Made by a program: the position numbers and the translations under genes. The notes under the pieces are model-generated. The model was not told where the DNA came from, searched no databases, and worked only from the letters and a program-made list of their open reading frames with translations. Source: an uncultured Desulfobacterales bacterium (GTDB lineage: Bacteria; Desulfobacterota; Desulfobacteria; Desulfobacterales; SpSt-501). Taken from it: a stretch of 64,000 bases of DNA. The stretch is from positions 140,796 to 204,795 of the forward strand of contig CALIUY010000016.1 of the NCBI GenBank assembly GCA_938048455.1, in the 5' to 3' direction. Each line of letters opens with the position of its first letter. Positions within the stretch are counted from its first letter, which is position 1. Below are positions 1-64,000 of the stretch, piece after piece.

Positions 1-1361
1 TCCAGCGCGAGGGTCCAAGGCTCGCCGGGGTTCCGGGGCGCCTCCTTCACCCGCACCAGGACGACATCGCCCACTCCCAGCGCGGCACTCGGCGTCCGGA
101 TCTTCGCCGGAGCGACCTCGGGGTTGGGGCGGCGCGCCCAGTCCATGTCGGCGAGCGCGATCCGTCCCGTTTGGGCGCCCATGCGCACCGTCACCGTGCG
201 GGCGGCATCGTTCACCTGGACGACGACGGCTTCCTGAACGCTTCCCGGCAGGGGGGAAGCTCCCGGGCCGGCGGGTGCGGTTTCGCGCAGCAGCGCCTCC
301 AGCTCCGGCGGCGTCAGCCGGCGCAGGGGGCCCCGGTAGCCCTGACGCTTGTCGAGTTCCCGCAGCCCCCGGTTCAATTCCTCCTCGGCCGCCTTCTGCA
401 TCTCCAGGTTGATTGTCGTGTACACCTGCAGGCCTTGGGTGTAGAGCACATCGGCGCCGTAGCGGGCCTCGAGCGTCCGGCGCACGTGTTCCGTGAAATA
501 CGGGGCGGCCTCGAGGTAAGGGTTGCGTCGAGTCTTGAATTCGAGCGTCTCGGCAAGCGCCTCGGCGGCCTGGGACCGCGTGATCATGCCTTCTTCGACC
601 ATGCGGTTCAAGACGTAGACCTGGCGCATGCGCGCCTGCTCCGGGTTGCGCAACGGCGAGTACCGGGTGGGCGCCTGCGGCAGGCCGGCGAGCAGCGCGC
701 ACTCGGCCAACGTGAGCTCGCGCACGGATTTGCCGAAGTAGTTTTCGGCCGCCGCCTGCACCCCGTAGGCGCCGTGGCCGAGATAGATCTGGTTGAGGTA
801 AAGAAAGAGGATCTCCTCCTTGGTGAAGTCCTTTTCGATGCGATGACTGAGGATCATCTCCTTGATCTTGCGGACGTAGCTCTTCTCGGGGGTGAGCAGA
901 AAGGAGCGGGTCACCTGTTGCGTGATCGTGCTGCCCCCCTGGCGGATGCTGCCGGCCTGGAGATTTTTCAGTGCGGCCCGAAGGATGCCCCAGGGGTCGA
1001 CCCCGGGGTGCTGAAAGAAACGCGCGTCCTCGGCGGCGACGAAGGCCTGGATCAACAGCGGCGGAATCTCCTCCAGAGGAACGACGATCCGCCGCTCGCG
1101 GAAAAATTCGCCGATCACGCGGCCGTCGTCGGCATAGATGCGGCTGATGACCGGCGGCCGGTAGTCCTTGAGGCTGTGGATGCGCGGCAGATCCCGGCTC
1201 AAAATTTCGTAGGCCGCCCAGAGCAGGGCCGCCCCGATTCCGATGCCGACCAGCAGGACGACGAGCGCCGCCTTGAGCATACGCCGCAGCCATCCGCCCC
1301 GGCGTCGGGGGCGGCCCGTGCGGGGGACGGCGGAAGGGCTCGAAGGAGTGGGCGAAGCCAT
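1..1361 (-). CDS. mrcA: Class A penicillin-binding protein 1A (3' end beyond window)
   Basis: Bifunctional peptidoglycan synthase (GT51 glycosyltransferase plus transpeptidase), anchored in the inner membrane. Only the first ~453 residues are in the window, and this reading frame is missing from the ORF track because it has no stop here. I read a basic cytoplasmic N-terminus (MASPTPSSPS), a membrane segment at ~28-53 (MLKAALVVLLVGIGIGAALL), then the GT51 hallmarks EDARFFQHPG (catalytic Glu, ~110), RQGGSTITQQ (~140) and ENYFGKSVRELTLAECALLA. The last visible stretch (~385-453) fits the OB-like linker domain of PBP1A proteins. The transpeptidase motifs (SxxK, SxN, KTG) must lie outside the window. 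The gene is divergent from hisI across 168 bp. The family call is secure; whether it is 1A or 1B rests on the linker domain. Confidence 0.93.
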   Translation of the reverse strand, partial: MASPTPSSPSAVPRTGRPRRRGGWLRRMLKAALVVLLVGIGIGAALLWAAYEILSRDLPRIHSLKDYRPPVISRIYADDGRVIGEFFRERRIVVPLEEIPPLLIQAFVAAEDARFFQHPGVDPWGILRAALKNLQAGSIRQGGSTITQQVTRSFLLTPEKSYVRKIKEMILSHRIEKDFTKEEILFLYLNQIYLGHGAYGVQAAAENYFGKSVRELTLAECALLAGLPQAPTRYSPLRNPEQARMRQVYVLNRMVEEGMITRSQAAEALAETLEFKTRRNPYLEAAPYFTEHVRRTLEARYGADVLYTQGLQVYTTINLEMQKAAEEELNRGLRELDKRQGYRGPLRRLTPPELEALLRETAPAGPGASPLPGSVQEAVVVQVNDAARTVTVRMGAQTGRIALADMDWARRPNPEVAPAKIRTPSAALGVGDVVLVRVKEAPRNPGEPWTLAL

Positions 1362-1471
1362 GGTTGGATTCGGATGCTCGCTGCCGGAAAGGCACCCGGA
1401 GGAATCGGCGCAGGGTCTTCGATGTTGGCGTTTAGCCTAACACACACCGGCTCCCGTCAGCAATAAAGAGG

Positions 1472-1501
1472 TTGACTCTTCTGCTAAACTAAGACTATTT
1501 T
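1472..1501 (+). promoter_or_regulatory. Predicted sigma-70-type promoter of the hisI operon
   Basis: A TTGACT box at 1472-1477 is followed after 18 bp by TATTTT at 1496-1501, in the only AT-rich stretch of the gap between the PBP gene and hisI. A start near 1508 would leave a ~20-nt leader before the hisI GTG. This is a consensus match by eye only. Confidence 0.33.
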
Positions 1502-1529
1502 TGCAACTTTCAAATTCGAAGAGCAAGCC

Positions 1530-1907
1530 GTGATCCGACCGCATTTCGAAAAAATGGGCGGGCTGGTCCCCGTCGTCGTTCAGGACTGGCAAAGCGGCGA
1601 GGTTCTCATGCTCGCCTTCATGAACGCCGCTTCCTGGGAGGCGACCCTGCGCACGGGAGTGGCTACCTACTGGAGCCGCAGCCGCCGCGAACTCTGGATC
1701 AAGGGCCGGACTTCGGGGCGCATCCAGCGGGTGCGGGAAATCTTTCTCGACTGCGACGAAGACGCGGTGCTGCTGCGCGTGGAGCAGGTCGGGGACGCCG
1801 CCTGCCACACCGGCCGCCGCAGCTGTTTCCACAAGCAACTGGCCGGCGGTGAAATCCGGATCGTGGGCGAGCCGCTCTTCGATCCCCGGGAGGTTTACGG
1901 CACGTGA
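1530..1907 (+). CDS. hisI: Phosphoribosyl-AMP cyclohydrolase HisI
   Basis: Opens the purine ring of phosphoribosyl-AMP (third step of histidine biosynthesis); a cytosolic zinc enzyme. At 125 aa it has the usual length of the stand-alone cyclohydrolase, with no fused HisE pyrophosphatase domain. Family motifs are in order: LMLAFMN (~27), YWSRSR (~47), WIKGRTSG (~56), the metal-binding DCDEDA (~73) and CHTGRRSCF (~90), which carries the zinc cysteines. The start is GTG at 1530; an internal ATG at residue 9 is the alternative. The stop overlaps the hisG start by 4 nt, so translation of the two is probably coupled. hisE and the other his genes are not in the window. Confidence 0.95.
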   Translation: MIRPHFEKMGGLVPVVVQDWQSGEVLMLAFMNAASWEATLRTGVATYWSRSRRELWIKGRTSGRIQRVREIFLDCDEDAVLLRVEQVGDAACHTGRRSCFHKQLAGGEIRIVGEPLFDPREVYGT

Positions 1908-2779
1908 CATCCAAGCTCAAGCTCGGCATCCCCAAGGGGAGCCTGCAGGAGGCCACCCTCGCCCTGTTCCGGCGCTCGGGCTGGGTGATCAACGTCGGCA
2001 ACCGCAGCTATTTCCCCGAGATCAACGACGACGCCATCCAGTGCGCCATCTGCCGCGCGCAGGAAATGTCGCGCTACGTGGAGAGCGCCACCCTCGACGC
2101 CGGCCTGACCGGCAAGGACTGGATCGCCGAGAACCGCTCGAACGTTCACGTGGTCGCCGACCTCATCTACTCCAAGGTGAGCGCCCGCCCCGCCCGCTGG
2201 GTGGTCGCCGTGCCCTACGACGCACCCTACCGACGGCTCGAGGATCTCGCCGGCCGCAAAATCGCCACCGAGCTGGTCGATTACACCCGGCGCTACTTCG
2301 CCGAACGCGGCATTCCGGTGGCGATCGAGTTTTCCTGGGGAGCGACCGAGGCCAAGGTCGTCACCGGGCTGGCCGACGCCATCGTCGAGGTGACCGAAAC
2401 CGAGAGCACGATCAAGGCGCACGGTCTGCGCATCATCCACGAGATGATGCAGACGAACACCCAACTGATCGCCAACCACGAGGCGTGGCGCGACACCGAA
2501 AAGCGCCGCAAGATCGAGCAGATCGCGCTTCTCCTCCAGGGCGCCTTGCGCGGTGAGCGCATGGTGGGGCTGAAGATGAACGTCCCCGAAGCCAGCATGG
2601 AACGGGTGATCGCGCTGTTGCCCAGCCTGAAAGCGCCCACCGTGGCTCCGCTCTACCGCTCGGATTACTTCTCGGTCGAGATCATGGTGCAGCGGGATCT
2701 GGTGCGCGATCTCATTCCCCGGCTGCTCGAGCAGGGAGCCGAGGGCATCATCGAATACCCTCTCAACAAGGTGGTCTGA
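1904..2779 (+). CDS. hisG: ATP phosphoribosyltransferase HisG, long form
   Basis: Catalyses the first committed step of histidine synthesis (ATP + PRPP to phosphoribosyl-ATP). At 291 aa this is the long, self-sufficient form (HisG-L) with a C-terminal ACT-like regulatory domain, so no HisZ partner is needed. The N-terminus LKLGIPKGSLQEATLALF and the central segment GLADAIVEVTETESTIKAHG (PRPP-site region) are typical. The C-terminal ~75 residues (LKMNVPEASMERVIALLPSL to the end) fit the histidine-binding domain. The start is GTG at 1904, 10 nt behind a GGGAGG site and overlapping the hisI stop. In this family the enzyme is feedback-inhibited by histidine. Confidence 0.95.
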   Translation: MTSKLKLGIPKGSLQEATLALFRRSGWVINVGNRSYFPEINDDAIQCAICRAQEMSRYVESATLDAGLTGKDWIAENRSNVHVVADLIYSKVSARPARWVVAVPYDAPYRRLEDLAGRKIATELVDYTRRYFAERGIPVAIEFSWGATEAKVVTGLADAIVEVTETESTIKAHGLRIIHEMMQTNTQLIANHEAWRDTEKRRKIEQIALLLQGALRGERMVGLKMNVPEASMERVIALLPSLKAPTVAPLYRSDYFSVEIMVQRDLVRDLIPRLLEQGAEGIIEYPLNKVV

Positions 2780-2781
2780 CG

Positions 2782-3942
2782 ATGGTCTCGCAGCGCGCCC
2801 GGGAGCTGAGTTCCTTCCTCGTCATGGATGTGCTCGAGCGGGCGAAAGACATGGAGCGCCGAGGGATCCGGGTCATCCACCTGGAAGTCGGGGAGCCCGA
2901 TTTCGACGCCCCCGACTGCGTCAAGGCCGCCGCCTGCCGCGCCTTGGAGGAAGGCCACACCCACTACACGCACAGCCTGGGCAACCACGACCTGCGCGAG
3001 GCGATCGCCCGCCATCACCGGGCGGTTTACGGCGTCGAGGTCGATCCCGGCCAAATCCTCGTCACCTCCGGCTCTTCGCCCGCGATTCTGCTCGTCTTTT
3101 CGGCGTTGCTCGACCCCGGCGACGAGGTCATCCTCTCCGACCCCCACTACGCCTGCTATCCCAACTTCATCCGCTTCGTCCAGGGGGTGCCGGTCAAGGT
3201 CCCCGTTTACGAGGAAGAGGGGTTCCAGTTCCGCCCCGAGGCGGTCCGCGCGCGGATCACCCCGCGCACGCGCGCCATTTTCATCAACTCCCCCGCGAAC
3301 CCGACCGGAACGCTGCTCTCCGCGGCATGCCTCCGGGAACTCGCCGCGATCGCCGAAGGACCGCAGGGGCCCTGGATCGTCTCCGACGAGATCTACCACG
3401 GCCTCGTCTACAAGGGGGAGGAGCACAGCATTCTCGAATACACCCGCCGCGGCTTCGTCCTGAACGGCTTCTCCAAGCTTTACGCCATGACCGGCCTGCG
3501 GCTGGGCTACGTCATCGCCCCGCCCGAGATGGTACGGCCGATGCAGAAGCTGCAGCAGAATTTCTTCATTTCCGCCAACTCGATGGTGCAGCGTGCGGCG
3601 ATCGCCGCCCTGGAATGCGCCGGCGACGATGTCCGTCGCATGAAAGCCGTCTATGACGAGCGGCGCCGCTTCATGATCCGGCGTCTGCGCGAGATCGGCC
3701 TGGGGATCGCCGTCGAGCCGACCGGCGCTTTCTACGTCTTTGCCAACGCCCGCCGCTACCTGAAGGACTCCTACCGTCTGGCCTTCGACATCCTCGAGCA
3801 CGCCCATGTCGGTGTGGCTCCGGGGATCGATTTCGGCGAGCAGGGGGAGGGCTACCTGCGGTTCTCCTACGCCAACTCCCTGGAGAATATCCGCGAAGCC
3901 ATGGACCGGTTGGAAGCTTATTTCCGGGACCGTTTTTCCTGA
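2782..3942 (+). CDS. Class I/II PLP-dependent aminotransferase (AspC-like)
   Basis: A fold-type I aminotransferase of 386 aa that begins 2 nt after hisG. Visible signatures are INSPANPTGTLLS (PLP phosphate and substrate loop, ~172), SDEIYHGLVY (~201; Asp contacts the PLP pyridine nitrogen, Tyr the ring) and NGFSKLYAMTGLRLGY (~229), whose Lys forms the Schiff base. A closing Arg in the FSYANS region (~361) would bind the substrate carboxylate. The motif set matches the aspartate/alanine aminotransferase I-gamma group rather than HisC. Its position behind hisG still leaves open a role as histidinol-phosphate aminotransferase. The substrate cannot be fixed from sequence alone. Confidence 0.88.
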   Translation: MVSQRARELSSFLVMDVLERAKDMERRGIRVIHLEVGEPDFDAPDCVKAAACRALEEGHTHYTHSLGNHDLREAIARHHRAVYGVEVDPGQILVTSGSSPAILLVFSALLDPGDEVILSDPHYACYPNFIRFVQGVPVKVPVYEEEGFQFRPEAVRARITPRTRAIFINSPANPTGTLLSAACLRELAAIAEGPQGPWIVSDEIYHGLVYKGEEHSILEYTRRGFVLNGFSKLYAMTGLRLGYVIAPPEMVRPMQKLQQNFFISANSMVQRAAIAALECAGDDVRRMKAVYDERRRFMIRRLREIGLGIAVEPTGAFYVFANARRYLKDSYRLAFDILEHAHVGVAPGIDFGEQGEGYLRFSYANSLENIREAMDRLEAYFRDRFS

Positions 3943-3989
3943 ATTGCCCGCAACGGGATCCCCGCCGTCCGCCGGGATCGGAGGGGGAC

Positions 3990-4589
3990 GTGCTCATCAC
4001 CTCCGCCGAATTCGTGACCTCCGCCGCCCGCCTCGGTCAGTGCCCGCCGCCGGAGCTGCCGGAATTCGCTTTCGCCGGCCGCTCGAACGTCGGCAAATCG
4101 AGCCTGCTCAACACCTTGATGAACCGGCGGCGCCTGGCGCTGACCAGCGCCACCCCGGGAAAGACCCGGCTGATCAACTTCTTCCGGATCAACCGCCGCT
4201 ATCTTCTCGTCGATCTGCCCGGTTACGGCTATGCGCGCGTCGCCGAGAGCGAACGCCGCTCCTGGCGACCCATGGTCGAGAGCTACCTCGCCGGAAGGCA
4301 GACCCTTCGGGCGGTCGCCCTGCTGGTCGACATCCGGCGCACTCCGGGGCCGGAAGAGGAACTCCTCTTGCACTGGCTCGACCGCCGGAGCATCCCGGCC
4401 GTCGTGGTGGCGACCAAGACCGACAAGATCTCCCGCCGCGCCCAGGAAACGCGCCGCGCCCTCATCGCCGACGGCCTCGCGCTTTCCCCCGAAGAGGTGA
4501 TCCTGTTTTCGGCGAAGACCCGTCAGGGCCGCCAGGAACTCTGGCAGGCTCTGACCGGATACGCCGCTCCCGAAGACGAAAGGGCCTGA
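3990..4589 (+). CDS. engB: Ribosome biogenesis GTPase EngB/YsxC (YihA)
   Basis: An essential cytosolic GTPase that helps assemble the 50S subunit. At 199 aa it is the normal length. G1 is GRSNVGKSS (~30), switch I is TSATPGKTRLINFF (~53), G3 is LVDLPGYGYARV (~74), G4 is TKTDK (~133) and G5 is FSAKT (~170). The GTG start at 3990 is supported by a GGAGGGGG Shine-Dalgarno. It lies between the aminotransferase and era, 15 nt before the latter, so two ribosome-associated GTPases share the his transcript. Confidence 0.95.
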   Translation: MLITSAEFVTSAARLGQCPPPELPEFAFAGRSNVGKSSLLNTLMNRRRLALTSATPGKTRLINFFRINRRYLLVDLPGYGYARVAESERRSWRPMVESYLAGRQTLRAVALLVDIRRTPGPEEELLLHWLDRRSIPAVVVATKTDKISRRAQETRRALIADGLALSPEEVILFSAKTRQGRQELWQALTGYAAPEDERA

Positions 4590-4604
4590 GAGGATTTTTC
4601 GGCG

Positions 4605-5585
4605 ATGGACGATCCCCCGCGAACCCCTCCCGCCCCGCCGGCCTTCCGCTCCGGGATCGTGACCCTGGCCGGACCGCCCAACGCCGGCAAATCCACGCTT
4701 CTTAACCGCATCCTGGGCGAGAAACTCTCCATCTGCTCGCCCAAGCCGCAGACGACCCGTCATCGCCTCCTGGGCGTCTGCCACCGGCCCGGAGCGCAGA
4801 TCCTCTTTCTCGATACCCCTGGGGTGTTTCACGCCCGGGACCGCTTGAACCGTACCCTCGTCGAAACCGCCTGGGCGGCGGTCGCCGAGGCGGACGTTTT
4901 GCTGATCGTCCTGGATGCCGCGCGGCCGGCCTCCGCCTCGGAGCGCCTCCTCGCCGAGCGGCTCAAAACGATCGCGCGCCCCGTCGTGATCGCGCTCAAC
5001 AAGATCGATCTGCTGCCCGACAAGTCGGGCCTGCTGCCGCTGATCGAGCACTGGGCGGCGGAGGTTCGCGCCGCGACCCTCGTGCCGATCTCCGCGCTCG
5101 AAGGAACCCAGGTCGAGGAACTCCTCCAGGCGCTGAGCGCCGCCTTGCCCGAAGGCCCGCCCTATTTCCCCGAGGACGCCCTGACGGACGCCCCGCTGCG
5201 CTTCCTCGCCGCGGAATGGATCCGGGAGAAGATCTTCGCCTTCACCGGGGAGGAGATCCCCTACGCCGCGGCGGTGACAATCGAAACTTTCGAGGAGGCC
5301 CCGACGGGAAACCGCATCCGGATCGAGGCGATCATCCACCTCGAGCGGGAATCGCAAAAGGGAATCGTGATCGGCCGGGGCGGGGCGATGCTCAAGAAGA
5401 TCGGCACGGCGGCGCGGCTGGAGCTCGAGCGGCTCACGGGCAAGAAGGTTTTTCTCCGGCCGACCGTGCGTGTGGAGAGAAACTGGCGCAAAAACGAGCG
5501 CGCCATCCGCCGTTTCGGCTACGGCGCTCCCCCGGGCGATCCCTCGAGGGGTTTGCGCCCGCGGCAGACGATGAGCGGCGAATAA
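4605..5585 (+). CDS. era: GTPase Era
   Basis: A GTPase with a C-terminal KH domain that binds the 3' end of 16S rRNA and checks 30S maturation. It is 326 aa. Read in order: GPPNAGKSTLLNRILG (G1, ~24), SPKPQTTRHRLLG (switch I), FLDTPGVFHARD (G3), LNKIDLLP (G4) and PISALEG (G5). The KH domain (~205-300) holds IVIGRGGAMLKKIGTAAR, followed by FLRPTVRVERNWRKNE. About 15-20 residues of tail follow the KH domain. The last 67 nt overlap the end of the convergent methyltransferase gene. Confidence 0.96.
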   Translation: MDDPPRTPPAPPAFRSGIVTLAGPPNAGKSTLLNRILGEKLSICSPKPQTTRHRLLGVCHRPGAQILFLDTPGVFHARDRLNRTLVETAWAAVAEADVLLIVLDAARPASASERLLAERLKTIARPVVIALNKIDLLPDKSGLLPLIEHWAAEVRAATLVPISALEGTQVEELLQALSAALPEGPPYFPEDALTDAPLRFLAAEWIREKIFAFTGEEIPYAAAVTIETFEEAPTGNRIRIEAIIHLERESQKGIVIGRGGAMLKKIGTAARLELERLTGKKVFLRPTVRVERNWRKNERAIRRFGYGAPPGDPSRGLRPRQTMSGE

Positions 5586-6352
5586 GTGAACCGCCGCGGA
5601 TGCTCGAAAAATTCGTGGAACTCCGCCGCGAACTCGGCAAACCCGCCCTCATAGCCGGCAAACGAATACCCCGATCGCCGCGCGGCGACCTCCACCTTAC
5701 GGGTCCAGTTGAAGAGATCCGCCGGTCGGGCGCGGCCGTAGATGAGATGATGAGGGTAGAGGTGGACGCGGATCTCCTCGAAGCCCAGATCGTAGAGATG
5801 GGCGTAGAGGCGCCGGCCGGCGTAGGGATCGAAATCGGCCGTCTGCGCCAGATGATCCATCAGCGAAAAGAGCGTCCGCTCCAGCCGCGGCGGCATGCCG
5901 TGGTGGCTGAGGCAGTTGTGGTCCAGATCCGCCAGGCAGAGAATCCCGCCGGGGCGCAACGCCCTCGCCACATGGCGCACGATCTCGAAGGCCGAGCTGC
6001 GGTAGTGCTCGAGAACGAAGCGCATCCAGATGAAATCGAAGCGCCCCAGCTCTTCCAACGGACCGCGGATGTCGGCCGTCACGTAGCGGATGCCGGCGGC
6101 GGCGTAGTGCGCGCGGGCGTAATCGAGGCGCGCCGCCGAGCGGTCGACCGCGATCACTTCGCCCTTCTCGCCCACCAGCCGCTTCAAATGGAAAGAGGTC
6201 TTCCCCGGACCGCAGCCGAAATCCCCCAGCCGCATCCCCGGCCGCACCCCTCCCCAGCGGGCCTGACGGACCAATGCCCGCGGGTCGGTCTTGAGGTCCA
6301 GGCGCAGGGCCTCTTCCTCGCTCTCCATGAGGTAGCGCCCGGCGGAACTCAC
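5519..6352 (-). CDS. Class I SAM-dependent methyltransferase, substrate unknown
   Basis: 277 aa with a Rossmann-fold methyltransferase core. Motif I is LGDFGCGPGKTSFHLKRLV (~43), motif II ends in VIAVDRSAARLDYAR, and the later strands include DFIWMRFVLEHYRSS and ALRPGGILCLADLDHN. The C-terminal ~80 residues (LFNWTRKVEVAARRSGYSF onward) are probably a substrate-recognition part that I cannot assign. Its start overlaps the stop of the upstream PP-loop ATPase gene by 4 nt (6349-6352), so the two form one translational unit. Its 3' end overlaps era by 67 nt in the convergent direction. A nucleoside or tRNA modification role is suggested by the partner but not shown. Confidence 0.85.
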   Translation of the reverse strand: MSSAGRYLMESEEEALRLDLKTDPRALVRQARWGGVRPGMRLGDFGCGPGKTSFHLKRLVGEKGEVIAVDRSAARLDYARAHYAAAGIRYVTADIRGPLEELGRFDFIWMRFVLEHYRSSAFEIVRHVARALRPGGILCLADLDHNCLSHHGMPPRLERTLFSLMDHLAQTADFDPYAGRRLYAHLYDLGFEEIRVHLYPHHLIYGRARPADLFNWTRKVEVAARRSGYSFAGYEGGFAEFAAEFHEFFEHPRRFTYSPLIVCRGRKPLEGSPGGAP

Positions 6353-7182
6353 AGCAGGTTCCTCAGATAATCCTCCCGGCGCATCGCGGAGAACATCTCG
6401 GCCGGCGGCAGATCCAGGGCCTCCACGGCGAAAGCGCGCACTCGCTCGAAGTCAAAGGCGAGCCCCAGACGCTCGTAGAGCTCGGAGAGGCTGCGTTTGG
6501 GTCGGAAAGGCTTGAAGCGGCAGCTCGTCTGCAGGACGGGAATGGCCTCGCGGTCGAGCACCTCCCGAATCTGGGGATCGTTCCAGAAGATAAGGGGTTT
6601 GAAGACGCACATTCCGCCCGGAAGCCGCAGCAGCGGATAGAAGCGCTGGAAGGTCTCCTGGAAACGCTCCTCCACGGGTTTGTAGCGCACGACGCCTTCG
6701 TTGTCGGCAGCGGCGAACTTGGCGCTCAGCAGGTGTTCGAGGCTGGCGCTCACGAGATCCCAGAGGGAATAGCTCATGACGATCGTGAGCCGGTCGAGAT
6801 CCACGTTCTGCGCGCGGATGTAACCCAGGAGCGCCGCTTTTTTTTGGGCGTTGCAGACCCGGCACGGGCTCGTTCCCTCACGGCGGGCCTCTTCGAGACC
6901 AGCCTCCGCTTCGGAAATCTCGTGCCAGCGGATGGAAAGGCCGCGCGCGCTCCAGTAGCGGTCGAGCCGCTCGCGTTCCCCCGGGGGATAGACATGAAGC
7001 GGGAAAAGGGCGGCGTGGGTTTCGAAGACGAAGCCGAACTCGCGGGCCGCGTGCTCCAGAAAATGGAGCACCACCGAAGAATCGCGGCCGCCGGAATAGA
7101 ACATCATCACCCGCCGCCCGCTCAGGGCGGCAAGCTCGTCTTGCACCCGCGCGCAGAAACTCAGGTAGTCAAGGGCTTCCAT
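6349..7182 (-). CDS. PP-loop ATPase (adenine nucleotide alpha-hydrolase, TtcA/TilS-like)
   Basis: N-type ATP-pyrophosphatase family, whose members adenylate a substrate for thiolation or amidation. The first ATG in the track is 26 codons upstream, but ATG at 7182 is the better start because AAGGAA precedes it at good spacing and MEALDYLSFCARVQ begins the domain. That gives 277 aa. The PP-loop is MMFYSGGRDSSVVLHF (~27). SPCRVCNAQKKAALLGYI (~107) gives a CxxC pair like that of TtcA, and later single cysteines (GGMCVFKPL, QTSCRFKPF) could complete an Fe-S or thiol-relay site. It is co-translated with the downstream methyltransferase. Candidate roles are tRNA thiolation or modification of a small molecule. 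Confidence 0.82.
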   Translation of the reverse strand: MEALDYLSFCARVQDELAALSGRRVMMFYSGGRDSSVVLHFLEHAAREFGFVFETHAALFPLHVYPPGERERLDRYWSARGLSIRWHEISEAEAGLEEARREGTSPCRVCNAQKKAALLGYIRAQNVDLDRLTIVMSYSLWDLVSASLEHLLSAKFAAADNEGVVRYKPVEERFQETFQRFYPLLRLPGGMCVFKPLIFWNDPQIREVLDREAIPVLQTSCRFKPFRPKRSLSELYERLGLAFDFERVRAFAVEALDLPPAEMFSAMRREDYLRNLL

Positions 7183-7285
7183 CGGGGCAGATTCCTTAAT
7201 CCTCGAATCCTTGCGCACCCCTCGAGCTCCGCAGCGGAGGAGGGGAACGCCCCCGGCCATCTCCCCCCGGAGCGACGGGTATCGA

Positions 7286-9913
7286 TCAGCGCTTCACGGG
7301 CACCTGTTCGACGGCCACCGGCGGCGGAGGCTGCGCTGCGCCGACGGGCTTTGGCGCCGGTAGAGCGCCGAGCAGGGAGAGGGCGAGCGCCGCCGCATAG
7401 GGAATGGCCTGGATCAGCAAGAGCATGGCGCGCACGAGCGGCTCCTCGGTTTGATCGTTTCCGAAGCCTCCCTGGACGACCGCCGCGGCAACCAACAGAA
7501 CGAACATCAGCGCCTCGCCCCGCGCCATGGCCAGACCCTGCAAGAAGGCATGCCGGTTCTCGCACTTGGGCGTGCGCAGGAAAGGCATGCGGCGCGTGAA
7601 GAGACCGCGCAGGATGGCAAGAGCGATCGTGTGGGTGAGGGCGGCGCCGGCCAGCGCCGCACCCAGGCGCTGGCGCAAGGTGCAGGGGACCCGCGCGGTG
7701 TAGAGCCACAGGAAATGGAGCAGCTTGAACAGAAAGGCCCCGATCGGCGGCAGCATCAACAGGTAGAGCGGAGCCCCGAACTGCCGCGGGAAGAAGAGCA
7801 TGCCCGCCGTCCAGAGGAGGCAGAGCACGTTCATCACCAGGCTGATCGCATCCCCGAACCAGGGCAGCCAGCCGGCGATGAAGTGGTAGCGCTGAGCGAA
7901 GTTGAGCCCCCCGCTTTTCCGGAAAGGGGAGAGCCGGGGCCAGTGGTGCTTGAGGATCTGTACTGCGCCGTAAACCCAGCGGAACCGCTGGCGCTTGTAG
8001 CCGGCAAAGGAATCGGGGGTGAGCCCCTTGCCGAAGCTTTCTTTCACGTAGATCGTCTCGTAGCCCAAACTCTGGATGCGCAGCCCCAACTCGGCGTCCT
8101 CGCAGATGCACCATTCGGCCCAGCGACCCGAGCTCTCGAGGATGCTCCTGCGGATGAGGGTCATCGTGCCGTGCTGGATGATGGCGTTTCGCTCGTTGCG
8201 GTGCACCATGCCGATTTCAAAGAAGCCGTGGTACTCCCAGTTCAGGATTTCCTTGAAGAGGCTTCCTTCCCAGCCGCGGTGATCCTGAGGCGCCTGCACG
8301 ACGCCCACGGCGGGGCGCTCGAAGTGGGGGACGAGCCTTTTCAGCCAATCGGAACGGACGAGGTAGTCGGAGTCCACCACGGCGACGATCTGGGCCTCGG
8401 GGTCGGTGTGCCGCAGGGCGAAGTTGAGCGCCCCGGCTTTGTAGCCTTCGACGCGATCGAGGTGAAAGAACCGGAAACGTGGGCCGAGCAGCCGGCAATG
8501 GGATTCCACCGGCCGCCAAAGCTCGGGGTAGGGGTTGTTGTTGTCGATGACCAGGACCTCGAAGTCCGGGTAGTCAAGCGCGGCCAGCCCGTCGAGGGTG
8601 GCCCGGACCATTTCCGGGGGTTCCTTACAGATCGGAACGTGGATCGAGACGCGGGGGAGCCTCTGCCCGGGAAGCGGCGTGAGAGGAGCGAACCGCCGCC
8701 GGAGCCCCTCCGGCCAGAGCATCTCGGCCATCTCGAAGCCGTTCACCAGGATGATCAGCAGCAGGCCGACCTGCATCGGCAGCAGCAGCGCCCAGACGAG
8801 GGTTTCGCGGCTGAGGAACTCGCCGAGAAGGGGCGAGGCGAGCACCCAGACAAACACCGAAGCCGTCGTCTGGAGCAGGAGCGCGAAAAAGAGCCGGCCG
8901 GAAAAGGTCTGGCCGGGGTTGCTCCGGAGGTAGAGCCCCACCAGGAGCACGCCGGCCAAGACGGCCGCCAGACCGGTATGGAAAAGGGTATCGGAGTGAA
9001 TCGGCCCTTGAAAGGCGAATTTGGGCCGGCGATGGACGTCATAGACGCCCCAGAACGCTCCCACAACGCCTTCGTGCGGCCTTTTCCAGGGCTGGTCGAA
9101 GGCCTCCATGATGCAGTAGTCGATGTCCAGCCGGTCGGCGACCGTGAGAAATCGGCGCAGAAAGCGAGCCTCGGCCTCCCGGCCGGGCTTGGCCTTGCCG
9201 AAGTTCTCCCCGTTGCTCGGCCAGCCGACCTCGGCGAGGAAGACCGGTTTGTGGGGAAAGGCTTCGCGGATCTGACGATAACGGTCCAGCACCCAGCCGA
9301 CCGACTGCTCAAAGGGAACCTTCTCCCAATAAGGCAGGACATGGATGGCGATAAAGTCGATATGTTCGACAAGCTCCGGGTGGCGCTGAAAGACGTGCCA
9401 GGGCTCGGCCGTGCCGACCGGGACCTTGACCGCGGCCCGCACACGGTCCAAGTAGCCGATCAGCTCTTCGACCGACAGGTCGTCACGGTAAATCGCCTCG
9501 TTGCCCACCAGAACGCGCCGGATGGTCGCCGGGTAGCGATGGGCATTTTCGATCAGATTGGCGATCTCGTCCTCGTTGCGCTCGAGACGGCCGTCCACCC
9601 AGGCGCCGGCGGTGACTTCGAACCCCAGGCGGGCCGCCATTCCCGGAATGGCCTCCATCCCGTCGAGCGAGGAGTAGGTGCGGATGCCGCGGGTCTTCCC
9701 GCGCAGAAACAGCAGATCCTCGTAGATTTCCTCGGCCGTCGGGAAGCGTTGGGCGATCGGGTCCTGCTCCGCGCGGTACGGGCTGAAGGAGAGGTAGTTG
9801 AAGGTCCCGCGCCAGTCGACTTCCGGTTTTTCCGGCCGGCTGAACGCCGCCCAGAGAGCGATGTTGAATCCGCAGGCCAAAAGAAGGATGATCCAGCTCT
9901 GCTTGCGCATCAT
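7286..9913 (-). CDS. ndvB: GH17-GT2 fusion glucan synthase (NdvB-like beta-1,3-glucan glycosyltransferase)
   Basis: An inner-membrane enzyme predicted to polymerise and remodel beta-glucan. I place the start at ATG 9913 because GGAAGG lies 8 nt upstream; the track begins at a TTG 28 codons earlier. Of 875 aa, residues ~6-25 form a signal anchor (IILLLACGFNIALWAAF). Residues ~35-290 resemble a GH17 beta-1,3-glucanase (GTFNYLSFSPYR, VLVGNEAIYR, VFLAEVGWPSNGE, with Glu residues in the expected acid/base and nucleophile strands). After membrane helices, ~385-620 is a processive GT2 domain with VSIHVPICKEPPEM, DNNN, VDSDYLVRSDW, CEDAELGLRIQ and the QRFRWVYG product-site motif. More helices follow. 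The same architecture is known in the Pseudomonas NdvB protein that makes cyclic beta-1,3-glucans. No PilZ domain is seen. The gene symbol is by analogy. Confidence 0.85.
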   Translation of the reverse strand: MMRKQSWIILLLACGFNIALWAAFSRPEKPEVDWRGTFNYLSFSPYRAEQDPIAQRFPTAEEIYEDLLFLRGKTRGIRTYSSLDGMEAIPGMAARLGFEVTAGAWVDGRLERNEDEIANLIENAHRYPATIRRVLVGNEAIYRDDLSVEELIGYLDRVRAAVKVPVGTAEPWHVFQRHPELVEHIDFIAIHVLPYWEKVPFEQSVGWVLDRYRQIREAFPHKPVFLAEVGWPSNGENFGKAKPGREAEARFLRRFLTVADRLDIDYCIMEAFDQPWKRPHEGVVGAFWGVYDVHRRPKFAFQGPIHSDTLFHTGLAAVLAGVLLVGLYLRSNPGQTFSGRLFFALLLQTTASVFVWVLASPLLGEFLSRETLVWALLLPMQVGLLLIILVNGFEMAEMLWPEGLRRRFAPLTPLPGQRLPRVSIHVPICKEPPEMVRATLDGLAALDYPDFEVLVIDNNNPYPELWRPVESHCRLLGPRFRFFHLDRVEGYKAGALNFALRHTDPEAQIVAVVDSDYLVRSDWLKRLVPHFERPAVGVVQAPQDHRGWEGSLFKEILNWEYHGFFEIGMVHRNERNAIIQHGTMTLIRRSILESSGRWAEWCICEDAELGLRIQSLGYETIYVKESFGKGLTPDSFAGYKRQRFRWVYGAVQILKHHWPRLSPFRKSGGLNFAQRYHFIAGWLPWFGDAISLVMNVLCLLWTAGMLFFPRQFGAPLYLLMLPPIGAFLFKLLHFLWLYTARVPCTLRQRLGAALAGAALTHTIALAILRGLFTRRMPFLRTPKCENRHAFLQGLAMARGEALMFVLLVAAAVVQGGFGNDQTEEPLVRAMLLLIQAIPYAAALALSLLGALPAPKPVGAAQPPPPVAVEQVPVKR

Positions 9914-10375
9914 GTCTTGGCCTTCCGCGGCGGGCTGCCCTGCGAAAGCCTCCGCCGCCTCCACTCGAGGATCGGACCAAAAAAAAAGGCCCATCAACGA
10001 CAGGCCGGAAATAACCTCGATTTTTCAGCTACCGTCCCCGGTGCGTCTTTGGCGATCGTCCGATCGAACAGGTCGTTTCGCTGACGGCCGTAAGTATAGC
10101 AAGCGGCAACCGGTCGTCAAGGGCTTTCTGCGGCGGGGAGGGGAGCGGAGATTTGCCTGCCGAAAATTGTGGCTTTTTTCTAGGGAAGCAGGATTTCCTA
10201 AAAAGAAATTTATAGTCACATCGTAGCACAATAAAGAAATAAAGCTACAAAATCAAGAATTAAAATCCGATGTGGTTTTCGGCATATGTTTTGCTAATGT
10301 GCTAAATCGATGGCTGGAATCTCCGATCGCCCGGTGCAAATCCCGGAGCGGATCTTGAATTCTTCGTGGAGAACG
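9914..10375. other. 462-bp intergenic region between divergent glucan synthase and minor-pilin operon
   Basis: The longest non-coding gap in the window. Positions ~10180-10300 are strikingly AT-rich for this genome. It holds a strong sigma-54 match (10280-10295) driving the pilin operon. Upstream of that are two nested inverted repeats: CACATCG at 10217-10223 with CGATGTG at 10268-10274, and GTAGC at 10223-10227 with GCTAC at 10244-10248. On the minus strand, TATAAA near 10210 could belong to a glucan synthase promoter, but I see no matching -35 box. No small ORF with a ribosome site and no tRNA fold was found. Confidence 0.6.
10280..10295 (+). promoter_or_regulatory. Sigma-54 (RpoN) promoter of the minor-pilin operon
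   Basis: The sequence CGGCATATGTTTTGCT matches the -24/-12 consensus TGGCAYRN4TTGCW at every fixed position except the first T. GG (10281-10282) and GC (10293-10294) are separated by exactly 10 nt. Transcription would begin near 10305, so the first ATG in the track (10310) would be almost leaderless. ATG 10376, with GGAG at 10368-10371, becomes the likely start. Type IV pilin genes are under RpoN and PilR control in several Gram-negative groups. Confidence 0.62.
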
Positions 10376-10876
10376 ATGATGCGGCGACAGAAAACTCGTA
10401 GCGGCCGAATCTCCGGAGCTTGCTGCTCCGGCGAGGGGTTCTCCCTTATGGAGACCCTCACCGTGATCGCCGTCCTGGCGATCGTCGCCCTCTTTGCCAT
10501 TCCTCACGTGATCCAGTGGAAAAGCGCGGCGAACCTGCGGACGGCGGCCCGTGAGTTAAAGGAAAACCTGGAATTCGCGCGAAGCCTTGCGGTCAAGGAA
10601 AACCGCAGCGTCGTGGTGGAGCTCTTCCCCCTCGACCAACGCTACCGGATCAGCGTGCGCACCGAACAAGGAGATCTCGCCCCGGTCAAAATGGAAACGC
10701 TTCCCGCCGGGGTGCGGATCGATGCGGCGCATCCCGATTACACGGTGAGCCAGAACCGTCTCTCGTTCAATTCACGGGGCGGGGCGGACAACTGCACGAT
10801 CGTTCTCAGCAGCCGACAAGACCTGCGCCGCAGGATCTCCGTCTCCACGATCGGCAGGATCCAGCTGGGGAGTTGA
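10376..10876 (+). CDS. fimT: Type IV minor pilin, FimT/FimU/GspH-like
   Basis: A pseudopilin that primes or caps type IV pili. The track ORF begins at 10310, but the sigma-54 promoter and the GGAG site at 10368 favour ATG 10376 (or 10379), giving 166 aa. The prepilin peptidase site is GEGFSLMETLTVIAVLAIVA: cleavage after Gly, Phe+1, Glu+5, then the hydrophobic helix. The GspH/FimT domain follows (RTAARELKENLEFARSLAVKENRSV, RYRISVRTEQ, LSFNSRGGADNCTIVLSS, RRISVSTIGRIQLG). It is the first gene of an operon with pilV, pilW, pilX and pilY1. Confidence 0.88.
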   Translation: MMRRQKTRSGRISGACCSGEGFSLMETLTVIAVLAIVALFAIPHVIQWKSAANLRTAARELKENLEFARSLAVKENRSVVVELFPLDQRYRISVRTEQGDLAPVKMETLPAGVRIDAAHPDYTVSQNRLSFNSRGGADNCTIVLSSRQDLRRRISVSTIGRIQLGS

Positions 10877-10882
10877 AAAGCG

Positions 10883-11374
10883 ATGTCACGGGAAAGGCCT
10901 GAAAAGATTCCGCCAACCTCGAGGCCGTCTGCACCGCAACGCCCCGCCGTTCTTTCCGGAAACCGCGGCCGCCGGCTGTCAGACAATAACGAGGGCTATC
11001 TCCTGGTCGAGATCCTGATCGCCATCGCCGTCTTTGCGATCGGCTTTCTCGCCGTAGGGACGCTTCTTTTCGGAACGGCGCGCAACAACACGACCGGCGA
11101 TTTGATCACCCAGGCGACGTTTCTCGCCTCCGAGCGGCTGGAGGCTTTGAAGAATGAGGCGCTCGCCGACCTGGCACCGGGAAACTACGAAGACCCCGCC
11201 AACCCCGTCGACGCCGCGGGCCGTGCCGGAGGCATTTTCATGCGGCGCTGGGAGATCGACGACGTTTTGGGCGGCAACACTTCGCGGCGGATACGCGTCT
11301 TCGTAAGCTGGAACCGCCTGGGCCAGATGCGGACCATCGAGCTGACCACCTTGACCCGAGGAAACGGCACATGA
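10883..11374 (+). CDS. pilV: Type IV pilus minor pilin PilV-like
   Basis: 163 aa. The cleavage site NNEGYLLVEILIAIAVFAIG (Gly-1, Tyr+1, Glu+5) sits after an unusually long 38-residue leader; no closer ATG or GTG exists in frame. The globular part includes ITQATFLASERLEALKNEAL and FMRRWEIDDVLGGNTSRRIRV, as expected of PilV family proteins that track residue changes in prepilin-like assembly factors. It starts 6 nt after fimT and overlaps pilW by 4 nt. Its role is in the tip complex with PilW, PilX and PilY1. Confidence 0.85.
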   Translation: MSRERPEKIPPTSRPSAPQRPAVLSGNRGRRLSDNNEGYLLVEILIAIAVFAIGFLAVGTLLFGTARNNTTGDLITQATFLASERLEALKNEALADLAPGNYEDPANPVDAAGRAGGIFMRRWEIDDVLGGNTSRRIRVFVSWNRLGQMRTIELTTLTRGNGT

Positions 11375-12057
11375 GCTCCCCTTCTCCATTCGATACCCGA
11401 CGGCGGCAGGCCGGTTTCAGCCTGGCCGAACTGGTCGTCGCCTTGGGACTTGCCGGCATCGTGCTCGCCGTGTTGGTCGGTTTCTTCATCGACTTCAGCC
11501 GCGCGAGCACCCTGCAGCAGGCCTCCGCCGGCGCACAGCAGTCCGCGCGCGCCGCTTTGGACTACCTGCTCCAGGACCTGCGCCTGGCGGGCTTCGACCC
11601 CTTGCGCCGAGCGGGGGCCGGCATCGAGGAAATCGGGGCCAGCGGGCGCAAGCTGCGGTTTACCGCCGACCGCTGCGATCTGCCCCCGGGCTCCACGGGC
11701 TGTCCGCAACCGCAACCCGACGGGGATCTGGACGATGCCGGGGAGCGGGTCACCTACTTTTTCGATGCGGCGCAGGGAAGTCTGCGGCGCTGTCTTTACG
11801 AGGAAGCCGCGACCTGGGGCAGCGATGCCGTCAGCGGCAGCTGCCAGCGGCTGCTCGACCGCGTGGTTCCCAATCCGGACCTGGCGCCGCTGTTCGTTTT
11901 TTTGGACGAGGACGGAGGCCGGATCACCGACAACGCCGAACGGGACCGGATCCGCTCGGTCGTCGTCACGCTGACCGTAGCCGAACCGGGCGGGCCGGGC
12001 CGTACGGTTTCGCGGACCTACGTCTCCCGCCTGCGTTTCCGGAACATCGGGCTGTGA
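11371..12057 (+). CDS. pilW: Type IV pilus minor pilin PilW-like
   Basis: 228 aa. A short leader ends in RRRQAGFSLAELVVALGLAG (cleavage after Gly, Phe+1, Glu+5). The conserved PilW segment SARAALDYLLQDLRLAGFDP follows. Cysteines in DRCDLPPGSTGC, RRCLY and GSCQRLL could form two disulphides in the periplasmic domain. RNIGL closes the protein. ATG overlaps the pilV stop by 4 nt, a sign of coupled translation. Confidence 0.88.
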   Translation: MSSPSPFDTRRRQAGFSLAELVVALGLAGIVLAVLVGFFIDFSRASTLQQASAGAQQSARAALDYLLQDLRLAGFDPLRRAGAGIEEIGASGRKLRFTADRCDLPPGSTGCPQPQPDGDLDDAGERVTYFFDAAQGSLRRCLYEEAATWGSDAVSGSCQRLLDRVVPNPDLAPLFVFLDEDGGRITDNAERDRIRSVVVTLTVAEPGGPGRTVSRTYVSRLRFRNIGL

Positions 12058-12074
12058 AAAGCCGGGAGGGCAGG

Positions 12075-12590
12075 ATGGCAAGGGAACAAGTTGAATGCGG
12101 AATGATTCGCAACGAAAACGGCTACCTCACGATCGTCGCCGCCCTGGTGATCCTCGCCCTGATCTCTCTGATCGGGTTTTCTTCCTCGCGAATCGCCGGC
12201 ACCGAGGTCACCCTCGCTCGCAACGAGTATGTCTACAAGCGCAATTTTTACCGTGCCGAGGGTGCCGCCCTGGAAGCGGCCGACAGGCTGCTCCGGATCC
12301 CCGATCTGCGCGCCAGCCTCCCCCGGTGGATGGAGACGGTCACCGGGGCCCTCGACGAGGAGACGCTTCCGGCTTACTGGGAACACACCGCCGCGGGAGG
12401 GGATCCGGTGGTGCCCGAACCCGCAGGCATCGACCCCGAACAGGCGCTTTTTCTTGCCGGCTACGAAGGCGTCGCCCCGGGGGCCTCGCTCGACATGAGC
12501 CGGCCGACAATCCATGCCATCACGATTTTCGGGCGCTGCACCGGAGATGGAACGAGCATCATCAAAATGGGTTTTCGTGCCGCCTACTGA
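12075..12590 (+). CDS. pilX: Type IV pilus assembly protein PilX-like
   Basis: I choose ATG 12075 (171 aa) because GGGAGGG lies just upstream and gives a 16-residue leader. The track's GTG at 12054, which overlaps the pilW stop, is a reasonable alternative. The N-terminus NENGYLTIVAALVILALISL is a prepilin-type helix without the Glu at +5, as is common in PilX. FYRAEGAALEAADRLLR is the alpha-1 continuation. The rest is poorly conserved. Its place before pilY1 matches the pilV-pilW-pilX-pilY1 order known from Pseudomonas. Confidence 0.82.
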   Translation: MAREQVECGMIRNENGYLTIVAALVILALISLIGFSSSRIAGTEVTLARNEYVYKRNFYRAEGAALEAADRLLRIPDLRASLPRWMETVTGALDEETLPAYWEHTAAGGDPVVPEPAGIDPEQALFLAGYEGVAPGASLDMSRPTIHAITIFGRCTGDGTSIIKMGFRAAY

Positions 12591-12633
12591 CAAGGGATTT
12601 CTTCTCCACCACCCAAAACTCTTAGAGGACGAC

Positions 12634-15600
12634 ATGGGCAAACCTCTCCGCGGCCGTAAGGGCCCACACAGCTGCGTTTCAAGGAGGCGGCGGCGGAGCG
12701 CCGCCGTGGCTCCGGCGATCGCCCTTCTGCACCTCCTGATCGCCTGCACAGCGTTCGCCGGCCCCGAGCTTTCGGACCTGCCCCTTTTTTCGCGGGTCAT
12801 CCCGCCTCCGGCGAACATCATGTTCTTGCTCGACGACTCGGGGAGCATGAACTTCGACATCCTGGTCCGCGGACAGTACGACGGAAGCTTTCCCGACCCC
12901 ACCCGCACCCCGGAGCAGCTGGCGATCGATCCTCACGGCTTCTGCTATGTTTTCGACAACCCCGGGGACAATGTTTACCCGCAGACCTCCCAGCCCGCCT
13001 GGTACGCCGGCAGCGAAGGGCGAAAGTACTGGAAATCTCAATGGTATCAAGTAAATGTGCTCTACTACAACCCCGGGGTGCAGTATGCCCCCTGGCCCTC
13101 CTACGGCACGGTCGTATTCCCCGACGCCGATCCCGACTACCCGCGCAGCCATCCGGTGCGCAACCCGAGCCTTACCGTGAACCTGCAGGCGGCCTCTTTC
13201 ACCGTGGGCGGCCTGACCGTCCCCATTGCCCACTACTTCGTCTACTCGTCCGCCGAAGGCGCCGTCTACCTGGTGGTGCTCGATCGCACCAGCCAAGCGA
13301 TCCTCTACTATCGGGCCACGGTCAGCGGAACGGGGCTGGCCGAAAAGGTGACCGCGCTGACCCCGGTCGCCAGTCCGCCCGCCGATGTCGTCACCGGCAG
13401 AAGCTACACCGCCGAGAAGCAAAACTTCGCCAACTGGTTCACTTATTTTCGCCGGCGGGAATTCGTCGCCAAAAATGCCATCGCCCGGGTGATCCAGAGC
13501 ATGGCCGGCGTGCGCATGGGCTTCTACGGCATCAACCAGCGGATCGTCGCCACCCTCGAGCCGGTCATGGTGCAGCAGGGAACCACGATCACCGACCGTT
13601 CCGCCGTGCTGCTGGAGAAGCTCTATGACTATGTTTCCGGCGGCGGAACCCCCTTGAAGCGCGGCCTGCACACAATCGGGCAGTTCTACAAGGACAACAC
13701 GGGTATTCTGGGCGGGCTTTCGGGACCCAAACCCTACGACGCGAATGTTCCCGGAGCGGCCTGCCAGCAGTCCTTCACCGTGATCCTGACCGACGGCTTC
13801 TACAGCGACCTCTCCTACACACCGAGCGGCATCGGCAACGCCGACGGCGACAACGGCCACCCCTTCGCCGACGGCTACGCGAATACGCTCGCCGACATCG
13901 CCATGTATTACTACGAAAACGACCTCAACCCGCTGCCGAACAGCGTGCCGGTTTCGCGCTGGGACCGGGCCACCCACCAGCACATGGCGACCTATGCCGT
14001 GGCCTTCGGCGTCAGCGGCACCCTCGATCCGGCCGACTACGACACCGCCTTTCACCATCGCACGACCGGCCAGGCGATCGCCTGGCCGGCGGTGCCGGGA
14101 AATTACCGCCCCGAGGCGATCGACGATCTGTGGCACGCCACGGTGAACGGCCGCGGCCGCTTTCTGAACGCGAACAACCCCGAAGAGCTCGCCGCAGCGC
14201 TGAGCGAACTGGCCCGCGCGATCCAGGAGATCCTCATCGGCTCATCCTCCTCGGTCACGGTCAACGGAGACTTTCTTTTCGGCAAACTCGGCTCCGACAG
14301 CGTCATCTATCAAGGGGTCTACAGCAACCGCGACGAGGAGTGGACCGGAGATGTGCGCGCTTTCCGCCTCGATCCCCTGACCGGGGACATCATCGCCAGC
14401 CCGTTGCGCTGGTCGGCGGCCGAACGGCTCGCCGCCCGCAGCCCGGACACCCGGCGCATCGCCACCTATAGCGGCACCGGCGGCATTCCCTTCCGCTACG
14501 GATCGTTGAACGAAGAGCTGCGCATGACGCTCGGGTCCCCGACCGAATCGCTCGTCCGCTACCTGCGGGGCGAGGAGATCAGCGGCTTCCGCGTGCGCTC
14601 GTCCAAACTGGGGGACATCGTCAACTCGGCACCCGTTTTCATGGCCGAAGAAACCGGGGGCGTGATCTACTGCGGGGCGAACGACGGCCTGCTCCATGCC
14701 TTTGACGCCGCTACGGGAGAAGAACTTTTCGCCTATGTGCCGCGTCTTCTCTTCGGCCAGCTCCGCCATCTCGCGGATCCCGGCTACACGCACCGCTTCT
14801 ACGTCGACCTGACTCCCACGGTGATCCGCGGCCCGGGGATCTTAGGCGGCGATGCCGTCAGAACGCTTCTCGTCGGCGGCCTGCGCAAGGGCGGCAAAGG
14901 CTATTTCGCCCTCGATGTGAGCAACCCCCACAGCATCGACTCCGAAAGTGCGCTTGCGGGACGGGTGCTCTGGGAATTCCCCGCCGCATCCGACCCGGAT
15001 CTGGGGTACTCTTTCAGTCGACCGGTGATCGTGCGCACCAACTCCAGCACTCATCCGTGGTTGGTGATCTTCGGCAACGGCTACGCCAGCGAAAACGGGC
15101 GCGCGGCGCTCTACCTCGTGGATCCCGGAAGCGGCAGCCTTGTCCGCCGCATCGTGGCCGAGCCGGGGCCCGACAACGGCCTCTCGAGCCCGCTTGCCGT
15201 CGACGTCACCAACGACGGCAAGGTCGATTTCATTTACGCGGGCGACCTCAAGGGAAATCTCTGGAAGTTCGATCTGAGCCGTTCTTCCGTCAACGAATGG
15301 TCCGTCGCTTATCACGACGGCGGCGATCCCCAGCCGCTCTTCCAGGCCCGCGGCCCCGGGGGCGTGCCTCAGCCCATCACCACCCGGCCGGATGCCATGA
15401 CGCACCCCGAAAAACACGGCCTGATCGTGACCTTCGGTACCGGCCGGCTGCTCGGGGACGGCGACTTGAGCGACGAGAGCATCCAGTCGATCTACGGGGT
15501 CTGGGATTACGGCGATCGGGTATACGCCCCTCGCGCCCGGACCTGGAGTCCGGACGACGACCGCGAATATCTGGGAGCCTTGCAGCGCGAAGCGGGCAAC

Positions 15601-16215
15601 ACCCTGAGCAATCAGCCCAGCGCCGTGAGCCTGCTCCGCCAGACGCAAAAAACCTTCACCGTGATGCGCGGCGCCCTGGAACAGCGTTTCCGGGTTTTGA
15701 GCCGCCTCGAGCCCGTCTGGGTCACCGCCCCGGATCCCCAGAGCGGCCAGCGGCCCGACCCCAGCGCCGCCGTCGCCAATCACGCCGGGTTTTTCATCGA
15801 TCTTGACCCCGGCGAACGGGTGATCAGCGATGTCATTTTGCGCGGCGGGCTGCTCCTCGTCGTCGGGTTTCGACCCAACAGCGATCCCTGCGGTCCCGGC
15901 GGAAACTCGATCTTTATGGAAATCAACGCCTTTACGGGAGGGCGCCTGGAGGGGGGCGTTCTTGACCTCACCGACGACCGCCGGGTGGACCCGGCCGACA
16001 TCATCCGGGTTGACTTCGATGGGGACGGCGTACTAGAAGAGATCTATCCTTCCGGCCTCGAATTCGGCGGAAACCTTCAGCCGCCCGCCATCCTGAGGCT
16101 GGGGGAGGGCGGCATGGAGCGCAAGTACCTGAGCTCTACGAGCGGAACCATCGAGGTCATCACCGAACGGGGGCCGCGTCTCGGCGTCACCTACTGGATG
16201 GAAGTCCGCTACTGA
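12634..16215 (+). CDS. pilY1: Type IV pilus tip adhesin/biogenesis protein PilY1
   Basis: The track ORF starts at 12514 inside pilX. ATG 12634, behind AGAGGA, is the likely start, giving 1193 aa with a basic N-terminus and a secretion helix ending in LIACTAFAGPELS. A von Willebrand A domain follows, with the MIDAS motif LDDSGSMNFD (~66) and FTVILTDGFYSD. The C-terminal half is the PilY1 beta-propeller: VIYCGANDGLLHAFDAATGE (~678), GGLRKGGKGYFALDVSNP and VIFGNGYASENG. DVTNDGKVDFIYAGD (~856) is the calcium-binding loop used for pilus retraction control in the family. A second EF-hand-like loop, VDFDGDGVLEEIYP (~1126), lies near the end. It is expected at the pilus tip on the cell surface. Confidence 0.92.
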   Translation: MGKPLRGRKGPHSCVSRRRRRSAAVAPAIALLHLLIACTAFAGPELSDLPLFSRVIPPPANIMFLLDDSGSMNFDILVRGQYDGSFPDPTRTPEQLAIDPHGFCYVFDNPGDNVYPQTSQPAWYAGSEGRKYWKSQWYQVNVLYYNPGVQYAPWPSYGTVVFPDADPDYPRSHPVRNPSLTVNLQAASFTVGGLTVPIAHYFVYSSAEGAVYLVVLDRTSQAILYYRATVSGTGLAEKVTALTPVASPPADVVTGRSYTAEKQNFANWFTYFRRREFVAKNAIARVIQSMAGVRMGFYGINQRIVATLEPVMVQQGTTITDRSAVLLEKLYDYVSGGGTPLKRGLHTIGQFYKDNTGILGGLSGPKPYDANVPGAACQQSFTVILTDGFYSDLSYTPSGIGNADGDNGHPFADGYANTLADIAMYYYENDLNPLPNSVPVSRWDRATHQHMATYAVAFGVSGTLDPADYDTAFHHRTTGQAIAWPAVPGNYRPEAIDDLWHATVNGRGRFLNANNPEELAAALSELARAIQEILIGSSSSVTVNGDFLFGKLGSDSVIYQGVYSNRDEEWTGDVRAFRLDPLTGDIIASPLRWSAAERLAARSPDTRRIATYSGTGGIPFRYGSLNEELRMTLGSPTESLVRYLRGEEISGFRVRSSKLGDIVNSAPVFMAEETGGVIYCGANDGLLHAFDAATGEELFAYVPRLLFGQLRHLADPGYTHRFYVDLTPTVIRGPGILGGDAVRTLLVGGLRKGGKGYFALDVSNPHSIDSESALAGRVLWEFPAASDPDLGYSFSRPVIVRTNSSTHPWLVIFGNGYASENGRAALYLVDPGSGSLVRRIVAEPGPDNGLSSPLAVDVTNDGKVDFIYAGDLKGNLWKFDLSRSSVNEWSVAYHDGGDPQPLFQARGPGGVPQPITTRPDAMTHPEKHGLIVTFGTGRLLGDGDLSDESIQSIYGVWDYGDRVYAPRARTWSPDDDREYLGALQREAGNTLSNQPSAVSLLRQTQKTFTVMRGALEQRFRVLSRLEPVWVTAPDPQSGQRPDPSAAVANHAGFFIDLDPGERVISDVILRGGLLLVVGFRPNSDPCGPGGNSIFMEINAFTGGRLEGGVLDLTDDRRVDPADIIRVDFDGDGVLEEIYPSGLEFGGNLQPPAILRLGEGGMERKYLSSTSGTIEVITERGPRLGVTYWMEVRY

Positions 16216-16301
16216 CGATCGCTCCGTCCCGGCCGGGCCGATTGCCACCCGGGGTTAACCGCCTTCTCCTTCGCGGGGCGCGGCGCGCGGTCTTTCATCC
16301 G

Positions 16302-17168
16302 ATGGTCGTCTCCTTTCACCCCATGCTCCGCGGGGATGTGAATTTCCTCTGCGCCGGCCGCCCTCCGATGAAAGAGGAAATTGCGGCCATGCGCGCCGCG
16401 CGGGCGGTGCTTCTTCCTCAGGGTTGCTCCGCGCCCCTCTACCATGCGGCCAGAGAGGCCTGCGCCCACCTTTTCCCCAATTATGACGCCCGCTTCGTCT
16501 ATCCGGGAAAGATCGGCCAGATCGCCCTCTTCCGCGCCTGTCGCCTGCCGCATCCGGAGACCTTCGTTTTCCGCTCGGTGCGGGAATTCGCTTCCGGAGG
16601 CGACATTTTCAAACCCAAACGGCGGCACCCGATCGTGTTCAAATGCGACTGGGGAGGGGAAGGGGAAACCGTCTTTCTCGTCTCCTCCCGCAAGGAACTC
16701 GACGCCCGGATCGCCTGGAGCGAACGCTTGGAGGGCAGCGGTCAGCGGGGCTTTCTGATCCAGGAATTCGTCCCCTGCGGCGCCCGCTCGTTGCGCGTGG
16801 TGGTGATCGGCGATCGCCGGATCGCTTACTGGAGAAGACAGGAAAATGCCGCCGAATTCCGGGCCAGCTTAGCGGCCGGGGCGCGGATCGATCCTCGCTC
16901 GGAGCCGGCGCTTCGCCGACGCGGCGTGGAGCTCGTCTCCCGACTGTGTCGCTTGACGGGCATCAACCTTGCCGGCATCGATCTGATCTTCGACGAACGG
17001 GAAAACCCGCCGGCACCGCTTCTGCTTGAGATCAACTATCGCTTCGGCCGCACCGGAATCGGCGGCTCGGCGGGATTCTACCGTTTGCTGCGGGAAGCGG
17101 CGCGACGCTGGCTGCAGGAAATCGGGATCGTTACGCCCAAGAAAAGAGGGCCGAGAGAAAGGCGATGA
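16302..17168 (+). CDS. RimK-like ATP-grasp ligase, substrate unknown
   Basis: An ATP-grasp enzyme that would join an acid to an amine or thiol through an acyl-phosphate. The track start is a TTG at 16242; I prefer ATG 16302 (288 aa), though neither has a clear ribosome site. Visible segments are FKPKRRHPIVFKCDWGGEGE (ATP-binding Lys and flexible loop, ~105), GFLIQEFVPCGARSLRVVVI (~150) and LAGIDLIFDERENPPAPLLL followed by EINYRFGRTG (metal-binding Glu/Asn, ~246). The N-terminal ~90 residues (MVVSFHPMLRGDVNFLC) are not assigned. It overlaps the HNH gene by 4 nt. Confidence 0.78.
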   Translation: MVVSFHPMLRGDVNFLCAGRPPMKEEIAAMRAARAVLLPQGCSAPLYHAAREACAHLFPNYDARFVYPGKIGQIALFRACRLPHPETFVFRSVREFASGGDIFKPKRRHPIVFKCDWGGEGETVFLVSSRKELDARIAWSERLEGSGQRGFLIQEFVPCGARSLRVVVIGDRRIAYWRRQENAAEFRASLAAGARIDPRSEPALRRRGVELVSRLCRLTGINLAGIDLIFDERENPPAPLLLEINYRFGRTGIGGSAGFYRLLREAARRWLQEIGIVTPKKRGPRERR

Positions 17169-17482
17169 ATCCCTTTCGACCTTCCGGTTCCGAGCCCTGG
17201 TGTGAACCTGATGAAGAGGACCTTCGCCGCGAGCGCGCCCGGGCGCGGGAAATCCGCCGCAGCCCCTGGTGGAAAAGGAAAATCGCCCGCGGACGCTGTC
17301 ACTACTGCGGCCGCGCTTTCCCTCCGGCGCAACTCACGATGGACCACATCGTCCCCCTCGCCCGTGGGGGGAAATCGACGCGCGGCAATCTCGTCCCCTG
17401 CTGCAAAGAGTGCAACACATCGAAAAAACAGCTACTTCCCTTCGAATGGGAGCAGTATCTCGAGCGCCTGCGCCGGGGCTGA
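17165..17482 (+). CDS. Small HNH endonuclease
   Basis: 105 aa containing almost only an HNH domain: RCHYCGRAFPPAQLTMDHIV (first Cys pair and the catalytic His), PLARGGKSTRGNLVPCCKEC and NTSKKQLLPFEW. The two CxxC pairs bind a structural zinc, and His-Asn-His forms the metal-dependent nicking site. It is translated from ATG overlapping the ATP-grasp stop (ATGA), so the two proteins are made together. Stand-alone HNH proteins of this size occur widely, often without a known role. No restriction methylase or mobile element is adjacent. Confidence 0.87.
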   Translation: MNPFRPSGSEPWCEPDEEDLRRERARAREIRRSPWWKRKIARGRCHYCGRAFPPAQLTMDHIVPLARGGKSTRGNLVPCCKECNTSKKQLLPFEWEQYLERLRRG

Positions 17483-17510
17483 AACCCGGCAGAAGCCGAG
17501 GATCGCGATC

Positions 17511-17861
17511 TTATTTTTTCCCCTCCCGGGCCAGCAGTTCCCGATACCAGCAGGCGAAATCGAACATTCCGCGCACCCGGTCCTCGGCGTTCACCATCCC
17601 GATGGCCATTTCCAGCACGCCGCGGCTGTAGGACGTGTTGGGGAAGGGGGCGCCGCGGCTTGCCAGAAACTCCCGCACCAGGTCGTGCGCGGTGCGCCGG
17701 GTCGGATCGCGGCGAATGTCGATCGGGTCCTTGGGTTCGGCGAAGGGGTCCCAGGAGTCGTAGCCCCGCCGCAGGATGTGGCGGCGGCGTCTTTCGGACA
17801 TCGATTCGAAAACCAAGCGTTTTCGCCTCTCGATCTCCTCCGGCGTAAAACGCTCGCTCAT
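17511..17861 (-). CDS. Conserved hypothetical protein, 116 aa
   Basis: I do not recognise this family. It is a soluble, strongly charged protein with no membrane segment: an Arg/Glu-rich N-terminal helix (MSERFTPEEIERRKRLVFES), a middle with WDPFAEPKDPIDIRRDPTRR and a more hydrophobic end (GMVNAEDRVRGMFDFACWY). A single cysteine is present. Its ATG overlaps the stop of the upstream YkgJ-type gene by 4 nt, so it is co-translated with a metal-cluster protein and may act with it. Confidence 0.7.
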   Translation of the reverse strand: MSERFTPEEIERRKRLVFESMSERRRRHILRRGYDSWDPFAEPKDPIDIRRDPTRRTAHDLVREFLASRGAPFPNTSYSRGVLEMAIGMVNAEDRVRGMFDFACWYRELLAREGKK

Positions 17862-18559
17862 GGCTTACTCCGCAAACGCCGGCGGCGCGGCGGAGGCTCC
17901 TCCACCGGCTCCCCCCGCAGGCCGAAATAGATCTCGTCGTATTCCGTGAGCAGCGCCGTGGAAAGGGGAACCAGGAGATCCACCAGCTTGATGTGGGGGG
18001 CCTGAAGGTCGCGCAGCAGCTCGGCGGAAAGCTCCTGCAGTTTCGCGTGCACGTTGTCCAGCAGCACCGTGGGGTAGGAGGTGCCGGGCTCGAAACCCGA
18101 AAGACCGCAGGTCCGACCTTGGCCGAGCGCCGCCGTCGGGATGCCGTAAAAACGACAGGTGAGGGGCCGGTGCGGGTAGAGATCGCAGAGATCCCGGTCG
18201 TTCAAGAGCGGGCAGCGTACCCGCTCACGGCCGAGCGCTTCCAGGACTTCAAGCTCCGATCGGCCCTGGTCGAGTTGCTTGCGCGCGCGGCGCTTGATGC
18301 GCGCCGCTTGGCGGTCGGCGCGGTTGGCGGCCTCCTCGATCCGCGCCCGTTCCTCGCCGTGGAAACAGGCGCGGAAATGACGATTGAGGTAGAGCGCCTC
18401 GATCAGCGTGAGATCAAACAGCGCATGGCAGCAGTCGGCGCAACCCCGACGGCAGCGCACCAGATCGCCGAAGGCGGCGCGCACCCGCTCAAAAGCCTGA
18501 TCCGCGGCCGCGGCGAGCCCTTCGTAGCGTCGGAAATAGGGTTCGAAATCAAATTCCAT
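17858..18559 (-). CDS. YkgJ-family cysteine-cluster (putative Zn/Fe-S) protein
   Basis: 233 aa. The UPF0153/YkgJ pattern is visible: VRCRRGCADCCHALFDLTLI (~34) gives CxxxCxxCC. Later come RVRCPLLNDRDLCDLYPHRP and LTCRFYGIP, with a further Cys in GRTCGL. These residues are thought to hold a metal cluster; the biochemical role of the family is not settled. A helical, charged segment (~75-105) separates the two cysteine groups. It is the first gene of a pair with the 116-aa unknown protein. Both parS sites lie in its immediate upstream region. Confidence 0.82.
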   Translation of the reverse strand: MEFDFEPYFRRYEGLAAAADQAFERVRAAFGDLVRCRRGCADCCHALFDLTLIEALYLNRHFRACFHGEERARIEEAANRADRQAARIKRRARKQLDQGRSELEVLEALGRERVRCPLLNDRDLCDLYPHRPLTCRFYGIPTAALGQGRTCGLSGFEPGTSYPTVLLDNVHAKLQELSAELLRDLQAPHIKLVDLLVPLSTALLTEYDEIYFGLRGEPVEEPPPRRRRLRSKP

Positions 18560-18614
18560 GGCTTCTGGTCACCTTTCGTGCGCCCGGGGGATGCGCCCCC
18601 CGGCGCCGCCGGCA

Positions 18615-18630
18615 TGTTCCACGTGGAACA
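18615..18630. other. parS centromere site 1
   Basis: TGTTCCACGTGGAACA is a perfect 16-bp palindrome identical to the chromosomal parS consensus for ParB of many Gram-negative bacteria. It lies in the 122-bp gap between the mnmE stop and the start of the YkgJ-type gene. No parA or parB gene is in the window. Confidence 0.9.
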
Positions 18631-18662
18631 GGGAGCGCCTTGTCCCGCAGCGGTGCAGATGC

Positions 18663-18678
18663 TGTTCCACGTGGAACA
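18663..18678. other. parS centromere site 2
   Basis: A second identical TGTTCCACGTGGAACA, 48 bp centre-to-centre from site 1 and ending 3 bp before the mnmE stop codon. Paired parS sites near the origin serve as ParB loading points and SMC recruitment sites. Two perfect copies this close argue against chance. Confidence 0.9.
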
Positions 18679-18681
18679 CGA

Positions 18682-20160
18682 TCATTTTCCGATGCAAAAA
18701 CGGCTGAACACCGCATCCAGCACATTCGTTGCCGCTTTCGTCCCCAGGATCTCGTCTGCGGCTCCCAGGCCCGCACGCAGGTGGATCACGGCCAACTCCT
18801 CGGATGCTCCCGTTTCCAGCAGTGCCGCGGCGGCGGCGACCTCGGCGGCGGCGGCCTCCAGGGCCACCTTGTGCCGCAGATTGGGGACGATCTCGCCTTC
18901 GTCGTCGGAGATCCGCCGCCGCAGAAAGGAGGCGATGGCCTGCCGCAACAGCTCCAGCCCCTCACCGGTTCGGGCGGAGACGAGCACCCGCGGCACGGGC
19001 GGCCAATCAGGGGGAGGCGCTTCGGGGCACAGGTCACGCTTGTTGTGCACGGCGATCACGGGGCGCTGACGCAGGCGTTCGAAAAGAACGTCATCCTCCA
19101 CTTCATGCCCCCGGGGAGCCTCGAGCACGAAAAGCACAAGATCGGCCCCGTCCACCGCTTCCCAGGTTTTTTCCACCCCGATCGCCTCGATCTCATCGGC
19201 CGCATGGCGCAGACCGGCCGTGTCCCAGAGGCTGAGAGGGACCCCCTCGAGGACGAGCAGGTCTTCCACGGCGTCCCGCGTCGTTCCGGGATACGGACTC
19301 ACGATGGCCCGCTCGCGGCCGAGCAGACGGTTCATGAGGCTCGATTTGCCCACATTGGGACGGCCGGCGATGGCGATCCGCAGCCCCTCACGCAGAGGCC
19401 GTCCGGCGTGATACCGGGAGAGAAGCCGATCGATCGGAGCGAGTACGTCGTTTTTCAACCTCGCGGCAAGCTCCTTTTTCGGCGGCGGATCCTCGAGCTC
19501 ATCGCCGAACTCGATCGCCGCTTCGAGGCTGGAGAGAACCTCAAGGAACACCTCACGCAGGGCGCGAACCTCCGCCGAGAGCGCCCCTCGGAGCATGGCG
19601 CCTGCGGCTTCGAGAGCGCGCCGGCTCCTCGCCTGGATGATGTCGATCACCGCCTCGGCCTGCGCGAGATCGATACGGCCGTTCACAAAGGCGCGCCGCG
19701 TGAATTCGCCGGGCTCGGCCAGGCGGCACCCGGCGCTGAGTGTGAGCTCCAAAATGGCCTGCACCGCCGCCGGGGATCCGTGGGAGTGGATCTCGATCAC
19801 GTCTTCGCGCGTGTAGGACCTCGGAGCCCGCATCACCGCGAGCAAAACCTCGTCGATCCGCTTCCCCGTCTTTGGATCCACGATATCTCCCAGGTAGAAG
19901 CGATGGGTTTCGAAGTCCTGAGCATTTGATTCCTGCTGACGCCTCGGGTGTCGGGGACGAAAAAGGGCGCCGGCGACGGCGAGGGACCGCGGCCCCGAAA
20001 CGCGAACGATACTGATTCCGCCGGTGCCCGGCGGGGTGGCCAGAGCGGCGATGGTGGCAAGGGGCGGGTCCTCCGCCGAGGCCTCGGCGAAAGGCCGCTC
20101 CCCTCTATCCGCCGCACCGGGATCAGCCGAATTTCTTCTGCGTGTAATACTGCTGTCCAA
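18682..20160 (-). CDS. mnmE: tRNA uridine-5-carboxymethylaminomethyl modification GTPase MnmE
   Basis: With MnmG it modifies U34 of certain tRNAs. It is 492 aa. The N-terminal formyl-THF-binding domain begins LATIAALATPPGTGGISIVR and contains RSYTREDVIEIHSHGSPAAV. The G domain has GRPNVGKSSLMNRLLG (~268), PYPGTTRDAVEDLL, WDTAGLR and HNKRDLCP. The protein ends in the catalytic FCIGK. The start is uncertain. The only start-type codon ahead of the conserved region is TTG 20160, which has no ribosome site, overlaps yidC by 38 nt and adds ~30 non-conserved residues. mnmG, gidB and parAB do not follow. Confidence 0.93.
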   Translation of the reverse strand: MDSSITRRRNSADPGAADRGERPFAEASAEDPPLATIAALATPPGTGGISIVRVSGPRSLAVAGALFRPRHPRRQQESNAQDFETHRFYLGDIVDPKTGKRIDEVLLAVMRAPRSYTREDVIEIHSHGSPAAVQAILELTLSAGCRLAEPGEFTRRAFVNGRIDLAQAEAVIDIIQARSRRALEAAGAMLRGALSAEVRALREVFLEVLSSLEAAIEFGDELEDPPPKKELAARLKNDVLAPIDRLLSRYHAGRPLREGLRIAIAGRPNVGKSSLMNRLLGRERAIVSPYPGTTRDAVEDLLVLEGVPLSLWDTAGLRHAADEIEAIGVEKTWEAVDGADLVLFVLEAPRGHEVEDDVLFERLRQRPVIAVHNKRDLCPEAPPPDWPPVPRVLVSARTGEGLELLRQAIASFLRRRISDDEGEIVPNLRHKVALEAAAAEVAAAAALLETGASEELAVIHLRAGLGAADEILGTKAATNVLDAVFSRFCIGK

Positions 20161-21769
20161 TGGATAGTACGTTGTTGACCAGCCAGTAGAGGACCAGCCC
20201 GGAGGAGAAATTAATAAAAATGAAAGTGAAGAATGCCGGCATCAACATCATCAGTTTCGCCTGGGTGGGATCCCCGGTGGCAGGAGTCATCTTCTGTTGC
20301 CAAAGCATGGTCGCCCCCATGATCAGGGTCAGCACGGGGATACCATAAGGGGGTTCCATAAGCGGAATGGCGAAATCGAAATTCCCGAGCCGGTCCGGCG
20401 CCGAGAGATCGTTGATCCAGCCGAAGAAGGGGGCGTGCCGCAGCTCGATCGCCTGGTCGAGCATCCGGTAGAGGGCGAAGAAAACGGGGATCTGGACGAG
20501 CATGGGCAGGCAGCCCCCCAGGGGGTTGATGTTGTAAGTGCGGTGCAGCCGCATGATTTCCTCGTTCATCTTCTTGCGGTCGTTTTTGTGACGGTTGCGG
20601 ATCTCCTGGAGCAGCGGCTGCAGTTTCTTCATTTGATTCATGGATTTGTAGCTCTTTGTGCCCAGGGGCCAGAGAAGAATTTTGGTGATGACCGTAAGAA
20701 TGATGATCGCCACCCCGTAGTTGGGGATGAGCCCGTAGAAAAAGTTCAGGATCCACAGGCAGGGCTTGGCGAGCCAGTCGAAGGTGCCGAAGTCGATGAT
20801 GCGCTCAAGATCGCGGCCCACGGCGCGGACTACGGGCAGGCTCTTGGGGCCGAAGAACAGCTCGAAGGCGAGTTTCACCGGAACGCCGGGCTCGAAGGCC
20901 GGCACCGGAACCGCGTAACGCGCCTCCACCCGGTTGCCGGGTTGGCTGCGCAGCGCGACCTCCGCCGCCACCGGCTCCAGGGGAATGAGGGCGGTCATGA
21001 AATAGCGTGTCTCTAAAGCCAGCCACTTCACCGTACCGCTGAGGTTGCCTTTCTTGGCGATATCGCCGATCGCGATCTGTTCGAGCGAGCGATCGACCAG
21101 CGCCGAGGGGCCCTCGAAAGAGGAGGAGCCCTTGTGAGGAGGAAATTCGTTTCGCAGCGCGACCCAGGCGCTGTCGCTCAAGGCGCGTTCCCCCAGGTTC
21201 ACGAAGCGGACTTCGAGGTCGATGACATAGGAATCGGCGCGGAAACGGAACCGTTTCTCGACCGCCACTCCTTGCGGGGAGCGGCTGCGGAAAAGGATCT
21301 CCGCCGTCCCCGCAGGCAGATCGAGTCGCTCGCCGGCGAACTCGGCCTGGAAGCCACGCACCCCCTCTGTAAAACCGGGGGTTTTCGCGAGCCCCACGGC
21401 CAGAACCTGCAGCGCCTCCTTCTCCGGCAGGAGATTCATCGGCGGGGCGTCCTTTTCGGGGCGAACCCGGTAGTGCTTGAGTACGAAGGAATCGATCGCC
21501 GCCGCGTTTTCGGCGAAAACCGCCTGGTAGAGCGGAGTTTCGACGAGCAGTCGCCGCGAAGGCCCTTCGCCCGTAGGAGCAGGAACCGAGAGGCTCTCAC
21601 GCTCCGGGGCGGAGGAGGAGGAAGCAGGCTCGGCAGGTGGGGCGGCGGTCTCCTGCGGGCGATCCTGGACAGGGGGTTTGGGACCGGTCTGCGGCCCGAA
21701 AAAGACATTCCAGAGCATGAACACCAGGAAGGAAAGAACCAAGGCCAAGATCAACCGCATGTGATCCAT
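20123..21769 (-). CDS. yidC: Membrane protein insertase YidC
   Basis: Inserts and folds inner-membrane proteins, alone or with SecYEG. At 548 aa it is the Gram-negative form: an N-terminal helix (LILALVLSFLVFMLWNVFFG), a Pro/Ser/Glu-rich linker, then the periplasmic beta-sandwich (~65-330) and the conserved five-helix core. The core contains YGLIPNYGVAIIILTVITKI, KLQPLLQEIRNRHKNDRKKM, NPLGGCLPMLVQIPVFFALY and the C-terminal QYYTQKKFG. It follows yidD and overlaps the mnmE start. The order rpmH-rnpA-yidD-yidC-mnmE is the classical one. Confidence 0.96.
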   Translation of the reverse strand: MDHMRLILALVLSFLVFMLWNVFFGPQTGPKPPVQDRPQETAAPPAEPASSSSAPERESLSVPAPTGEGPSRRLLVETPLYQAVFAENAAAIDSFVLKHYRVRPEKDAPPMNLLPEKEALQVLAVGLAKTPGFTEGVRGFQAEFAGERLDLPAGTAEILFRSRSPQGVAVEKRFRFRADSYVIDLEVRFVNLGERALSDSAWVALRNEFPPHKGSSSFEGPSALVDRSLEQIAIGDIAKKGNLSGTVKWLALETRYFMTALIPLEPVAAEVALRSQPGNRVEARYAVPVPAFEPGVPVKLAFELFFGPKSLPVVRAVGRDLERIIDFGTFDWLAKPCLWILNFFYGLIPNYGVAIIILTVITKILLWPLGTKSYKSMNQMKKLQPLLQEIRNRHKNDRKKMNEEIMRLHRTYNINPLGGCLPMLVQIPVFFALYRMLDQAIELRHAPFFGWINDLSAPDRLGNFDFAIPLMEPPYGIPVLTLIMGATMLWQQKMTPATGDPTQAKLMMLMPAFFTFIFINFSSGLVLYWLVNNVLSIGQQYYTQKKFG

Positions 21770-21808
21770 CGTTTACGATCTCCCGGGGAGGGGGGCGGTT
21801 ACGGATTC

Positions 21809-22036
21809 TCAAGGAACGGGATCGACGCCGCCTGCATGAAAGGGGTGGCAGCGCAGGATCCGCCGGACTGCAAGCCACAGCCCGCGGACCGGGCCATGTC
21901 GCCGCACGGCCAGCAACGCGTATTCCGAACAAGAAGGAACGAAGCGACAGGACGGGCCGAGCAAGGGAGAAATCGCCAGCTGGTAAAGGCGGATGAGCAG
22001 CACCAAAAAATCCGTCGCCGCAACCCGCGCGTTCAC
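21809..22036 (-). CDS. yidD: Membrane protein insertion efficiency factor YidD
   Basis: 75 aa. The UPF0161 signature is complete: [38 protein letters not shown] and [15 protein letters not shown], with the three conserved cysteines. It probably sits at the inner face of the membrane as an amphipathic peptide and assists YidC. The start overlaps the rnpA stop by 4 nt. The overlapping 74-aa ORF in the next frame is a shadow. Confidence 0.93.
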
Positions 22037-22380
22037 GCCGCCCCTGCAATTTTTTCAAAGAGTTCGTGAAGCGCCTCAAAAAGCATGCGGTTGGTCTGCT
22101 CGGCAGCCCCGCGGCGCGCGATCACATGCACGTCCCAGGGCCCGCCGAGTCTCTGCCGGTTGAGGCGGAAAAATTCGCGCACCACGCGCTTGATCCGGTT
22201 GCGCTGCACCGAGCGGCCGATGCGGCGGCTGACGGTGACCCCCAGTCGCGACCGCCCCGATTGCGACGGCGCGACCACGGCGAGAAACCACGGTACCGCC
22301 ACGCGTCGGCCCTCGACATCCAGCGCCGAAAATTCGGACCGCTTGCGGATCCGATCGCTTTTGCGGAAGCTGAAGCCCAA
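22033..22380 (-). CDS. rnpA: Ribonuclease P protein component
   Basis: The protein subunit of RNase P, needed for tRNA 5' processing. It is 115 aa. The RNR motif [20 protein letters not shown] (~57) binds the M1 RNA and the pre-tRNA leader; [18 protein letters not shown] begins the fold. The start is TTG at 22380, since no ATG or GTG lies between the rpmH stop and the conserved region. Reduced initiation at TTG may limit the level of this subunit relative to L34. It lies 49 nt downstream of rpmH. Confidence 0.94.
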
Positions 22381-22429
22381 GCCCGGATGATCCGCCGCCG
22401 GAATGCGTCGGCCGTCGCGGGATGCCCGG

Positions 22430-22564
22430 TCATCCGGCCAGACGGGCGCGCCCTTTGGCGCGGCGCCGGCTGAGCACGCGGCGCCCGCCGGGAGTGGCCA
22501 TGCGCTTGCGGAAGCCGTGATTGCGCACCCGGCGCAGCCGGCTGGGCTGAAACGGCCTTTTCAT
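22430..22564 (-). CDS. rpmH: 50S ribosomal protein L34 (not in ORF track)
   Basis: A 44-codon gene read directly from the minus strand: [20 protein letters not shown], then [20 protein letters not shown] and RLAG. This is the complete L34 pattern (KRTYQPS...HGFRxRM.T..GR.VL..RRAKGR..L) with the usual length and extreme basicity. ATG at 22564 is preceded by AAAGGA. It is the first gene of the rpmH-rnpA-yidD-yidC-mnmE operon. Confidence 0.97.
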
Positions 22565-22608
22565 GGGTCCGATCCTTTCGCTTATAAGGAATAATCAAAA
22601 CTTTTAAG

Positions 22609-22637
22609 ATAAATCACATGCTTTTCTTCTTTGTCAA
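22609..22637 (-). promoter_or_regulatory. Predicted sigma-70 promoter of the rpmH operon
   Basis: On the minus strand a perfect TTGACA (22637-22632) is followed after 17 bp by ATTTAT (22614-22609), a weak -10. The region is AT-rich against a GC-rich genome and lies 45-73 nt upstream of the rpmH ATG. The predicted start near 22602 leaves a ~38-nt leader with AAAGGA. Confidence 0.42.
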
Positions 22638-22670
22638 GAAAAAAGGACGCCGAACCCAAGCGCCGGGCCC

Positions 22671-24209
22671 TCAAGCTTCGCAGGAGGCGAAGACTTCGAA
22701 CTGCTCGATGTGGAACTGGGGCTCGGGGTAAATCACGATCGTCCGGCCGAGAGCGCGTTCCAGCGCGGTGACGAGCTGCCGTTCTTCGCCGTGCAGCAGA
22801 TCGGCCACCTGGGGATTGGCGCGGATGACGATCCGGTCGCCCATCAGGTCCGCCGCGCTGCGCAGGATCTCGCGGTGGATGTTGTAGCAGACCGACTGCC
22901 GCGAGACGATCCAGCCCTCGCCCTCGCAATAGAAACAAGGCTCGCAAAGCACGCGGGGCAGCGGTTCGTGCGTGCGTTTGCGGGTCATCTGGATGAGGCC
23001 CATCTCGGACATGGGCAGCACGTGGGTTTTGCTCTTGTCGCGCTTGAGGGCCTCGCGGAAGGCGGTGAAGACCCGCTCCTGGTTCGACTTTTTCTCCATG
23101 TCGATGAAGTCGATGATGATGATCCCGCCGATGTCCCGGAGGCGGATCTGATAGGCGATCTCCTTGACCGCCTCGAGGTTGGTCTTGAGGATGGTCTCCT
23201 CGAGGTTGTGCTTGCCCACGTAACGGCCGGTGTTGACATCGATCGCCGTGAGGGCCTCGGTGTGCTCGATCAGGATATAGCCGCCGGACTTGAGCCAGAC
23301 CTTCCGTTTGAGGGCGCGGGAGATGTCGCCCTCGAGGTTGTAGGCGTCGAATATCGGCTCGGGCCCTTCGTAGAAGAGAACCCGCTCCTTGAGGGCCGGC
23401 ATGTAGGTGTCCAGAAAGGATAGCACGGCCTCATAGGTCGGCCGCGAGTCGATGACCAGCTTTTCGGCTTCGTGAATGAGCAGATCGCGCACCGCCCGCA
23501 GGCTCACGGCGAGATCTTTGTAAAGAAGCGACGGGCTCGGGGCGTTTTCGAAACGGCGCCGGATGTCGGCCCAAAGATTGTTCAAAAAGCCCATCTCGTA
23601 GACGATCTTCTCCTCCCCCTCGCCCTCGGCCGCGGTGCGCACGATGTAGCCGTAGTTCTCCTGGCGGTGATCGAGAACGATCTGCCGCAGCCGCTGGCGC
23701 TCGGCTTCGTCCTCGATCCGCCGCGAAACCCCGACATGGCTTGAGGAGGGCATCAGCACAAGGAAGCGGCCGGGCAGCGCGATCTGGGAAGAAATGCGGG
23801 CCCCCTTCGTCCCCATGGGGGATTTGGCCACTTGTACGAGAACATCCTGGCCCTCGACGAGGAGCTCCTCGATGGGGATATCGCGCCTGCGGGCCGGCGG
23901 GGCAAGAAGCTCGCCTTCCTCGGCATCGCCGCCCGCCTCTTCGGCCCGCAAAGCAAAGAAGCGTTCGATCTCCCCGAGCCCTTCCGCGGCGACGTCATCC
24001 ACGTAGAGAAAGGCGGCCTGGCTGAGGCCGATGTCGACGAAGGCCGCCTGCATGCCCGGAAGAACCCGGACCACACGTCCCTTGTAGATGTTGCCCGCGA
24101 TATGGGCATCGTCCCCTCGGTCGACGTGCAGCTCGACGATGGTGCCGTCCTCGAGGAGCGCAACCCGCGTTTCGCGCTCGGTGACGTTGATGATCAGCTG
24201 TTTGTACAC
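22671..24209 (-). CDS. rng: Ribonuclease E/G family endoribonuclease (RNase G)
   Basis: A single-strand endoribonuclease for rRNA and mRNA processing. The track shows it only inside a 1442-aa read-through ORF whose first part is noise. The gene starts at GTG 24209 (VYKQLIINVTERETRVALLE), giving 512 aa, the RNase G size without the RNase E scaffold tail. The S1 domain lies at ~37-125 (GNIYKGRVVRVLPGMQAAFV) with an acidic insertion after it. The catalytic aspartates are in LTAIDVNTGRYVG (~324) and IIIIDFIDMEKK (~367). The zinc-link cysteines are LCEPCFYCEGEG (~420). It begins 29 nt after the radical SAM gene, and the two are paired in many related genomes. Confidence 0.94.
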   Translation of the reverse strand: MYKQLIINVTERETRVALLEDGTIVELHVDRGDDAHIAGNIYKGRVVRVLPGMQAAFVDIGLSQAAFLYVDDVAAEGLGEIERFFALRAEEAGGDAEEGELLAPPARRRDIPIEELLVEGQDVLVQVAKSPMGTKGARISSQIALPGRFLVLMPSSSHVGVSRRIEDEAERQRLRQIVLDHRQENYGYIVRTAAEGEGEEKIVYEMGFLNNLWADIRRRFENAPSPSLLYKDLAVSLRAVRDLLIHEAEKLVIDSRPTYEAVLSFLDTYMPALKERVLFYEGPEPIFDAYNLEGDISRALKRKVWLKSGGYILIEHTEALTAIDVNTGRYVGKHNLEETILKTNLEAVKEIAYQIRLRDIGGIIIIDFIDMEKKSNQERVFTAFREALKRDKSKTHVLPMSEMGLIQMTRKRTHEPLPRVLCEPCFYCEGEGWIVSRQSVCYNIHREILRSAADLMGDRIVIRANPQVADLLHGEERQLVTALERALGRTIVIYPEPQFHIEQFEVFASCEA

Positions 24210-24238
24210 GTCGGCACACCCCGAGGAGGAACCGGGCT

Positions 24239-26731
<2,493 letters not shown>

Positions 26732-26838
26732 GGCGGTTTCCCTTCAGCGCCGGCGGAAGCGGATGCGGTTGCAAAAGTCCGCGGAACCCGCTATCGGCTC
26801 GACGGAAAAGCAGAACGGGGTTTCTTAACCGGATAATC

Positions 26839-28287
26839 ATGGAAAAGCCAGTGACCAGGTCCTTGCTCTTTTTCTTTCTGAGTGCGGTGCTGCTTGCGGC
26901 ACCGGATCCCGCCCCCTCCCTCGCCGCGGAGAACCTGCGCGAAAGCGCCGTCGTCCGCGCCGTACGCCGCGCCGGCCCCGCCGTCGTCAACCTGAGCACA
27001 GTCTACGAGGTGCGCACCCGGGCCCACCCCTTTTCCGGCTTCGCGAGCCCCTTTTTCGAGGAGTTCTTCCGCGATTTCTTCGATCCCCGCTTCGAGCGGC
27101 GCCGGGAGCACACCAGTTTGGGTTCGGGGGTGATCATCGACGGCGATCGGGGGCTGATCCTCACCAACGCCCACGTCATCCAGCGTTCGGGCACCATCCG
27201 GGCGGTGCTCCAGGACGAACGGGAATTCGAAGCGCGCATCGTGGGGGTCGACCCCGATTCGGACCTGGCGGTTTTGCAGATCTCCTCCTCCGAGAGGCTG
27301 CCCTCCATTCCCATGGGCCGCAGCGACGATCTGTTGATCGGCGAGACGGTGATCGCCATCGGCAATCCTTTCGGTTTCTCGCACACGGTGACGACCGGCG
27401 TGATCAGCGCCCTCAACCGCAGCGTGCGCACCGACGAGCGCGTCTACCAGAATTTCATCCAGACCGACGCCTCGATCAACCCCGGAAACTCGGGCGGGCC
27501 CTTGCTCAACATCGAGGGCGCCCTGATCGGCATCAACACCGCGATCTACGCCAAGGCCCAGGGCATCGGCTTCGCCATCCCCATCGACCGCGCCCGCCGC
27601 ATCGTGGCCGATCTGCTGCGCTACGGCGAGGTCAAGCCGGCCTGGATCGGGCTGCTCGTCGAGGAAATCGACGAGCGCGCCACCGGACCCTTGGGATATC
27701 CCGCCCGCCGGGCGGTCCGGGTGAGCGCCGTCGAGGAGCAGAGCCCGGCCGCGGCCGCCGGCCTGCGGCCGGGCGATATCGTGGCGGCCATCGCCGGAAA
27801 GCGCATCGCCTCGCTGGAGGATTACTATGCCGCCACCCGGCCGGCGACCGCGGGCGAGGTGCTCGAGATTCAGTACTGGCGCCAGGGGGAGATCCGCAGC
27901 CTTCGTTTGCGGACGGTCGAATTCCCGCTCGAACGCGCCGATCATCTCGCCTGGGAGGCGATCGGCGTCCGCGTCGCCGATCTCGACGAGCGCTCCCGAC
28001 GCGCCCACCGCATCGCCGCCCGCGAAGGGGCCCTCATCACCGAGGTCCGGCCGGGGTCGCCGATCGCCCGCGCGGGGGTGCGCGCCGGCGACGTGATCCG
28101 CCAGCTGGACGACAGCGCGATCGCCGGCCGGGAGGATTTCCGCCGCGCCCTCGTGCGGCACCGTGAAAAGGCGACGATCGTGCTGCTCATCCAGCGCGGC
28201 GAGCAGGGCTATTCCCTGACCCTTCCTCTCCGTCCGCCCCGGGAGCAGGCGCGATCCGCTTGCGACTCCCGCGCGAGGTCCGGTTGA
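26839..28287 (+). CDS. degP: HtrA/DegP-type periplasmic serine protease
   Basis: A trypsin-like protease-chaperone for misfolded envelope proteins. It has 482 aa with a signal peptide ending in LLAAPDPAPSLAAEN. The catalytic triad is His112 (LILTNAHVIQ), Asp142 (VDPDSDLAVL) and Ser218 (NPGNSGGPLL). An LA loop rich in Phe (SPFFEEFFRDFFDPRF) is typical of DegP. Two PDZ domains follow, at ~255-345 (AAAAGLRPGDIVAAIAGKRI) and ~380-470 (PIARAGVRAGDVIRQLDDSA). It is divergent from the radical SAM gene across 107 bp. I saw no distinct sigma-E-type promoter. Confidence 0.94.
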   Translation: MEKPVTRSLLFFFLSAVLLAAPDPAPSLAAENLRESAVVRAVRRAGPAVVNLSTVYEVRTRAHPFSGFASPFFEEFFRDFFDPRFERRREHTSLGSGVIIDGDRGLILTNAHVIQRSGTIRAVLQDEREFEARIVGVDPDSDLAVLQISSSERLPSIPMGRSDDLLIGETVIAIGNPFGFSHTVTTGVISALNRSVRTDERVYQNFIQTDASINPGNSGGPLLNIEGALIGINTAIYAKAQGIGFAIPIDRARRIVADLLRYGEVKPAWIGLLVEEIDERATGPLGYPARRAVRVSAVEEQSPAAAAGLRPGDIVAAIAGKRIASLEDYYAATRPATAGEVLEIQYWRQGEIRSLRLRTVEFPLERADHLAWEAIGVRVADLDERSRRAHRIAAREGALITEVRPGSPIARAGVRAGDVIRQLDDSAIAGREDFRRALVRHREKATIVLLIQRGEQGYSLTLPLRPPREQARSACDSRARSG

Positions 28288-28312
28288 CAAAGCCGCGGCG
28301 GCCCTGTACCAA
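28284..28312 (+). promoter_or_regulatory. Possible promoter of the saccharopine-dehydrogenase-like/ABC operon
   Basis: TTGACA at 28284-28289 overlaps the degP stop and is followed after 17 bp by TACCAA (28307-28312), a poor -10. The gene starts at 28360 behind AGAGGAG. Weak evidence, listed because this is the only candidate between degP and the downstream operon. Confidence 0.27.
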
Positions 28313-28359
28313 GCGGAAATCGTCCTTCCCTGTTGCTTTCCCTCAGAGGAGCCGCCCCG

Positions 28360-29526
28360 ATGAAAATCGCCGTCCTCGGCGCCCTCGGCCTGCAGGGCCG
28401 CGCGGCCCTCCGCGATCTCGCCGCCAGCCCCCGCGTGAGCGAAATCCTTTGCGCCGATGCCGACCTTTCCGGCTGGGAGTCGCTGCGGACGAAGCTCGAC
28501 GCCTCCCGCATCACCCCCCTGCGCATCGACGCCTCCTCGCGCGACGCTCTCGTCGGGCTGCTCCGCCGGGGGGTGGATGCGGCGATCGATCTTCTGCCGC
28601 TTTCCCTCATGGAAAACGCCTTCGAGGCGGCGATCGAGGCCCGAGTCCCGCTGGTCAGCACGAACTACGGCGCCCCCATCCGCCGCCTCGACGGCCGCGC
28701 CCGGCAAGCCGGCGTCAGCCTGATGCCCGAGTGCGGCCTCGACCCGGGAATCGATCTCGTGCTCTGCGGCGAAGCGGTGCGCCGCTTCGACGACTTGCGC
28801 GAAATCCAGTCCTATTGCGGCGGCATCCCGGAGCCCGCGGCCTGCACCCCCCCGCTCCGCTACAAGATCAGCTGGAATTTCGACATGGTGCTCCGCACGC
28901 AGAAGCGCCGTTCGGTCTTTCTCGTAAACGGCGAGCGGATCGAGGTGCCCGCCGAGCGGCAGCATGAAACCGATCTGATCCATACGGTCGCCTTTCCGGG
29001 GCTGGGGGAACTCGAGGCGGTGCCGAACGGCGATGCCGTCTTCTACGTGGAACTCCTCGGCCTCGGCGGACGGGTGCGCGACGCGGGTCGCTGGGCCCTG
29101 CGCTGGCCCGGCTGGTGCGCTTTCTGGCGTCCGCTCAAACGCCTGGGATTTCTCGCCGAGGAACCGATTCTCGGCCCGGACTGCCGCCTGACGCCCCATG
29201 AGGTGATGGTGCGGCTGCTCGCCCCGCAACTGCAGTATGCCGAGGGCGAAAAAGACCTCGTGGTCATGCTCAACCGCTTCTCGGGCTGGAAGGACGGCCG
29301 CGAGCGCACGCTGACGACGACGCTGCGGATCGAGCGCGATCTGGCTTCCGGTTTCTTCGCCATGAACCTAGGGGTAGGCATCCCGGCGAGCATCGTCGCC
29401 CAGATGCTCGCCGCACGCGAGATCGCCGCCCCCGGGATTCTCAACCCGGCACGCGACGTCCCGTACGCCCCGTTCATGGCCGAACTGGCCGCACGGGGCC
29501 TGGTCGTGAAGGAGTCCTTCAGCTGA
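28360..29526 (+). CDS. Saccharopine dehydrogenase-like NAD(P)-dependent enzyme
   Basis: The start is ATG 28360 behind AGAGGAG, nine codons into the track ORF; 388 aa. The N-terminus MKIAVLGALGLQGRAALRDL is a dinucleotide-binding Rossmann motif. VPLVSTNYGAPIRRLDGRAR and LMPECGLDPGIDLVLCGEAV match the saccharopine dehydrogenase fold, where the conserved C-G-x-D-P-G turn marks the start of the substrate domain. Members act on lysine, ornithine or related amino-acid adducts. It precedes an amino-acid ABC transporter by 35 nt and an ornithine-racemase-like gene lies beyond, so a diamino-acid substrate is a fair guess. Confidence 0.83.
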   Translation: MKIAVLGALGLQGRAALRDLAASPRVSEILCADADLSGWESLRTKLDASRITPLRIDASSRDALVGLLRRGVDAAIDLLPLSLMENAFEAAIEARVPLVSTNYGAPIRRLDGRARQAGVSLMPECGLDPGIDLVLCGEAVRRFDDLREIQSYCGGIPEPAACTPPLRYKISWNFDMVLRTQKRRSVFLVNGERIEVPAERQHETDLIHTVAFPGLGELEAVPNGDAVFYVELLGLGGRVRDAGRWALRWPGWCAFWRPLKRLGFLAEEPILGPDCRLTPHEVMVRLLAPQLQYAEGEKDLVVMLNRFSGWKDGRERTLTTTLRIERDLASGFFAMNLGVGIPASIVAQMLAAREIAAPGILNPARDVPYAPFMAELAARGLVVKESFS

Positions 29527-29561
29527 TTCGTCCCTCGAACCCGGAAAGGAGGAACCCGACG

Positions 29562-30350
29562 ATGAAGCCTTGGAAATGGTTGCCCGTTCTCGTGGCGGCC
29601 GTCGCGCTCACGGCGACGGCCTCGGCCGGAACCCTCGAGGAGATCAGCAAGCGCGGCGAGCTGCGGATCGCCTGCCAGACTCAGGGCCCGCCGTTCAGCT
29701 TCATCGACAAGAACGGCAAGCGGACCGGCAGTTCGGTCGAACTCGCCGAGCTCATGGCCCAGGAAATGGGCGTCAAGGCGAAATTCCTGGACTACGACTG
29801 GGACGGCCTGATCCCGGCGCTTCTTTCCAAGAAGGCCGACATCCTCGCCGCCGACATGACGCCCACTCTGAAGCGGGCCCTCAAGATCGCCTTCACCCGG
29901 CCGTTCATGTACACGGGCAGCGTCGTCTTCGTGAAAGCCGACAGTCCGATCCGCGAAATCGCCGACGCCAAGAAAGCGGGGTTGAAGGCCGCCGTGCTGC
30001 TGGGTTCCACCGGCGAGACCGATGCGAAAAAGCACTTCCCCCAGGCCGAGCTGAAGTCTTACAAGGGCGGAGGTCCGCTCTTGATCGATGCCGTGCTCCA
30101 GGGGCATGCCGATTTCGGCGTGAACGACTCCTCGGCCGTCATCGGCCAGATGGCGAATTTCCCGCCGAACAGCCTCCGCGTTCTTCCCGGAATGGTCTCG
30201 AAGCTGCCCCTCGCTTTCGCCGTGCGCTACGACTCGATGGACCTCCTCGAGTGGCTGAACCTCTTCTTTCTGCACATCGAGCTGGACGGCCGGCTGGAAA
30301 CGAACCTGAATTACTGGGTGAACAGCCTGGACTGGAAGAAAGACCACTGA
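29562..30350 (+). CDS. Polar amino acid ABC transporter, periplasmic binding protein
   Basis: 262 aa, SBP family 3. A signal peptide (WLPVLVAAVALTATASAGTL) precedes the mature start. The family segment RGELRIACQTQGPPFSFIDK and the downstream GKRTGSSVELAELMAQEMGV, DGLIPALLSKKADILAADMT and TRPFMYTGSVVFVKADSP are characteristic. DSSAVIGQMANFPPNSLRVL includes the lobe-2 contact region. A good GGAGG site precedes ATG. Ligand specificity is not readable from sequence. A strong stem-loop separates it from the permease genes, as expected where binding protein is needed in excess. Confidence 0.92.
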   Translation: MKPWKWLPVLVAAVALTATASAGTLEEISKRGELRIACQTQGPPFSFIDKNGKRTGSSVELAELMAQEMGVKAKFLDYDWDGLIPALLSKKADILAADMTPTLKRALKIAFTRPFMYTGSVVFVKADSPIREIADAKKAGLKAAVLLGSTGETDAKKHFPQAELKSYKGGGPLLIDAVLQGHADFGVNDSSAVIGQMANFPPNSLRVLPGMVSKLPLAFAVRYDSMDLLEWLNLFFLHIELDGRLETNLNYWVNSLDWKKDH

Positions 30351-30365
30351 ACCCGCCCCCCCCCC

Positions 30366-30409
30366 GGAACGGCGAGCGGGGTCTCCCCTTCAGGAACCCC
30401 GCCCGTTCC
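30366..30409 (+). promoter_or_regulatory. Stem-loop between binding protein and permease genes
   Basis: GGAACGG...CGGGGT (30366-30382) pairs with ACCCCGCCCGTTCC (30396-30409), a GC-rich hairpin with a small internal asymmetry and a 13-nt loop. No T-run follows, so it is more likely an mRNA-stabilising or attenuating element than a full terminator. A run of ten C lies just upstream (30356-30365). Confidence 0.5.
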
Positions 30410-30450
30410 GCCGCGGCGGGCGGGGTCCGGATCGTCTCCGCAGCACGCCC

Positions 30451-31119
30451 ATGCTGGAAACGTTCAACATCCGCGTCATCCTCGAGTATCTGCCGCTTTA
30501 CGGCAGTTGCCTGCTGGCGACGCTGTGGCTTTCAGGGGCGGGGCTCGCCGGTTCGCTCGGGGTCGGCTGCGTGGCCTGTGCGCTGCGCACGAGCCGTTTC
30601 CGGATGCTTTCGCTTCCGGCGGCGGCCTACATCGAAAGCATCCGTTCGACCCCCCTGCTCGCCCAGCTCTACTTTCTCTATTTCGGGCTGCCCTCGCTCG
30701 GCGTTCCCGTGAGCGAGACCACGGTCGGGATTCTCGCGCTTACGCTGAACAGCGGGGCCTACATGGCGGAGATCATCCGCGGCGGCATTCAGTCGATCGC
30801 CCCCGGCCAGATCGAGGCCGCGATCTCCTCGGGCCTGAGCTATCTGCAGCGCATGCGGGCGGTCGTGCTGCCGCAGGCGATCGGGATCACGCTGCCGCCG
30901 ATGCTCGGCCAGGCGATCGTGCTGGTGAAGGACTCCGCACTTCTTTCGCTGATCTCGCTCATGGAGCTGACCCGCGCGGGACAGATTTTGACCTCGGAGC
31001 GTTTCATGCCGGCCGAGGGCTTTCTCACCTCGGCCGTCTTCTATCTGATGATCTATTCCGCACTCAAAACCCTCACCGTCTGGTCCCGCAAGCGCCTGAT
31101 CTACCTGCACACGGGATAG
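30451..31119 (+). CDS. Polar amino acid ABC transporter permease (HisM/GlnP family), first
   Basis: 222 aa inner-membrane permease with about five helices: LLATLWLSGAGLAGSLGVGC, LLAQLYFLYFGLP, VGILALTLNSGAYMAEIIRG and a C-terminal helix. The EAA loop that docks the ATPase is IEAAISSGLSYLQRMRAVVL followed by PQAIGITLPPM. SIRSTPLLAQLYFLYF is the typical RGTPLLVQL-like family motif. It pairs with the second permease 40 nt downstream to form a heterodimeric channel. Confidence 0.92.
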   Translation: MLETFNIRVILEYLPLYGSCLLATLWLSGAGLAGSLGVGCVACALRTSRFRMLSLPAAAYIESIRSTPLLAQLYFLYFGLPSLGVPVSETTVGILALTLNSGAYMAEIIRGGIQSIAPGQIEAAISSGLSYLQRMRAVVLPQAIGITLPPMLGQAIVLVKDSALLSLISLMELTRAGQILTSERFMPAEGFLTSAVFYLMIYSALKTLTVWSRKRLIYLHTG

Positions 31120-31159
31120 CCGGCGGCCCGGGCCTGCCGCCGCGAAGGACGAGGGTCCG

Positions 31160-31825
31160 ATGTGGGGAGTCTATCTCGAACAGCTGCTGCAGAGTCTGCC
31201 CTTTTTTCTCCAAGGGCTGTGGATGACGATCGCCGTCTCCGGGTTGAGCCTCATGGCGGGAACCGCGGTCGGCTTTCTCTGGGGCATCCTGCGCAGCTCG
31301 CGCCGCCGGGTAGCCAAGGCTCTGATCGGCGCCTGGGTGGACGTGATCCGCGGCACACCGTTTCTGGTCCAGATCTTCGTCCTTTTTTTTATCCTGCCCG
31401 AGTTCGGCGTGCACCTGGAGGCCTTTCCGGCGGCAGTGCTCGCCCTCTCCAACCTGGCAGCCTGTTTCATCTGCGAAATCGTCTCCGCGGGGATCGAGTC
31501 CGTGCCCCACGGCCAGCGGGAGGCGGCCGTCGCCTCGGGGCTGAACGGCTACCAGCAGCTGCGCCACGTCATCCTGCCGCAGGCTCTCCGGGTGATGCTT
31601 CCTCCCCTGGTGGGGCAGTACGTGCTGCTGATCAAGGACTCCTCGGTGGTCTCGGCCATCGGGGTCGTGGACGTGACCCGGGTCGGATGGCTGACGGTGC
31701 AGCGCATTCCACAGGGAATTCTGGTTTTCGGGCTGGTGGGGCTGCTTTACTTCGCGATCTGCTACCCGCTGATCCAGCTTTCCAATGCGCTCGAAAAGCG
31801 CCTGGGGCGCTCCGCGCGGCGTTGA
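31160..31825 (+). CDS. Polar amino acid ABC transporter permease, second
   Basis: 221 aa. It contains the canonical [20 protein letters not shown], the EAA loop [20 protein letters not shown] with [14 protein letters not shown], and [17 protein letters not shown]. Membrane helices are at ~15-40, 55-80, 90-110 and 185-205. ATG 31160 opens with [19 protein letters not shown]. Seven nt separate it from the ATPase start, so permease and ATPase are translationally close. Confidence 0.92.
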
Positions 31826-31832
31826 GGCGGTC

Positions 31833-32561
<729 letters not shown>

Positions 32562-32587
32562 GTCTTCGGCTGCGGCGTTGCGGCGCT

Positions 32588-33592
32588 CTACACCGGCCGG
32601 AGAAATTCCCAGCGGACGTAGCTCGAGGACGCCAGCCGGGAAAGGGCGGGATAGCCCAACCGGAAGGACAGCCGGTCACCGGGCCGCGCCGGCCCGGGCA
32701 GGCGGACCAGCAGATGATCGCTCGAGGCCTCGCGGACGGCGACCCCGTTTTGCAGGGGAAACAGGAAGCGCGGTTCGACCTCGATCGTTCCCAAAGCCAG
32801 GATCGCTTCCGGAGGGCTGCCGGACTTGACTTCGATCACCTCGGCCTCGAGGCGGAAGGTGTCGCGCTCGTAGCCCGGCAGGGTGACCGGCTCGAGGGAA
32901 GAGGAGAAGCCGAGCAGGATCGCCGTCCCGATGCGCAGGTGGTTGACCCCGGGGTTGGGATGACCGTCCACGGCCAGCAGCTGGAAGACGTTGGAGGCGC
33001 CGCCCGAGACCACGGCGAGCGGCTCATCGCTTTCGGCCGCCACGCGGCGGGCGAGGCCGCAGAGCGTCTCGAGCCCTTCGCGCCGCAGCTCGGGGCTGCT
33101 CGTCATGGGAAAATAGGCCCCCAGCCCCAGGAAACGGATGCCGGAGAGCGAGGCGATGCGGCGCGCCGCCGCCGGTACCCGCTCGGGGGGAAGGCCCTCC
33201 CGCCCCGTGTGCAGGTCGACCATGAGGATCACGCCGTGGGTGCGGCCGCGCATGCGGGCCTCAATCGCGAGCGCCTCGACGACCTCGACCACGGTCTGAA
33301 GGCTCGCATCGGCCAGCTCCACGGTGGGCGCCGCATCCGCCGGGGCCGAGGAACGGATGAGCAGCAGCGGGGCCCGGATGCCGGAGGCGCGGAGCCGCTC
33401 GAGGTGCTCCAAACGCGAGTCGGCCAAGGTCTCAACACCGCCGGCCAGAAGCGCACGGGCGACCTCCGGATGACCGGCCACCCCTTTGGTCACGGCGGCC
33501 ACCGTGCAGCCGGCGCGGCGGGCGAGTTCGACGGTGCGCGAAGCGTTGCGGCTGATGGCTGAAGGATCCACGAACAAACGGACGGAAGACAT
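32588..33592 (-). CDS. Alanine/ornithine racemase-family PLP enzyme
   Basis: 334 aa, fold type III. The N-terminal TIM-barrel pattern is VRLFVDPSAISRNASRTVEL, then TVAAVTKGVAGHPEVARALL, whose Lys (~36) should bind PLP. GGVETLADSRLEHLERLRAS, GVILMVDLHTGREGLPPE and VSGGASNVFQLL match the alanine/ornithine racemase group more than biosynthetic Alr. Next to a transporter and a saccharopine-dehydrogenase-like gene, a role in racemising a basic amino acid is plausible. Its start codon overlaps that of the divergent RluA gene, leaving no space for separate promoters. Confidence 0.8.
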   Translation of the reverse strand: MSSVRLFVDPSAISRNASRTVELARRAGCTVAAVTKGVAGHPEVARALLAGGVETLADSRLEHLERLRASGIRAPLLLIRSSAPADAAPTVELADASLQTVVEVVEALAIEARMRGRTHGVILMVDLHTGREGLPPERVPAAARRIASLSGIRFLGLGAYFPMTSSPELRREGLETLCGLARRVAAESDEPLAVVSGGASNVFQLLAVDGHPNPGVNHLRIGTAILLGFSSSLEPVTLPGYERDTFRLEAEVIEVKSGSPPEAILALGTIEVEPRFLFPLQNGVAVREASSDHLLVRLPGPARPGDRLSFRLGYPALSRLASSSYVRWEFLRPV

Positions 33593-34376
33593 GGGCGGGC
33601 CTTTCCCGGACGGTTCGGATAGCTCCAGTATACCAGAGGAATTGCTGCGGCAACAGTCCGCCGCGGTGGAGGGACCGTTTCACCGCGCGGCGATTCTTTT
33701 CGAAAACCAGGATCTGATCGCGCTCGACAAACCGGAAAAGCTCGCCTCCATCCCCGAGCGCAACCCCCGGAAACCTTCGCTGCTGCAGCTGCTCAACGAA
33801 CGATTCGGCCGCCGCATGTATGTAGTCCACCGGCTGGACAAGGAGGTGAGCGGGGTGATTCTCTTCGCCAAGACTCCGGCCGCGCACCGCCATCTCTGTC
33901 TGCTTTTCGAAAAGCGGCGCGTAGGAAAGACTTACGTCGCGTTGGTCCACGGATGGATGGATGCTTCCCGCGGGACGATCGATCTTCCGCTGCGCCGTTT
34001 CGGATCCGGACGTATGGGGGTGGACGAAGCCGCCGGCAAACCCTGCCGCACCGACTATGCGGTCCGCGGCCGGATCGGCGGTTTCACCGCGCTGGAGGTC
34101 TACCCGCACACCGGGCGCAAGCACCAGATCCGCGCCCATCTTTTCCGCCTGGGGCATCCCGTGGCCGGGGACCGCCTGTACGGCGACCGCGCGGAGCAGG
34201 CGGCCTTTCCCCGACTCATGCTCCATGCCTGGAAAATCGAGTTCGAGAGCCCTTCCGGAGAGCCTCTGCAGATCGAATCCCCGCTGCCGCCTTCCTATAC
34301 GAAAATCCTCTCTTCGCTGCCGCGGCAGGATCCGACGTCGGCCCCGGCTCAAGGGCTTGCGCCTTCCGACCGATAA
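33591..34376 (+). CDS. RluA-family rRNA/tRNA pseudouridine synthase
   Basis: Isomerises specific uridines in RNA. The track ORF extends back into the racemase gene; ATG 33591 gives 261 aa. GTG 33666 is an alternative that would begin just before the domain. ILFENQDLIALDKPEKLASI opens the fold, VVHRLDKEVSGVILFAKTPA carries the catalytic Asp, YVALVHGWMD and VYPHTGRKHQIRAHLFRLGH are the other signatures, and GDRLYGD follows. There is no S4 domain, so it resembles the short RluA/RluC-like enzymes. The target is not assignable. Confidence 0.88.
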   Translation: MGGPFPDGSDSSSIPEELLRQQSAAVEGPFHRAAILFENQDLIALDKPEKLASIPERNPRKPSLLQLLNERFGRRMYVVHRLDKEVSGVILFAKTPAAHRHLCLLFEKRRVGKTYVALVHGWMDASRGTIDLPLRRFGSGRMGVDEAAGKPCRTDYAVRGRIGGFTALEVYPHTGRKHQIRAHLFRLGHPVAGDRLYGDRAEQAAFPRLMLHAWKIEFESPSGEPLQIESPLPPSYTKILSSLPRQDPTSAPAQGLAPSDR

Positions 34377-34416
34377 CCCGGGACAGGAAGCCATCCCGCA
34401 GGAGGACCGAAAGCCG

Positions 34417-34656
34417 GTGAAGTCCCTCGAGCCGCCGGCCCCGGCCGAACGTCGGGTACTCGCCGACCGCCGGAAAACCCGCAGCGCAACACCGACGGTG
34501 CTCGACACCCGCGAGGCCTGCCGCTACTTACGCATCTCGCGGCCCACCTTTCTCAAGCTCGTGGCCGCCGGGCGCATCCGGGCGCGCAAGGTGGGCCGGG
34601 GCTGGCGGGTGCTGCTGAGCGAACTGGAGCGATTCCTGATCGACCCCGAGCGCTGA
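34417..34656 (+). CDS. Small excisionase-type helix-turn-helix protein
   Basis: 79 aa starting at GTG 34417, 10 nt after GGAGGA. The C-terminal ~50 residues VLDTREACRYLRISRPTFLK and LVAAGRIRARKVGRGWRVLL are the excisionase/MerR-like winged HTH domain (helix-turn-helix, then a wing with GWRVL). The first 28 residues are basic and disordered. No integrase or attachment site is near, so a chromosomal regulator is more likely than a phage excisionase. It sits 69 nt before an Fe-S protein gene that it could regulate. Confidence 0.75.
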   Translation: MKSLEPPAPAERRVLADRRKTRSATPTVLDTREACRYLRISRPTFLKLVAAGRIRARKVGRGWRVLLSELERFLIDPER

Positions 34657-34725
34657 TTGCCTCCCTTTACATCCCCCGCAAGCCGTGCGATTTTGAGTGG
34701 AGGATTTCCCCGAAAGGAGTCCCCC

Positions 34726-35802
34726 ATGGACGAGGTGTACCTGCGGCTGCGCGAACACCTGGACCGTCTCCCCGGCGGTTTCCCCCCCACGGCGAGCGGG
34801 GTCGAGCTGCGCATCCTCCGGCGCCTCTTCCGCCCGGAAGAGGCCGAGCTCGCCCTGCATGTGAGCCTGAATCTCGAAACCGCCGAAGAGATCGGCCGGC
34901 GGGCGGGGCTCGACCCGGATGCCGCCGCCGAGCGGCTGCGCGCTCTGGCGCGCAAAGGGTTGATCTTTTCCATCGAGACCCCCGGCCGCCCCGAGGTCTT
35001 CATGGCCGCCCAGTTCGTGATCGGGATCTGGGAATACCACGTGAACGATCTCGACCCCGAACTCATCCGGGACATGGACGAATACATCCCGGTGCTTGCG
35101 CCGTCGGCCTTCGGTGCCCTGCCCCAGCTGCGCACCATTCCCGTCGGCCGCAGCCTCCACCCCGGCCTGGAGGTCATGGCTTACGAACAGGCCGAGGAGC
35201 TCGTCCGCGGGCAGAAGCGCTTTCTCGTCGCCCCCTGTATCTGCCGCCGGGAACACCGGATCAAGGGCGAGGGCTGCGACCGCCTGATGGAGGCCTGCCT
35301 GATTTTCGGCTGGGGGGCGGAGTTCTATGCGCGCAACGGTCTCGGCCGTTTCATCAGCCTGGAGGAGACCCTCGCCATCCTGCGAACGGCCGAAGAGCAG
35401 GGGCTGGTCATCCAACCGAGCAACTGCCGCGAAATCGTGAACATCTGCCTGTGTTGCGGAGACTGCTGTCAGATTCTCAAGCACCTGAAACGCCTGCCGC
35501 AGCCGGGACGGGTGGCCTCCTCGGCCTTTGTCGCCTCGGTGGACGAAAACCGCTGCACGGGTTGCGGCACCTGCGGCGGGCGCTGCCCGATGGAAGCGAT
35601 CGGCCTGCACGAAGAGGCCCTCCGCTTCGATCCCGACCGTTGCATCGGCTGTGGGCTCTGCGTGAGCACCTGCCCCGGGGAGGCGCTGCGCCTGGTGCGC
35701 CGGCCCGCCGCGAGCGTACCTCCCGTACCGAAAGACATGCGCGAGGCGTTTCTTCTGCGCACGAAGATGCGCCTGGCCCGGCGCGGAAATCCACCGCTCT
35801 GA
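34726..35802 (+). CDS. Winged-helix/4Fe-4S ferredoxin-domain protein of unknown function
   Basis: The start is ATG 34726 behind AAAGGAG; 358 aa. Residues ~20-85 look like a winged helix (LNLETAEEIGRRAGLDPDAA, LRALARKGLIFSIE). The middle has CICRREHRIKGEGC (~171) and NICLCCGDCCQILK (~241), extra cysteine groups. The C-terminus carries two ferredoxin-type 4Fe-4S motifs, CTGCGTCGGRCPMEAI (~276) and CIGCGLCVSTCPGEAL (~305). It is cytosolic, with no signal or membrane segment. The combination suggests a redox-sensing or electron-transfer protein of anaerobes; the partner is unknown. Confidence 0.8.
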   Translation: MDEVYLRLREHLDRLPGGFPPTASGVELRILRRLFRPEEAELALHVSLNLETAEEIGRRAGLDPDAAAERLRALARKGLIFSIETPGRPEVFMAAQFVIGIWEYHVNDLDPELIRDMDEYIPVLAPSAFGALPQLRTIPVGRSLHPGLEVMAYEQAEELVRGQKRFLVAPCICRREHRIKGEGCDRLMEACLIFGWGAEFYARNGLGRFISLEETLAILRTAEEQGLVIQPSNCREIVNICLCCGDCCQILKHLKRLPQPGRVASSAFVASVDENRCTGCGTCGGRCPMEAIGLHEEALRFDPDRCIGCGLCVSTCPGEALRLVRRPAASVPPVPKDMREAFLLRTKMRLARRGNPPL

Positions 35803-35804
35803 AA

Positions 35805-35827
35805 CCCCGACCGAGGCTCGGTCAGGG
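35805..35827. terminator. Hairpin between convergent genes, possible bidirectional terminator
   Basis: GACCGAG (35809-35815) and CTCGGTC (35817-35823) form a perfect 7-bp stem, extended by CCC/GGG with one mismatch. It lies just after the Fe-S gene stop and includes the stop of the minus-strand transglutaminase-like gene. T-runs are short on both strands, so termination is only probable. Confidence 0.45.
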
Positions 35828-36487
35828 CTGAAAAAGCCCGCGGGGATCGGCGCCGAGGAGCCCGGCGCGGAAGCTTCGCTCATCGACGGGGGAAAGCCGC
35901 TGTTCCATCCGGGCATCGATCAACCGCACCCTGCGGATTTGGTCCGTCCGACGGGCGATCTCCTCCATCGCCGCATCGTTCTCCGTCCAGTGCAATCGAT
36001 CGAAGCCCGTGAGCGCCAGCGGCCCGGTATAGCCCCGAAGCGTCTTTTCGCGCGCCACGTTGTAATAGAACTCGAAGTAGGACATCGCGAGCTCGCGCAG
36101 GCTGCGGTAGACGGGCTCGCGATAGCGCAGGCCGACGAAATTCGACTTGGCGACCGCACCCCAGCATCCTTCGACTTGGAACAGCGCCAGCAGGTGCTCG
36201 TCGTCGCGCCCATCGGCGAACAGATCGAGAATCCGGGGCGGATGGCCGATCCGTCGCAACGCGGCGGCGGCGAAGACCGCACCGTCGAAGCAGTGGGCGG
36301 TTCGGTCGCGCAGAACGCGCCGCGGAGAGCGGTAGAAATCGTCCGTGCTGTAGGGGAGCGTATCGAGAAAGCGCTGCACGGCCGCGGGGGAATCGAGCCG
36401 AAACCCCAGGCGGCGCTCGGCGGCGGAGAGCTCCCGCTGGAAATCGTCCCCGGCGGCGCTGGAGCGGGGAGAGTCGTTTCGTTTCAT
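35822..36487 (-). CDS. Transglutaminase-like cysteine protease-fold protein
   Basis: The track ORF of 349 aa begins with noise from the neighbouring gene. ATG 36487 gives 221 aa, overlapping the upstream stop by 4 nt. The segment RVLRDRTAHCFDGAVFAAAA (~70) holds the likely catalytic Cys, and DGRDDEHLLALFQVEGCW (~100) the His region, as in transglutaminase-like enzymes. There is no signal peptide. LHWTENDAAMEEIARRTDQI and the rest have no known motif. The function may be proteolytic, amide-forming or lost. It is co-translated with a putative outer-membrane barrel. Confidence 0.72.
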   Translation of the reverse strand: MKRNDSPRSSAAGDDFQRELSAAERRLGFRLDSPAAVQRFLDTLPYSTDDFYRSPRRVLRDRTAHCFDGAVFAAAALRRIGHPPRILDLFADGRDDEHLLALFQVEGCWGAVAKSNFVGLRYREPVYRSLRELAMSYFEFYYNVAREKTLRGYTGPLALTGFDRLHWTENDAAMEEIARRTDQIRRVRLIDARMEQRLSPVDERSFRAGLLGADPRGLFQP

Positions 36488-37092
36488 GGGCCCCCCGTCC
36501 AGCCGTCGATGTCGAGGCGGAAACTGAAGGTCCAAACCCCCAGCGGGGTGATCCCGAGATCGAATCCCAGACGCTTCCAGGAAAAGCCGGCGAACGCGGC
36601 GATGAAGGCCGTCACCCCCCCGATGTTCGGAAGCTCCGGGTCGTAGCCGCTCATGAGCCCCGCCTTGTAGCCGAGGTCGAAGCGCAGATCTTGGGCCAGG
36701 TCGCGGGAGTAAACCTCGCGGGCCAGACCTCCGAAAAAGGAGCGGCGGTGGTGGCTGTTGATGAAGGTCCCCGCGGTCCATCCGGCGAGCTGCAGGCCGA
36801 GGATGTGATTCTCCTCGTTGTTCTTTCCTTTCCCCAGCAGTTCGCCGCTTCCGTCCATGTGCAGGCTCCACATGCCGAGGAGCAGCGCATCGCGCGCCGA
36901 GCGTCCCCAGAGCACACGGAGCATCCCGGGTGCATCGTCCCCTCGCTCCGCCTGCGGTTCCTCGCTGGACCCGGGTTCTCCGAAAGGTCGGTCACTGCCG
37001 CAGAGCGCTTGCGGCGGATGGAGCGCCGCCGCGGCCAGGAGCAACAAGGCGATCATCGAAGAGCGAAGGCTTACGGCCGATCTTCGCGGCAT
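36484..37092 (-). CDS. Putative outer-membrane beta-barrel protein, PagP-like?
   Basis: 202 aa with a clear signal peptide (SMIALLLLAAAALHPPQALC). The mature part has alternating strands rich in Gly and aromatic residues: LLLGMWSLHMDGSGELLG, LGLQLAGWTAGTFINSHHRR and FIAAFAGFSWKRLGFDLGIT, then VWTFSFRLDIDGW at the end. Such a small eight-stranded-looking barrel could resemble lipid A palmitoyltransferase PagP, but I cannot align the catalytic His/Ser with certainty. It lies between the cupin and the transglutaminase-like gene, overlapping both ends by 1-4 nt. Confidence 0.6.
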   Translation of the reverse strand: MPRRSAVSLRSSMIALLLLAAAALHPPQALCGSDRPFGEPGSSEEPQAERGDDAPGMLRVLWGRSARDALLLGMWSLHMDGSGELLGKGKNNEENHILGLQLAGWTAGTFINSHHRRSFFGGLAREVYSRDLAQDLRFDLGYKAGLMSGYDPELPNIGGVTAFIAAFAGFSWKRLGFDLGITPLGVWTFSFRLDIDGWTGGP

Positions 37093-37421
37093 CAGTCCAC
37101 GATGAAGAGCCGGCAGCCCGAGCGCGTGCGGGATCGGTGCGGTTCTTCTCCGTCGGCGACCTGGTAGCTCATGCCCGGGCCGAGCCGAAATCGCCGGCCG
37201 TCGGCAAGCTCGGTTTCCAGCTCTCCTTCAAGGACCAACAGAACGTGCCCTTTCGTGCACCAGTGATCGGCCTCGTATCCCGGGGAATAATCAACCATGC
37301 GCACGCGGATCTCCCCGAACTGTCGCGTTCTCCAAAGGGCCTCACCGTTCAGACCGGGGTGAAGGGTCGGCTCGATCTTCATCCAATCCACCGTCTGAAA
37401 AGGGATCGCTTGCATCTTCAC
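37092..37421 (-). CDS. DHCW-motif cupin protein
   Basis: 109 aa, a single cupin barrel. YEADHWCTKGHVLLVLEGEL contains the family's DHxC-type motif in place of the usual first metal motif, and LGPGMSYQVADGEEPHRSRT is the second half, with a His that could bind metal. It is cytosolic. The role is unknown; such cupins often bind small ligands. It is the first gene of a compact three-gene unit: the stop shares one base with the next start. Confidence 0.8.
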   Translation of the reverse strand: MKMQAIPFQTVDWMKIEPTLHPGLNGEALWRTRQFGEIRVRMVDYSPGYEADHWCTKGHVLLVLEGELETELADGRRFRLGPGMSYQVADGEEPHRSRTRSGCRLFIVD

Positions 37422-37558
37422 GTCGGCACCCCCCCGCGGGGCATGAAGTTGATCCGTCTATAGAGCAGAACCCTCTCTTTGAAAAGCGTTGTCTTGGAGC
37501 GGCCGCCGGGCTTGCCAGGAGCCCGATTCGGAAATAAGCTGTTCGCGTAAATGCAACG

Positions 37559-37577
37559 CGGGCCGCCCTTCGGCCCG
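37559..37577 (+). promoter_or_regulatory. Stem-loop abutting the nadE ribosome binding site
   Basis: CGGGCCG (37559-37565), loop CCCTT, CGGCCCG (37571-37577) is a perfect 7-bp GC stem directly followed by GAGGAAGG and, 6 nt later, the nadE ATG. It may position or modulate ribosome entry. No riboswitch-like structure is evident further upstream. Confidence 0.4.
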
Positions 37578-37591
37578 GAGGAAGGCACAGG

Positions 37592-38473
37592 ATGGAACCC
37601 ATTCGCCTGCCGCGGATGGACTGCGCCCGGGTGTGCCGGGAGATCGGCGACTTCGTTCTCGAGCGCGTCCGGCGCACGAAAAGCTCAGGATGCGTGATCG
37701 GCCTTTCCGGGGGCGTGGACTCGAGCACCACCGCCGCTCTGATCCGGCGTGCCTTCGAGCGCCCGGAGGGGCGGGGGTTGGAACTCGTGGGCTATGTTCT
37801 GCCTACCCGCCTCAACCGTGAAGAAGACGCGCGCGACGCCGTCGAGGTGGCGGAGCTGCTCGGGCTGCGGCATGAAATCGTGCCGCTGGAGATGGCGGTG
37901 GAGGGATTCCGCTCGACCAACCCCGAGGCCTTCGCCGTTCCTTTTCATCTCGGAAACCTGATCAGCCGAGTGCGCGCCAACGTGCTCTCGACCAAAGCGG
38001 CGACCGAAAACAAACTCGTCGCCGGAACCGGGAATCGGGACGAGGATTTCGGTATCGGCTACTACACGCTCTTCGGCGACGGGGCGGTCCACATGAGCCC
38101 GATCGGAGGTTTGAGCAAGCGTCTGGTGCGCGAAATGGGAAGGTTTCTCGGTCTTCCGGAACGGATCGTCCAGCGCGTGCCGACGGCGGGGCTGGAGCCG
38201 GAGCAGACCGACTTCAAGGATCTGGGCTATGACTACGATCTGGTCGAGTTGGTTGTGGAAGGCTTTCGCCAGGGAATTCAAAAGTTAAGCGAACACCCGC
38301 AGGTGCGGCCGCTCGCCGAGGAACAAATCGCCTCCTACCGCGAACGATTCGGAACTGAAAAATTTACGAATGTCGCCGCCCTGGTCGAGGACATTCTGCG
38401 GCGCCATGAAGCGGCGCGCGGCAAGCTCGAAATCCTTCATCCGCCAGCTCCGGAAATCACGCTCGCCTACTGA
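37592..38473 (+). CDS. nadE: NAD+ synthase (ammonia-dependent type)
   Basis: Amidates deamido-NAD to NAD, the last step of NAD synthesis. It is 293 aa with no N-terminal nitrilase domain, so it should use ammonia directly. The PP-loop is VIGLSGGVDSSTTAALIRRA (~38). Other hallmarks are RVRANVLSTKAATENKLVAG, TGNRDEDFGIGYYTLFGDGA, VHMSPIGGLSKRLVREMGRF and RVPTAGLEPEQTDFKDLGYD. It starts after GAGGAAGG. It is monocistronic: divergent from the cupin operon and convergent with gyrB. Confidence 0.94.
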   Translation: MEPIRLPRMDCARVCREIGDFVLERVRRTKSSGCVIGLSGGVDSSTTAALIRRAFERPEGRGLELVGYVLPTRLNREEDARDAVEVAELLGLRHEIVPLEMAVEGFRSTNPEAFAVPFHLGNLISRVRANVLSTKAATENKLVAGTGNRDEDFGIGYYTLFGDGAVHMSPIGGLSKRLVREMGRFLGLPERIVQRVPTAGLEPEQTDFKDLGYDYDLVELVVEGFRQGIQKLSEHPQVRPLAEEQIASYRERFGTEKFTNVAALVEDILRRHEAARGKLEILHPPAPEITLAY

Positions 38474-38527
38474 TGCCTGCCCGAGGCTGAACCCCGCAAT
38501 CCGCCTCCGAGCCGGAGCCGCGGCGCA

Positions 38528-42123
<3,596 letters not shown>

Positions 42124-42193
42124 TGTTGTTCTCCCGAATTTAAGATAAAGACTGATAAGGACTGTTGAAAAGTTGAAAACTGTTTTAAAATTA

Positions 42194-42206
42194 TGAAATA
42201 ATTATA
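42194..42206 (-). promoter_or_regulatory. Predicted -10 box for dnaN-gyrB transcription
   Basis: On the minus strand a perfect TATAAT (42206-42201) lies in a very AT-rich tract ~80 nt before dnaN. I see no good -35 at the right distance. The element is given as the most likely promoter core of the dnaN-gyrB pair. Confidence 0.35.
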
Positions 42207-42280
42207 AAAAACATATACTTCGGCCGTGCGGAAATCCGGAGATTGTAAAGCGCTGAAGTCCATTTTTAATCCATCACCGC

Positions 42281-42838
42281 TTAAGTGTTCATAACGCCTC
42301 TTTTCTTGGCCCCCTCATCGAGCATCCATTTGCGCATGGAAGAAAGGTGCACATTTTTCCATTTAGCGGAAATTCTTTCGGAAATATACAATGAGAAAAT
42401 ATTATCAAAAAAATCAATTACTTTTGATATATGGTCGATACGCTCGAGAAAGGAGCTCTCCAGTTCTTCAGGCGAGGCGAAAGCGGAGGCCGAGGGAATC
42501 TTGATTCCGCAGAGATTCAGGTTTTCCCCCTTGACCGTCAGACGGTACTCTTTTTCCGCTGTGCGCAGCAGCAGTGCAATCTCGCTTACCCAGGCTCCTT
42601 TGCGCAGCGCCAGTTTCGCTTCTTCCAGACCGGCATGATCCCCTTTGATGGTGATTTTCTCTTTGGATTGACCGGTCCGGTTTTCGATCACCAGGCGATC
42701 GCCGATCTCGACAGCGAGGATCTCGGGATGAAGCGCGCACAGCGCCGCCGCACGGGTTTCGATCCCCTGCCAGAGCCAGGTCAGAAATTCATCCCCCAGA
42801 AATCGATACCGGTGATAGGCGACGGTGAGATCAAGCAT
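42281..42838 (-). CDS. RdgC C-terminal-like protein (second part of a split RdgC?)
   Basis: Start ATG 42838 (185 aa), 14 nt after the stop of the preceding ORF and behind GAGGG; the track uses 42913, overlapping that ORF by 61 nt. MLDLTVAYHRYRFLGDEFLT begins it. The stretch KEKITIKGDHAGLEEAKLAL, then RKGAWVSEIALLLRTAEKEY and RLTVKGENLNLCGIKIP, resembles the C-terminal half of E. coli RdgC ([20 protein letters not shown]...). The remainder is helical and charged. It could be a natural separate subunit or the back half of an rdgC gene with a frame change. Function on its own is unknown. Confidence 0.6.
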   Translation of the reverse strand: MLDLTVAYHRYRFLGDEFLTWLWQGIETRAAALCALHPEILAVEIGDRLVIENRTGQSKEKITIKGDHAGLEEAKLALRKGAWVSEIALLLRTAEKEYRLTVKGENLNLCGIKIPSASAFASPEELESSFLERIDHISKVIDFFDNIFSLYISERISAKWKNVHLSSMRKWMLDEGAKKRGVMNT

Positions 42839-42852
42839 CGCTTGTTGAACCC

Positions 42853-43461
42853 TCAAATTCGACTGGGGGTCAATGCGGCCAGCAAATCTTTTTCCTTGGC
42901 GCCGAGGCCGCATTGCAATTCCGCGGCGGTGTAAGGGATAATGCGGATCAGGGAAAGAGAAAAGGATCTTCGAAAAAGGCGCTCCAGCTCCTCGTTGGCG
43001 GTTTTTTGCACCGAAAAAAAGAAAAGTCCGGCCTGTTCATAATTCCAGACGAGATCATACACATGAGGGACCGGCGGGATCCTGGCGAGAAGGCTGGCGG
43101 TCACTTTTTCTTTAAGAGCCTGTTTTTCGTCCCGGGAAAGAAAACTGCGGCGCGTCTCCCGCAACCTTCGCCTGCTGGACAAAGTGAACTCCTTTTGAAA
43201 AAGGCTTGCCGGAATCGGTTTGCGATCGATTCGCAAGGAGAAGACGAAATGGTTCCCCAGAAGGAAGGAGTCGCCTTCAAAATCAGGTTGGAAAGGGCTG
43301 CCGAACGATGTCCAGCCCGAGCAGGATTCCGCGGGGTCATCCTCGATTTCGCGGATGGCATGGCGTTTGAGACCTTCGCGAACCGCCTCCGTGAGGTTGC
43401 CTGTGATCTTTCCTTCGACGCGATAGCGCACGACAGAAACACTCGAAGAAAAAAAGCCCAT
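42853..43461 (-). CDS. rdgC: RdgC-like recombination-associated protein (N-terminal part)
   Basis: RdgC forms a ring on DNA and limits RecA-driven recombination. I choose ATG 43461 (202 aa) because MGFFSSSVSVVRYRVEGKIT aligns with the RdgC opening, which is a short membrane-free strand pattern. SCSGWTSFGSPFQPDFEGDS, FVFSLRIDRKPIPASLFQKE, SRDEKQALKEKVTASLLARI and VWNYEQAGLFFFSVQKTANE follow the family pattern (GW.., ..ICxRxEEKILPSPVI, EKxxLKxEVxxxLLPRA, SAxKAEDxLxLLRKSLG). The C-terminal RdgC region is not here but in the next ORF. It is divergent from the PHP-UvrD gene across 80 bp. Confidence 0.68.
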   Translation of the reverse strand: MGFFSSSVSVVRYRVEGKITGNLTEAVREGLKRHAIREIEDDPAESCSGWTSFGSPFQPDFEGDSFLLGNHFVFSLRIDRKPIPASLFQKEFTLSSRRRLRETRRSFLSRDEKQALKEKVTASLLARIPPVPHVYDLVWNYEQAGLFFFSVQKTANEELERLFRRSFSLSLIRIIPYTAAELQCGLGAKEKDLLAALTPSRI

Positions 43462-43541
43462 CTTGCCGGCCTTTTGGAAAAGAATCGGACCCAAGGTTGC
43501 GGATTTAATTTTTTTCAATTACATAGCGAATTTAGCCGCCC

Positions 43542-46500
43542 ATGACAAGTCCCATCTACAGCCGGGAAATTCTTGCGGATCTTCATCTTCACTCGCGCTT
43601 TTCGCGGGCCACGGCCAAAGGTCTGTCCTTACCCGCATTGCATGCGGCGGCCCAGCTCAAAGGCCTTCAGCTTGTGGCCACCGGCGATGCCACGCATCCC
43701 ATGTGGTTCGCCGAGATCGAGTCCCAACTTCGACCGGCGGAAGCCGGACTATGGCGCCTCGATCCCTGCCTTGCAAATCAGCAAGAGGGGGTTTCCCCCT
43801 CGTGCCGGCAGGAGGTACGCTTTATCCTTTCCGCGGAAGTGTCGCTGATCTACAAAAAAGACGGCCGAACGCGAAAAAATCACCATCTCATTTATTTCCC
43901 GGACCTGGAAAGTCTTCGCGCCTTCAACCGCAGGCTGGAAAAAATCGGCAACATCCGCTCCGACGGTCGACCGATCCTCGGGCTGGATGCATGCGATCTG
44001 CTGGCGCTGCTGCTGGATACCTGCCCCGATGCCTTTCTTGTGCCAGCCCACATCTGGACTCCCTGGTTTTCGGTTCTCGGCTCCCAGTCGGGCTTCGATT
44101 CGCTCGAAGAGTGCTTCGGCGATTTGGTCGGCGAGATTTTCGCCGTGGAAACCGGCCTCTCCTCCGATCCCCCCATGAATCGGCGCGTCTCCTTCCTGGA
44201 CCGCGTCCGCCTGATCTCCAATTCCGACGCCCACTCGCCGGAAAACCTGGGCCGGGAGGCCAATCGCTTTTCCTTCGGCGCCGAGCCGACGTTTTTTGCC
44301 CTGCGGGATGCGCTGAAGGGAACGGGCCCGGGACGGTTCCGGGGAACCATCGAATTCTATCCGGAAGAGGGAAAATACCATTACGACGGGCACCGCAATT
44401 GCGGTGTGCGTTTCTCCCCTCAAGAGACGAGACGGCACGGCGGAATTTGCCCCCGTTGCGGCAAAAGCCTTACGGTCGGGGTGTTGCACCGCGTGGAGGC
44501 CCTGGCCGACCGTCCGGTTCCAACGGGTTCCGCGCCGAGGGATCATTCCTTTGAGAGCCTGATTCCGCTTGCCGACATTCTGGCCGAAATCTTCCAAAGT
44601 TCCAAAACGAGCCGCAAAGTCTCCGCGGCCCGACGCCGCGTGATTGACGCTCTTGGCCCTGAGCTCGCCGTGCTTCGAGAGCGAACGCCGGAGGAGATCC
44701 GCGCCTGTGGGGTGCCGCTTCTCGAGGAGGCGATCGCGCGCATGCGCCGTGGCGAGCTCGAAATCCTGCCCGGATGCGACGGCGAATACGGGAGGATTCG
44801 GATTTTTCGCGAGCAGGAACGCGCGATGCTTTGCGGACAGAAAGCGCTCTTCGCGGCGAACGCAGGCCGTGAGCCTCTGCACCGAAAGATCCGGGAATCT
44901 TCTGCGGAAAACGACGAGCAGCGCCGTCCCGCAGAGCCGCAGGAGACGCTTGCACAGGGACGATCGCTCACCGAAGAGCAGCGCCGGATCGTCGAATCGC
45001 GTGCCGGACGTCTTCTGATCATCGCCGGACCGGGGACCGGCAAGACCCATGTGCTGACGCTGCGCATCGCCCGGCGGATCGAGGAAGGAACCCCCCCGGC
45101 GCGCATTCTGGCGGTGACCTTCACCCGCAAGGCGGCCGAGGAGATGAGCAGCCGGCTCAGCGCGCGGCTGAAGTCGAAGACGGAGCTTCCCTGGGTGACC
45201 ACCTTTCACGGGTTCTGCCTGCGGCTGCTGAGCGAAGAAGGAGTCCTGACGGCAAGACGCCAGATCCTGCACGAGATCGAACAAGAAGCCCTGGTCGCCC
45301 GTGCGCTGCGGCTTGTGGAGCCGGCGCAAGGAAAGGAAAGGCTTCGGGCGATCGATCTGCGGGAGCGCATCATCGCCGCCAAACAGGCGCTTCTCTCTCC
45401 GGAGGAACTTCGCGCCACCCGCGCCGCGGAAGAAGGCGAAGCGCTTCGCTTCCGCGCCGTCTACGCCGTTTACCAAAGCTTGCTTGCTTCCCAAGGGCTC
45501 CTCGATCTCGAGGATCCGCTTTTTTTCGTCGCCCGTCGCTTGGAATCCGATGCCGACTGGCGCCGGAAATGCCGTTTGAGGTTCAGCGAAATCTACGTCG
45601 ACGAATACCAGGATCTCAATTTCGCCCAATACCGCATCCTGCGCCGCCTGGTTCCCAGCGAAGCCGGAGAACCGACGCTTGTGGCCATCGGCGATCCCGC
45701 CCAGGCGATCTACGGTTTTCGCGGTTCGGATCCTTCTTTTTTTCGTCGATTCCAAGAGGATTATCCCGATGCCGTGGTCTTGCCGCTGGAACACAACTTC
45801 CGCTCCCAGCCGGCGATCGTCAGAGCTTCTCGCCGTCTCATCGCTGCGGAAGACGATGAGCTCCGGAATCAGCCGGTGCAGACGGAGCTTGACCCCGGGG
45901 TCGTCCGGCTCCGGGAATGCGTCGATGAAGACGAGGAGGCGCGTTTCATTGCCCTTGAGATCCGCGCCGCCGTCGGCGCCACCGGTTTTCACGAGACGGC
46001 CGACCCCCTGTTCGGTCGGTCGGCGGTCGTCGCGGGCCGCTCTTACCAGGATTTCGCCGTCCTGACGCGCACGGCGGCGCTCTGGAAGCCGATCGCGCGC
46101 GAACTCGAGCGCCGCGGCATCCCTTTTCAGCGGGTCAACCGTCGCGAGTCGCTTCTCGGCGCCATGACCCTGCGGCTGGTCTCTTGGCTGCGGCTCGGCT
46201 TGGGCAAGGCGAGTCTCGAGGATTTGGCCGCGGCGGCCGAATTTCTCGATCCGTCGTTGCCGCCGGGGCGCCTTGCGGCCTTCATCGATTGGGCCTACGA
46301 AAAAAACCTGCGCCTCGAAAAAGCCTTCGAGGCGGCCGAACGCTTCCCCGTTCCCGGACTGAAGCCCCGGGAACAGCGCTTGTTGGTCGCCGCCGTTGCC
46401 AACCTGCGGCGCCTGCAGCGCATGGCGAAACAAAAGAAGGAAAAAGAGGCGATCTTCGATCTTCTGCAGGAGCGGTCGTTCGGGAAAAGCATCGCCCCGG

Positions 46501-46952
46501 AGCTGACGGCGGCCTGCAGAACGCTGGAAGAGACGCTTTCCTGCTTCCCGGAGGAAGCGGATGGGGAAATCCTCGAGCGGCTGGTGACGTCCTCCACCGA
46601 CGGTGATTTCTACCAGGCCGCCGCGCAACGGGTGGCCCTGATGACCCTCCATGGATCCAAGGGCCTCGAGTTTCCCGTCGTCTTCATCGCCGGCTGCGAG
46701 GAAGGCGTTCTCCCCTGGGAGGACGCCGGAGATGACGCAAGCCGCATCGAGGAGGAAAGGCGTCTGTTGTATGTCGGCCTGACGCGGGCCAAACAGAACC
46801 TGATCCTCACTTGGGCGCGCCGCAGGCTCCTCCACGGAAGCAGGCGGGAAAGAAGGCCGTCGCCCTTTCTTTCCCGCCTTGGCCTGCTGCCCGAGGCCGC
46901 GGCAGCAAGGCCGTTCCCGGTGGAACCGCGCCAGTTGGATCTGTTCCCATAA
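43542..46952 (+). CDS. PHP phosphoesterase - zinc ribbon - UvrD/Rep superfamily 1 helicase fusion
   Basis: 1136 aa. Residues ~8-270 are a PHP-type metal-dependent domain: LADLHLHSRFSRATAKGLSL, VATGDATHPMW, ILSAEVSLIYKKDG, FLVPAHIWTPWFSVLG and LISNSDAHSPENLGREANRF supply the His/Asp ligands. A zinc ribbon follows (HRNCGVRF, CPRCGKSLTVG, ~283-305). After a linker, ~475-1110 is a UvrD-type helicase: IIAGPGTGKTHVLTLRIARR (Walker A), AVTFTRKAAEEMSSRLSARL, IYVDEYQDLNFAQYRIL (Walker B), IGDPAQAIYGFRG, LEHNFRSQPAIV, TLHGSKGLEFPVVFIAGCEE and RRLLYVGLTRAKQNLIL. Both parts keep their catalytic residues. A role in DNA repair with RdgC and the clamp is likely but inferred. Confidence 0.9.
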   Translation: MTSPIYSREILADLHLHSRFSRATAKGLSLPALHAAAQLKGLQLVATGDATHPMWFAEIESQLRPAEAGLWRLDPCLANQQEGVSPSCRQEVRFILSAEVSLIYKKDGRTRKNHHLIYFPDLESLRAFNRRLEKIGNIRSDGRPILGLDACDLLALLLDTCPDAFLVPAHIWTPWFSVLGSQSGFDSLEECFGDLVGEIFAVETGLSSDPPMNRRVSFLDRVRLISNSDAHSPENLGREANRFSFGAEPTFFALRDALKGTGPGRFRGTIEFYPEEGKYHYDGHRNCGVRFSPQETRRHGGICPRCGKSLTVGVLHRVEALADRPVPTGSAPRDHSFESLIPLADILAEIFQSSKTSRKVSAARRRVIDALGPELAVLRERTPEEIRACGVPLLEEAIARMRRGELEILPGCDGEYGRIRIFREQERAMLCGQKALFAANAGREPLHRKIRESSAENDEQRRPAEPQETLAQGRSLTEEQRRIVESRAGRLLIIAGPGTGKTHVLTLRIARRIEEGTPPARILAVTFTRKAAEEMSSRLSARLKSKTELPWVTTFHGFCLRLLSEEGVLTARRQILHEIEQEALVARALRLVEPAQGKERLRAIDLRERIIAAKQALLSPEELRATRAAEEGEALRFRAVYAVYQSLLASQGLLDLEDPLFFVARRLESDADWRRKCRLRFSEIYVDEYQDLNFAQYRILRRLVPSEAGEPTLVAIGDPAQAIYGFRGSDPSFFRRFQEDYPDAVVLPLEHNFRSQPAIVRASRRLIAAEDDELRNQPVQTELDPGVVRLRECVDEDEEARFIALEIRAAVGATGFHETADPLFGRSAVVAGRSYQDFAVLTRTAALWKPIARELERRGIPFQRVNRRESLLGAMTLRLVSWLRLGLGKASLEDLAAAAEFLDPSLPPGRLAAFIDWAYEKNLRLEKAFEAAERFPVPGLKPREQRLLVAAVANLRRLQRMAKQKKEKEAIFDLLQERSFGKSIAPELTAACRTLEETLSCFPEEADGEILERLVTSSTDGDFYQAAAQRVALMTLHGSKGLEFPVVFIAGCEEGVLPWEDAGDDASRIEEERRLLYVGLTRAKQNLILTWARRRLLHGSRRERRPSPFLSRLGLLPEAAAARPFPVEPRQLDLFP

Positions 46953-47061
46953 CGCCGCCCCCCGAAAACACTCGCTTTTTCGTTCCCGGCTTGCTCCGCA
47001 GGCGGGATTGCTGGTAAAATGGTGGAGAAACCGAGGAGAGCCATCAGCGGGAAAAAGAGAG

Positions 47062-47637
47062 ATGACGGCGATCGGGATCGCGGCGCTGTTGATCTTCAGC
47101 CTTTGGGTTACGCCGCCAACGGCCGCAGCCGACATCTACCGCTACATCGACGAAAACGGGGTCATGCACTTCACCAACGCTCCGACTTCCCCCAAGTTCA
47201 AGCTCTTCATGCGCGAACGCCGGCAGTTCATCGCCCGGCTGGACGCCCACCACTTCGATCCCCTCATCAACGACGCCTCGCGCAAGTACGGCATCGAGGC
47301 TCCCTTGATCAAGGCCGTGATCAAGGCGGAGTCCGATTTCGACCCCAACGCCGTCTCCCGGAAAGGGGCCCGCGGCCTGATGCAGATCATGCCGATGAAT
47401 TTCCGCCTGCTCAACGTGGAAAACCCCTTCGATCCGCAACAGAACATCGAGGGAGGTGCGCGCTACCTGCGGGAGATGCTCGACCGTTACGGCGGGAACC
47501 TGGAGCTCGCGCTCGCCGCCTACAACGCCGGTCCCGGAGCCGTGGATCGCTTCGCCGGCATCCCCCCCTATCCCGAGACTACCGAGTACATCGATCGGGT
47601 CAAGAAGTACTTCCAAGCCTATACCCGCAATTCCTGA
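47062..47637 (+). CDS. Lytic transglycosylase (SLT, family 1) with DUF4124 N-terminus
   Basis: The track ORF starts far upstream; ATG 47062 gives 191 aa with a signal peptide (IGIAALLIFSLWVTPPTAAA). A short DUF4124 domain, DIYRYIDENGVMHFTNAPTS, leads into the SLT fold: LIKAVIKAESDFDPNAVSRK (catalytic Glu, ~94), GARGLMQIMPMNFRLLNVEN, NIEGGARYLREMLDRYGGNL and LALAAYNAGPGAVDRFAGIP. It cleaves the MurNAc-GlcNAc bond of peptidoglycan in the periplasm. It ends 9 nt from the convergent glgB. Confidence 0.92.
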   Translation: MTAIGIAALLIFSLWVTPPTAAADIYRYIDENGVMHFTNAPTSPKFKLFMRERRQFIARLDAHHFDPLINDASRKYGIEAPLIKAVIKAESDFDPNAVSRKGARGLMQIMPMNFRLLNVENPFDPQQNIEGGARYLREMLDRYGGNLELALAAYNAGPGAVDRFAGIPPYPETTEYIDRVKKYFQAYTRNS

Positions 47638-47646
47638 ACCTCCGTT

Positions 47647-49767
47647 TCAGCCGGAAGTCCGCAAAACGATCGCCGTCCGCGTGGGAAGGTAGAGGCTGAT
47701 CACGCCTCCGTCGAGCCGCCAGTGTTCCTCTTCGGGCATCAGCCGTCCGTGTCCGCCGTAGTGCCGGGCGTCGCTGTCGAAGGTCAGACGCCAGAGGCCG
47801 GGAGGCGCCGGGATGCGGTAGTCCACGTGGGAGCGGGTGGGATGAAAATTGAAGACGAAAATCAGCCCGGCACGCAGAAAAGCAAGGATCTTGTCCTCTT
47901 CGTGATCGCAAAGCAGCCGCGCCGCAGGGTCCGCGAAGAGGCGCGCTTGTTCCGCCAGCGCGATCATGTCGCGGTCGAACCGCGCCAGCAGCGCGTATTT
48001 GAGCGCCGGATCGTCGACCAGACTCCACTGGCGGCGTGCATGGCGGTAGGACCAGCCGTTTCCCTCGCGCGGGAAATCGATCCACTCGGGGTGGCCGAAC
48101 TCGTTGCCCATGAAGTTCAGGTAGCCGCTGCCGGCGGTCGCCAGCGTGATCAGGCGGATCATTTTGTGCAGAGCCATGGCGCGGTCGATGCGCCAATGAT
48201 TGTCTTCGAGCCGCATATGCCAGTAGAGCTCGGCGCCGGCGAGGCGGAACAGGAGCGACTGGTCGCCCACGAGGGCCTGATCGTGGGATTCGGCGTAACT
48301 GATCGTTTTTTCCTCCGGCCGGCGGTTGTTCAACTCGTACCAGAGGTGGCCCATCGGCCAGAACTCGTCGGGGACCTCCTTGACCAGCCGGATCCAGGTG
48401 TCGGCGATCCCCATGGCGAAGCGGTAATCGAAACCGATGCCTCCGTCGGCCTGTGGAGCGGCCAACCCCGGCATCCCGCTCACATCCTCGGCAATGGTGA
48501 TGGCGCGGGGATCGAGCTCGTGGATCAACCGGTTGGCGAGCGCCAGGTATGTGAGGGCGTCTTCGTCGACGTTCTCCTGGAAATAGTCCGCGTAGGTGCG
48601 GAAGTCGCGGTTCAGGCCGTGGTCCAGATAGAGCATGCTGGTGACACCGTCGAAGCGAAATCCGTCCACCCGGTACTCGTCGAGCCAGAAGCGGCAATTG
48701 GACAGCAGGAAATGGAGCACCTCGGGTTTTCCGTAATCGAAGCAGCGGGAGTCCCAGGAAGGATGGCGTCCCCGCGGCAGGTCGTGGAAGTACTGATAGA
48801 GCGTCCCGTCGAAACGGCTCAGGCCTTCGACTTCGTTTGAGGCGGCATGGGAGTGCACGAGGTCGATCACCACGGCGAGGCCCATGCCGTGCGCGGTATC
48901 GATCAAGGCTTTGAGGTCCTCGGGCGTGCCGAAACGGGAACTGGCGGCGAAGAAGCTCGAGACCTGATAGCCGAAGGAGGCGTAGTAGGGGTGTTCCTGG
49001 ACGGCCATCAACTGGATCGTGTTGTAGCCGGCCCTCTGGATCCGCGGCAGGACCTTTTCGGTGAACTCGGCCCAGGTGCCGACTTTTTCCTCTTCCTGGG
49101 CCATTCCGGGGTGAACTTCGTAGATCAGGGGAACGGTCTTCGGGCGCCGCCGCCGCGGGTGACGCCAGCGGTAGGGCTGCGGGGGACGCCAGAGCTGGGC
49201 GTTGAAGATCATCGTCGCCGGATCCTGGACCACGCGGCGGCACCAGGCGGGGATGCGGTCGCCGGATCCTCCGGGCCAGTACACTTTCAACCGGTAGAGA
49301 TCGCCGTGCCGCAGGCGCGATCCGGGCAGCCGGATTTCCCAGACCCCGCGGGGGTCGGTACGCCGCAGCTCGAATTCCGGCAGCTCCTTCCAGCCGCTGA
49401 AATCCCCGACGAGAAAGACGGCCTCGGCGTTCGGCGCCCACTCGCGGAAGACCCAGCGTGGGCCGCGCCGGTGCAGCCCGAAAAACTCGTGCCCGGAGGC
49501 GAAATCGGCGAGGCTTAGGCGCCCGCCGGTCAGGCGTCGTTCGGCGGCCTCGAACTTCCCGTAGCGACGCAACAGAATCTCGGCATAAGGCTGGAGTCCG
49601 GGATCAAGGGCGAGCAGCCGCGCCAGGCGTTCGTTCGCGCCCCGGAAGCTCCTCGAGGCGGCAGGCTGCTTGTCCCGGCGGCCTGCGGCGGCGCGCTTAC
49701 TCGACGATGAGCGGCCTTTCGAGCATGGTTTCGTAGAGTTCGATGTACTGTCGCGCCGTGCGCTCAT
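47647..49767 (-). CDS. glgB: 1,4-alpha-glucan branching enzyme
   Basis: Adds alpha-1,6 branches to glycogen. It is 706 aa, GH13, of the eukaryote-like GlgB subgroup (one CBM48, no N1 domain). CBM48: WVFREWAPNAEAVFLVGDFS. The catalytic barrel has VPLIYEVHPGMAQEEEKVGT, VVIDLVHSHAASNEVEGLSR, YRVDGFRFDGVTSMLYLDHG (nucleophile Asp), ITIAEDVSGMPGL (acid/base Glu) and TISYAESHDQALVGD (third Asp). MGNEFGHPEWIDFPREGNGW and the C-terminal beta domain follow. The first ~40 residues are low in conservation. The only ATG (49767) overlaps glgA by 71 nt, so the true start may be non-standard. Confidence 0.94.
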   Translation of the reverse strand: MSARRDSTSNSTKPCSKGRSSSSKRAAAGRRDKQPAASRSFRGANERLARLLALDPGLQPYAEILLRRYGKFEAAERRLTGGRLSLADFASGHEFFGLHRRGPRWVFREWAPNAEAVFLVGDFSGWKELPEFELRRTDPRGVWEIRLPGSRLRHGDLYRLKVYWPGGSGDRIPAWCRRVVQDPATMIFNAQLWRPPQPYRWRHPRRRRPKTVPLIYEVHPGMAQEEEKVGTWAEFTEKVLPRIQRAGYNTIQLMAVQEHPYYASFGYQVSSFFAASSRFGTPEDLKALIDTAHGMGLAVVIDLVHSHAASNEVEGLSRFDGTLYQYFHDLPRGRHPSWDSRCFDYGKPEVLHFLLSNCRFWLDEYRVDGFRFDGVTSMLYLDHGLNRDFRTYADYFQENVDEDALTYLALANRLIHELDPRAITIAEDVSGMPGLAAPQADGGIGFDYRFAMGIADTWIRLVKEVPDEFWPMGHLWYELNNRRPEEKTISYAESHDQALVGDQSLLFRLAGAELYWHMRLEDNHWRIDRAMALHKMIRLITLATAGSGYLNFMGNEFGHPEWIDFPREGNGWSYRHARRQWSLVDDPALKYALLARFDRDMIALAEQARLFADPAARLLCDHEEDKILAFLRAGLIFVFNFHPTRSHVDYRIPAPPGLWRLTFDSDARHYGGHGRLMPEEEHWRLDGGVISLYLPTRTAIVLRTSG

Positions 49768-51211
49768 AGGTGAAATCCCGTGCGCTTTCGGTCATGATCC
49801 GACCGATCTGTCGCCGGCGTACCGCCTCCGGCAGCGAAAAAAACGCCATCGCCTGCTCGATCGCCCAGAAGAGACCGTTGGCGTCGTAGACGCGGAACAG
49901 GAATCCGTTGCCCGTATCGTGGTCCACGTCGAGGTGGCGGATCGTGTCGTGGATGCCGCCGGTGTCGTGGGCGACGGGAAGCGAGCCGTAGATCGGGGCG
50001 ATCATCTGCGGCAGCCCGCAGGGCTCGAAGCGCGAGGGCATGAGAATGAAATCGGAGGCGCCGTAGGCGAGGTGCTCCATGGTCTCGCTGAAGTCGCAGA
50101 TGGCCACCCGGCGCTGGAAGCGGTGGTGGTTGACGATGTCCTGGAAGACCCGCTGATATTCGCCGTTGGCGACGAAGATCACCTGGAGGTTCTTCTCCCA
50201 CCAGGTCGAGATCACGCGGTAGAAGATGTCGGAGAAGAGCGCACAGCCCTTCTGCACGGGATCGAGTCGGGAGGGCCAGAAAAAGAGCGGGGCGCTCACG
50301 TCCTCGATCAAGCCCAGCGTGCGCTGCAGGAAGCGTTTGTTTTCGCGCTTGGCGGCCGCATGGTCTTCCGGGCCGTAACGCGCTTTGAGATCGGGGTCGG
50401 TGCGGGGATTGAAGGAGGGGTCCGGGGCGTTGAGGATGCCGAAGCCGCAGCCGGCGTGGTACTTGTTGGCCAGCTCGCGCCGGATCTGCTCTTCGACGAA
50501 GTCGTGACGGCCCTCGACCACCTCGCGCAGGAAGGTGGGGCTGACGGTGTTCACGAAGTGGGCGGCGAAGATGCCGCTGGTGAGCAGATCGACGGGGTTC
50601 GTCTCGCGGGCCGATTCATAGGAATCGGCCCAGTGCATGAAGTAGAGGTGCTGCCAGAAGCTTGCGGCGTCGATGCCGCGGTCTTCGATCGAGGCGAGCG
50701 TCGTCTTGACGGTATGGATGTTGTGAATCGTGAACAGGCTGGGAATGCGCAAACGGCGGGCGACCGCCGGGATCAACCCCGTCATCCAGTCGTTGCAGTG
50801 GATGAGGTCGGGCTGCACCCGCGGGAGGATGTTGTTGATCACTTCCCGTTGAAAGGCGAGCGCCAGCTTGACGTTCTCGTCGCCGGAGCTCGAGTAGACG
50901 CGGTTGATGTAGAAGAAGGCACGGTCCTCGGCGAGATGGACCCGGTCGTCGGGCATCTTGCGCTGGATGCTGGAGATCTCCTCCCGCAGAAAGGGGACCA
51001 GCCGGTCGCTGAAGATGGCCCGGTAATCGGGGAGCGCGACATGGACATCGGCCCCCTGGTCGAAAAGGGCGCTCACCAGCGCCGCCGACACATCGGCCAG
51101 CCCCCCCGCCTTGGCCGTAAAAAAGGAAGCGAGGCTCCCCATGCGGTCGGGAAGGTAGGTCACCTCCGGGGTGACGATCAGCACCCGAGGGTTGCGTCGC
51201 GTCTCTTCCAT
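49697..51211 (-). CDS. glgA: Glycogen (starch) synthase
   Basis: Elongates alpha-1,4-glucan from an NDP-glucose donor. ATG 51211 has a perfect GGAGGAAGCG site, so the track start nine codons upstream is not needed; 504 aa, GT5. Signatures: FTAKAGGLADVSAALVSALF (donor-binding loop), LIHCNDWMTGLIPAVARRLR, LFTIHNIHTVKTTLASIEDR and FILMPSRFEPCGLPQMIAPI (acid region), with YGSLPVAHDTGGIHDTIRHL. Genes glgP-glgA are 23 nt apart and glgB overlaps glgA, so they are one operon. No glgC for ADP-glucose is in the window. Confidence 0.94.
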   Translation of the reverse strand: MEETRRNPRVLIVTPEVTYLPDRMGSLASFFTAKAGGLADVSAALVSALFDQGADVHVALPDYRAIFSDRLVPFLREEISSIQRKMPDDRVHLAEDRAFFYINRVYSSSGDENVKLALAFQREVINNILPRVQPDLIHCNDWMTGLIPAVARRLRIPSLFTIHNIHTVKTTLASIEDRGIDAASFWQHLYFMHWADSYESARETNPVDLLTSGIFAAHFVNTVSPTFLREVVEGRHDFVEEQIRRELANKYHAGCGFGILNAPDPSFNPRTDPDLKARYGPEDHAAAKRENKRFLQRTLGLIEDVSAPLFFWPSRLDPVQKGCALFSDIFYRVISTWWEKNLQVIFVANGEYQRVFQDIVNHHRFQRRVAICDFSETMEHLAYGASDFILMPSRFEPCGLPQMIAPIYGSLPVAHDTGGIHDTIRHLDVDHDTGNGFLFRVYDANGLFWAIEQAMAFFSLPEAVRRRQIGRIMTESARDFTYERTARQYIELYETMLERPLIVE

Positions 51212-51234
51212 CGCTTCCTCCGATCGAAACCGCA

Positions 51235-53790
51235 TCAACCGGAAGCCCAGGAGATGAGCCCTGGGCTCATCTTGATCCAGGGGTCGCCGTGCGGGGTCGC
51301 CCGCACGGCATATCCGAACCGTCCGGCGGTTTCACAGGTCAAGGTGCAGCCGTAGAGATGGTCGCCCTCCCCTCGGGATTCCAAGACCTCCATCAGGGCG
51401 ACGCGGCCGTTCACGAGCTCCGTATGGCTCTTGAAATGCCCGTAGTAGAGCTCGATGTCGACCTCCTCGGGGGTGAGCGATCCGAGGTGCACCTCGACGG
51501 TGATCTCGATCTGGTCCCCCACGCGCTGGATGCCGTGCGCGCTGCGCTGCGGCATTCCAAGGCGGATCTCCTGCCAATGCCGGCGCAACCGCGCGTGCCG
51601 CTCCGCCAGGCGCTTGGCCTCGCTCACCTCGTCGGCCGTCAGACGGTCGTACCAGCCGGCGGCCGGGGTGTAAAACTGCTCCGTGTAGTCACGGATCATC
51701 CGCAGACTGCAGAAGTCCTCCATGGCCACCTTCATCGAGGCCTTCATCATCTCGATCCATCTCGCCGGCACATCGCCGTTTCGCCGGTCGTAGAAGAGGG
51801 GAATGACCTCGTTTTCGAGCGTGTTGTAAAGCGCCTGGCTTTCCACCGCGTCCTGGTAGGCGTGGTCCTCGTATTCTTCGCCGTTGCCGATCGACCAGCC
51901 GATATCGGCGCGGTAGCCTTCGTCCCACCAGCCGTCAAGGATGCTCAGGTTGAGGCCGCCGTTGATCGCCGCCTTCATGCCCGAGGTGCCGCAGGCTTCG
52001 AAAGGTCGCCGCGGGGTGTTCAGCCAAACATCGGCGCCCTGGAGCAGATGCCGCGCCAGATGCAGATCGTAGTCCTCGAGGAAGACGAAGCGCTCGCGGA
52101 CCGCCGGCCGGTTGGCGAACTGAAAGAGCTGCCGGATGAGGTCCTTGCCCTCGTTGTCGCGGGGATGGGCCTTGCCGGCGAAGATGAACTGCACGGGGGC
52201 TTTGGGGTTGTTGATGATCGCCTCCAGCCGCTCGGGGTCCATGATCAGCAGAAAGGCCCTTTTGTAGGTGGCGAAGCGGCGGGCGAAGGCGACGGTCAGG
52301 ATGTTCGGGTCGAGCGCCTTCTCCACGGCCTCCAGGACCTTGCGCGGGGCGTTGCGGTTTTTGTATTGCCGTACCAGCTGCTCGCGGCAGGTGCGGATCA
52401 GGCGCGAGCGGTTCAACTCGTGGGCGCGCCAGAGTTCCTCGTCGTAGATCTCATCGATCCGGCGGATGTTTTCCGGCTTCTGCGAACCGAGATACCAGTC
52501 GGGTCCGAGGTAACGCTCGAAGAGGCCGGCGAACTCCTGGGACACGAAGGTGGGCAGGTGGACGCCGTTGGTGACGTGGGTGATGGGGACCTCATCCACC
52601 GGCCGTCCCGGCCAGAGGTGGGACCACATGCGGCGGGCAACACCGCCGTGCAGGCGGCTGACCCCGTTGCAAAAACCCGCGAGGCGCACCCCCAGAATGA
52701 ACATGGACAGGGGCGCATGCTCGTGGGATCCCTGGATCTGGCCCCAGGAGAGGATCTCCCGCTCGGAGAGGCCGAGTTTTTCGGCCACAGGCCGCAGATA
52801 GGCCCGGACCTGGTCGGCGGGAAACTCGTCGTGGCCGGCCGCCACCGGGGTGTGGGTGGTGAAGATGGTGCTGCGGGCGCAGATCTGCAGCGCGGTCTCC
52901 ACATTGACCCCCAGGGCTTCTACGGTCTGGGCGAGCCGCTCGACGGCGGCGAAGGCGCAGTGGCCCTCGTTCAAATGCAGAATCTTGGGGGTGATGCCCA
53001 GGGAGCGCAGGGCGCGGATGCCGCCCAGCCCCAGCAGCACCTCCTGGGCGAGCCGGCTGCGGGATTCGGCCGGATAGAGCCGGGCGGTGATTTCCCGGTA
53101 TTCCGGCGGGTTTTCGAGGATGTTGGTGTCCAGAAGAAAAAGCGGAATGGTGCCGATGGAGATCTTCCAGACCATGGCCTGGATCGCTCCCTCGGCGCCG
53201 CGGATGCTGACGCGCAATTCGTTTCCCTGGGCGTCGCGCATGCGCTGCAGGGGAAGATTGTAAAAGTCGGTTTCGGGGTAGGCCTCCTGTTGCATCCCCT
53301 CGTGATTGAGGTACTGCCGGAAATAGCCGTGCTGGTACATGAGGCCGACCCCCACGAGGGGAAGCCCCGTGTTGGAGGCGGCCTTGAGATGGTCGCCGGC
53401 CAGGATCCCCAGCCCCCCCGCAAAGAGCGGCAGGCTCTCATGAAGGCCGAATTCCATGGAGAAGTAGGCGATCGCCTCCGACCGCCCCAGCGGCAGCTCG
53501 AAGCGGATGTCGGGCTGGTTGACCCGCTTTTCGAACATCTGACGCACGCGCTCGAGGTGGCCGGTGAAGCTCGCCTCGCGGGCGAGCTTCTGAAGACGCC
53601 CCTGCGGCAGACGGGCGAGAAAGGGAATGGGGTTGCGCCGGCATTCGGCCCAGAGCCGGGGATCCATGCGGCGGAAAAGCTCGATCGCATCCCGCGTCCA
53701 GCACCACCACATGTTTTGAGCCAGGATCTCGAGAAAGGCCAGGTTTTCCGGAATGTTCGGTCGGACCTGAAAATAGCTGAACTGGACCAT
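51235..53790 (-). CDS. glgP: Alpha-glucan (glycogen) phosphorylase, GlgP short type
   Basis: Releases glucose-1-phosphate from glycogen ends with PLP. It is 851 aa, GT35, of the type with a DUF3417 N-terminus (MVQFSYFQVRPNIPENLAFL, ILAQNMWWCWTRDAIELFRR). AYFSMEFGLHESLPLFAGGL, HLNEGHCAFAAVERLAQTVE and MTNGVHLPTF-like THVTNGVHLPTFVSQEFAGL are hallmarks. The PLP lysine lies in FEACGTSGMKAAINGGLNLS (~605), followed by ILDGWWDEGYRADIGWSIGN. It works with the debranching enzyme encoded just upstream. A stem-loop lies in its leader. Confidence 0.94.
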   Translation of the reverse strand: MVQFSYFQVRPNIPENLAFLEILAQNMWWCWTRDAIELFRRMDPRLWAECRRNPIPFLARLPQGRLQKLAREASFTGHLERVRQMFEKRVNQPDIRFELPLGRSEAIAYFSMEFGLHESLPLFAGGLGILAGDHLKAASNTGLPLVGVGLMYQHGYFRQYLNHEGMQQEAYPETDFYNLPLQRMRDAQGNELRVSIRGAEGAIQAMVWKISIGTIPLFLLDTNILENPPEYREITARLYPAESRSRLAQEVLLGLGGIRALRSLGITPKILHLNEGHCAFAAVERLAQTVEALGVNVETALQICARSTIFTTHTPVAAGHDEFPADQVRAYLRPVAEKLGLSEREILSWGQIQGSHEHAPLSMFILGVRLAGFCNGVSRLHGGVARRMWSHLWPGRPVDEVPITHVTNGVHLPTFVSQEFAGLFERYLGPDWYLGSQKPENIRRIDEIYDEELWRAHELNRSRLIRTCREQLVRQYKNRNAPRKVLEAVEKALDPNILTVAFARRFATYKRAFLLIMDPERLEAIINNPKAPVQFIFAGKAHPRDNEGKDLIRQLFQFANRPAVRERFVFLEDYDLHLARHLLQGADVWLNTPRRPFEACGTSGMKAAINGGLNLSILDGWWDEGYRADIGWSIGNGEEYEDHAYQDAVESQALYNTLENEVIPLFYDRRNGDVPARWIEMMKASMKVAMEDFCSLRMIRDYTEQFYTPAAGWYDRLTADEVSEAKRLAERHARLRRHWQEIRLGMPQRSAHGIQRVGDQIEITVEVHLGSLTPEEVDIELYYGHFKSHTELVNGRVALMEVLESRGEGDHLYGCTLTCETAGRFGYAVRATPHGDPWIKMSPGLISWASG

Positions 53791-53822
53791 CGTCGGGCAC
53801 TCTCTTCGGGGAAATGGAAACG

Positions 53823-53847
53823 CTCCGACACGCCGCAGCGTGCGGAG
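53823..53847 (-). promoter_or_regulatory. Stem-loop in the leader between debranching enzyme and glgP
   Basis: CTCCG-A-CACGC pairs with GCGTG-CGGAG around a CGCA loop (10 bp with one bulge). It lies 33-57 nt upstream of the glgP start, in the 135-bp gap inside the glycogen operon. No T-run follows, so attenuation or mRNA stabilisation is likelier than termination. Confidence 0.42.
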
Positions 53848-53925
53848 GAAGGCGGCATTCGCGGTTGGTTTGGTTGAGAAGCAGGATATCGGGAGGGCCG
53901 GGAAAAATCAATCCGCCGCCGGATC

Positions 53926-56900
53926 TCATCGGCCGCCGAGCTTGAGCCACACCCGGACCCATTCGCTTGCGCCCCAGGCCTGGGCGTCGCAGCCGCGCGG
54001 AGTGTGCGGCCGGTCGCCGTCCAGGATTTCGGGCAGGTGTCCGAGGCAGCCGCTTTCGAGGAGCGCAAGGCTGCTCGTCAACCAAGCGAGCGCCGTTTTG
54101 CGGCCCGGCTCGCCGTATACACCGGCCCAGGCTTCGGCATAGGCCGGAAAGAGCCAAGTCCACGCCGTCCCGTTGTGGTAGGCCGGTTTGCGCTGGGTGT
54201 CCTCGTCGCCGCGGTAGGTGCCCCGATAGGGGCGCCAGGGGTCGTTCAGAAGACGCCCCTGCCACTCGATCGGCAGCGGATGGGTGACCGGACGGTCGGC
54301 GAGGCTGCGGATGCCCCCGGGGACCAGCAGCTCCTCGCAGGCGGCGAGAACCGCCCGGGCGATCGCGGGATCCTCAACCGCCCCGAGGGTCAAGGCGAGA
54401 AGCTGGTTGGGGCGCAGGTGATCGTCGGGGCGGGCGTTGGCCGCCGGGGTCCCCGATCCGCCGTGCAGGCAGTCGGCGAAGAAACCCTCCCCGGGACGCC
54501 AAAAGCGTTCCACCAGCGCGCGGCGGACCCGACGGGCGAGATCTTCCCATTCCGCGGCGGCCGGGGAATCGAGCCGTGCCATCAGCCGCAGGGCGGCGTG
54601 CCACAAGGCCTGGATTTCGATCGGGTAACCCTCCCGCGGGCTGGCCGCCGGGTGCTGGGTGTCCATCCAGGTGAAATGGGTCGGGCTGAACAACAGGGCC
54701 GAGTCCGGGTCCATGCGCACGCCGTTCGGCGTCCCCCGTTGCAATCCGCGCACGATGGAGGCGACGATTTCGCGCAGACGGCGACCGCCGCAGTCGACCT
54801 CCAGGGCCTCGAGGCCGCCTTCGGCCTCGGCCAGCTCCGCGCAGCAGACGGCGAACCACAGCGGAGCATCCGAAGTGTCGCGGTTGGACGTGTCGGCGCC
54901 GCGGATCATGTTGGGGAGCGTTCCTCGGTCTTCGAAGCGGCCGAAGAGGTGGAGCACCGAGCGCGCCTCCGAGAGCCGTCCGGCGGCGATCAAGCCGCGG
55001 CAGAAGATCAGCGCGTCGCGCCCCCAGTCGAGGAACCAGGGGTAGCCCGCGATCACCGTTTTCAGGCCGTCGCGTTCGACGAGGTAGTGTTCCAGAGCCT
55101 CCTGCAGCACGGCGAGCGGATGGACGGGGGGGTCTTCGCGGAAGAGAGAACCGGGGCAGGGCTCCGCTTCCGCCGCGGCGAGGAGGGCCGGTTCTTCGGG
55201 AAGGGCTCCGGCCTCGGCGAAGAGGGTCACCCGGTCTCCCCCGGCAAGCGGGGTCTCGAAGTAGCCGGGGCTGAAGAGATCCGAGTGCGGGTCCTCCCCC
55301 CGCTCCGCGTCGGCGGCGCGATGGACCATGTATTCCCACTGCGGCTCGAGAACGAAGCGGCCCGAGGAGACGGCGACGTTCAGGCCTGCTGCGGGGTCGG
55401 GTGCGAAACGAAAGCCGTCGGTCCGCGGGAACACCGCGGCGCGGAAACGATGCTCGGGGCCGGTGTAAGCTTTGGTCGGCTCGTGCACGCTGCGGCTTTC
55501 GATGTCGGGACGCAGGATCAGGCGCACCGGGACGTCGTCCGCAAGTCGTCCTTCGGCGCGCTCCGTGCGGTGGCGGTGGAACACGAGGTGTACGCCGTTG
55601 CGGCCCGGGGGCATCTGCAGCCGGAGCGAGAGCCGCACATGCTCCCCCTGTCCGCAGGGGACCCGGAAACGCCAGCAGAAACCGCTTTTTCCCGAGTCGG
55701 TGGAGAAGGCCTGCAGGCAGTCGAGGTTCAGCTCCCGCGAAAAGCCCTGGTAGAGGATCCAGGCACGGCAGCGCGCGAAGAGCATCCAGCGATCCACGGG
55801 ACGCACCGGGTCCGGATTGGCCGCGAGCAGCCCGTCGTAGCGGCTCTCGAGTCTGCCCCAGGCGACCGCGGTGCGTGCCATGGCTCCCCGGCCGTTTGTG
55901 GCCAGGATGCGGCGCGGCGTTTCGAGAAGCTCGGCGCGGCTGAAGCGGCGGCGCACGAAGGCCGCCTCGGGCGAAGGCAGAAGCAGCAGATCGGCCGCGG
56001 CGTGGCGCGTGGCGCCCGGTTCATGAACGCGCAGATCGAGGCCGATCGTTTTCGGTCGCCGCGGCGCGGGAAGGGGAGACAAAAGACAGAAATGCGTTCC
56101 CTCCACCGTGGCGATCGAGGTCTCGGCGCGCAGGGTGCGGCTGCGGTCCGTGACCCGCAGCCGGAAGGGCTCCCGCGCGATGACCAGCAGAAAATGCCCC
56201 GGGGGAAGCATGACTTCGCGGCGAAGATCCCGCGGCCACAGCCAGCGCGTGAGGCGGTGCCCCCATCCCTGTTGGGCGAGAAACCCCGCGGGATCGGCCT
56301 GCAGCGCCACGGCCGCCTGCTCCGGGTCGATCCCCGTCACGTCGATGCCGCGTTCTCCCCGGGAGAGGACTTCGAGGGCCTTGGCCCGCAGGCGCTGGCG
56401 TTCGATGCGGCCGGGCAGGACGAAGAGGTCCCGCCGTTCGCGCTGCAGAGCCTCGAGATCGGCCGGGTCCGGGCTCAGGCAGCGCACCTGGCCCGCCTCC
56501 AGGGCGCAGCCGAGCAGATCCCCGGCGGCGAAGGCCTCCACCGTCTCTCCGGTCAGCAGATCCACGCCGCGGCGGAGGTCGAGGCCGGGCTCCCGCGGAT
56601 CCCAGTAAGCCGCCCCCGGACGCGCGGCGTCGAGGTTGGCCAGCACGAGCAGCCGCTTGCCCTGGACCGGATCGCGTCGCAGGAGCGCGAGGTGGTTGCC
56701 CCCCCCGCGTTCGACCCAGCGGACTTCGGCGCCGGCATGCATCGCCGGGTGTTCTTTCAGGATGCGGCTCAGACGGGCGATCCAGTCGACCTGGTTGACG
56801 GGGGACCCCCAGTTCAGGGGCACGGCGTCGTGCACGTCGATTTTTTCCGCGGCGTACCACTCGACCCCGTTGGCGAAGCCGAAAGAGCCCGCAAAGGAGG

Positions 56901-58221
56901 AAAGGGCGCAGAGCGCCGTGCGCAGACGCGCCCAACGGTGGGAGGTGGCCGCGAGCCGGGGGTTGTCGTGGGTCTCGGCGAAATGGACCAGCAGCCCCTC
57001 CTGCGAGGCGATTTCGATCGCTTCGGAGAGGTAGGGTTCGATTTGGCTGCGATCGTAATTCTGAAACAACTCCGAGTAGGCCCAGTTGAGGTTGGCGGTG
57101 TCGAGGAGGCTGCGGGTGACGGAGATCTTGCCGCCGAGCCCTTCCAGCAGAAAGATCGTGTCCGGAAACTCCTCCCGCACCCGGGCGACGATGTAGCGCC
57201 AGGCCTCGTGCGGGATCATGTACCCGGCGTCGCAGCGGAAGCCGTCCACGCCGCGGCGGCACCAGGTGAGGAAGACGCCGGCCATGAAACGCCACAGCTC
57301 GGGATGACGGTAGTCGAGCTTGGTCAGGTCCTCCCACTGCACCCCCCAGGCTCCGGGAACCTCGATCCGGCCCTCCTCGGTGCGGCAGAGCCATTCGGGG
57401 TGCTCGTTGTGCAGATTCGCGGCCCAGCCGGTGTGGTTGATGGCGATGTCGAGAAACAGCCGCCCGTTGCGGCGATGCACGGCGTCCACCAGCTCGATGA
57501 ACTGCTCGGTCGGCGTGGCGCGGGGATCGAAGACCGCGAGCGCCGGGTCGACGCTGCGGAAGCTCAGCGCCGCATAGGGGCTGCCGAAGCGGCCCATGCG
57601 GCCGTAGGTCGTCGGCGTGGGGTGGATCGGCAGCAGGAGAACGATCCGGCAGCCGAGAACTCCCAGAATGAAGTCGAGCTCGGCGATCAGGTCCCGAAAC
57701 GTGCCCGAGGGCGGAATGACGGTGAAGTGCAAGGCGTCGAGCCGCTGAATGCAGGCTTCCTCCTCGGGCGGCGGCACCCGGCGGGCGCTTTTGTTGGGCC
57801 CGAATTGGCGGACGAAAGCGTTGTAGACGATGTTCGCCGCGCAGGAGTCGGCGGCGTCCACGTTCAGCACCGCGTTCGGCCCCGGCGGCCAGACGGGTCC
57901 GGCGGCTCCTTCCTCCAGAAAGAAGCACTTGGCCTCGAAATGGCCCGGCTCGCAGAGGGCGATGTCCACCCCGAAGCCGTTTTCCTCCAACGGGTGCATG
58001 GGGATGTCGAACCAGTCGCGGCCGAGCGGCGTCTGGCGGAGGTGCACACGGCGCACGATTTCCCGTCGGGCGAGCGCGGCGTGGCCGAGGTTGGTGCGCA
58101 GCCAGGCCGAACCTCTCAGTGCGGGCGGGACGCGCAGACGGAAACGGATCACGTCTCCGCAGAAATGCACCCGGTGTTCCCCGGGGGGCGGCTCCTGGAT
58201 CAGATCGGCGCGGTGCTGCAT
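53926..58221 (-). CDS. Bifunctional-type glycogen debranching enzyme (GH13 + amylo-1,6-glucosidase GH133)
   Basis: ATG 58221, preceded by GGTGAG, is preferred to the track's TTG 58242; 1431 aa. The N-terminal half is a GH13 barrel with FRSVDPALAVFD, LFLDIAINHTGWAANLHNEH, GVDGFRCDAGYMIPHEAWRY (nucleophile Asp, ~335), FPDTIFLLEGLGGKIS (Glu) and FAETHDNPRLAATSHRWARL (Asp). The C-terminal ~450 residues are the amylo-alpha-1,6-glucosidase fold: VIAGYPWFLDWGRDALIFCR (~1060), GTLPNMIRGADTSNRDTSDA and YHNGTAWTWLFPAYAEAW. The layout matches eukaryote-like GDE, in which the first domain transfers maltotriose and the second cleaves the stub. Joining both activities in one chain is inferred from the two intact domains. 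Confidence 0.88.
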   Translation of the reverse strand: MQHRADLIQEPPPGEHRVHFCGDVIRFRLRVPPALRGSAWLRTNLGHAALARREIVRRVHLRQTPLGRDWFDIPMHPLEENGFGVDIALCEPGHFEAKCFFLEEGAAGPVWPPGPNAVLNVDAADSCAANIVYNAFVRQFGPNKSARRVPPPEEEACIQRLDALHFTVIPPSGTFRDLIAELDFILGVLGCRIVLLLPIHPTPTTYGRMGRFGSPYAALSFRSVDPALAVFDPRATPTEQFIELVDAVHRRNGRLFLDIAINHTGWAANLHNEHPEWLCRTEEGRIEVPGAWGVQWEDLTKLDYRHPELWRFMAGVFLTWCRRGVDGFRCDAGYMIPHEAWRYIVARVREEFPDTIFLLEGLGGKISVTRSLLDTANLNWAYSELFQNYDRSQIEPYLSEAIEIASQEGLLVHFAETHDNPRLAATSHRWARLRTALCALSSFAGSFGFANGVEWYAAEKIDVHDAVPLNWGSPVNQVDWIARLSRILKEHPAMHAGAEVRWVERGGGNHLALLRRDPVQGKRLLVLANLDAARPGAAYWDPREPGLDLRRGVDLLTGETVEAFAAGDLLGCALEAGQVRCLSPDPADLEALQRERRDLFVLPGRIERQRLRAKALEVLSRGERGIDVTGIDPEQAAVALQADPAGFLAQQGWGHRLTRWLWPRDLRREVMLPPGHFLLVIAREPFRLRVTDRSRTLRAETSIATVEGTHFCLLSPLPAPRRPKTIGLDLRVHEPGATRHAAADLLLLPSPEAAFVRRRFSRAELLETPRRILATNGRGAMARTAVAWGRLESRYDGLLAANPDPVRPVDRWMLFARCRAWILYQGFSRELNLDCLQAFSTDSGKSGFCWRFRVPCGQGEHVRLSLRLQMPPGRNGVHLVFHRHRTERAEGRLADDVPVRLILRPDIESRSVHEPTKAYTGPEHRFRAAVFPRTDGFRFAPDPAAGLNVAVSSGRFVLEPQWEYMVHRAADAERGEDPHSDLFSPGYFETPLAGGDRVTLFAEAGALPEEPALLAAAEAEPCPGSLFREDPPVHPLAVLQEALEHYLVERDGLKTVIAGYPWFLDWGRDALIFCRGLIAAGRLSEARSVLHLFGRFEDRGTLPNMIRGADTSNRDTSDAPLWFAVCCAELAEAEGGLEALEVDCGGRRLREIVASIVRGLQRGTPNGVRMDPDSALLFSPTHFTWMDTQHPAASPREGYPIEIQALWHAALRLMARLDSPAAAEWEDLARRVRRALVERFWRPGEGFFADCLHGGSGTPAANARPDDHLRPNQLLALTLGAVEDPAIARAVLAACEELLVPGGIRSLADRPVTHPLPIEWQGRLLNDPWRPYRGTYRGDEDTQRKPAYHNGTAWTWLFPAYAEAWAGVYGEPGRKTALAWLTSSLALLESGCLGHLPEILDGDRPHTPRGCDAQAWGASEWVRVWLKLGGR

Positions 58222-58402
58222 CGGCTCACCGGTGGAATTCAAGGATCGATGAAAAGAAGTATACCCCAGATCGCCCGAGGGACAAAACCAGGGGGGAGGC
58301 GGCGATCTTCAGGCTTGCAAAAAAACCAAAGGACGCTAAGCTCAGCGGAGCGGAGCCGGAAAGGCGAAAGGCCCGGAAGAACCAAGGCGAAAAGGAGGCC
58401 CT

Positions 58403-58837
58403 GTGGGTCGACGCGTGCTGGGGTGGCTGCTGTTGATTCTCTGGGCTGCCGGAGAATTCGCAATCTCGGCCTCCGCCCAGACGTCGCGGCCGGCGACGAC
58501 GCCCGGCTCGACCCGCCTCAACCTGGTCCAGGGGGTCGTCTGCGAAGAAATCCGCGACGGCGTTCCCGCAAACAGCGCGGTCGCCTTTTCGGTGTCCACG
58601 GCCAAGATCTATTGTTTCACGACCTTCGACGCCGTCGCCGAGGACACCTTCGTCTTCCACCAGTGGTTTTTCCGCGACCGCCCGAGTTCCCGCATCCGGC
58701 TTTCGGTGAAGGCCCCCCGCTGGAGCACGTTCAGCAGCATCCAGCTTCGCGAGGCCGATCGCGGTCCATGGCGGGTCGAGATCCAGGACGCCTCCGGCCG
58801 CGTCCTGAAGACCCTGCGCTTCAGCGTCACGGATTGA
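58403..58837 (+). CDS. DUF2914 domain protein, exported
   Basis: 144 aa with GTG start right behind AAAGGAGG. A signal peptide (VLGWLLLILWAAGEFAISAS) is followed by the DUF2914 domain: LNLVQGVVCEEIRDGVPANS, YCFTTFDAVAEDTFVFHQWF, RLSVKAPRWSTFSSIQLREA and WRVEIQDASGRVLKTLRFSV. The family occurs in periplasmic proteins of Gram-negative bacteria; its ligand is unknown. Seven nt separate it from the CdaA-YbbR gene, so both are probably expressed together. It is divergent from the glycogen operon across 181 bp. Confidence 0.82.
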   Translation: MGRRVLGWLLLILWAAGEFAISASAQTSRPATTPGSTRLNLVQGVVCEEIRDGVPANSAVAFSVSTAKIYCFTTFDAVAEDTFVFHQWFFRDRPSSRIRLSVKAPRWSTFSSIQLREADRGPWRVEIQDASGRVLKTLRFSVTD

Positions 58838-58844
58838 AGGTCCG

Positions 58845-60278
58845 ATGGTCGAGACGATTTCCTTGCTCGGAACACTCCGCTGGCAGGACCTGGTCGACAT
58901 CGGCCTGAACAGCTACATCCTTTTCCGCTTCTATGTGCTCTTCCGGGGCACCTACGTCTTCCGGGTCCTGATCGGACTCACGATGCTCTGGTTTTTCCAG
59001 CAGATCGCGGCCTATCTCGGGCTGATCGTGACGAGCTGGGTGATCCAGGGCATCGTGGCGGTCGCCGCGCTGATCATCGTCGTCGTTTTCCGCAACGAGA
59101 TCCGCAATGTCCTCCAGGCCCGCAACCTCAAGTCGATCTTCTGGGGCGTTCCCCCGAAGAGCCGGGTCGCCCCAGTGGAAATCCTGGCCGAAAGCGTCTT
59201 CGAGCTCGCCCGCCGCCGGCACGGAGCCCTGATCGTCATCCCCGGGGAAGAGGACATCCGCGAACTGCTTCAGGGGGGGATCGCCTGGAGCGGCGAGATT
59301 TCGCGCGAAATGATCCTCAGCATTTTCTACCCCGGGAACCCCGTCCACGACGGCGCCGCCCTGGTCGAAGGCGAGCGCGTCTCGCGCGTGAGCGCCATTC
59401 TGCCGCTCTCCCGCCGCGAAGATTTGCCCTCGCATTTCGGGACCCGGCACCGCGCCGCCCTGGGGTTGACGGAGGCGAGCGACGCCGTGGTGATCGTGGT
59501 TTCCGAGGAACGCGGCGAGGTCAGCCTCGCCCAAGGGCCGAGGCTGCAGCGCATCCCCGATGCCGAAACCCTGATCGCCAGGCTCGAGGATCATTTCGGC
59601 GTCTCCGAGGCTCACGGCCCGGAGGCTCGCCGCGAGCGCATCGAGGTCACCACCGCCGCGTTGGTCTCGCTGCTCTTCATCACCGGCTTCTGGTACAGCA
59701 TCTCGCGCGGCCTGGAGACGCTCGTCTCCTTCGATGTTCCCGTCGAGTACCAGAACCGCAACCCGGGGCTGGAGATCGTCCAGGCTTCGGTCAACGCCGT
59801 ACGCGTGACCCTCTCCGGCTCCGGGACGCTCGTCAAATCCACGCGCCCGGACCAGGTGCGGGTGCGGGTGGATTTGAGTGCCTCCAGCGCCGGAGAAAAC
59901 ACGATCCCCATCACCGCCGGCAACGTGAGCCTGCCACCGGGCTTGAAGGTGAAAGACGTCTCCCCGCAGAGCATTCTCGTGGAGATGGACCTCACGGTGC
60001 GGAAGGAATTCCCCGTGCAAGTCGACTGGACGGGCCGTCTGCCGGAGAACATGATTCTCGCCGAGGCGGCCGTGGATCCGCCGCGGGTCGAGCTGGTGGG
60101 CAGCCGGCGGATTCTGGAGACGATGCAGACGATCTACACCGAAAAGGTGTCCCTCGAGCGGTTGCGCGAAGCCGGGGCGCTGGAGGCGCCGCTGTCGATC
60201 CAGCCCGCCTCGCTCAAGCTTGCGCCGGGCGCGCCGGAAAAGGTGGTGATCCGCTACCAGACGCGCCGCCGCGAGTGA
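58845..60278 (+). CDS. cdaA: Diadenylate cyclase CdaA fused to YbbR domains
   Basis: Predicted to make the second messenger c-di-AMP at the inner membrane. It is 477 aa. Three helices (~12-90) resemble CdaA (LVDIGLNSYILFRFYVLFRG, IVAVAALIIVVVF). The DisA_N catalytic domain (~110-235) has NPVHDGAALVEGERVSRVSA (DGA motif) and FGTRHRAALGLTEASDAVVI (RHR motif), both intact. After a fourth helix (VSLLFITGFWYSISRGLE, ~273-290) come two YbbR-type beta domains, FDVPVEYQNRNPGLEIVQAS and FPVQVDWTGRLPENMILAEA, expected outside the membrane. In Firmicutes CdaA and its regulator YbbR/CdaR are separate adjacent genes. No frameshift signal is seen at the junction. Confidence 0.9.
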   Translation: MVETISLLGTLRWQDLVDIGLNSYILFRFYVLFRGTYVFRVLIGLTMLWFFQQIAAYLGLIVTSWVIQGIVAVAALIIVVVFRNEIRNVLQARNLKSIFWGVPPKSRVAPVEILAESVFELARRRHGALIVIPGEEDIRELLQGGIAWSGEISREMILSIFYPGNPVHDGAALVEGERVSRVSAILPLSRREDLPSHFGTRHRAALGLTEASDAVVIVVSEERGEVSLAQGPRLQRIPDAETLIARLEDHFGVSEAHGPEARRERIEVTTAALVSLLFITGFWYSISRGLETLVSFDVPVEYQNRNPGLEIVQASVNAVRVTLSGSGTLVKSTRPDQVRVRVDLSASSAGENTIPITAGNVSLPPGLKVKDVSPQSILVEMDLTVRKEFPVQVDWTGRLPENMILAEAAVDPPRVELVGSRRILETMQTIYTEKVSLERLREAGALEAPLSIQPASLKLAPGAPEKVVIRYQTRRRE

Positions 60279-60294
60279 CGGCGGCAAGCCGCCG
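60279..60294. terminator. GC-rich hairpin between convergent cdaA and UDP-glucose pyrophosphorylase genes
   Basis: CGGCGGC-AA-GCCGCCG is a perfect 7-bp inverted repeat that fills the 18-bp gap between the two stops. The loop of two bases is tight and no T-run follows on either strand, so it is only a candidate bidirectional terminator. Confidence 0.4.
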
Positions 60295-60296
60295 GT

Positions 60297-61703
60297 CTAC
60301 AATTCGAGTTCGCCCTCGAGGAGGCTTCCGGCGGGAATCACGGCCTGCCGGTCGGAACGGTTCCGGATGATGACCGTTCCCCGGAGGCGCACCCCGGCTT
60401 CGAAACGCACGTCCCCCTCGACCGTGAGCGCATCGCATTCGACGAGCGAGGGCGGCCCCTGGCGGAAACGCTCCGCGAACCGCTCGTACTTTCCGTAGTA
60501 GCGCGGATCGAGGCGGATGCGGATGACCTCGTCGCGGCCGGATGCCGCGCGCGCGGGGTTCAAAACGAAGCCCCGTTCGCGGAAGTACACGAAACAATCC
60601 GAGGCCGCGGCCAGAAGGTCGTTGCAGGTTTTCACGGGAAGAAAACGCGCGCGCGCCACGCGCACGGCGGCCGCCCCCTCGAAAACCGAAATCGCCGCCC
60701 CCATCGCGGTCTCGATCTGATAGACGGGCGGGCTCGTCTCGTCGCGGGGATCGAGGGTCTTGGGATTGACGATCATCGGCAGGTCGATTCCGCCTTCCCG
60801 ACGGATGGCCTCCCGCAGGGCGTCGAGTCGGATCCAGACGTTGTTGGTGTTGAAATAGCGGTAACGCCGGATATCCTGGAAAGCGGAAAGCTCCTCTTTC
60901 GGGCATTGTGCCGCCTCGCGCAGGATCAGCCGGCCGTCCTCCCGCCGCCGGGCGAGATGCCCGCCTTTCACGTCGGCCGGCGTCTTTTCGGCGACCTCCA
61001 TGAGAAACGGCAGTTGGCGGGAAGCGAAGTAGCCCAGAATTTCGGGATTCATCCCCGCGCCCAGGTTGTCCACATTGCGGATGAGGGCGTAGCGGATCCC
61101 TTCGTCGAGCAGCCGATCGAGCGTGCCCGAGGCGAAGAGCGCGGCGTAGACATCGCCGTGGCCCGGAGGGTTCCACTCGAGCTCGGGATCGGCCGGCCAG
61201 ACCGCGGGCCGCAGGTCGGCCTGCAACACCTTGGGGAAACGATGCTGCAGGAAGCAGAGCGGCCTCGGCTCGGGGGCGAGGCGGGATAGAGCGGCGGCCG
61301 TTTCCGCCGCGGTGTTGAAGCTGTTCATCAGTGCGAGCCGGCTTCCGTCGGCCCGCGCACGCTCGAGCACGATCGCCAGAAAGGTGAGTCCCGGCCGCAC
61401 CGGCAGGAGCGATTTGGGGCCTTTCAGCCCCATCGAGGTCCCCAGCCCCCCGTTCAGCACGATCTGCACCGAGCGAGAGAGCGACTCGCGGCCGACGGGG
61501 GCGAATTCGGCGAGAGAGGAGTCGTCGGGGAATTCGCCGGGTGCCACGGGCAGGATGTCCGCATCGCGGATGAGCCCGGTTTCCCCCCCGACCAGGCGGC
61601 GGTAAAGGCGCGCGAAGGTTTCGATCACGAAGAGGGCGAGGCCCTCTCGGGCCATCTTGGCCGTGAATTCCGCGAGGTGGGTCGGTTCGTCCGCCGGCGT
61701 CAT
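60297..61703 (-). CDS. UTP-glucose-1-phosphate uridylyltransferase, eukaryotic-type (UDPGP)
   Basis: Forms UDP-glucose from UTP and glucose-1-phosphate. The track shows a 730-aa ORF whose first ~260 residues are a shadow of ilvE. ATG 61703 behind GAGGAG gives 468 aa. Motifs of the eukaryotic family are clear: VQIVLNGGLGTSMGLKGPKS (nucleotide loop), LALMNSFNTAAETAAALSRL, NPPGHGDVYAALFASGTLDR, ALIRNVDNLGAGMNPEILGY and YRYFNTNNVWIRLDALREAI. The end (VRLRGTVIIRNRSDRQAVIP) has a left-handed beta-helix look. It is unlike bacterial GalU. Its product could feed the GH17-GT2 glucan synthase or the glycogen enzymes. Confidence 0.9.
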   Translation of the reverse strand: MTPADEPTHLAEFTAKMAREGLALFVIETFARLYRRLVGGETGLIRDADILPVAPGEFPDDSSLAEFAPVGRESLSRSVQIVLNGGLGTSMGLKGPKSLLPVRPGLTFLAIVLERARADGSRLALMNSFNTAAETAAALSRLAPEPRPLCFLQHRFPKVLQADLRPAVWPADPELEWNPPGHGDVYAALFASGTLDRLLDEGIRYALIRNVDNLGAGMNPEILGYFASRQLPFLMEVAEKTPADVKGGHLARRREDGRLILREAAQCPKEELSAFQDIRRYRYFNTNNVWIRLDALREAIRREGGIDLPMIVNPKTLDPRDETSPPVYQIETAMGAAISVFEGAAAVRVARARFLPVKTCNDLLAAASDCFVYFRERGFVLNPARAASGRDEVIRIRLDPRYYGKYERFAERFRQGPPSLVECDALTVEGDVRFEAGVRLRGTVIIRNRSDRQAVIPAGSLLEGELEL

Positions 61704-61723
61704 CCTGCTCCTCTCCCTCGGGG

Positions 61724-62788
61724 TCAGTCGATCGGCACCACCCAGCCCGGCGGCCCTTCGGCCCGGCCGTATTGGATGTCGGTGATCGCCTGGTAGAAAC
61801 GCCGGGCGAGCGGCCCCACGCCGCCGTCGCCCACGGTGATCGCCCGCTCGCCGTAAGCGATCCTGCCGACGGGGGAGATCACCGCCGCGGTACCCGATCC
61901 GAACGCCTCGCGCAACCTCCCGTTGTCGGCGGCGGCGAGGATCTCCTCGATCGCGATGCGGCGTTCCACCATCTTGAGCCCCCAGCGGCGGCCGAGCTGC
62001 AGTACGGAGTCGCGGGTGATGCCGGGCAAGATGCTCCCCTGGAGCGCCGGGGTGACCACCTCGTCGTCGAGGACGAAGAAGATGTTCATCGAGCCCACTT
62101 CTTCGATCCAGCGCCGCTCCAGCCCGTCCAGCCAGAGCACCTGGGTGAAACCGGCTTGGTGGGCCTTGTGGCCGGCGAGCAGGCTGGCGGCGTAATTTCC
62201 CGGCGTCTTGGCCTCTCCGGTTCCGCCGGGGACGGCGCGGACGTGTTCCTTCTCGACCAGGATCTTCACCGGGTTGAACCCCTCGGCGTAGTAGGCGCCT
62301 ACGGGAGAGAGGATGATGAAAAAGCGATAGGTGTGGGAGGAGCGCACGCCGAGAAAGGGGTCGGTGGCGATGATCGTCGGCCGGATGTAGAGCGAGGTCT
62401 CCGGCGCGTGCGGCACCCAGTCCCGCTCCAGGCGCAGAAGCTCCTTGAGCGCTTCGAGGACGAGGGCCTCGTCGATCCGCGGGATGCACAGGATGTCGTT
62501 GGAACGGTTGAGCCGCCGGAAGTTCTCCTGCGGCCGGAAAAGCTGGATGGCCCCCGCCGCCGTGCGATAGGCCTTGAGCCCTTCGAAGACGGCCTGTCCG
62601 TAATGCAGAACCATGGTCGCCGGATCGAGGACGAGGGGCCCGTAGGGTTCGATGCGCGGGTGGTGCCAGCCGCGCTCGGGCGAGTAATCCATGTTGAACA
62701 TGTGGTCGGTGAAATGGATGCCGAATCCGAGCCGGGATTCGTCGACCTTGGGCTTGGGCGATGCCGTTTTGCGGATGGTAAGCGCCAT
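61724..62788 (-). CDS. ilvE: Branched-chain amino acid aminotransferase
   Basis: Transaminates Leu, Ile and Val with 2-oxoglutarate. It is 354 aa, PLP fold type IV, of the longer BCAT class. ATG follows GGAGGAGGTC, an excellent ribosome site. LHYGQAVFEGLKAYRTAAGA, FRPQENFRRLNRSNDILCIP and LYIRPTIIATDPFLG open the fold. The Schiff-base Lys is in GTGEAKTPGNYAASLLAGHK (~192). VLWLDGLERRWIEEVGSMNI and LREAFGSGTAAVISPVGRIA complete the active site. It is followed after 20 nt by the uridylyltransferase gene. Confidence 0.94.
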   Translation of the reverse strand: MALTIRKTASPKPKVDESRLGFGIHFTDHMFNMDYSPERGWHHPRIEPYGPLVLDPATMVLHYGQAVFEGLKAYRTAAGAIQLFRPQENFRRLNRSNDILCIPRIDEALVLEALKELLRLERDWVPHAPETSLYIRPTIIATDPFLGVRSSHTYRFFIILSPVGAYYAEGFNPVKILVEKEHVRAVPGGTGEAKTPGNYAASLLAGHKAHQAGFTQVLWLDGLERRWIEEVGSMNIFFVLDDEVVTPALQGSILPGITRDSVLQLGRRWGLKMVERRIAIEEILAAADNGRLREAFGSGTAAVISPVGRIAYGERAITVGDGGVGPLARRFYQAITDIQYGRAEGPPGWVVPID

Positions 62789-62918
62789 GACCTCCTCCTC
62801 GAACAGCGGCTGCGGGAAAGGTGCGGAAAGGGAGACTGCGCCGCGGGCCGTGGTAGTCGCGGATCCTGAGCCCGCTTTAGCGCGAAATTCGCTCGGGGAT
62901 CAAGCCGAAAAACTTCCG

Positions 62919-62946
62919 TTGACGCAGAAAGGGCTCAGGGGATAAG
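62919..62946 (+). promoter_or_regulatory. Possible promoter of the second YkgJ-type gene
   Basis: TTGACG (62919-62924) and GATAAG (62941-62946) are 16 bp apart, ~75 nt before the gene start, in the 230-bp divergent gap with ilvE. No other signal is seen in that gap. Confidence 0.28.
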
Positions 62947-63018
62947 AGGAGGGTCCGGGAAGCCCGCCGGGGGCTCCGTACCGCGAAAACCGTACCTCCC
63001 CTTTTCCGAAGGACCGTC

Positions 63019-63783
63019 ATGAAACCGCCCACCGCGAGCATCATCGAGCCCCGTCGGCTCAACCCCGACAGCCGCTTCCGTTTCCGCTGCGGCAAAGACC
63101 TGCCCTGCTTCACGCAGTGCTGCCGCGGGATCCACATCATCCTGACGCCGTTCGACATCCTGCGCCTCAAAAGGCGTCTGGGCCTCCCCTCGACCGAGTT
63201 CCTCGCCCTCTACACCGAGCCGCAACTGCTCGAGAAAACCGACATCCCGGTGGTGACGTTGCGCGGGCTGCAGCAGGAGGGGGCGGGGGAACCGGCGTGC
63301 CCCTTCGTGCGGCCCGAAGGCTGCCTGGTGTATGAAGACCGCCCGGCCTCCTGCCGCTACTACCCCGTCGGCACGGCGACGCTGGCCTGGAAGGGCGATC
63401 CCGACGGGGATGCGTTTTATTTTCTCGTGCGCGAGGCGCACTGCCGGGGGCTGGCCGAAGATCGGGAATGGACGGTGCTCGAATGGCGAAACGACCAGGG
63501 GGTCGACGAGCACGACCGGGTGAACGCCCCTTGGACCGAACTCATCCTGCGCAAGCGCTCCTTTCCGGGCGCCTTGCACTGGACCGAAAAGGCGAAGGAG
63601 CTGTTTTTTCTAGTGAGCTATGACCTCGACCGCTTCCGCCGTTTCGTCTTCGAAAGCTCGTTCCTGCGCCGCTATCCCGTCGCGGCGGAGGAGACGGAGC
63701 GGCTGAAGACGGACGAGGCGGCGCTCCTGCACTTCGGGCTGCGCTGGCTGAAGGACGTTCTCTTTCGGCCGCCCGCTCAGTAG
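63019..63783 (+). CDS. YkgJ-family cysteine-cluster protein, longer type
   Basis: 254 aa. The cluster is FRCGKDLPCFTQCCRGIHII (Cx5Cx3CC, ~24-35), then EPACPFVRPEGCLVYEDRPA and SCRYYPVGTATLAWK, the same UPF0153 pattern as the 17.9-kb gene but with different spacing. REAHCRGLAEDREWTVLEW adds another Cys. The C-terminal ~70 residues are helical. AAGGA precedes ATG. Some relatives are annotated as possible Fe-S oxidoreductases, but no activity is established. It overlaps the convergent dapA-like gene by 7 nt. Confidence 0.8.
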   Translation: MKPPTASIIEPRRLNPDSRFRFRCGKDLPCFTQCCRGIHIILTPFDILRLKRRLGLPSTEFLALYTEPQLLEKTDIPVVTLRGLQQEGAGEPACPFVRPEGCLVYEDRPASCRYYPVGTATLAWKGDPDGDAFYFLVREAHCRGLAEDREWTVLEWRNDQGVDEHDRVNAPWTELILRKRSFPGALHWTEKAKELFFLVSYDLDRFRRFVFESSFLRRYPVAAEETERLKTDEAALLHFGLRWLKDVLFRPPAQ

Positions 63784-64000
63784 CCCTCGTAACAAAGCCC
63801 TTGCCGGTAAGCCGGGTTTTCCAGCCGCTCGGCGGGGTCGACCCCGAAGAAATCGGCGATGGGCGCAAGGATCTCGGGTGCGTTCGCGAGCACGTGGCGG
63901 GCGGCCGAGAGCACTCGCTCGAGCCCCTGGGCGGTCATCTTGCCGAGCGGCGGGCGACAGCCGCCCGCGGGCATGCCCAGAAGGGCCATCAGGGTCTTGA
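63777..64000 (-). CDS. dapA: 4-hydroxy-tetrahydrodipicolinate synthase-family protein, C-terminal end only
   Basis: Only ~75 residues of the 3' end lie in the window; the start is beyond it. KTLMALLGMPAGGCRPPLGK matches the conserved C-terminal helix of DapA-type aldolases (K.AL..LG.P.G..R.PL), and the tail AADFFGV-like APIADFFGVDPAERLENPAY follows. The catalytic Lys and Tyr lie outside. It may be true DapA (lysine/diaminopimelate synthesis) or a related aldolase such as NanA or KdgD. Confidence 0.65.
   Translation of the reverse strand, partial: KTLMALLGMPAGGCRPPLGKMTAQGLERVLSAARHVLANAPEILAPIADFFGVDPAERLENPAYRQGLCYEGY

Follow-up and report, generated by a model that had tools for sequence, protein, structure and literature searches.

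A putative clamp-tethered fusion of endonuclease Q and a UvrD-type helicase in Desulfobacterales and other bacteria

In mismatch repair and nucleotide excision repair the strand is nicked by MutH or UvrC, respectively, and then removed by the SF1A helicase UvrD; nuclease and helicase are separate proteins in both cases and are brought together by other factors. In the defence system Gabija (GajAB) the nuclease is of the TOPRIM/OLD type and its partner GajB is a UvrD-like helicase. Endonuclease Q (EndoQ) is a lesion-specific enzyme which nicks DNA 5' of uracil, hypoxanthine, xanthine and AP sites and leaves a 3'-OH and a 5'-phosphate (PMC4357722). For the stage following the EndoQ nick, published models have the strand displaced by a polymerase, by an exonuclease or, in combination with EndoV, by a helicase that is left unnamed (PMC4357722), and a review describes the alternative excision repair pathway as not yet clarified in full (PMC8438529). 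Archaeal EndoQ binds PCNA, which stimulates cutting, through a PIP box, and the same authors also drew attention to motifs of the clamp type at the C-terminal end of bacterial EndoQ (PMC4858679).

The gene described here lies in a window of 64,000 nucleotides (the whole stretch of DNA that was analysed) and encodes an EndoQ-like nuclease and a UvrD-type helicase which, unlike MutH plus UvrD or UvrC plus UvrD, form one chain. No description of an EndoQ-helicase fusion was found in the open literature searched; a prior mention in subscription papers is possible.

Architecture of the fused protein

The gene is a single uninterrupted open reading frame with an ATG start and comprises the following features:

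43542–46952, + strand: EndoQ-UvrD fusion gene, 1136 amino acids (open reading frame, family matches, structure)
43575–44825, + strand: EndoQ domain, residues 12–428, with PHP catalytic, zinc knuckle and helical parts (phmmer, TIGR00375, conserved residues)
44391–44459, + strand: zinc knuckle H284-x2-C287 ... C303-x2-C306 (His-Cys3), aligned to C249/C252/C268/C271 of P. furiosus EndoQ
44838–44852, + strand: internal clamp-type motif QKALF, residues 433–437, directly after the EndoQ domain
44859–44957, + strand: disordered linker, residues 440–472 (pLDDT below 50)
44964–46880, + strand: PcrA/UvrD-like SF1A helicase, residues 475–1113 (PF00580, PF13361, TIGR01073, PDB 1pjr)
46932–46946, + strand: C-terminal clamp-type motif QLDLF, residues 1131–1135 (motif count, column conservation)

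A phmmer search of solved structures matched residues 12–427 to EndoQ of P. furiosus (PDB 5zb8, E = 5e-54; also 7k30–7k33), and the NCBIfam model TIGR00375 aligned with residues 12–419 over positions 2–374 of its 374 (149.6 bits); Pfam returned only a marginal PHP_C match for this half. An AlphaFold2 model of the window protein, built from 58 natural fusions, has a mean pLDDT of 85 and is confident within each half, with low confidence in their relative placement (pTM 0.59) and disorder in the linker and in the tail (residues 1132–1136). Its nuclease half superposes on 5zb8 with a TM score of 0.88 and an rmsd of 2.5 Å (Foldseek), revealing the fold of a whole EndoQ including the helical C-terminal part beyond the PHP domain. 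The metal ligands His15, His17, Glu99, His114, His170, Asp229 and His231 correspond to His8, His10, Glu76, His84, His139, Asp193 and His195 of the P. furiosus enzyme, and Gly205 and Ser207 to its Gly169 and Ser171, which are reported to keep normal bases out of the pocket (PMC8307549). All of these residues are invariant in an alignment of 19 fused and 40 stand-alone relatives. An earlier note on this DNA had called the PHP metal ligands intact and made its reading depend on their convergence in a predicted structure; all seven are indeed kept, and the model superposes on solved EndoQ, so that this check did not refute the reading. The ribbon which it termed Cys4-like is likewise present, but as a His-Cys3 knuckle with His284 in place of the first cysteine. 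This histidine is kept in 19 of 19 fused and 39 of 40 stand-alone relatives, whereas P. furiosus EndoQ has four cysteines.

The window protein is filed as a diverged branch because it lacks the four-cysteine feature and stays below the curated TIGR00375 cut-off of 326.6 bits; none of the 297 genomes sampled from the phylum exceeds this cut-off, so that the branch is a diverged bacterial one. With the known enzymes (P. furiosus PF1551, T. kodakarensis TK0887, B. pumilus; TIGR00375) it shares homology over the whole EndoQ length, fold, ligands, base pocket and a clamp-type motif where the EndoQ domain ends. It differs from them by its knuckle, its score below the cut-off, and the additional presence of a UvrD helicase at the C-terminus and of another clamp-type motif.

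The helicase half contains both UvrD domains of Pfam above their cut-offs (PF00580, UvrD N, 213 bits; PF13361, UvrD C, 124 bits), aligns at residues 475–1113 with positions 4–631 of the 725 of TIGR01073 (PcrA/UvrD/Rep, 316.6 bits) and matches the solved structure of PcrA (PDB 1pjr) with E = 1e-71. The modelled half superposes on the UvrD-DNA complex 2is2 with a TM score of 0.85 and an rmsd of 3.5 Å (Foldseek), and the helicase motifs are intact (Walker A GPGTGKT, 496–502; DEYQD, 687–691; GDPAQAIYGFRG, 717–728). It is therefore a complete SF1A helicase with all core domains, as the earlier description of a full UvrD-type helicase implied. Unlike PcrA, UvrD and Rep, it stops ca. 90 positions short of the end of the PcrA model, terminates with a clamp-type motif and is joined to a lesion nuclease; moreover, its 316.6 bits stay below the equivalog cut-off of 911.2 bits, and it does not group with the conventional copies. 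In a helicase tree with 12 conventional UvrD/Rep sequences, two of them from the window's own genome, a branch (SH-aLRT 89, fork not starred) separates these from the UvrDs fused or adjacent to EndoQ. Judged by its sequence, the fusion helicase forms a lineage distinct from the conventional copies sampled.

PHP domain, ribbon and UvrD helicase are thus all found within one protein, as had been claimed. The same architecture recurs in genomes of the same genus, and 69 of the 80 named loci fetched from the genome collection show it too, so that it is not a local assembly accident. From sequence and fold, we regard the assignment as an EndoQ-like nuclease joined to an SF1A helicase as near certain. 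The DNA-processing role proposed earlier appears right in kind, although, given the EndoQ identity, the expected substrate would be a deaminated base within a strand instead of the DNA end then suggested.

Clamp-type motifs and genomic neighbourhood

The motifs QKALF and QLDLF are not mentioned in the earlier note. QKALF occupies the place of the PIP box in archaeal EndoQ, and a Q..[LMI]F pattern is found at the end of the EndoQ domain in 51 of 77 fusions compared to 2.8% of random stretches. The window protein terminates with RQLDLFP. A Q[LM].[LM]F pattern occurs among the last 12 residues of 59 of the 77 fusions and of none of 498 control ORFs, which are the neighbouring ORFs of the fusion loci, and a looser clamp motif within the last 30 residues of 71 of 77 and 12 of 498, respectively; these counts reflect conservation and not independent events, because the sequences are related. 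Among 58 fusions, the columns of Gln1131 and Leu1134 are at least 90% conserved. Both motifs occur together in 56 of 87 proteins of an enlarged fusion set, the C-terminal one being missing or altered in a minority of fusions, and the conventional UvrD/Rep helicases of the same genomes have different C-terminal endings. A conserved Q-x-x-L-F-type motif in a flexible segment is what would be expected of a β-clamp client, and QKALF and QLDLF are likely to be sliding-clamp docking motifs.

Comparable motifs are present where EndoQ and UvrD are encoded by adjacent genes. In one such pair (L065) EndoQ ends with QLGLF and UvrD with QLTLF, and in another (L130) the corresponding motifs are QKTLF and QLELF, which suggests that each half brought its own motif. 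In the latter locus, from a Candidatus Peregrinibacteria genome (positions 5989–9709), the EndoQ gene overlaps the predicted start of the adjacent UvrD gene of 865 amino acids. This arrangement, with both genes ending in clamp-type motifs, possibly represents a pre-fusion state.

Upstream of the fusion gene and divergent from it the window contains:

41005–42123, − strand: dnaN (sliding clamp), divergent neighbour conserved in Desulfobacterales (same-genus and same-order synteny)
42281–42913, − strand: orf210, without a Pfam match, travelling with the rdgC-like gene (24 loci hold both)
42853–43518, − strand: RdgC-like protein, first half of RdgC (PF04381, 26.3 bits, cut-off 25)

The order gyrB-dnaN-orf210-rdgC-like, divergent from endoQ-uvrD, is shared by members of the window's genus and by many Desulfobacterales, so that the divergent placement beside rdgC and dnaN pointed out earlier is real, with the qualification that the gene is rdgC-like. 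The shared repair function deduced from it fares less well: conservation of the arrangement is seen within Desulfobacterales, whereas none of the loci retrieved from other phyla showed it, and for this reason it is by itself weak functional evidence. The proximity of dnaN to a protein with clamp-type motifs is more suggestive. RdgC is represented by two overlapping genes (42281–43518, − strand), of which only the first half scores, barely above the cut-off; loss of rdgC by a frameshift was rejected because 24 loci have kept the two-gene form. Directly downstream of the fusion, a lytic transglycosylase gene (SLT with DUF4124; 46879–47637, + strand) is found, which also lies near the fusion in about 20 relatives and has no evident link to repair.

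Distribution, history and uracil-repair repertoire

In a sample of 297 genomes of the phylum, 194 encode EndoQ, in two size classes of about 410–480 and about 950–1270 residues. The 69 fused loci among the 80 named ones span about a dozen phyla, including Desulfobacterota, Myxococcota, Gemmatimonadota, Latescibacterota, Chloroflexota, Planctomycetota, Elusimicrobiota, Pseudomonadota, Actinomycetota, Bacillota and SAR324, single placements being possibly wrong since most named loci are metagenome-assembled genomes. Adjacent EndoQ and UvrD genes were found in several loci (L035, L056, L065, L078, L119 and L130). An EndoQ tree, obtained by a quick search, rooted on the long P. furiosus branch and containing several weak forks, suggests an order from stand-alone enzymes via adjacent pairs to a fused group with several later helicase losses. 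If this order is right, the internal motif derives from the C-terminus of EndoQ and the terminal motif from the helicase partner. In five loci (L057, L058, L060, L086 and L140) the EndoQ gene falls within the fused clade, with neither a helicase found in its vicinity nor a clamp motif at the C-terminus; these are probably secondary losses and indicate that the helicase can be lost.

The window's own genome encodes a uracil-DNA glycosylase (UDG), and the fusion is therefore not essential for uracil repair there. A simple phylum-wide replacement of UDG by EndoQ is not seen either, as UDG is present in 265 of the 297 genomes compared to 194 with EndoQ; such a pattern is limited to one family of the same phylum (f49, comprising G213 and its relatives, probably the Desulfovibrionaceae). 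In this family EndoQ was found in 93 of 99 genomes, a UDG-superfamily protein in 34 and EndoV in 2, the numbers for the high-quality genomes being 80, 30 and 2 of 81. The EndoQ reading frames are mostly about 1050–1400 residues long and thus mostly fused. EndoQ without UDG and EndoV occurs in 63 of 99 genomes, and the only two genomes devoid of both EndoQ and UDG are 54% and 67% complete. Among EndoQ, UDG and EndoV, EndoQ in its mostly fused form is hence often the sole one found in the family. The mutual exclusion of UDG and EndoQ is not significant (Fisher p 0.18) because EndoQ is almost universal in this family.

Proposed mechanism and alternative readings

We consider it probable, on the strength of homology and motif conservation, that the fusion acts as a single-chain, clamp-tethered enzyme of alternative excision repair which nicks at deaminated bases and peels off the damaged strand. 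The reaction would start with the EndoQ half flipping out uracil, hypoxanthine, xanthine or an AP site and cleaving the phosphodiester bond 5' to the lesion, so that a 3'-OH remains and the lesion nucleotide carries a 5'-phosphate. Subsequently, the linked SF1A helicase, presumably of 3' to 5' direction like its family, might load at the nick on the undamaged strand and peel the lesion-bearing strand from its 5' end. Since loading on the nicked strand would result in unwinding away from the lesion, polarity is a key point of this scenario. The β clamp, contacted by QKALF and QLDLF, might hold the enzyme at the nick and recruit the polymerase for fill-in, and flap removal and ligation would complete the repair.

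Alternatively, the two halves might merely be co-produced, EndoQ nicking lesions and the helicase performing general UvrD/PcrA work in nucleotide excision repair, mismatch repair or conflict resolution, with no hand-over between them. UvrD-like helicases act in many pathways, the window's genome has UDG, and some relatives carry EndoQ without a helicase, all of which agrees with such a loose association. We nevertheless judge it unlikely, as the conventional UvrD/Rep-type helicases of the same genome branch apart from all fused or adjacent ones, and the adjacent-gene pairs indicate the same EndoQ-UvrD partnership.

Considerably less probable is a Gabija-like nuclease-helicase directed against uracil- or inosine-containing DNA of phages or plasmids. 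Such a role is in line with the pairing of a nuclease with a UvrD-like helicase, with matches of GajB profiles to the helicase half and with possible antiviral roles of bacterial EndoQ mentioned in a review (PMC8307549). However, any UvrD is expected to match GajB, no defence profile matches the EndoQ half, and no GajA-type match is present in the protein, which, unlike GajAB, contains a repair nuclease encoded at a conserved chromosomal place in the housekeeping neighbourhood of gyrB and dnaN. EndoQ is, moreover, nearly universal in the family analysed above. As the fusion protein had no phage match at all and no plasmid record matched it over more than 80% of its length, and the defence profiles detected only a generic UvrD, the defence reading was rejected. 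A proofreading nuclease or phosphatase trimming DNA ends in front of the helicase or in its wake, by analogy with the PHP domains of bacterial replicative polymerases as first proposed, shares with the protein the PHP superfamily and intact metal ligands, but is ruled out for practical purposes by the full-length EndoQ matches in sequence and fold (5zb8), which extend to the non-PHP domains and to the base-discriminating Gly205 and Ser207.

Returning to the nick-and-peel enzyme, we would go further only tentatively and with some doubt: the fusions might be self-contained, clamp-guided machines which perform the complete first half of alternative excision repair and, in a large bacterial family, have taken over from UDG and EndoV as the principal protection against deamination. 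The fusion provides a candidate helicase for the missing step after the EndoQ nick, which can be tested with one purified protein. EndoQ is far more common among bacteria than the literature searched, which names few genera, would suggest, and the fusion points to the possibility that in many bacteria the handling of uracil in DNA does not depend mainly on a glycosylase.

Follow-up and report, generated by a model that had tools for sequence, protein, structure and literature searches.

CdaA-type diadenylate cyclases and CdaR (YbbR) proteins are described as interacting through membrane helices, and fusions of the two have been reported in some streptococci (A5LQF8, E1M7C3 and V8IIN0) (PMC10243994). 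Reported effects of CdaR/YbbR on the cyclase differ between species (PMC9259658); both the signal and the choice between activation and inhibition are unsettled. A CdaA-CdaR fusion as such is thus already known. A literature search, which did not extend to a survey of DAC architectures, returned no paper on the fused lineage of the phylum considered here or on DUF2914 in connection with a cyclase, and no relevant title on DUF2914 itself. The link between the fused cyclase and DUF2914 is the most testable new point of the present analysis.

The locus lies in a 64,000-nucleotide stretch of a Desulfobacterales contig, referred to below as the window. It encodes a protein that, probably, is a membrane-bound CdaA-type c-di-AMP synthase with a built-in YbbR (CdaR-like) regulator, acting through the steps set out under the proposed mechanism.

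Domain organization of the fused protein

The gene (58845-60278) is a 477-codon ORF with an ATG start and one open frame through to its stop; it and all features described in this section lie on the forward strand. Its assignment as a 477-residue protein in which a CdaA-type diadenylate cyclase is fused to YbbR is based on the ORF call, Pfam matches, the seven members of the genus and a codon comparison. An earlier note, made from the letters of the window alone, had read the gene as CdaA and YbbR in one chain with both catalytic motifs intact, and the Pfam matches and motif positions given here confirm that reading.

Residues 11-91 (58875-59117) form a putative CdaA-like N-terminal transmembrane region, recognized by hydropathy and by alignment with 9g69_C, a full-length diadenylate cyclase chain that is the nearest solved sequence in a PDB sequence search and aligns from residue 16 through the DAC domain. 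The Pfam match to CdaA_N (PF19293) at residues 11-86 scores 17.3 bits, below the cut-off of 23.8, and hydropathy fits such a three-helix region. The hydropathy profile shows a single N-terminal hydrophobic block, predicted to comprise three membrane segments, and a further segment at about residues 265-290, between DAC and YbbR, which is the fourth.

The DAC catalytic domain occupies residues 116-231 (59190-59537) and belongs to PF02457 (E 1e-35, 122.3 bits against a curated cut-off of 27), an assignment also backed by CdaA-type cyclases in the PDB. Its HDGA motif is found at residues 168-171 (59346-59357; DGA at 169-171) and its GTRHR motif at residues 199-203 (59439-59453). DGA and RHR are both kept in 45/45 DUF2914-linked homologues. 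The best NCBIfam match is the CdaA equivalog TIGR00159, which at 174.2 bits falls short of the 188.8 cut-off.

A variable linker (residues 232-264, 59538-59636), with a mean pairwise identity of 24% in the clade, leads to the fourth membrane segment (residues 265-290, 59637-59714), which joins DAC to YbbR. This segment, found by hydropathy, is the extra helix that the earlier note had placed before YbbR, and it is consistent with YbbR domains outside the membrane. Hydropathy of at least 1.3 over 19 residues is seen at this position in 87 of 90 fused homologues. Two PF07949 repeats follow, YbbR domain 1 at residues 298-379 (59736-59981; E 4.2e-8) and YbbR domain 2 at residues 389-467 (60009-60245; E 8.5e-6), with an overall match (E 4.6e-15, 56.1 bits against a cut-off of 22.3) that places the region within the family. 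Conserved YbbR positions are G325, P364-G366, W395, Y431 and T432. From the end of DAC to the start of YbbR the distance is 60-67 residues in the 90 fused proteins, although the linker sequence varies, which fits a requirement for rigid spacing. An AlphaFold model of the full fusion (five sequences) was poor, with a pLDDT of 41, and gives nothing on helix packing or on contact between helix 4 and helices 1-3.

Integrity of the reading frame

In the codon comparison, relative L034 (91% identical) aligns across all 1434 nt with zero indels. Within the junction codons 236-297, dN is 0.07 and dS is 0.35; the junction is thus under purifying selection, which rules out a frameshift. The fused ORF is present in all seven members of the genus at 69-91% identity, so that the close relatives, in which the earlier note would have taken separate orthologues as evidence against a fusion, are all fused.

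An artefact of sequencing or assembly, in the form of a missed stop or a frameshift, deserves consideration given that at about 24 listed loci in the phylum cdaA and cdaR are split in one frame with a single stop codon (any of the three kinds) between them, and one lost stop could mimic a fusion. ORF calling on the fetched loci of this type gave separate cdaA and cdaR genes. Against such an origin, dozens of independent assemblies share the identical fused frame, selection constrains the junction, and the neighbourhoods of fused and split genes differ. The artefact reading was rejected on these three grounds and is, in our estimate, next to impossible.

The DUF2914 neighbour

The gene directly upstream (58403-58837, forward strand) encodes an exported DUF2914 protein of 144 residues with an N-terminal signal sequence. 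Its DUF2914 domain (58646-58828) is a member of PF11141 (E 1.1e-20, 73.5 bits against a cut-off of 23.6). As the earlier note stated, this gene ends 7 nt before the ATG of the fusion; a GAAGG at 58836-58840 (forward strand), read from the sequence, overlaps the DUF2914 stop codon and may be a ribosome-binding site. A scan for promoters and terminators gave nothing informative. The commonest gap between the two genes in the clade is 6 nt.

The own genome (96.5% complete) has this locus as its sole DAC, sole YbbR and sole DUF2914 locus. The flanking genes are a long amylase/glycogen-debranching-like ORF (53926-58242, reverse strand), assigned by sequence alone, and a UTP--glucose-1-phosphate uridylyltransferase (60297-61700, reverse strand; UDPGP by Pfam). 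Neither is kept as a neighbour across the clade.

Of the 46 fetched members of the clade to which this fused gene belongs, 45 have DUF2914 next to it, compared with 0/44 other fused loci and 0/30 separate loci. The exception, L016, has no DUF2914 match anywhere in its genome. In a scan of the phylum, our own count among the matches listed gave adjacency in 28/29 clade genomes vs 0/59 other genomes with a fused gene, many of which carry DUF2914 elsewhere. No other neighbour is kept this widely across the clade, and the DUF2914 gene is itself under purifying selection (dN 0.054, dS 0.52). The exported DUF2914 protein is therefore a good candidate for a partner, as the earlier note had proposed, and is probably the partner of the fused cyclase.

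The AlphaFold model of the DUF2914 protein (pLDDT 68) is a beta-sandwich. A Foldseek search with this model returned generic beta-sandwich matches with TM of about 0.4 (UNC119, PDE-delta and glycosidase accessory domains) that give no functional hint, and a PDB sequence search with the protein gave no match.

The cyclase could also be active with YbbR serving just as a membrane or wall anchor, and with DUF2914 as a co-transcribed but unrelated exported protein. The poorly conserved linker, the existence of fused forms with one YbbR domain at nine loci and the clade member without DUF2914 would all be compatible with such an arrangement. It accounts less well for a DUF2914 gene that stays in place, at low dN/dS, while the other neighbours change, or for the conserved YbbR positions listed above, and published accounts treat CdaR proteins as CdaA regulators (PMC10243994, PMC9259658). 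On balance we consider a plain anchor unlikely, and prefer a regulatory role for the YbbR domains. A more specific proposal makes DUF2914 a periplasmic subunit or ligand-binding partner dedicated to the fused cyclase, the two proteins together sensing the envelope and setting the c-di-AMP level in a large Gram-negative group, independently of the GlmM-linked control of Bacillota; we hold this tentatively, at slightly less than an even chance. If DUF2914 is a dedicated partner of the cyclase, this would be the first function for DUF2914. The conserved linkage to one exported DUF2914 gene points to a specific candidate for the signal input that has been missing.

Distribution and origin of the fusion

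Within the order, DAC is present in 144 of 194 genomes. Most DAC genes listed there are fused, and most listed DAC frames are 480-550 residues long, with a second class of about 400 residues; the length of a lone CdaA (about 270 residues) is not the norm. Most c-di-AMP synthesis in the order is thereby placed on a separate lineage that is not linked to glmM. Across the phylum, a fused DAC-YbbR frame without an internal stop was found in at least 88 of 297 genomes by our own count among the matches listed, a lower bound in a set of matches where fused proteins outscore split ones. The joined form is an old and common arrangement across the phylum. The earlier note had suggested looking through the phylum for the same fusion and for DUF2914 beside it; both were found, the latter in nearly the whole clade. 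It had also treated the fusion as a departure from well-studied bacteria. The fusion is real, but a reading from one genome was too narrow in view of these counts and of the streptococcal fusions (PMC10243994). A scan of named genomes yielded no more than four close relatives and a DAC fragment from Bacteroidales.

Phylogenetic trees were calculated for this phylum alone, with no outgroup. The CdaA-part set comprised 120 sequences from fetched loci, of which 81 were fused with two YbbR domains, 9 fused with one and 30 separate, the separate genes sampled being the better-scoring ones. In a quick tree of all 120, every separate protein falls on one side of a single branch with a support of 100. 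The same branch appears in a careful tree of 86 rows (100/99) and in 100% of 200 bootstrap trees. The YbbR-part tree also shows one change between fused and split forms, with a weaker support of 68. Both halves are thus concordant with one fusion or one fission within the sample.

Gene neighbourhoods follow the same division. ftsH, folP and/or glmM accompany 30/30 separate genes and 0/90 fused genes, the identities of FtsH, FolP and GlmM having been checked by Pfam on representatives; the cluster of the split genes is ftsH-folP-cdaA-cdaR-glmM. The single branch in both trees, together with the distinct neighbourhoods, suggests that the fusion most likely happened once here, outside this cluster. 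As cdaA-cdaR-glmM clusters also occur in Bacillota (PMC10243994), the split state is probably the older one and the change a fusion; this direction is inferred, as the tree is unrooted. At loci L105-L120, cdaA and cdaR as separate genes often share a reading frame, divided by a single stop codon and few nucleotides, so that one or two mutations would give the fused layout.

In several genomes of the order, at loci L039, L040, L041, L042 and L049, a separate YbbR protein of about 310 residues is encoded right after ftsH-folP, and no cdaA adjoins it. These orphan YbbR proteins group on the separate-CdaR side of the YbbR tree. Their position suggests that the old cluster lost its cdaA once the fused enzyme was established. 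Genomes G031 and G021 have one DAC each, the fused one, and the orphan CdaR may act on the fused enzyme in trans or have another role.

Riboswitches, turnover and catalytic competence

No Rfam element was found between 50000 and 64000 of the window, and hence no riboswitch at the fusion locus. Elsewhere in the own genome, at L141:1501-1637 outside the window, a c-di-AMP riboswitch that matches RF00379 with 82.5 bits (gathering score 38) precedes the gene of an exported fibronectin-type-III protein. Such riboswitches are sparse in the order: they occur in 10 of 194 genomes, of which five belong to this genus, where a single genome (G002) has as many as eight copies. Each of the ten genomes, the own and nine others, has one listed DAC, of fused length. 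Among the genes that follow the riboswitches are three for Kup K+ transporters, two for amino-acid-permease-type transporters and one for KdpA, besides genes for exported FN3/PKD, FG-GAP and cytochrome proteins. Potassium transport is a classic target of c-di-AMP, and for this reason the fused enzyme is probably the source of the riboswitch ligand. In this genus, riboswitches stand before exported fibronectin-type-III/PKD genes at L142, L145-L147, L152, L153 and L155 as well as in the own genome; such targets are not the usual K+ or wall-hydrolase ones.

A DAC domain that is inactive, in a protein acting as a receptor or scaffold, would be in keeping with the more distant fused lineages, where the second arginine of RHR is gone in 21 of the 36 two-YbbR proteins that are not linked to DUF2914. 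In the DUF2914-linked proteins, to which the present one belongs, both motifs are without exception kept, and riboswitches occur in genomes that have the fused gene as their sole listed DAC; several of these riboswitches precede K+ transporter genes, which argues that this enzyme makes c-di-AMP. Loss of catalysis is accordingly a very improbable explanation here, and an active synthase is preferred. Two altered sequences, both with DGA intact, were noted: GLRHTAA (L083, L084, L086, L088, L092-L099 and L104) and GTRHHA (L048, L087, L089, L091 and L100-L102). In these two distant fused lineages, activity may have been changed or lost.

The earlier note had also called for phosphodiesterases and receptors of c-di-AMP in the genome. 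On the receptor side, the genome has the riboswitch described above. Among the DHHA1 matches of the own genome are RecJ, an NrnA/DhhP-type DHH-DHHA1 protein, a CBS/polyA-polymerase protein, an AlaRS-like frame and one weak match; none is GdpP-like, and no PgpH-type domain was found in that genome. The NrnA/DhhP-type protein is the best candidate phosphodiesterase.

Proposed mechanism

The sequence shows the architecture, the intact motifs, the fused protein as sole cyclase, the single-branch division between fused and separate forms, the DUF2914 linkage and the presence of riboswitches; membrane orientation, catalytic activity and regulation through YbbR and DUF2914 are presumed. The domain order is that of CdaA and CdaR, which would place DAC in the cytoplasm and YbbR outside. 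Three N-terminal membrane helices would hold the DAC domain at the cytoplasmic face, and the short variable linker would pass into the fourth helix and on to two YbbR domains in the periplasm. Two chains would pair via their DAC domains and make c-di-AMP from two ATP molecules. The state of the envelope would be sensed by YbbR, probably jointly with the exported DUF2914 protein encoded beside it, and this would change pairing or activity through the helices. The c-di-AMP produced would act via ydaO-type riboswitches, some of which precede K+ transporter genes. The fusion would make the CdaA-CdaR contact between membrane helices permanent. In a natural single-chain enzyme the cyclase and YbbR parts have a set ratio and contact, so that regulation can be probed directly by truncation.

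Comparison with known systems

The fused protein resembles the CdaA (DacA) and CdaR (YbbR) of Bacillota in its DAC domain with DGA and RHR and, as predicted, in three N-terminal helices and a YbbR region outside after a membrane helix. It differs in being one chain rather than two, in lying outside a cdaA-cdaR-glmM cluster, in having two YbbR domains instead of three or four, in being co-encoded with DUF2914 and in scoring below the NCBIfam CdaA equivalog cut-off. The split cdaA-cdaR genes of the same phylum, in the ftsH-folP-glmM cluster, encode homologous domains in the same order and are often adjacent and in frame, but they are not joined, and a single branch with strong support parts them from the fused genes. 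The fusions of about 390-420 residues (L043-L046, L077, L082, L085 and L090) likewise join DAC to YbbR with the same linker length, but have one YbbR domain and no adjacent DUF2914, and sometimes occur as a second copy beside a 480-residue form (e.g. G034). Finally, the streptococcal fusions A5LQF8, E1M7C3 and V8IIN0, compared by description, have the identical domain order in one chain. Whereas those are described for some strains only, the fusion reported here forms a deep and fixed lineage in many families of another phylum, with a gene partner of its own.
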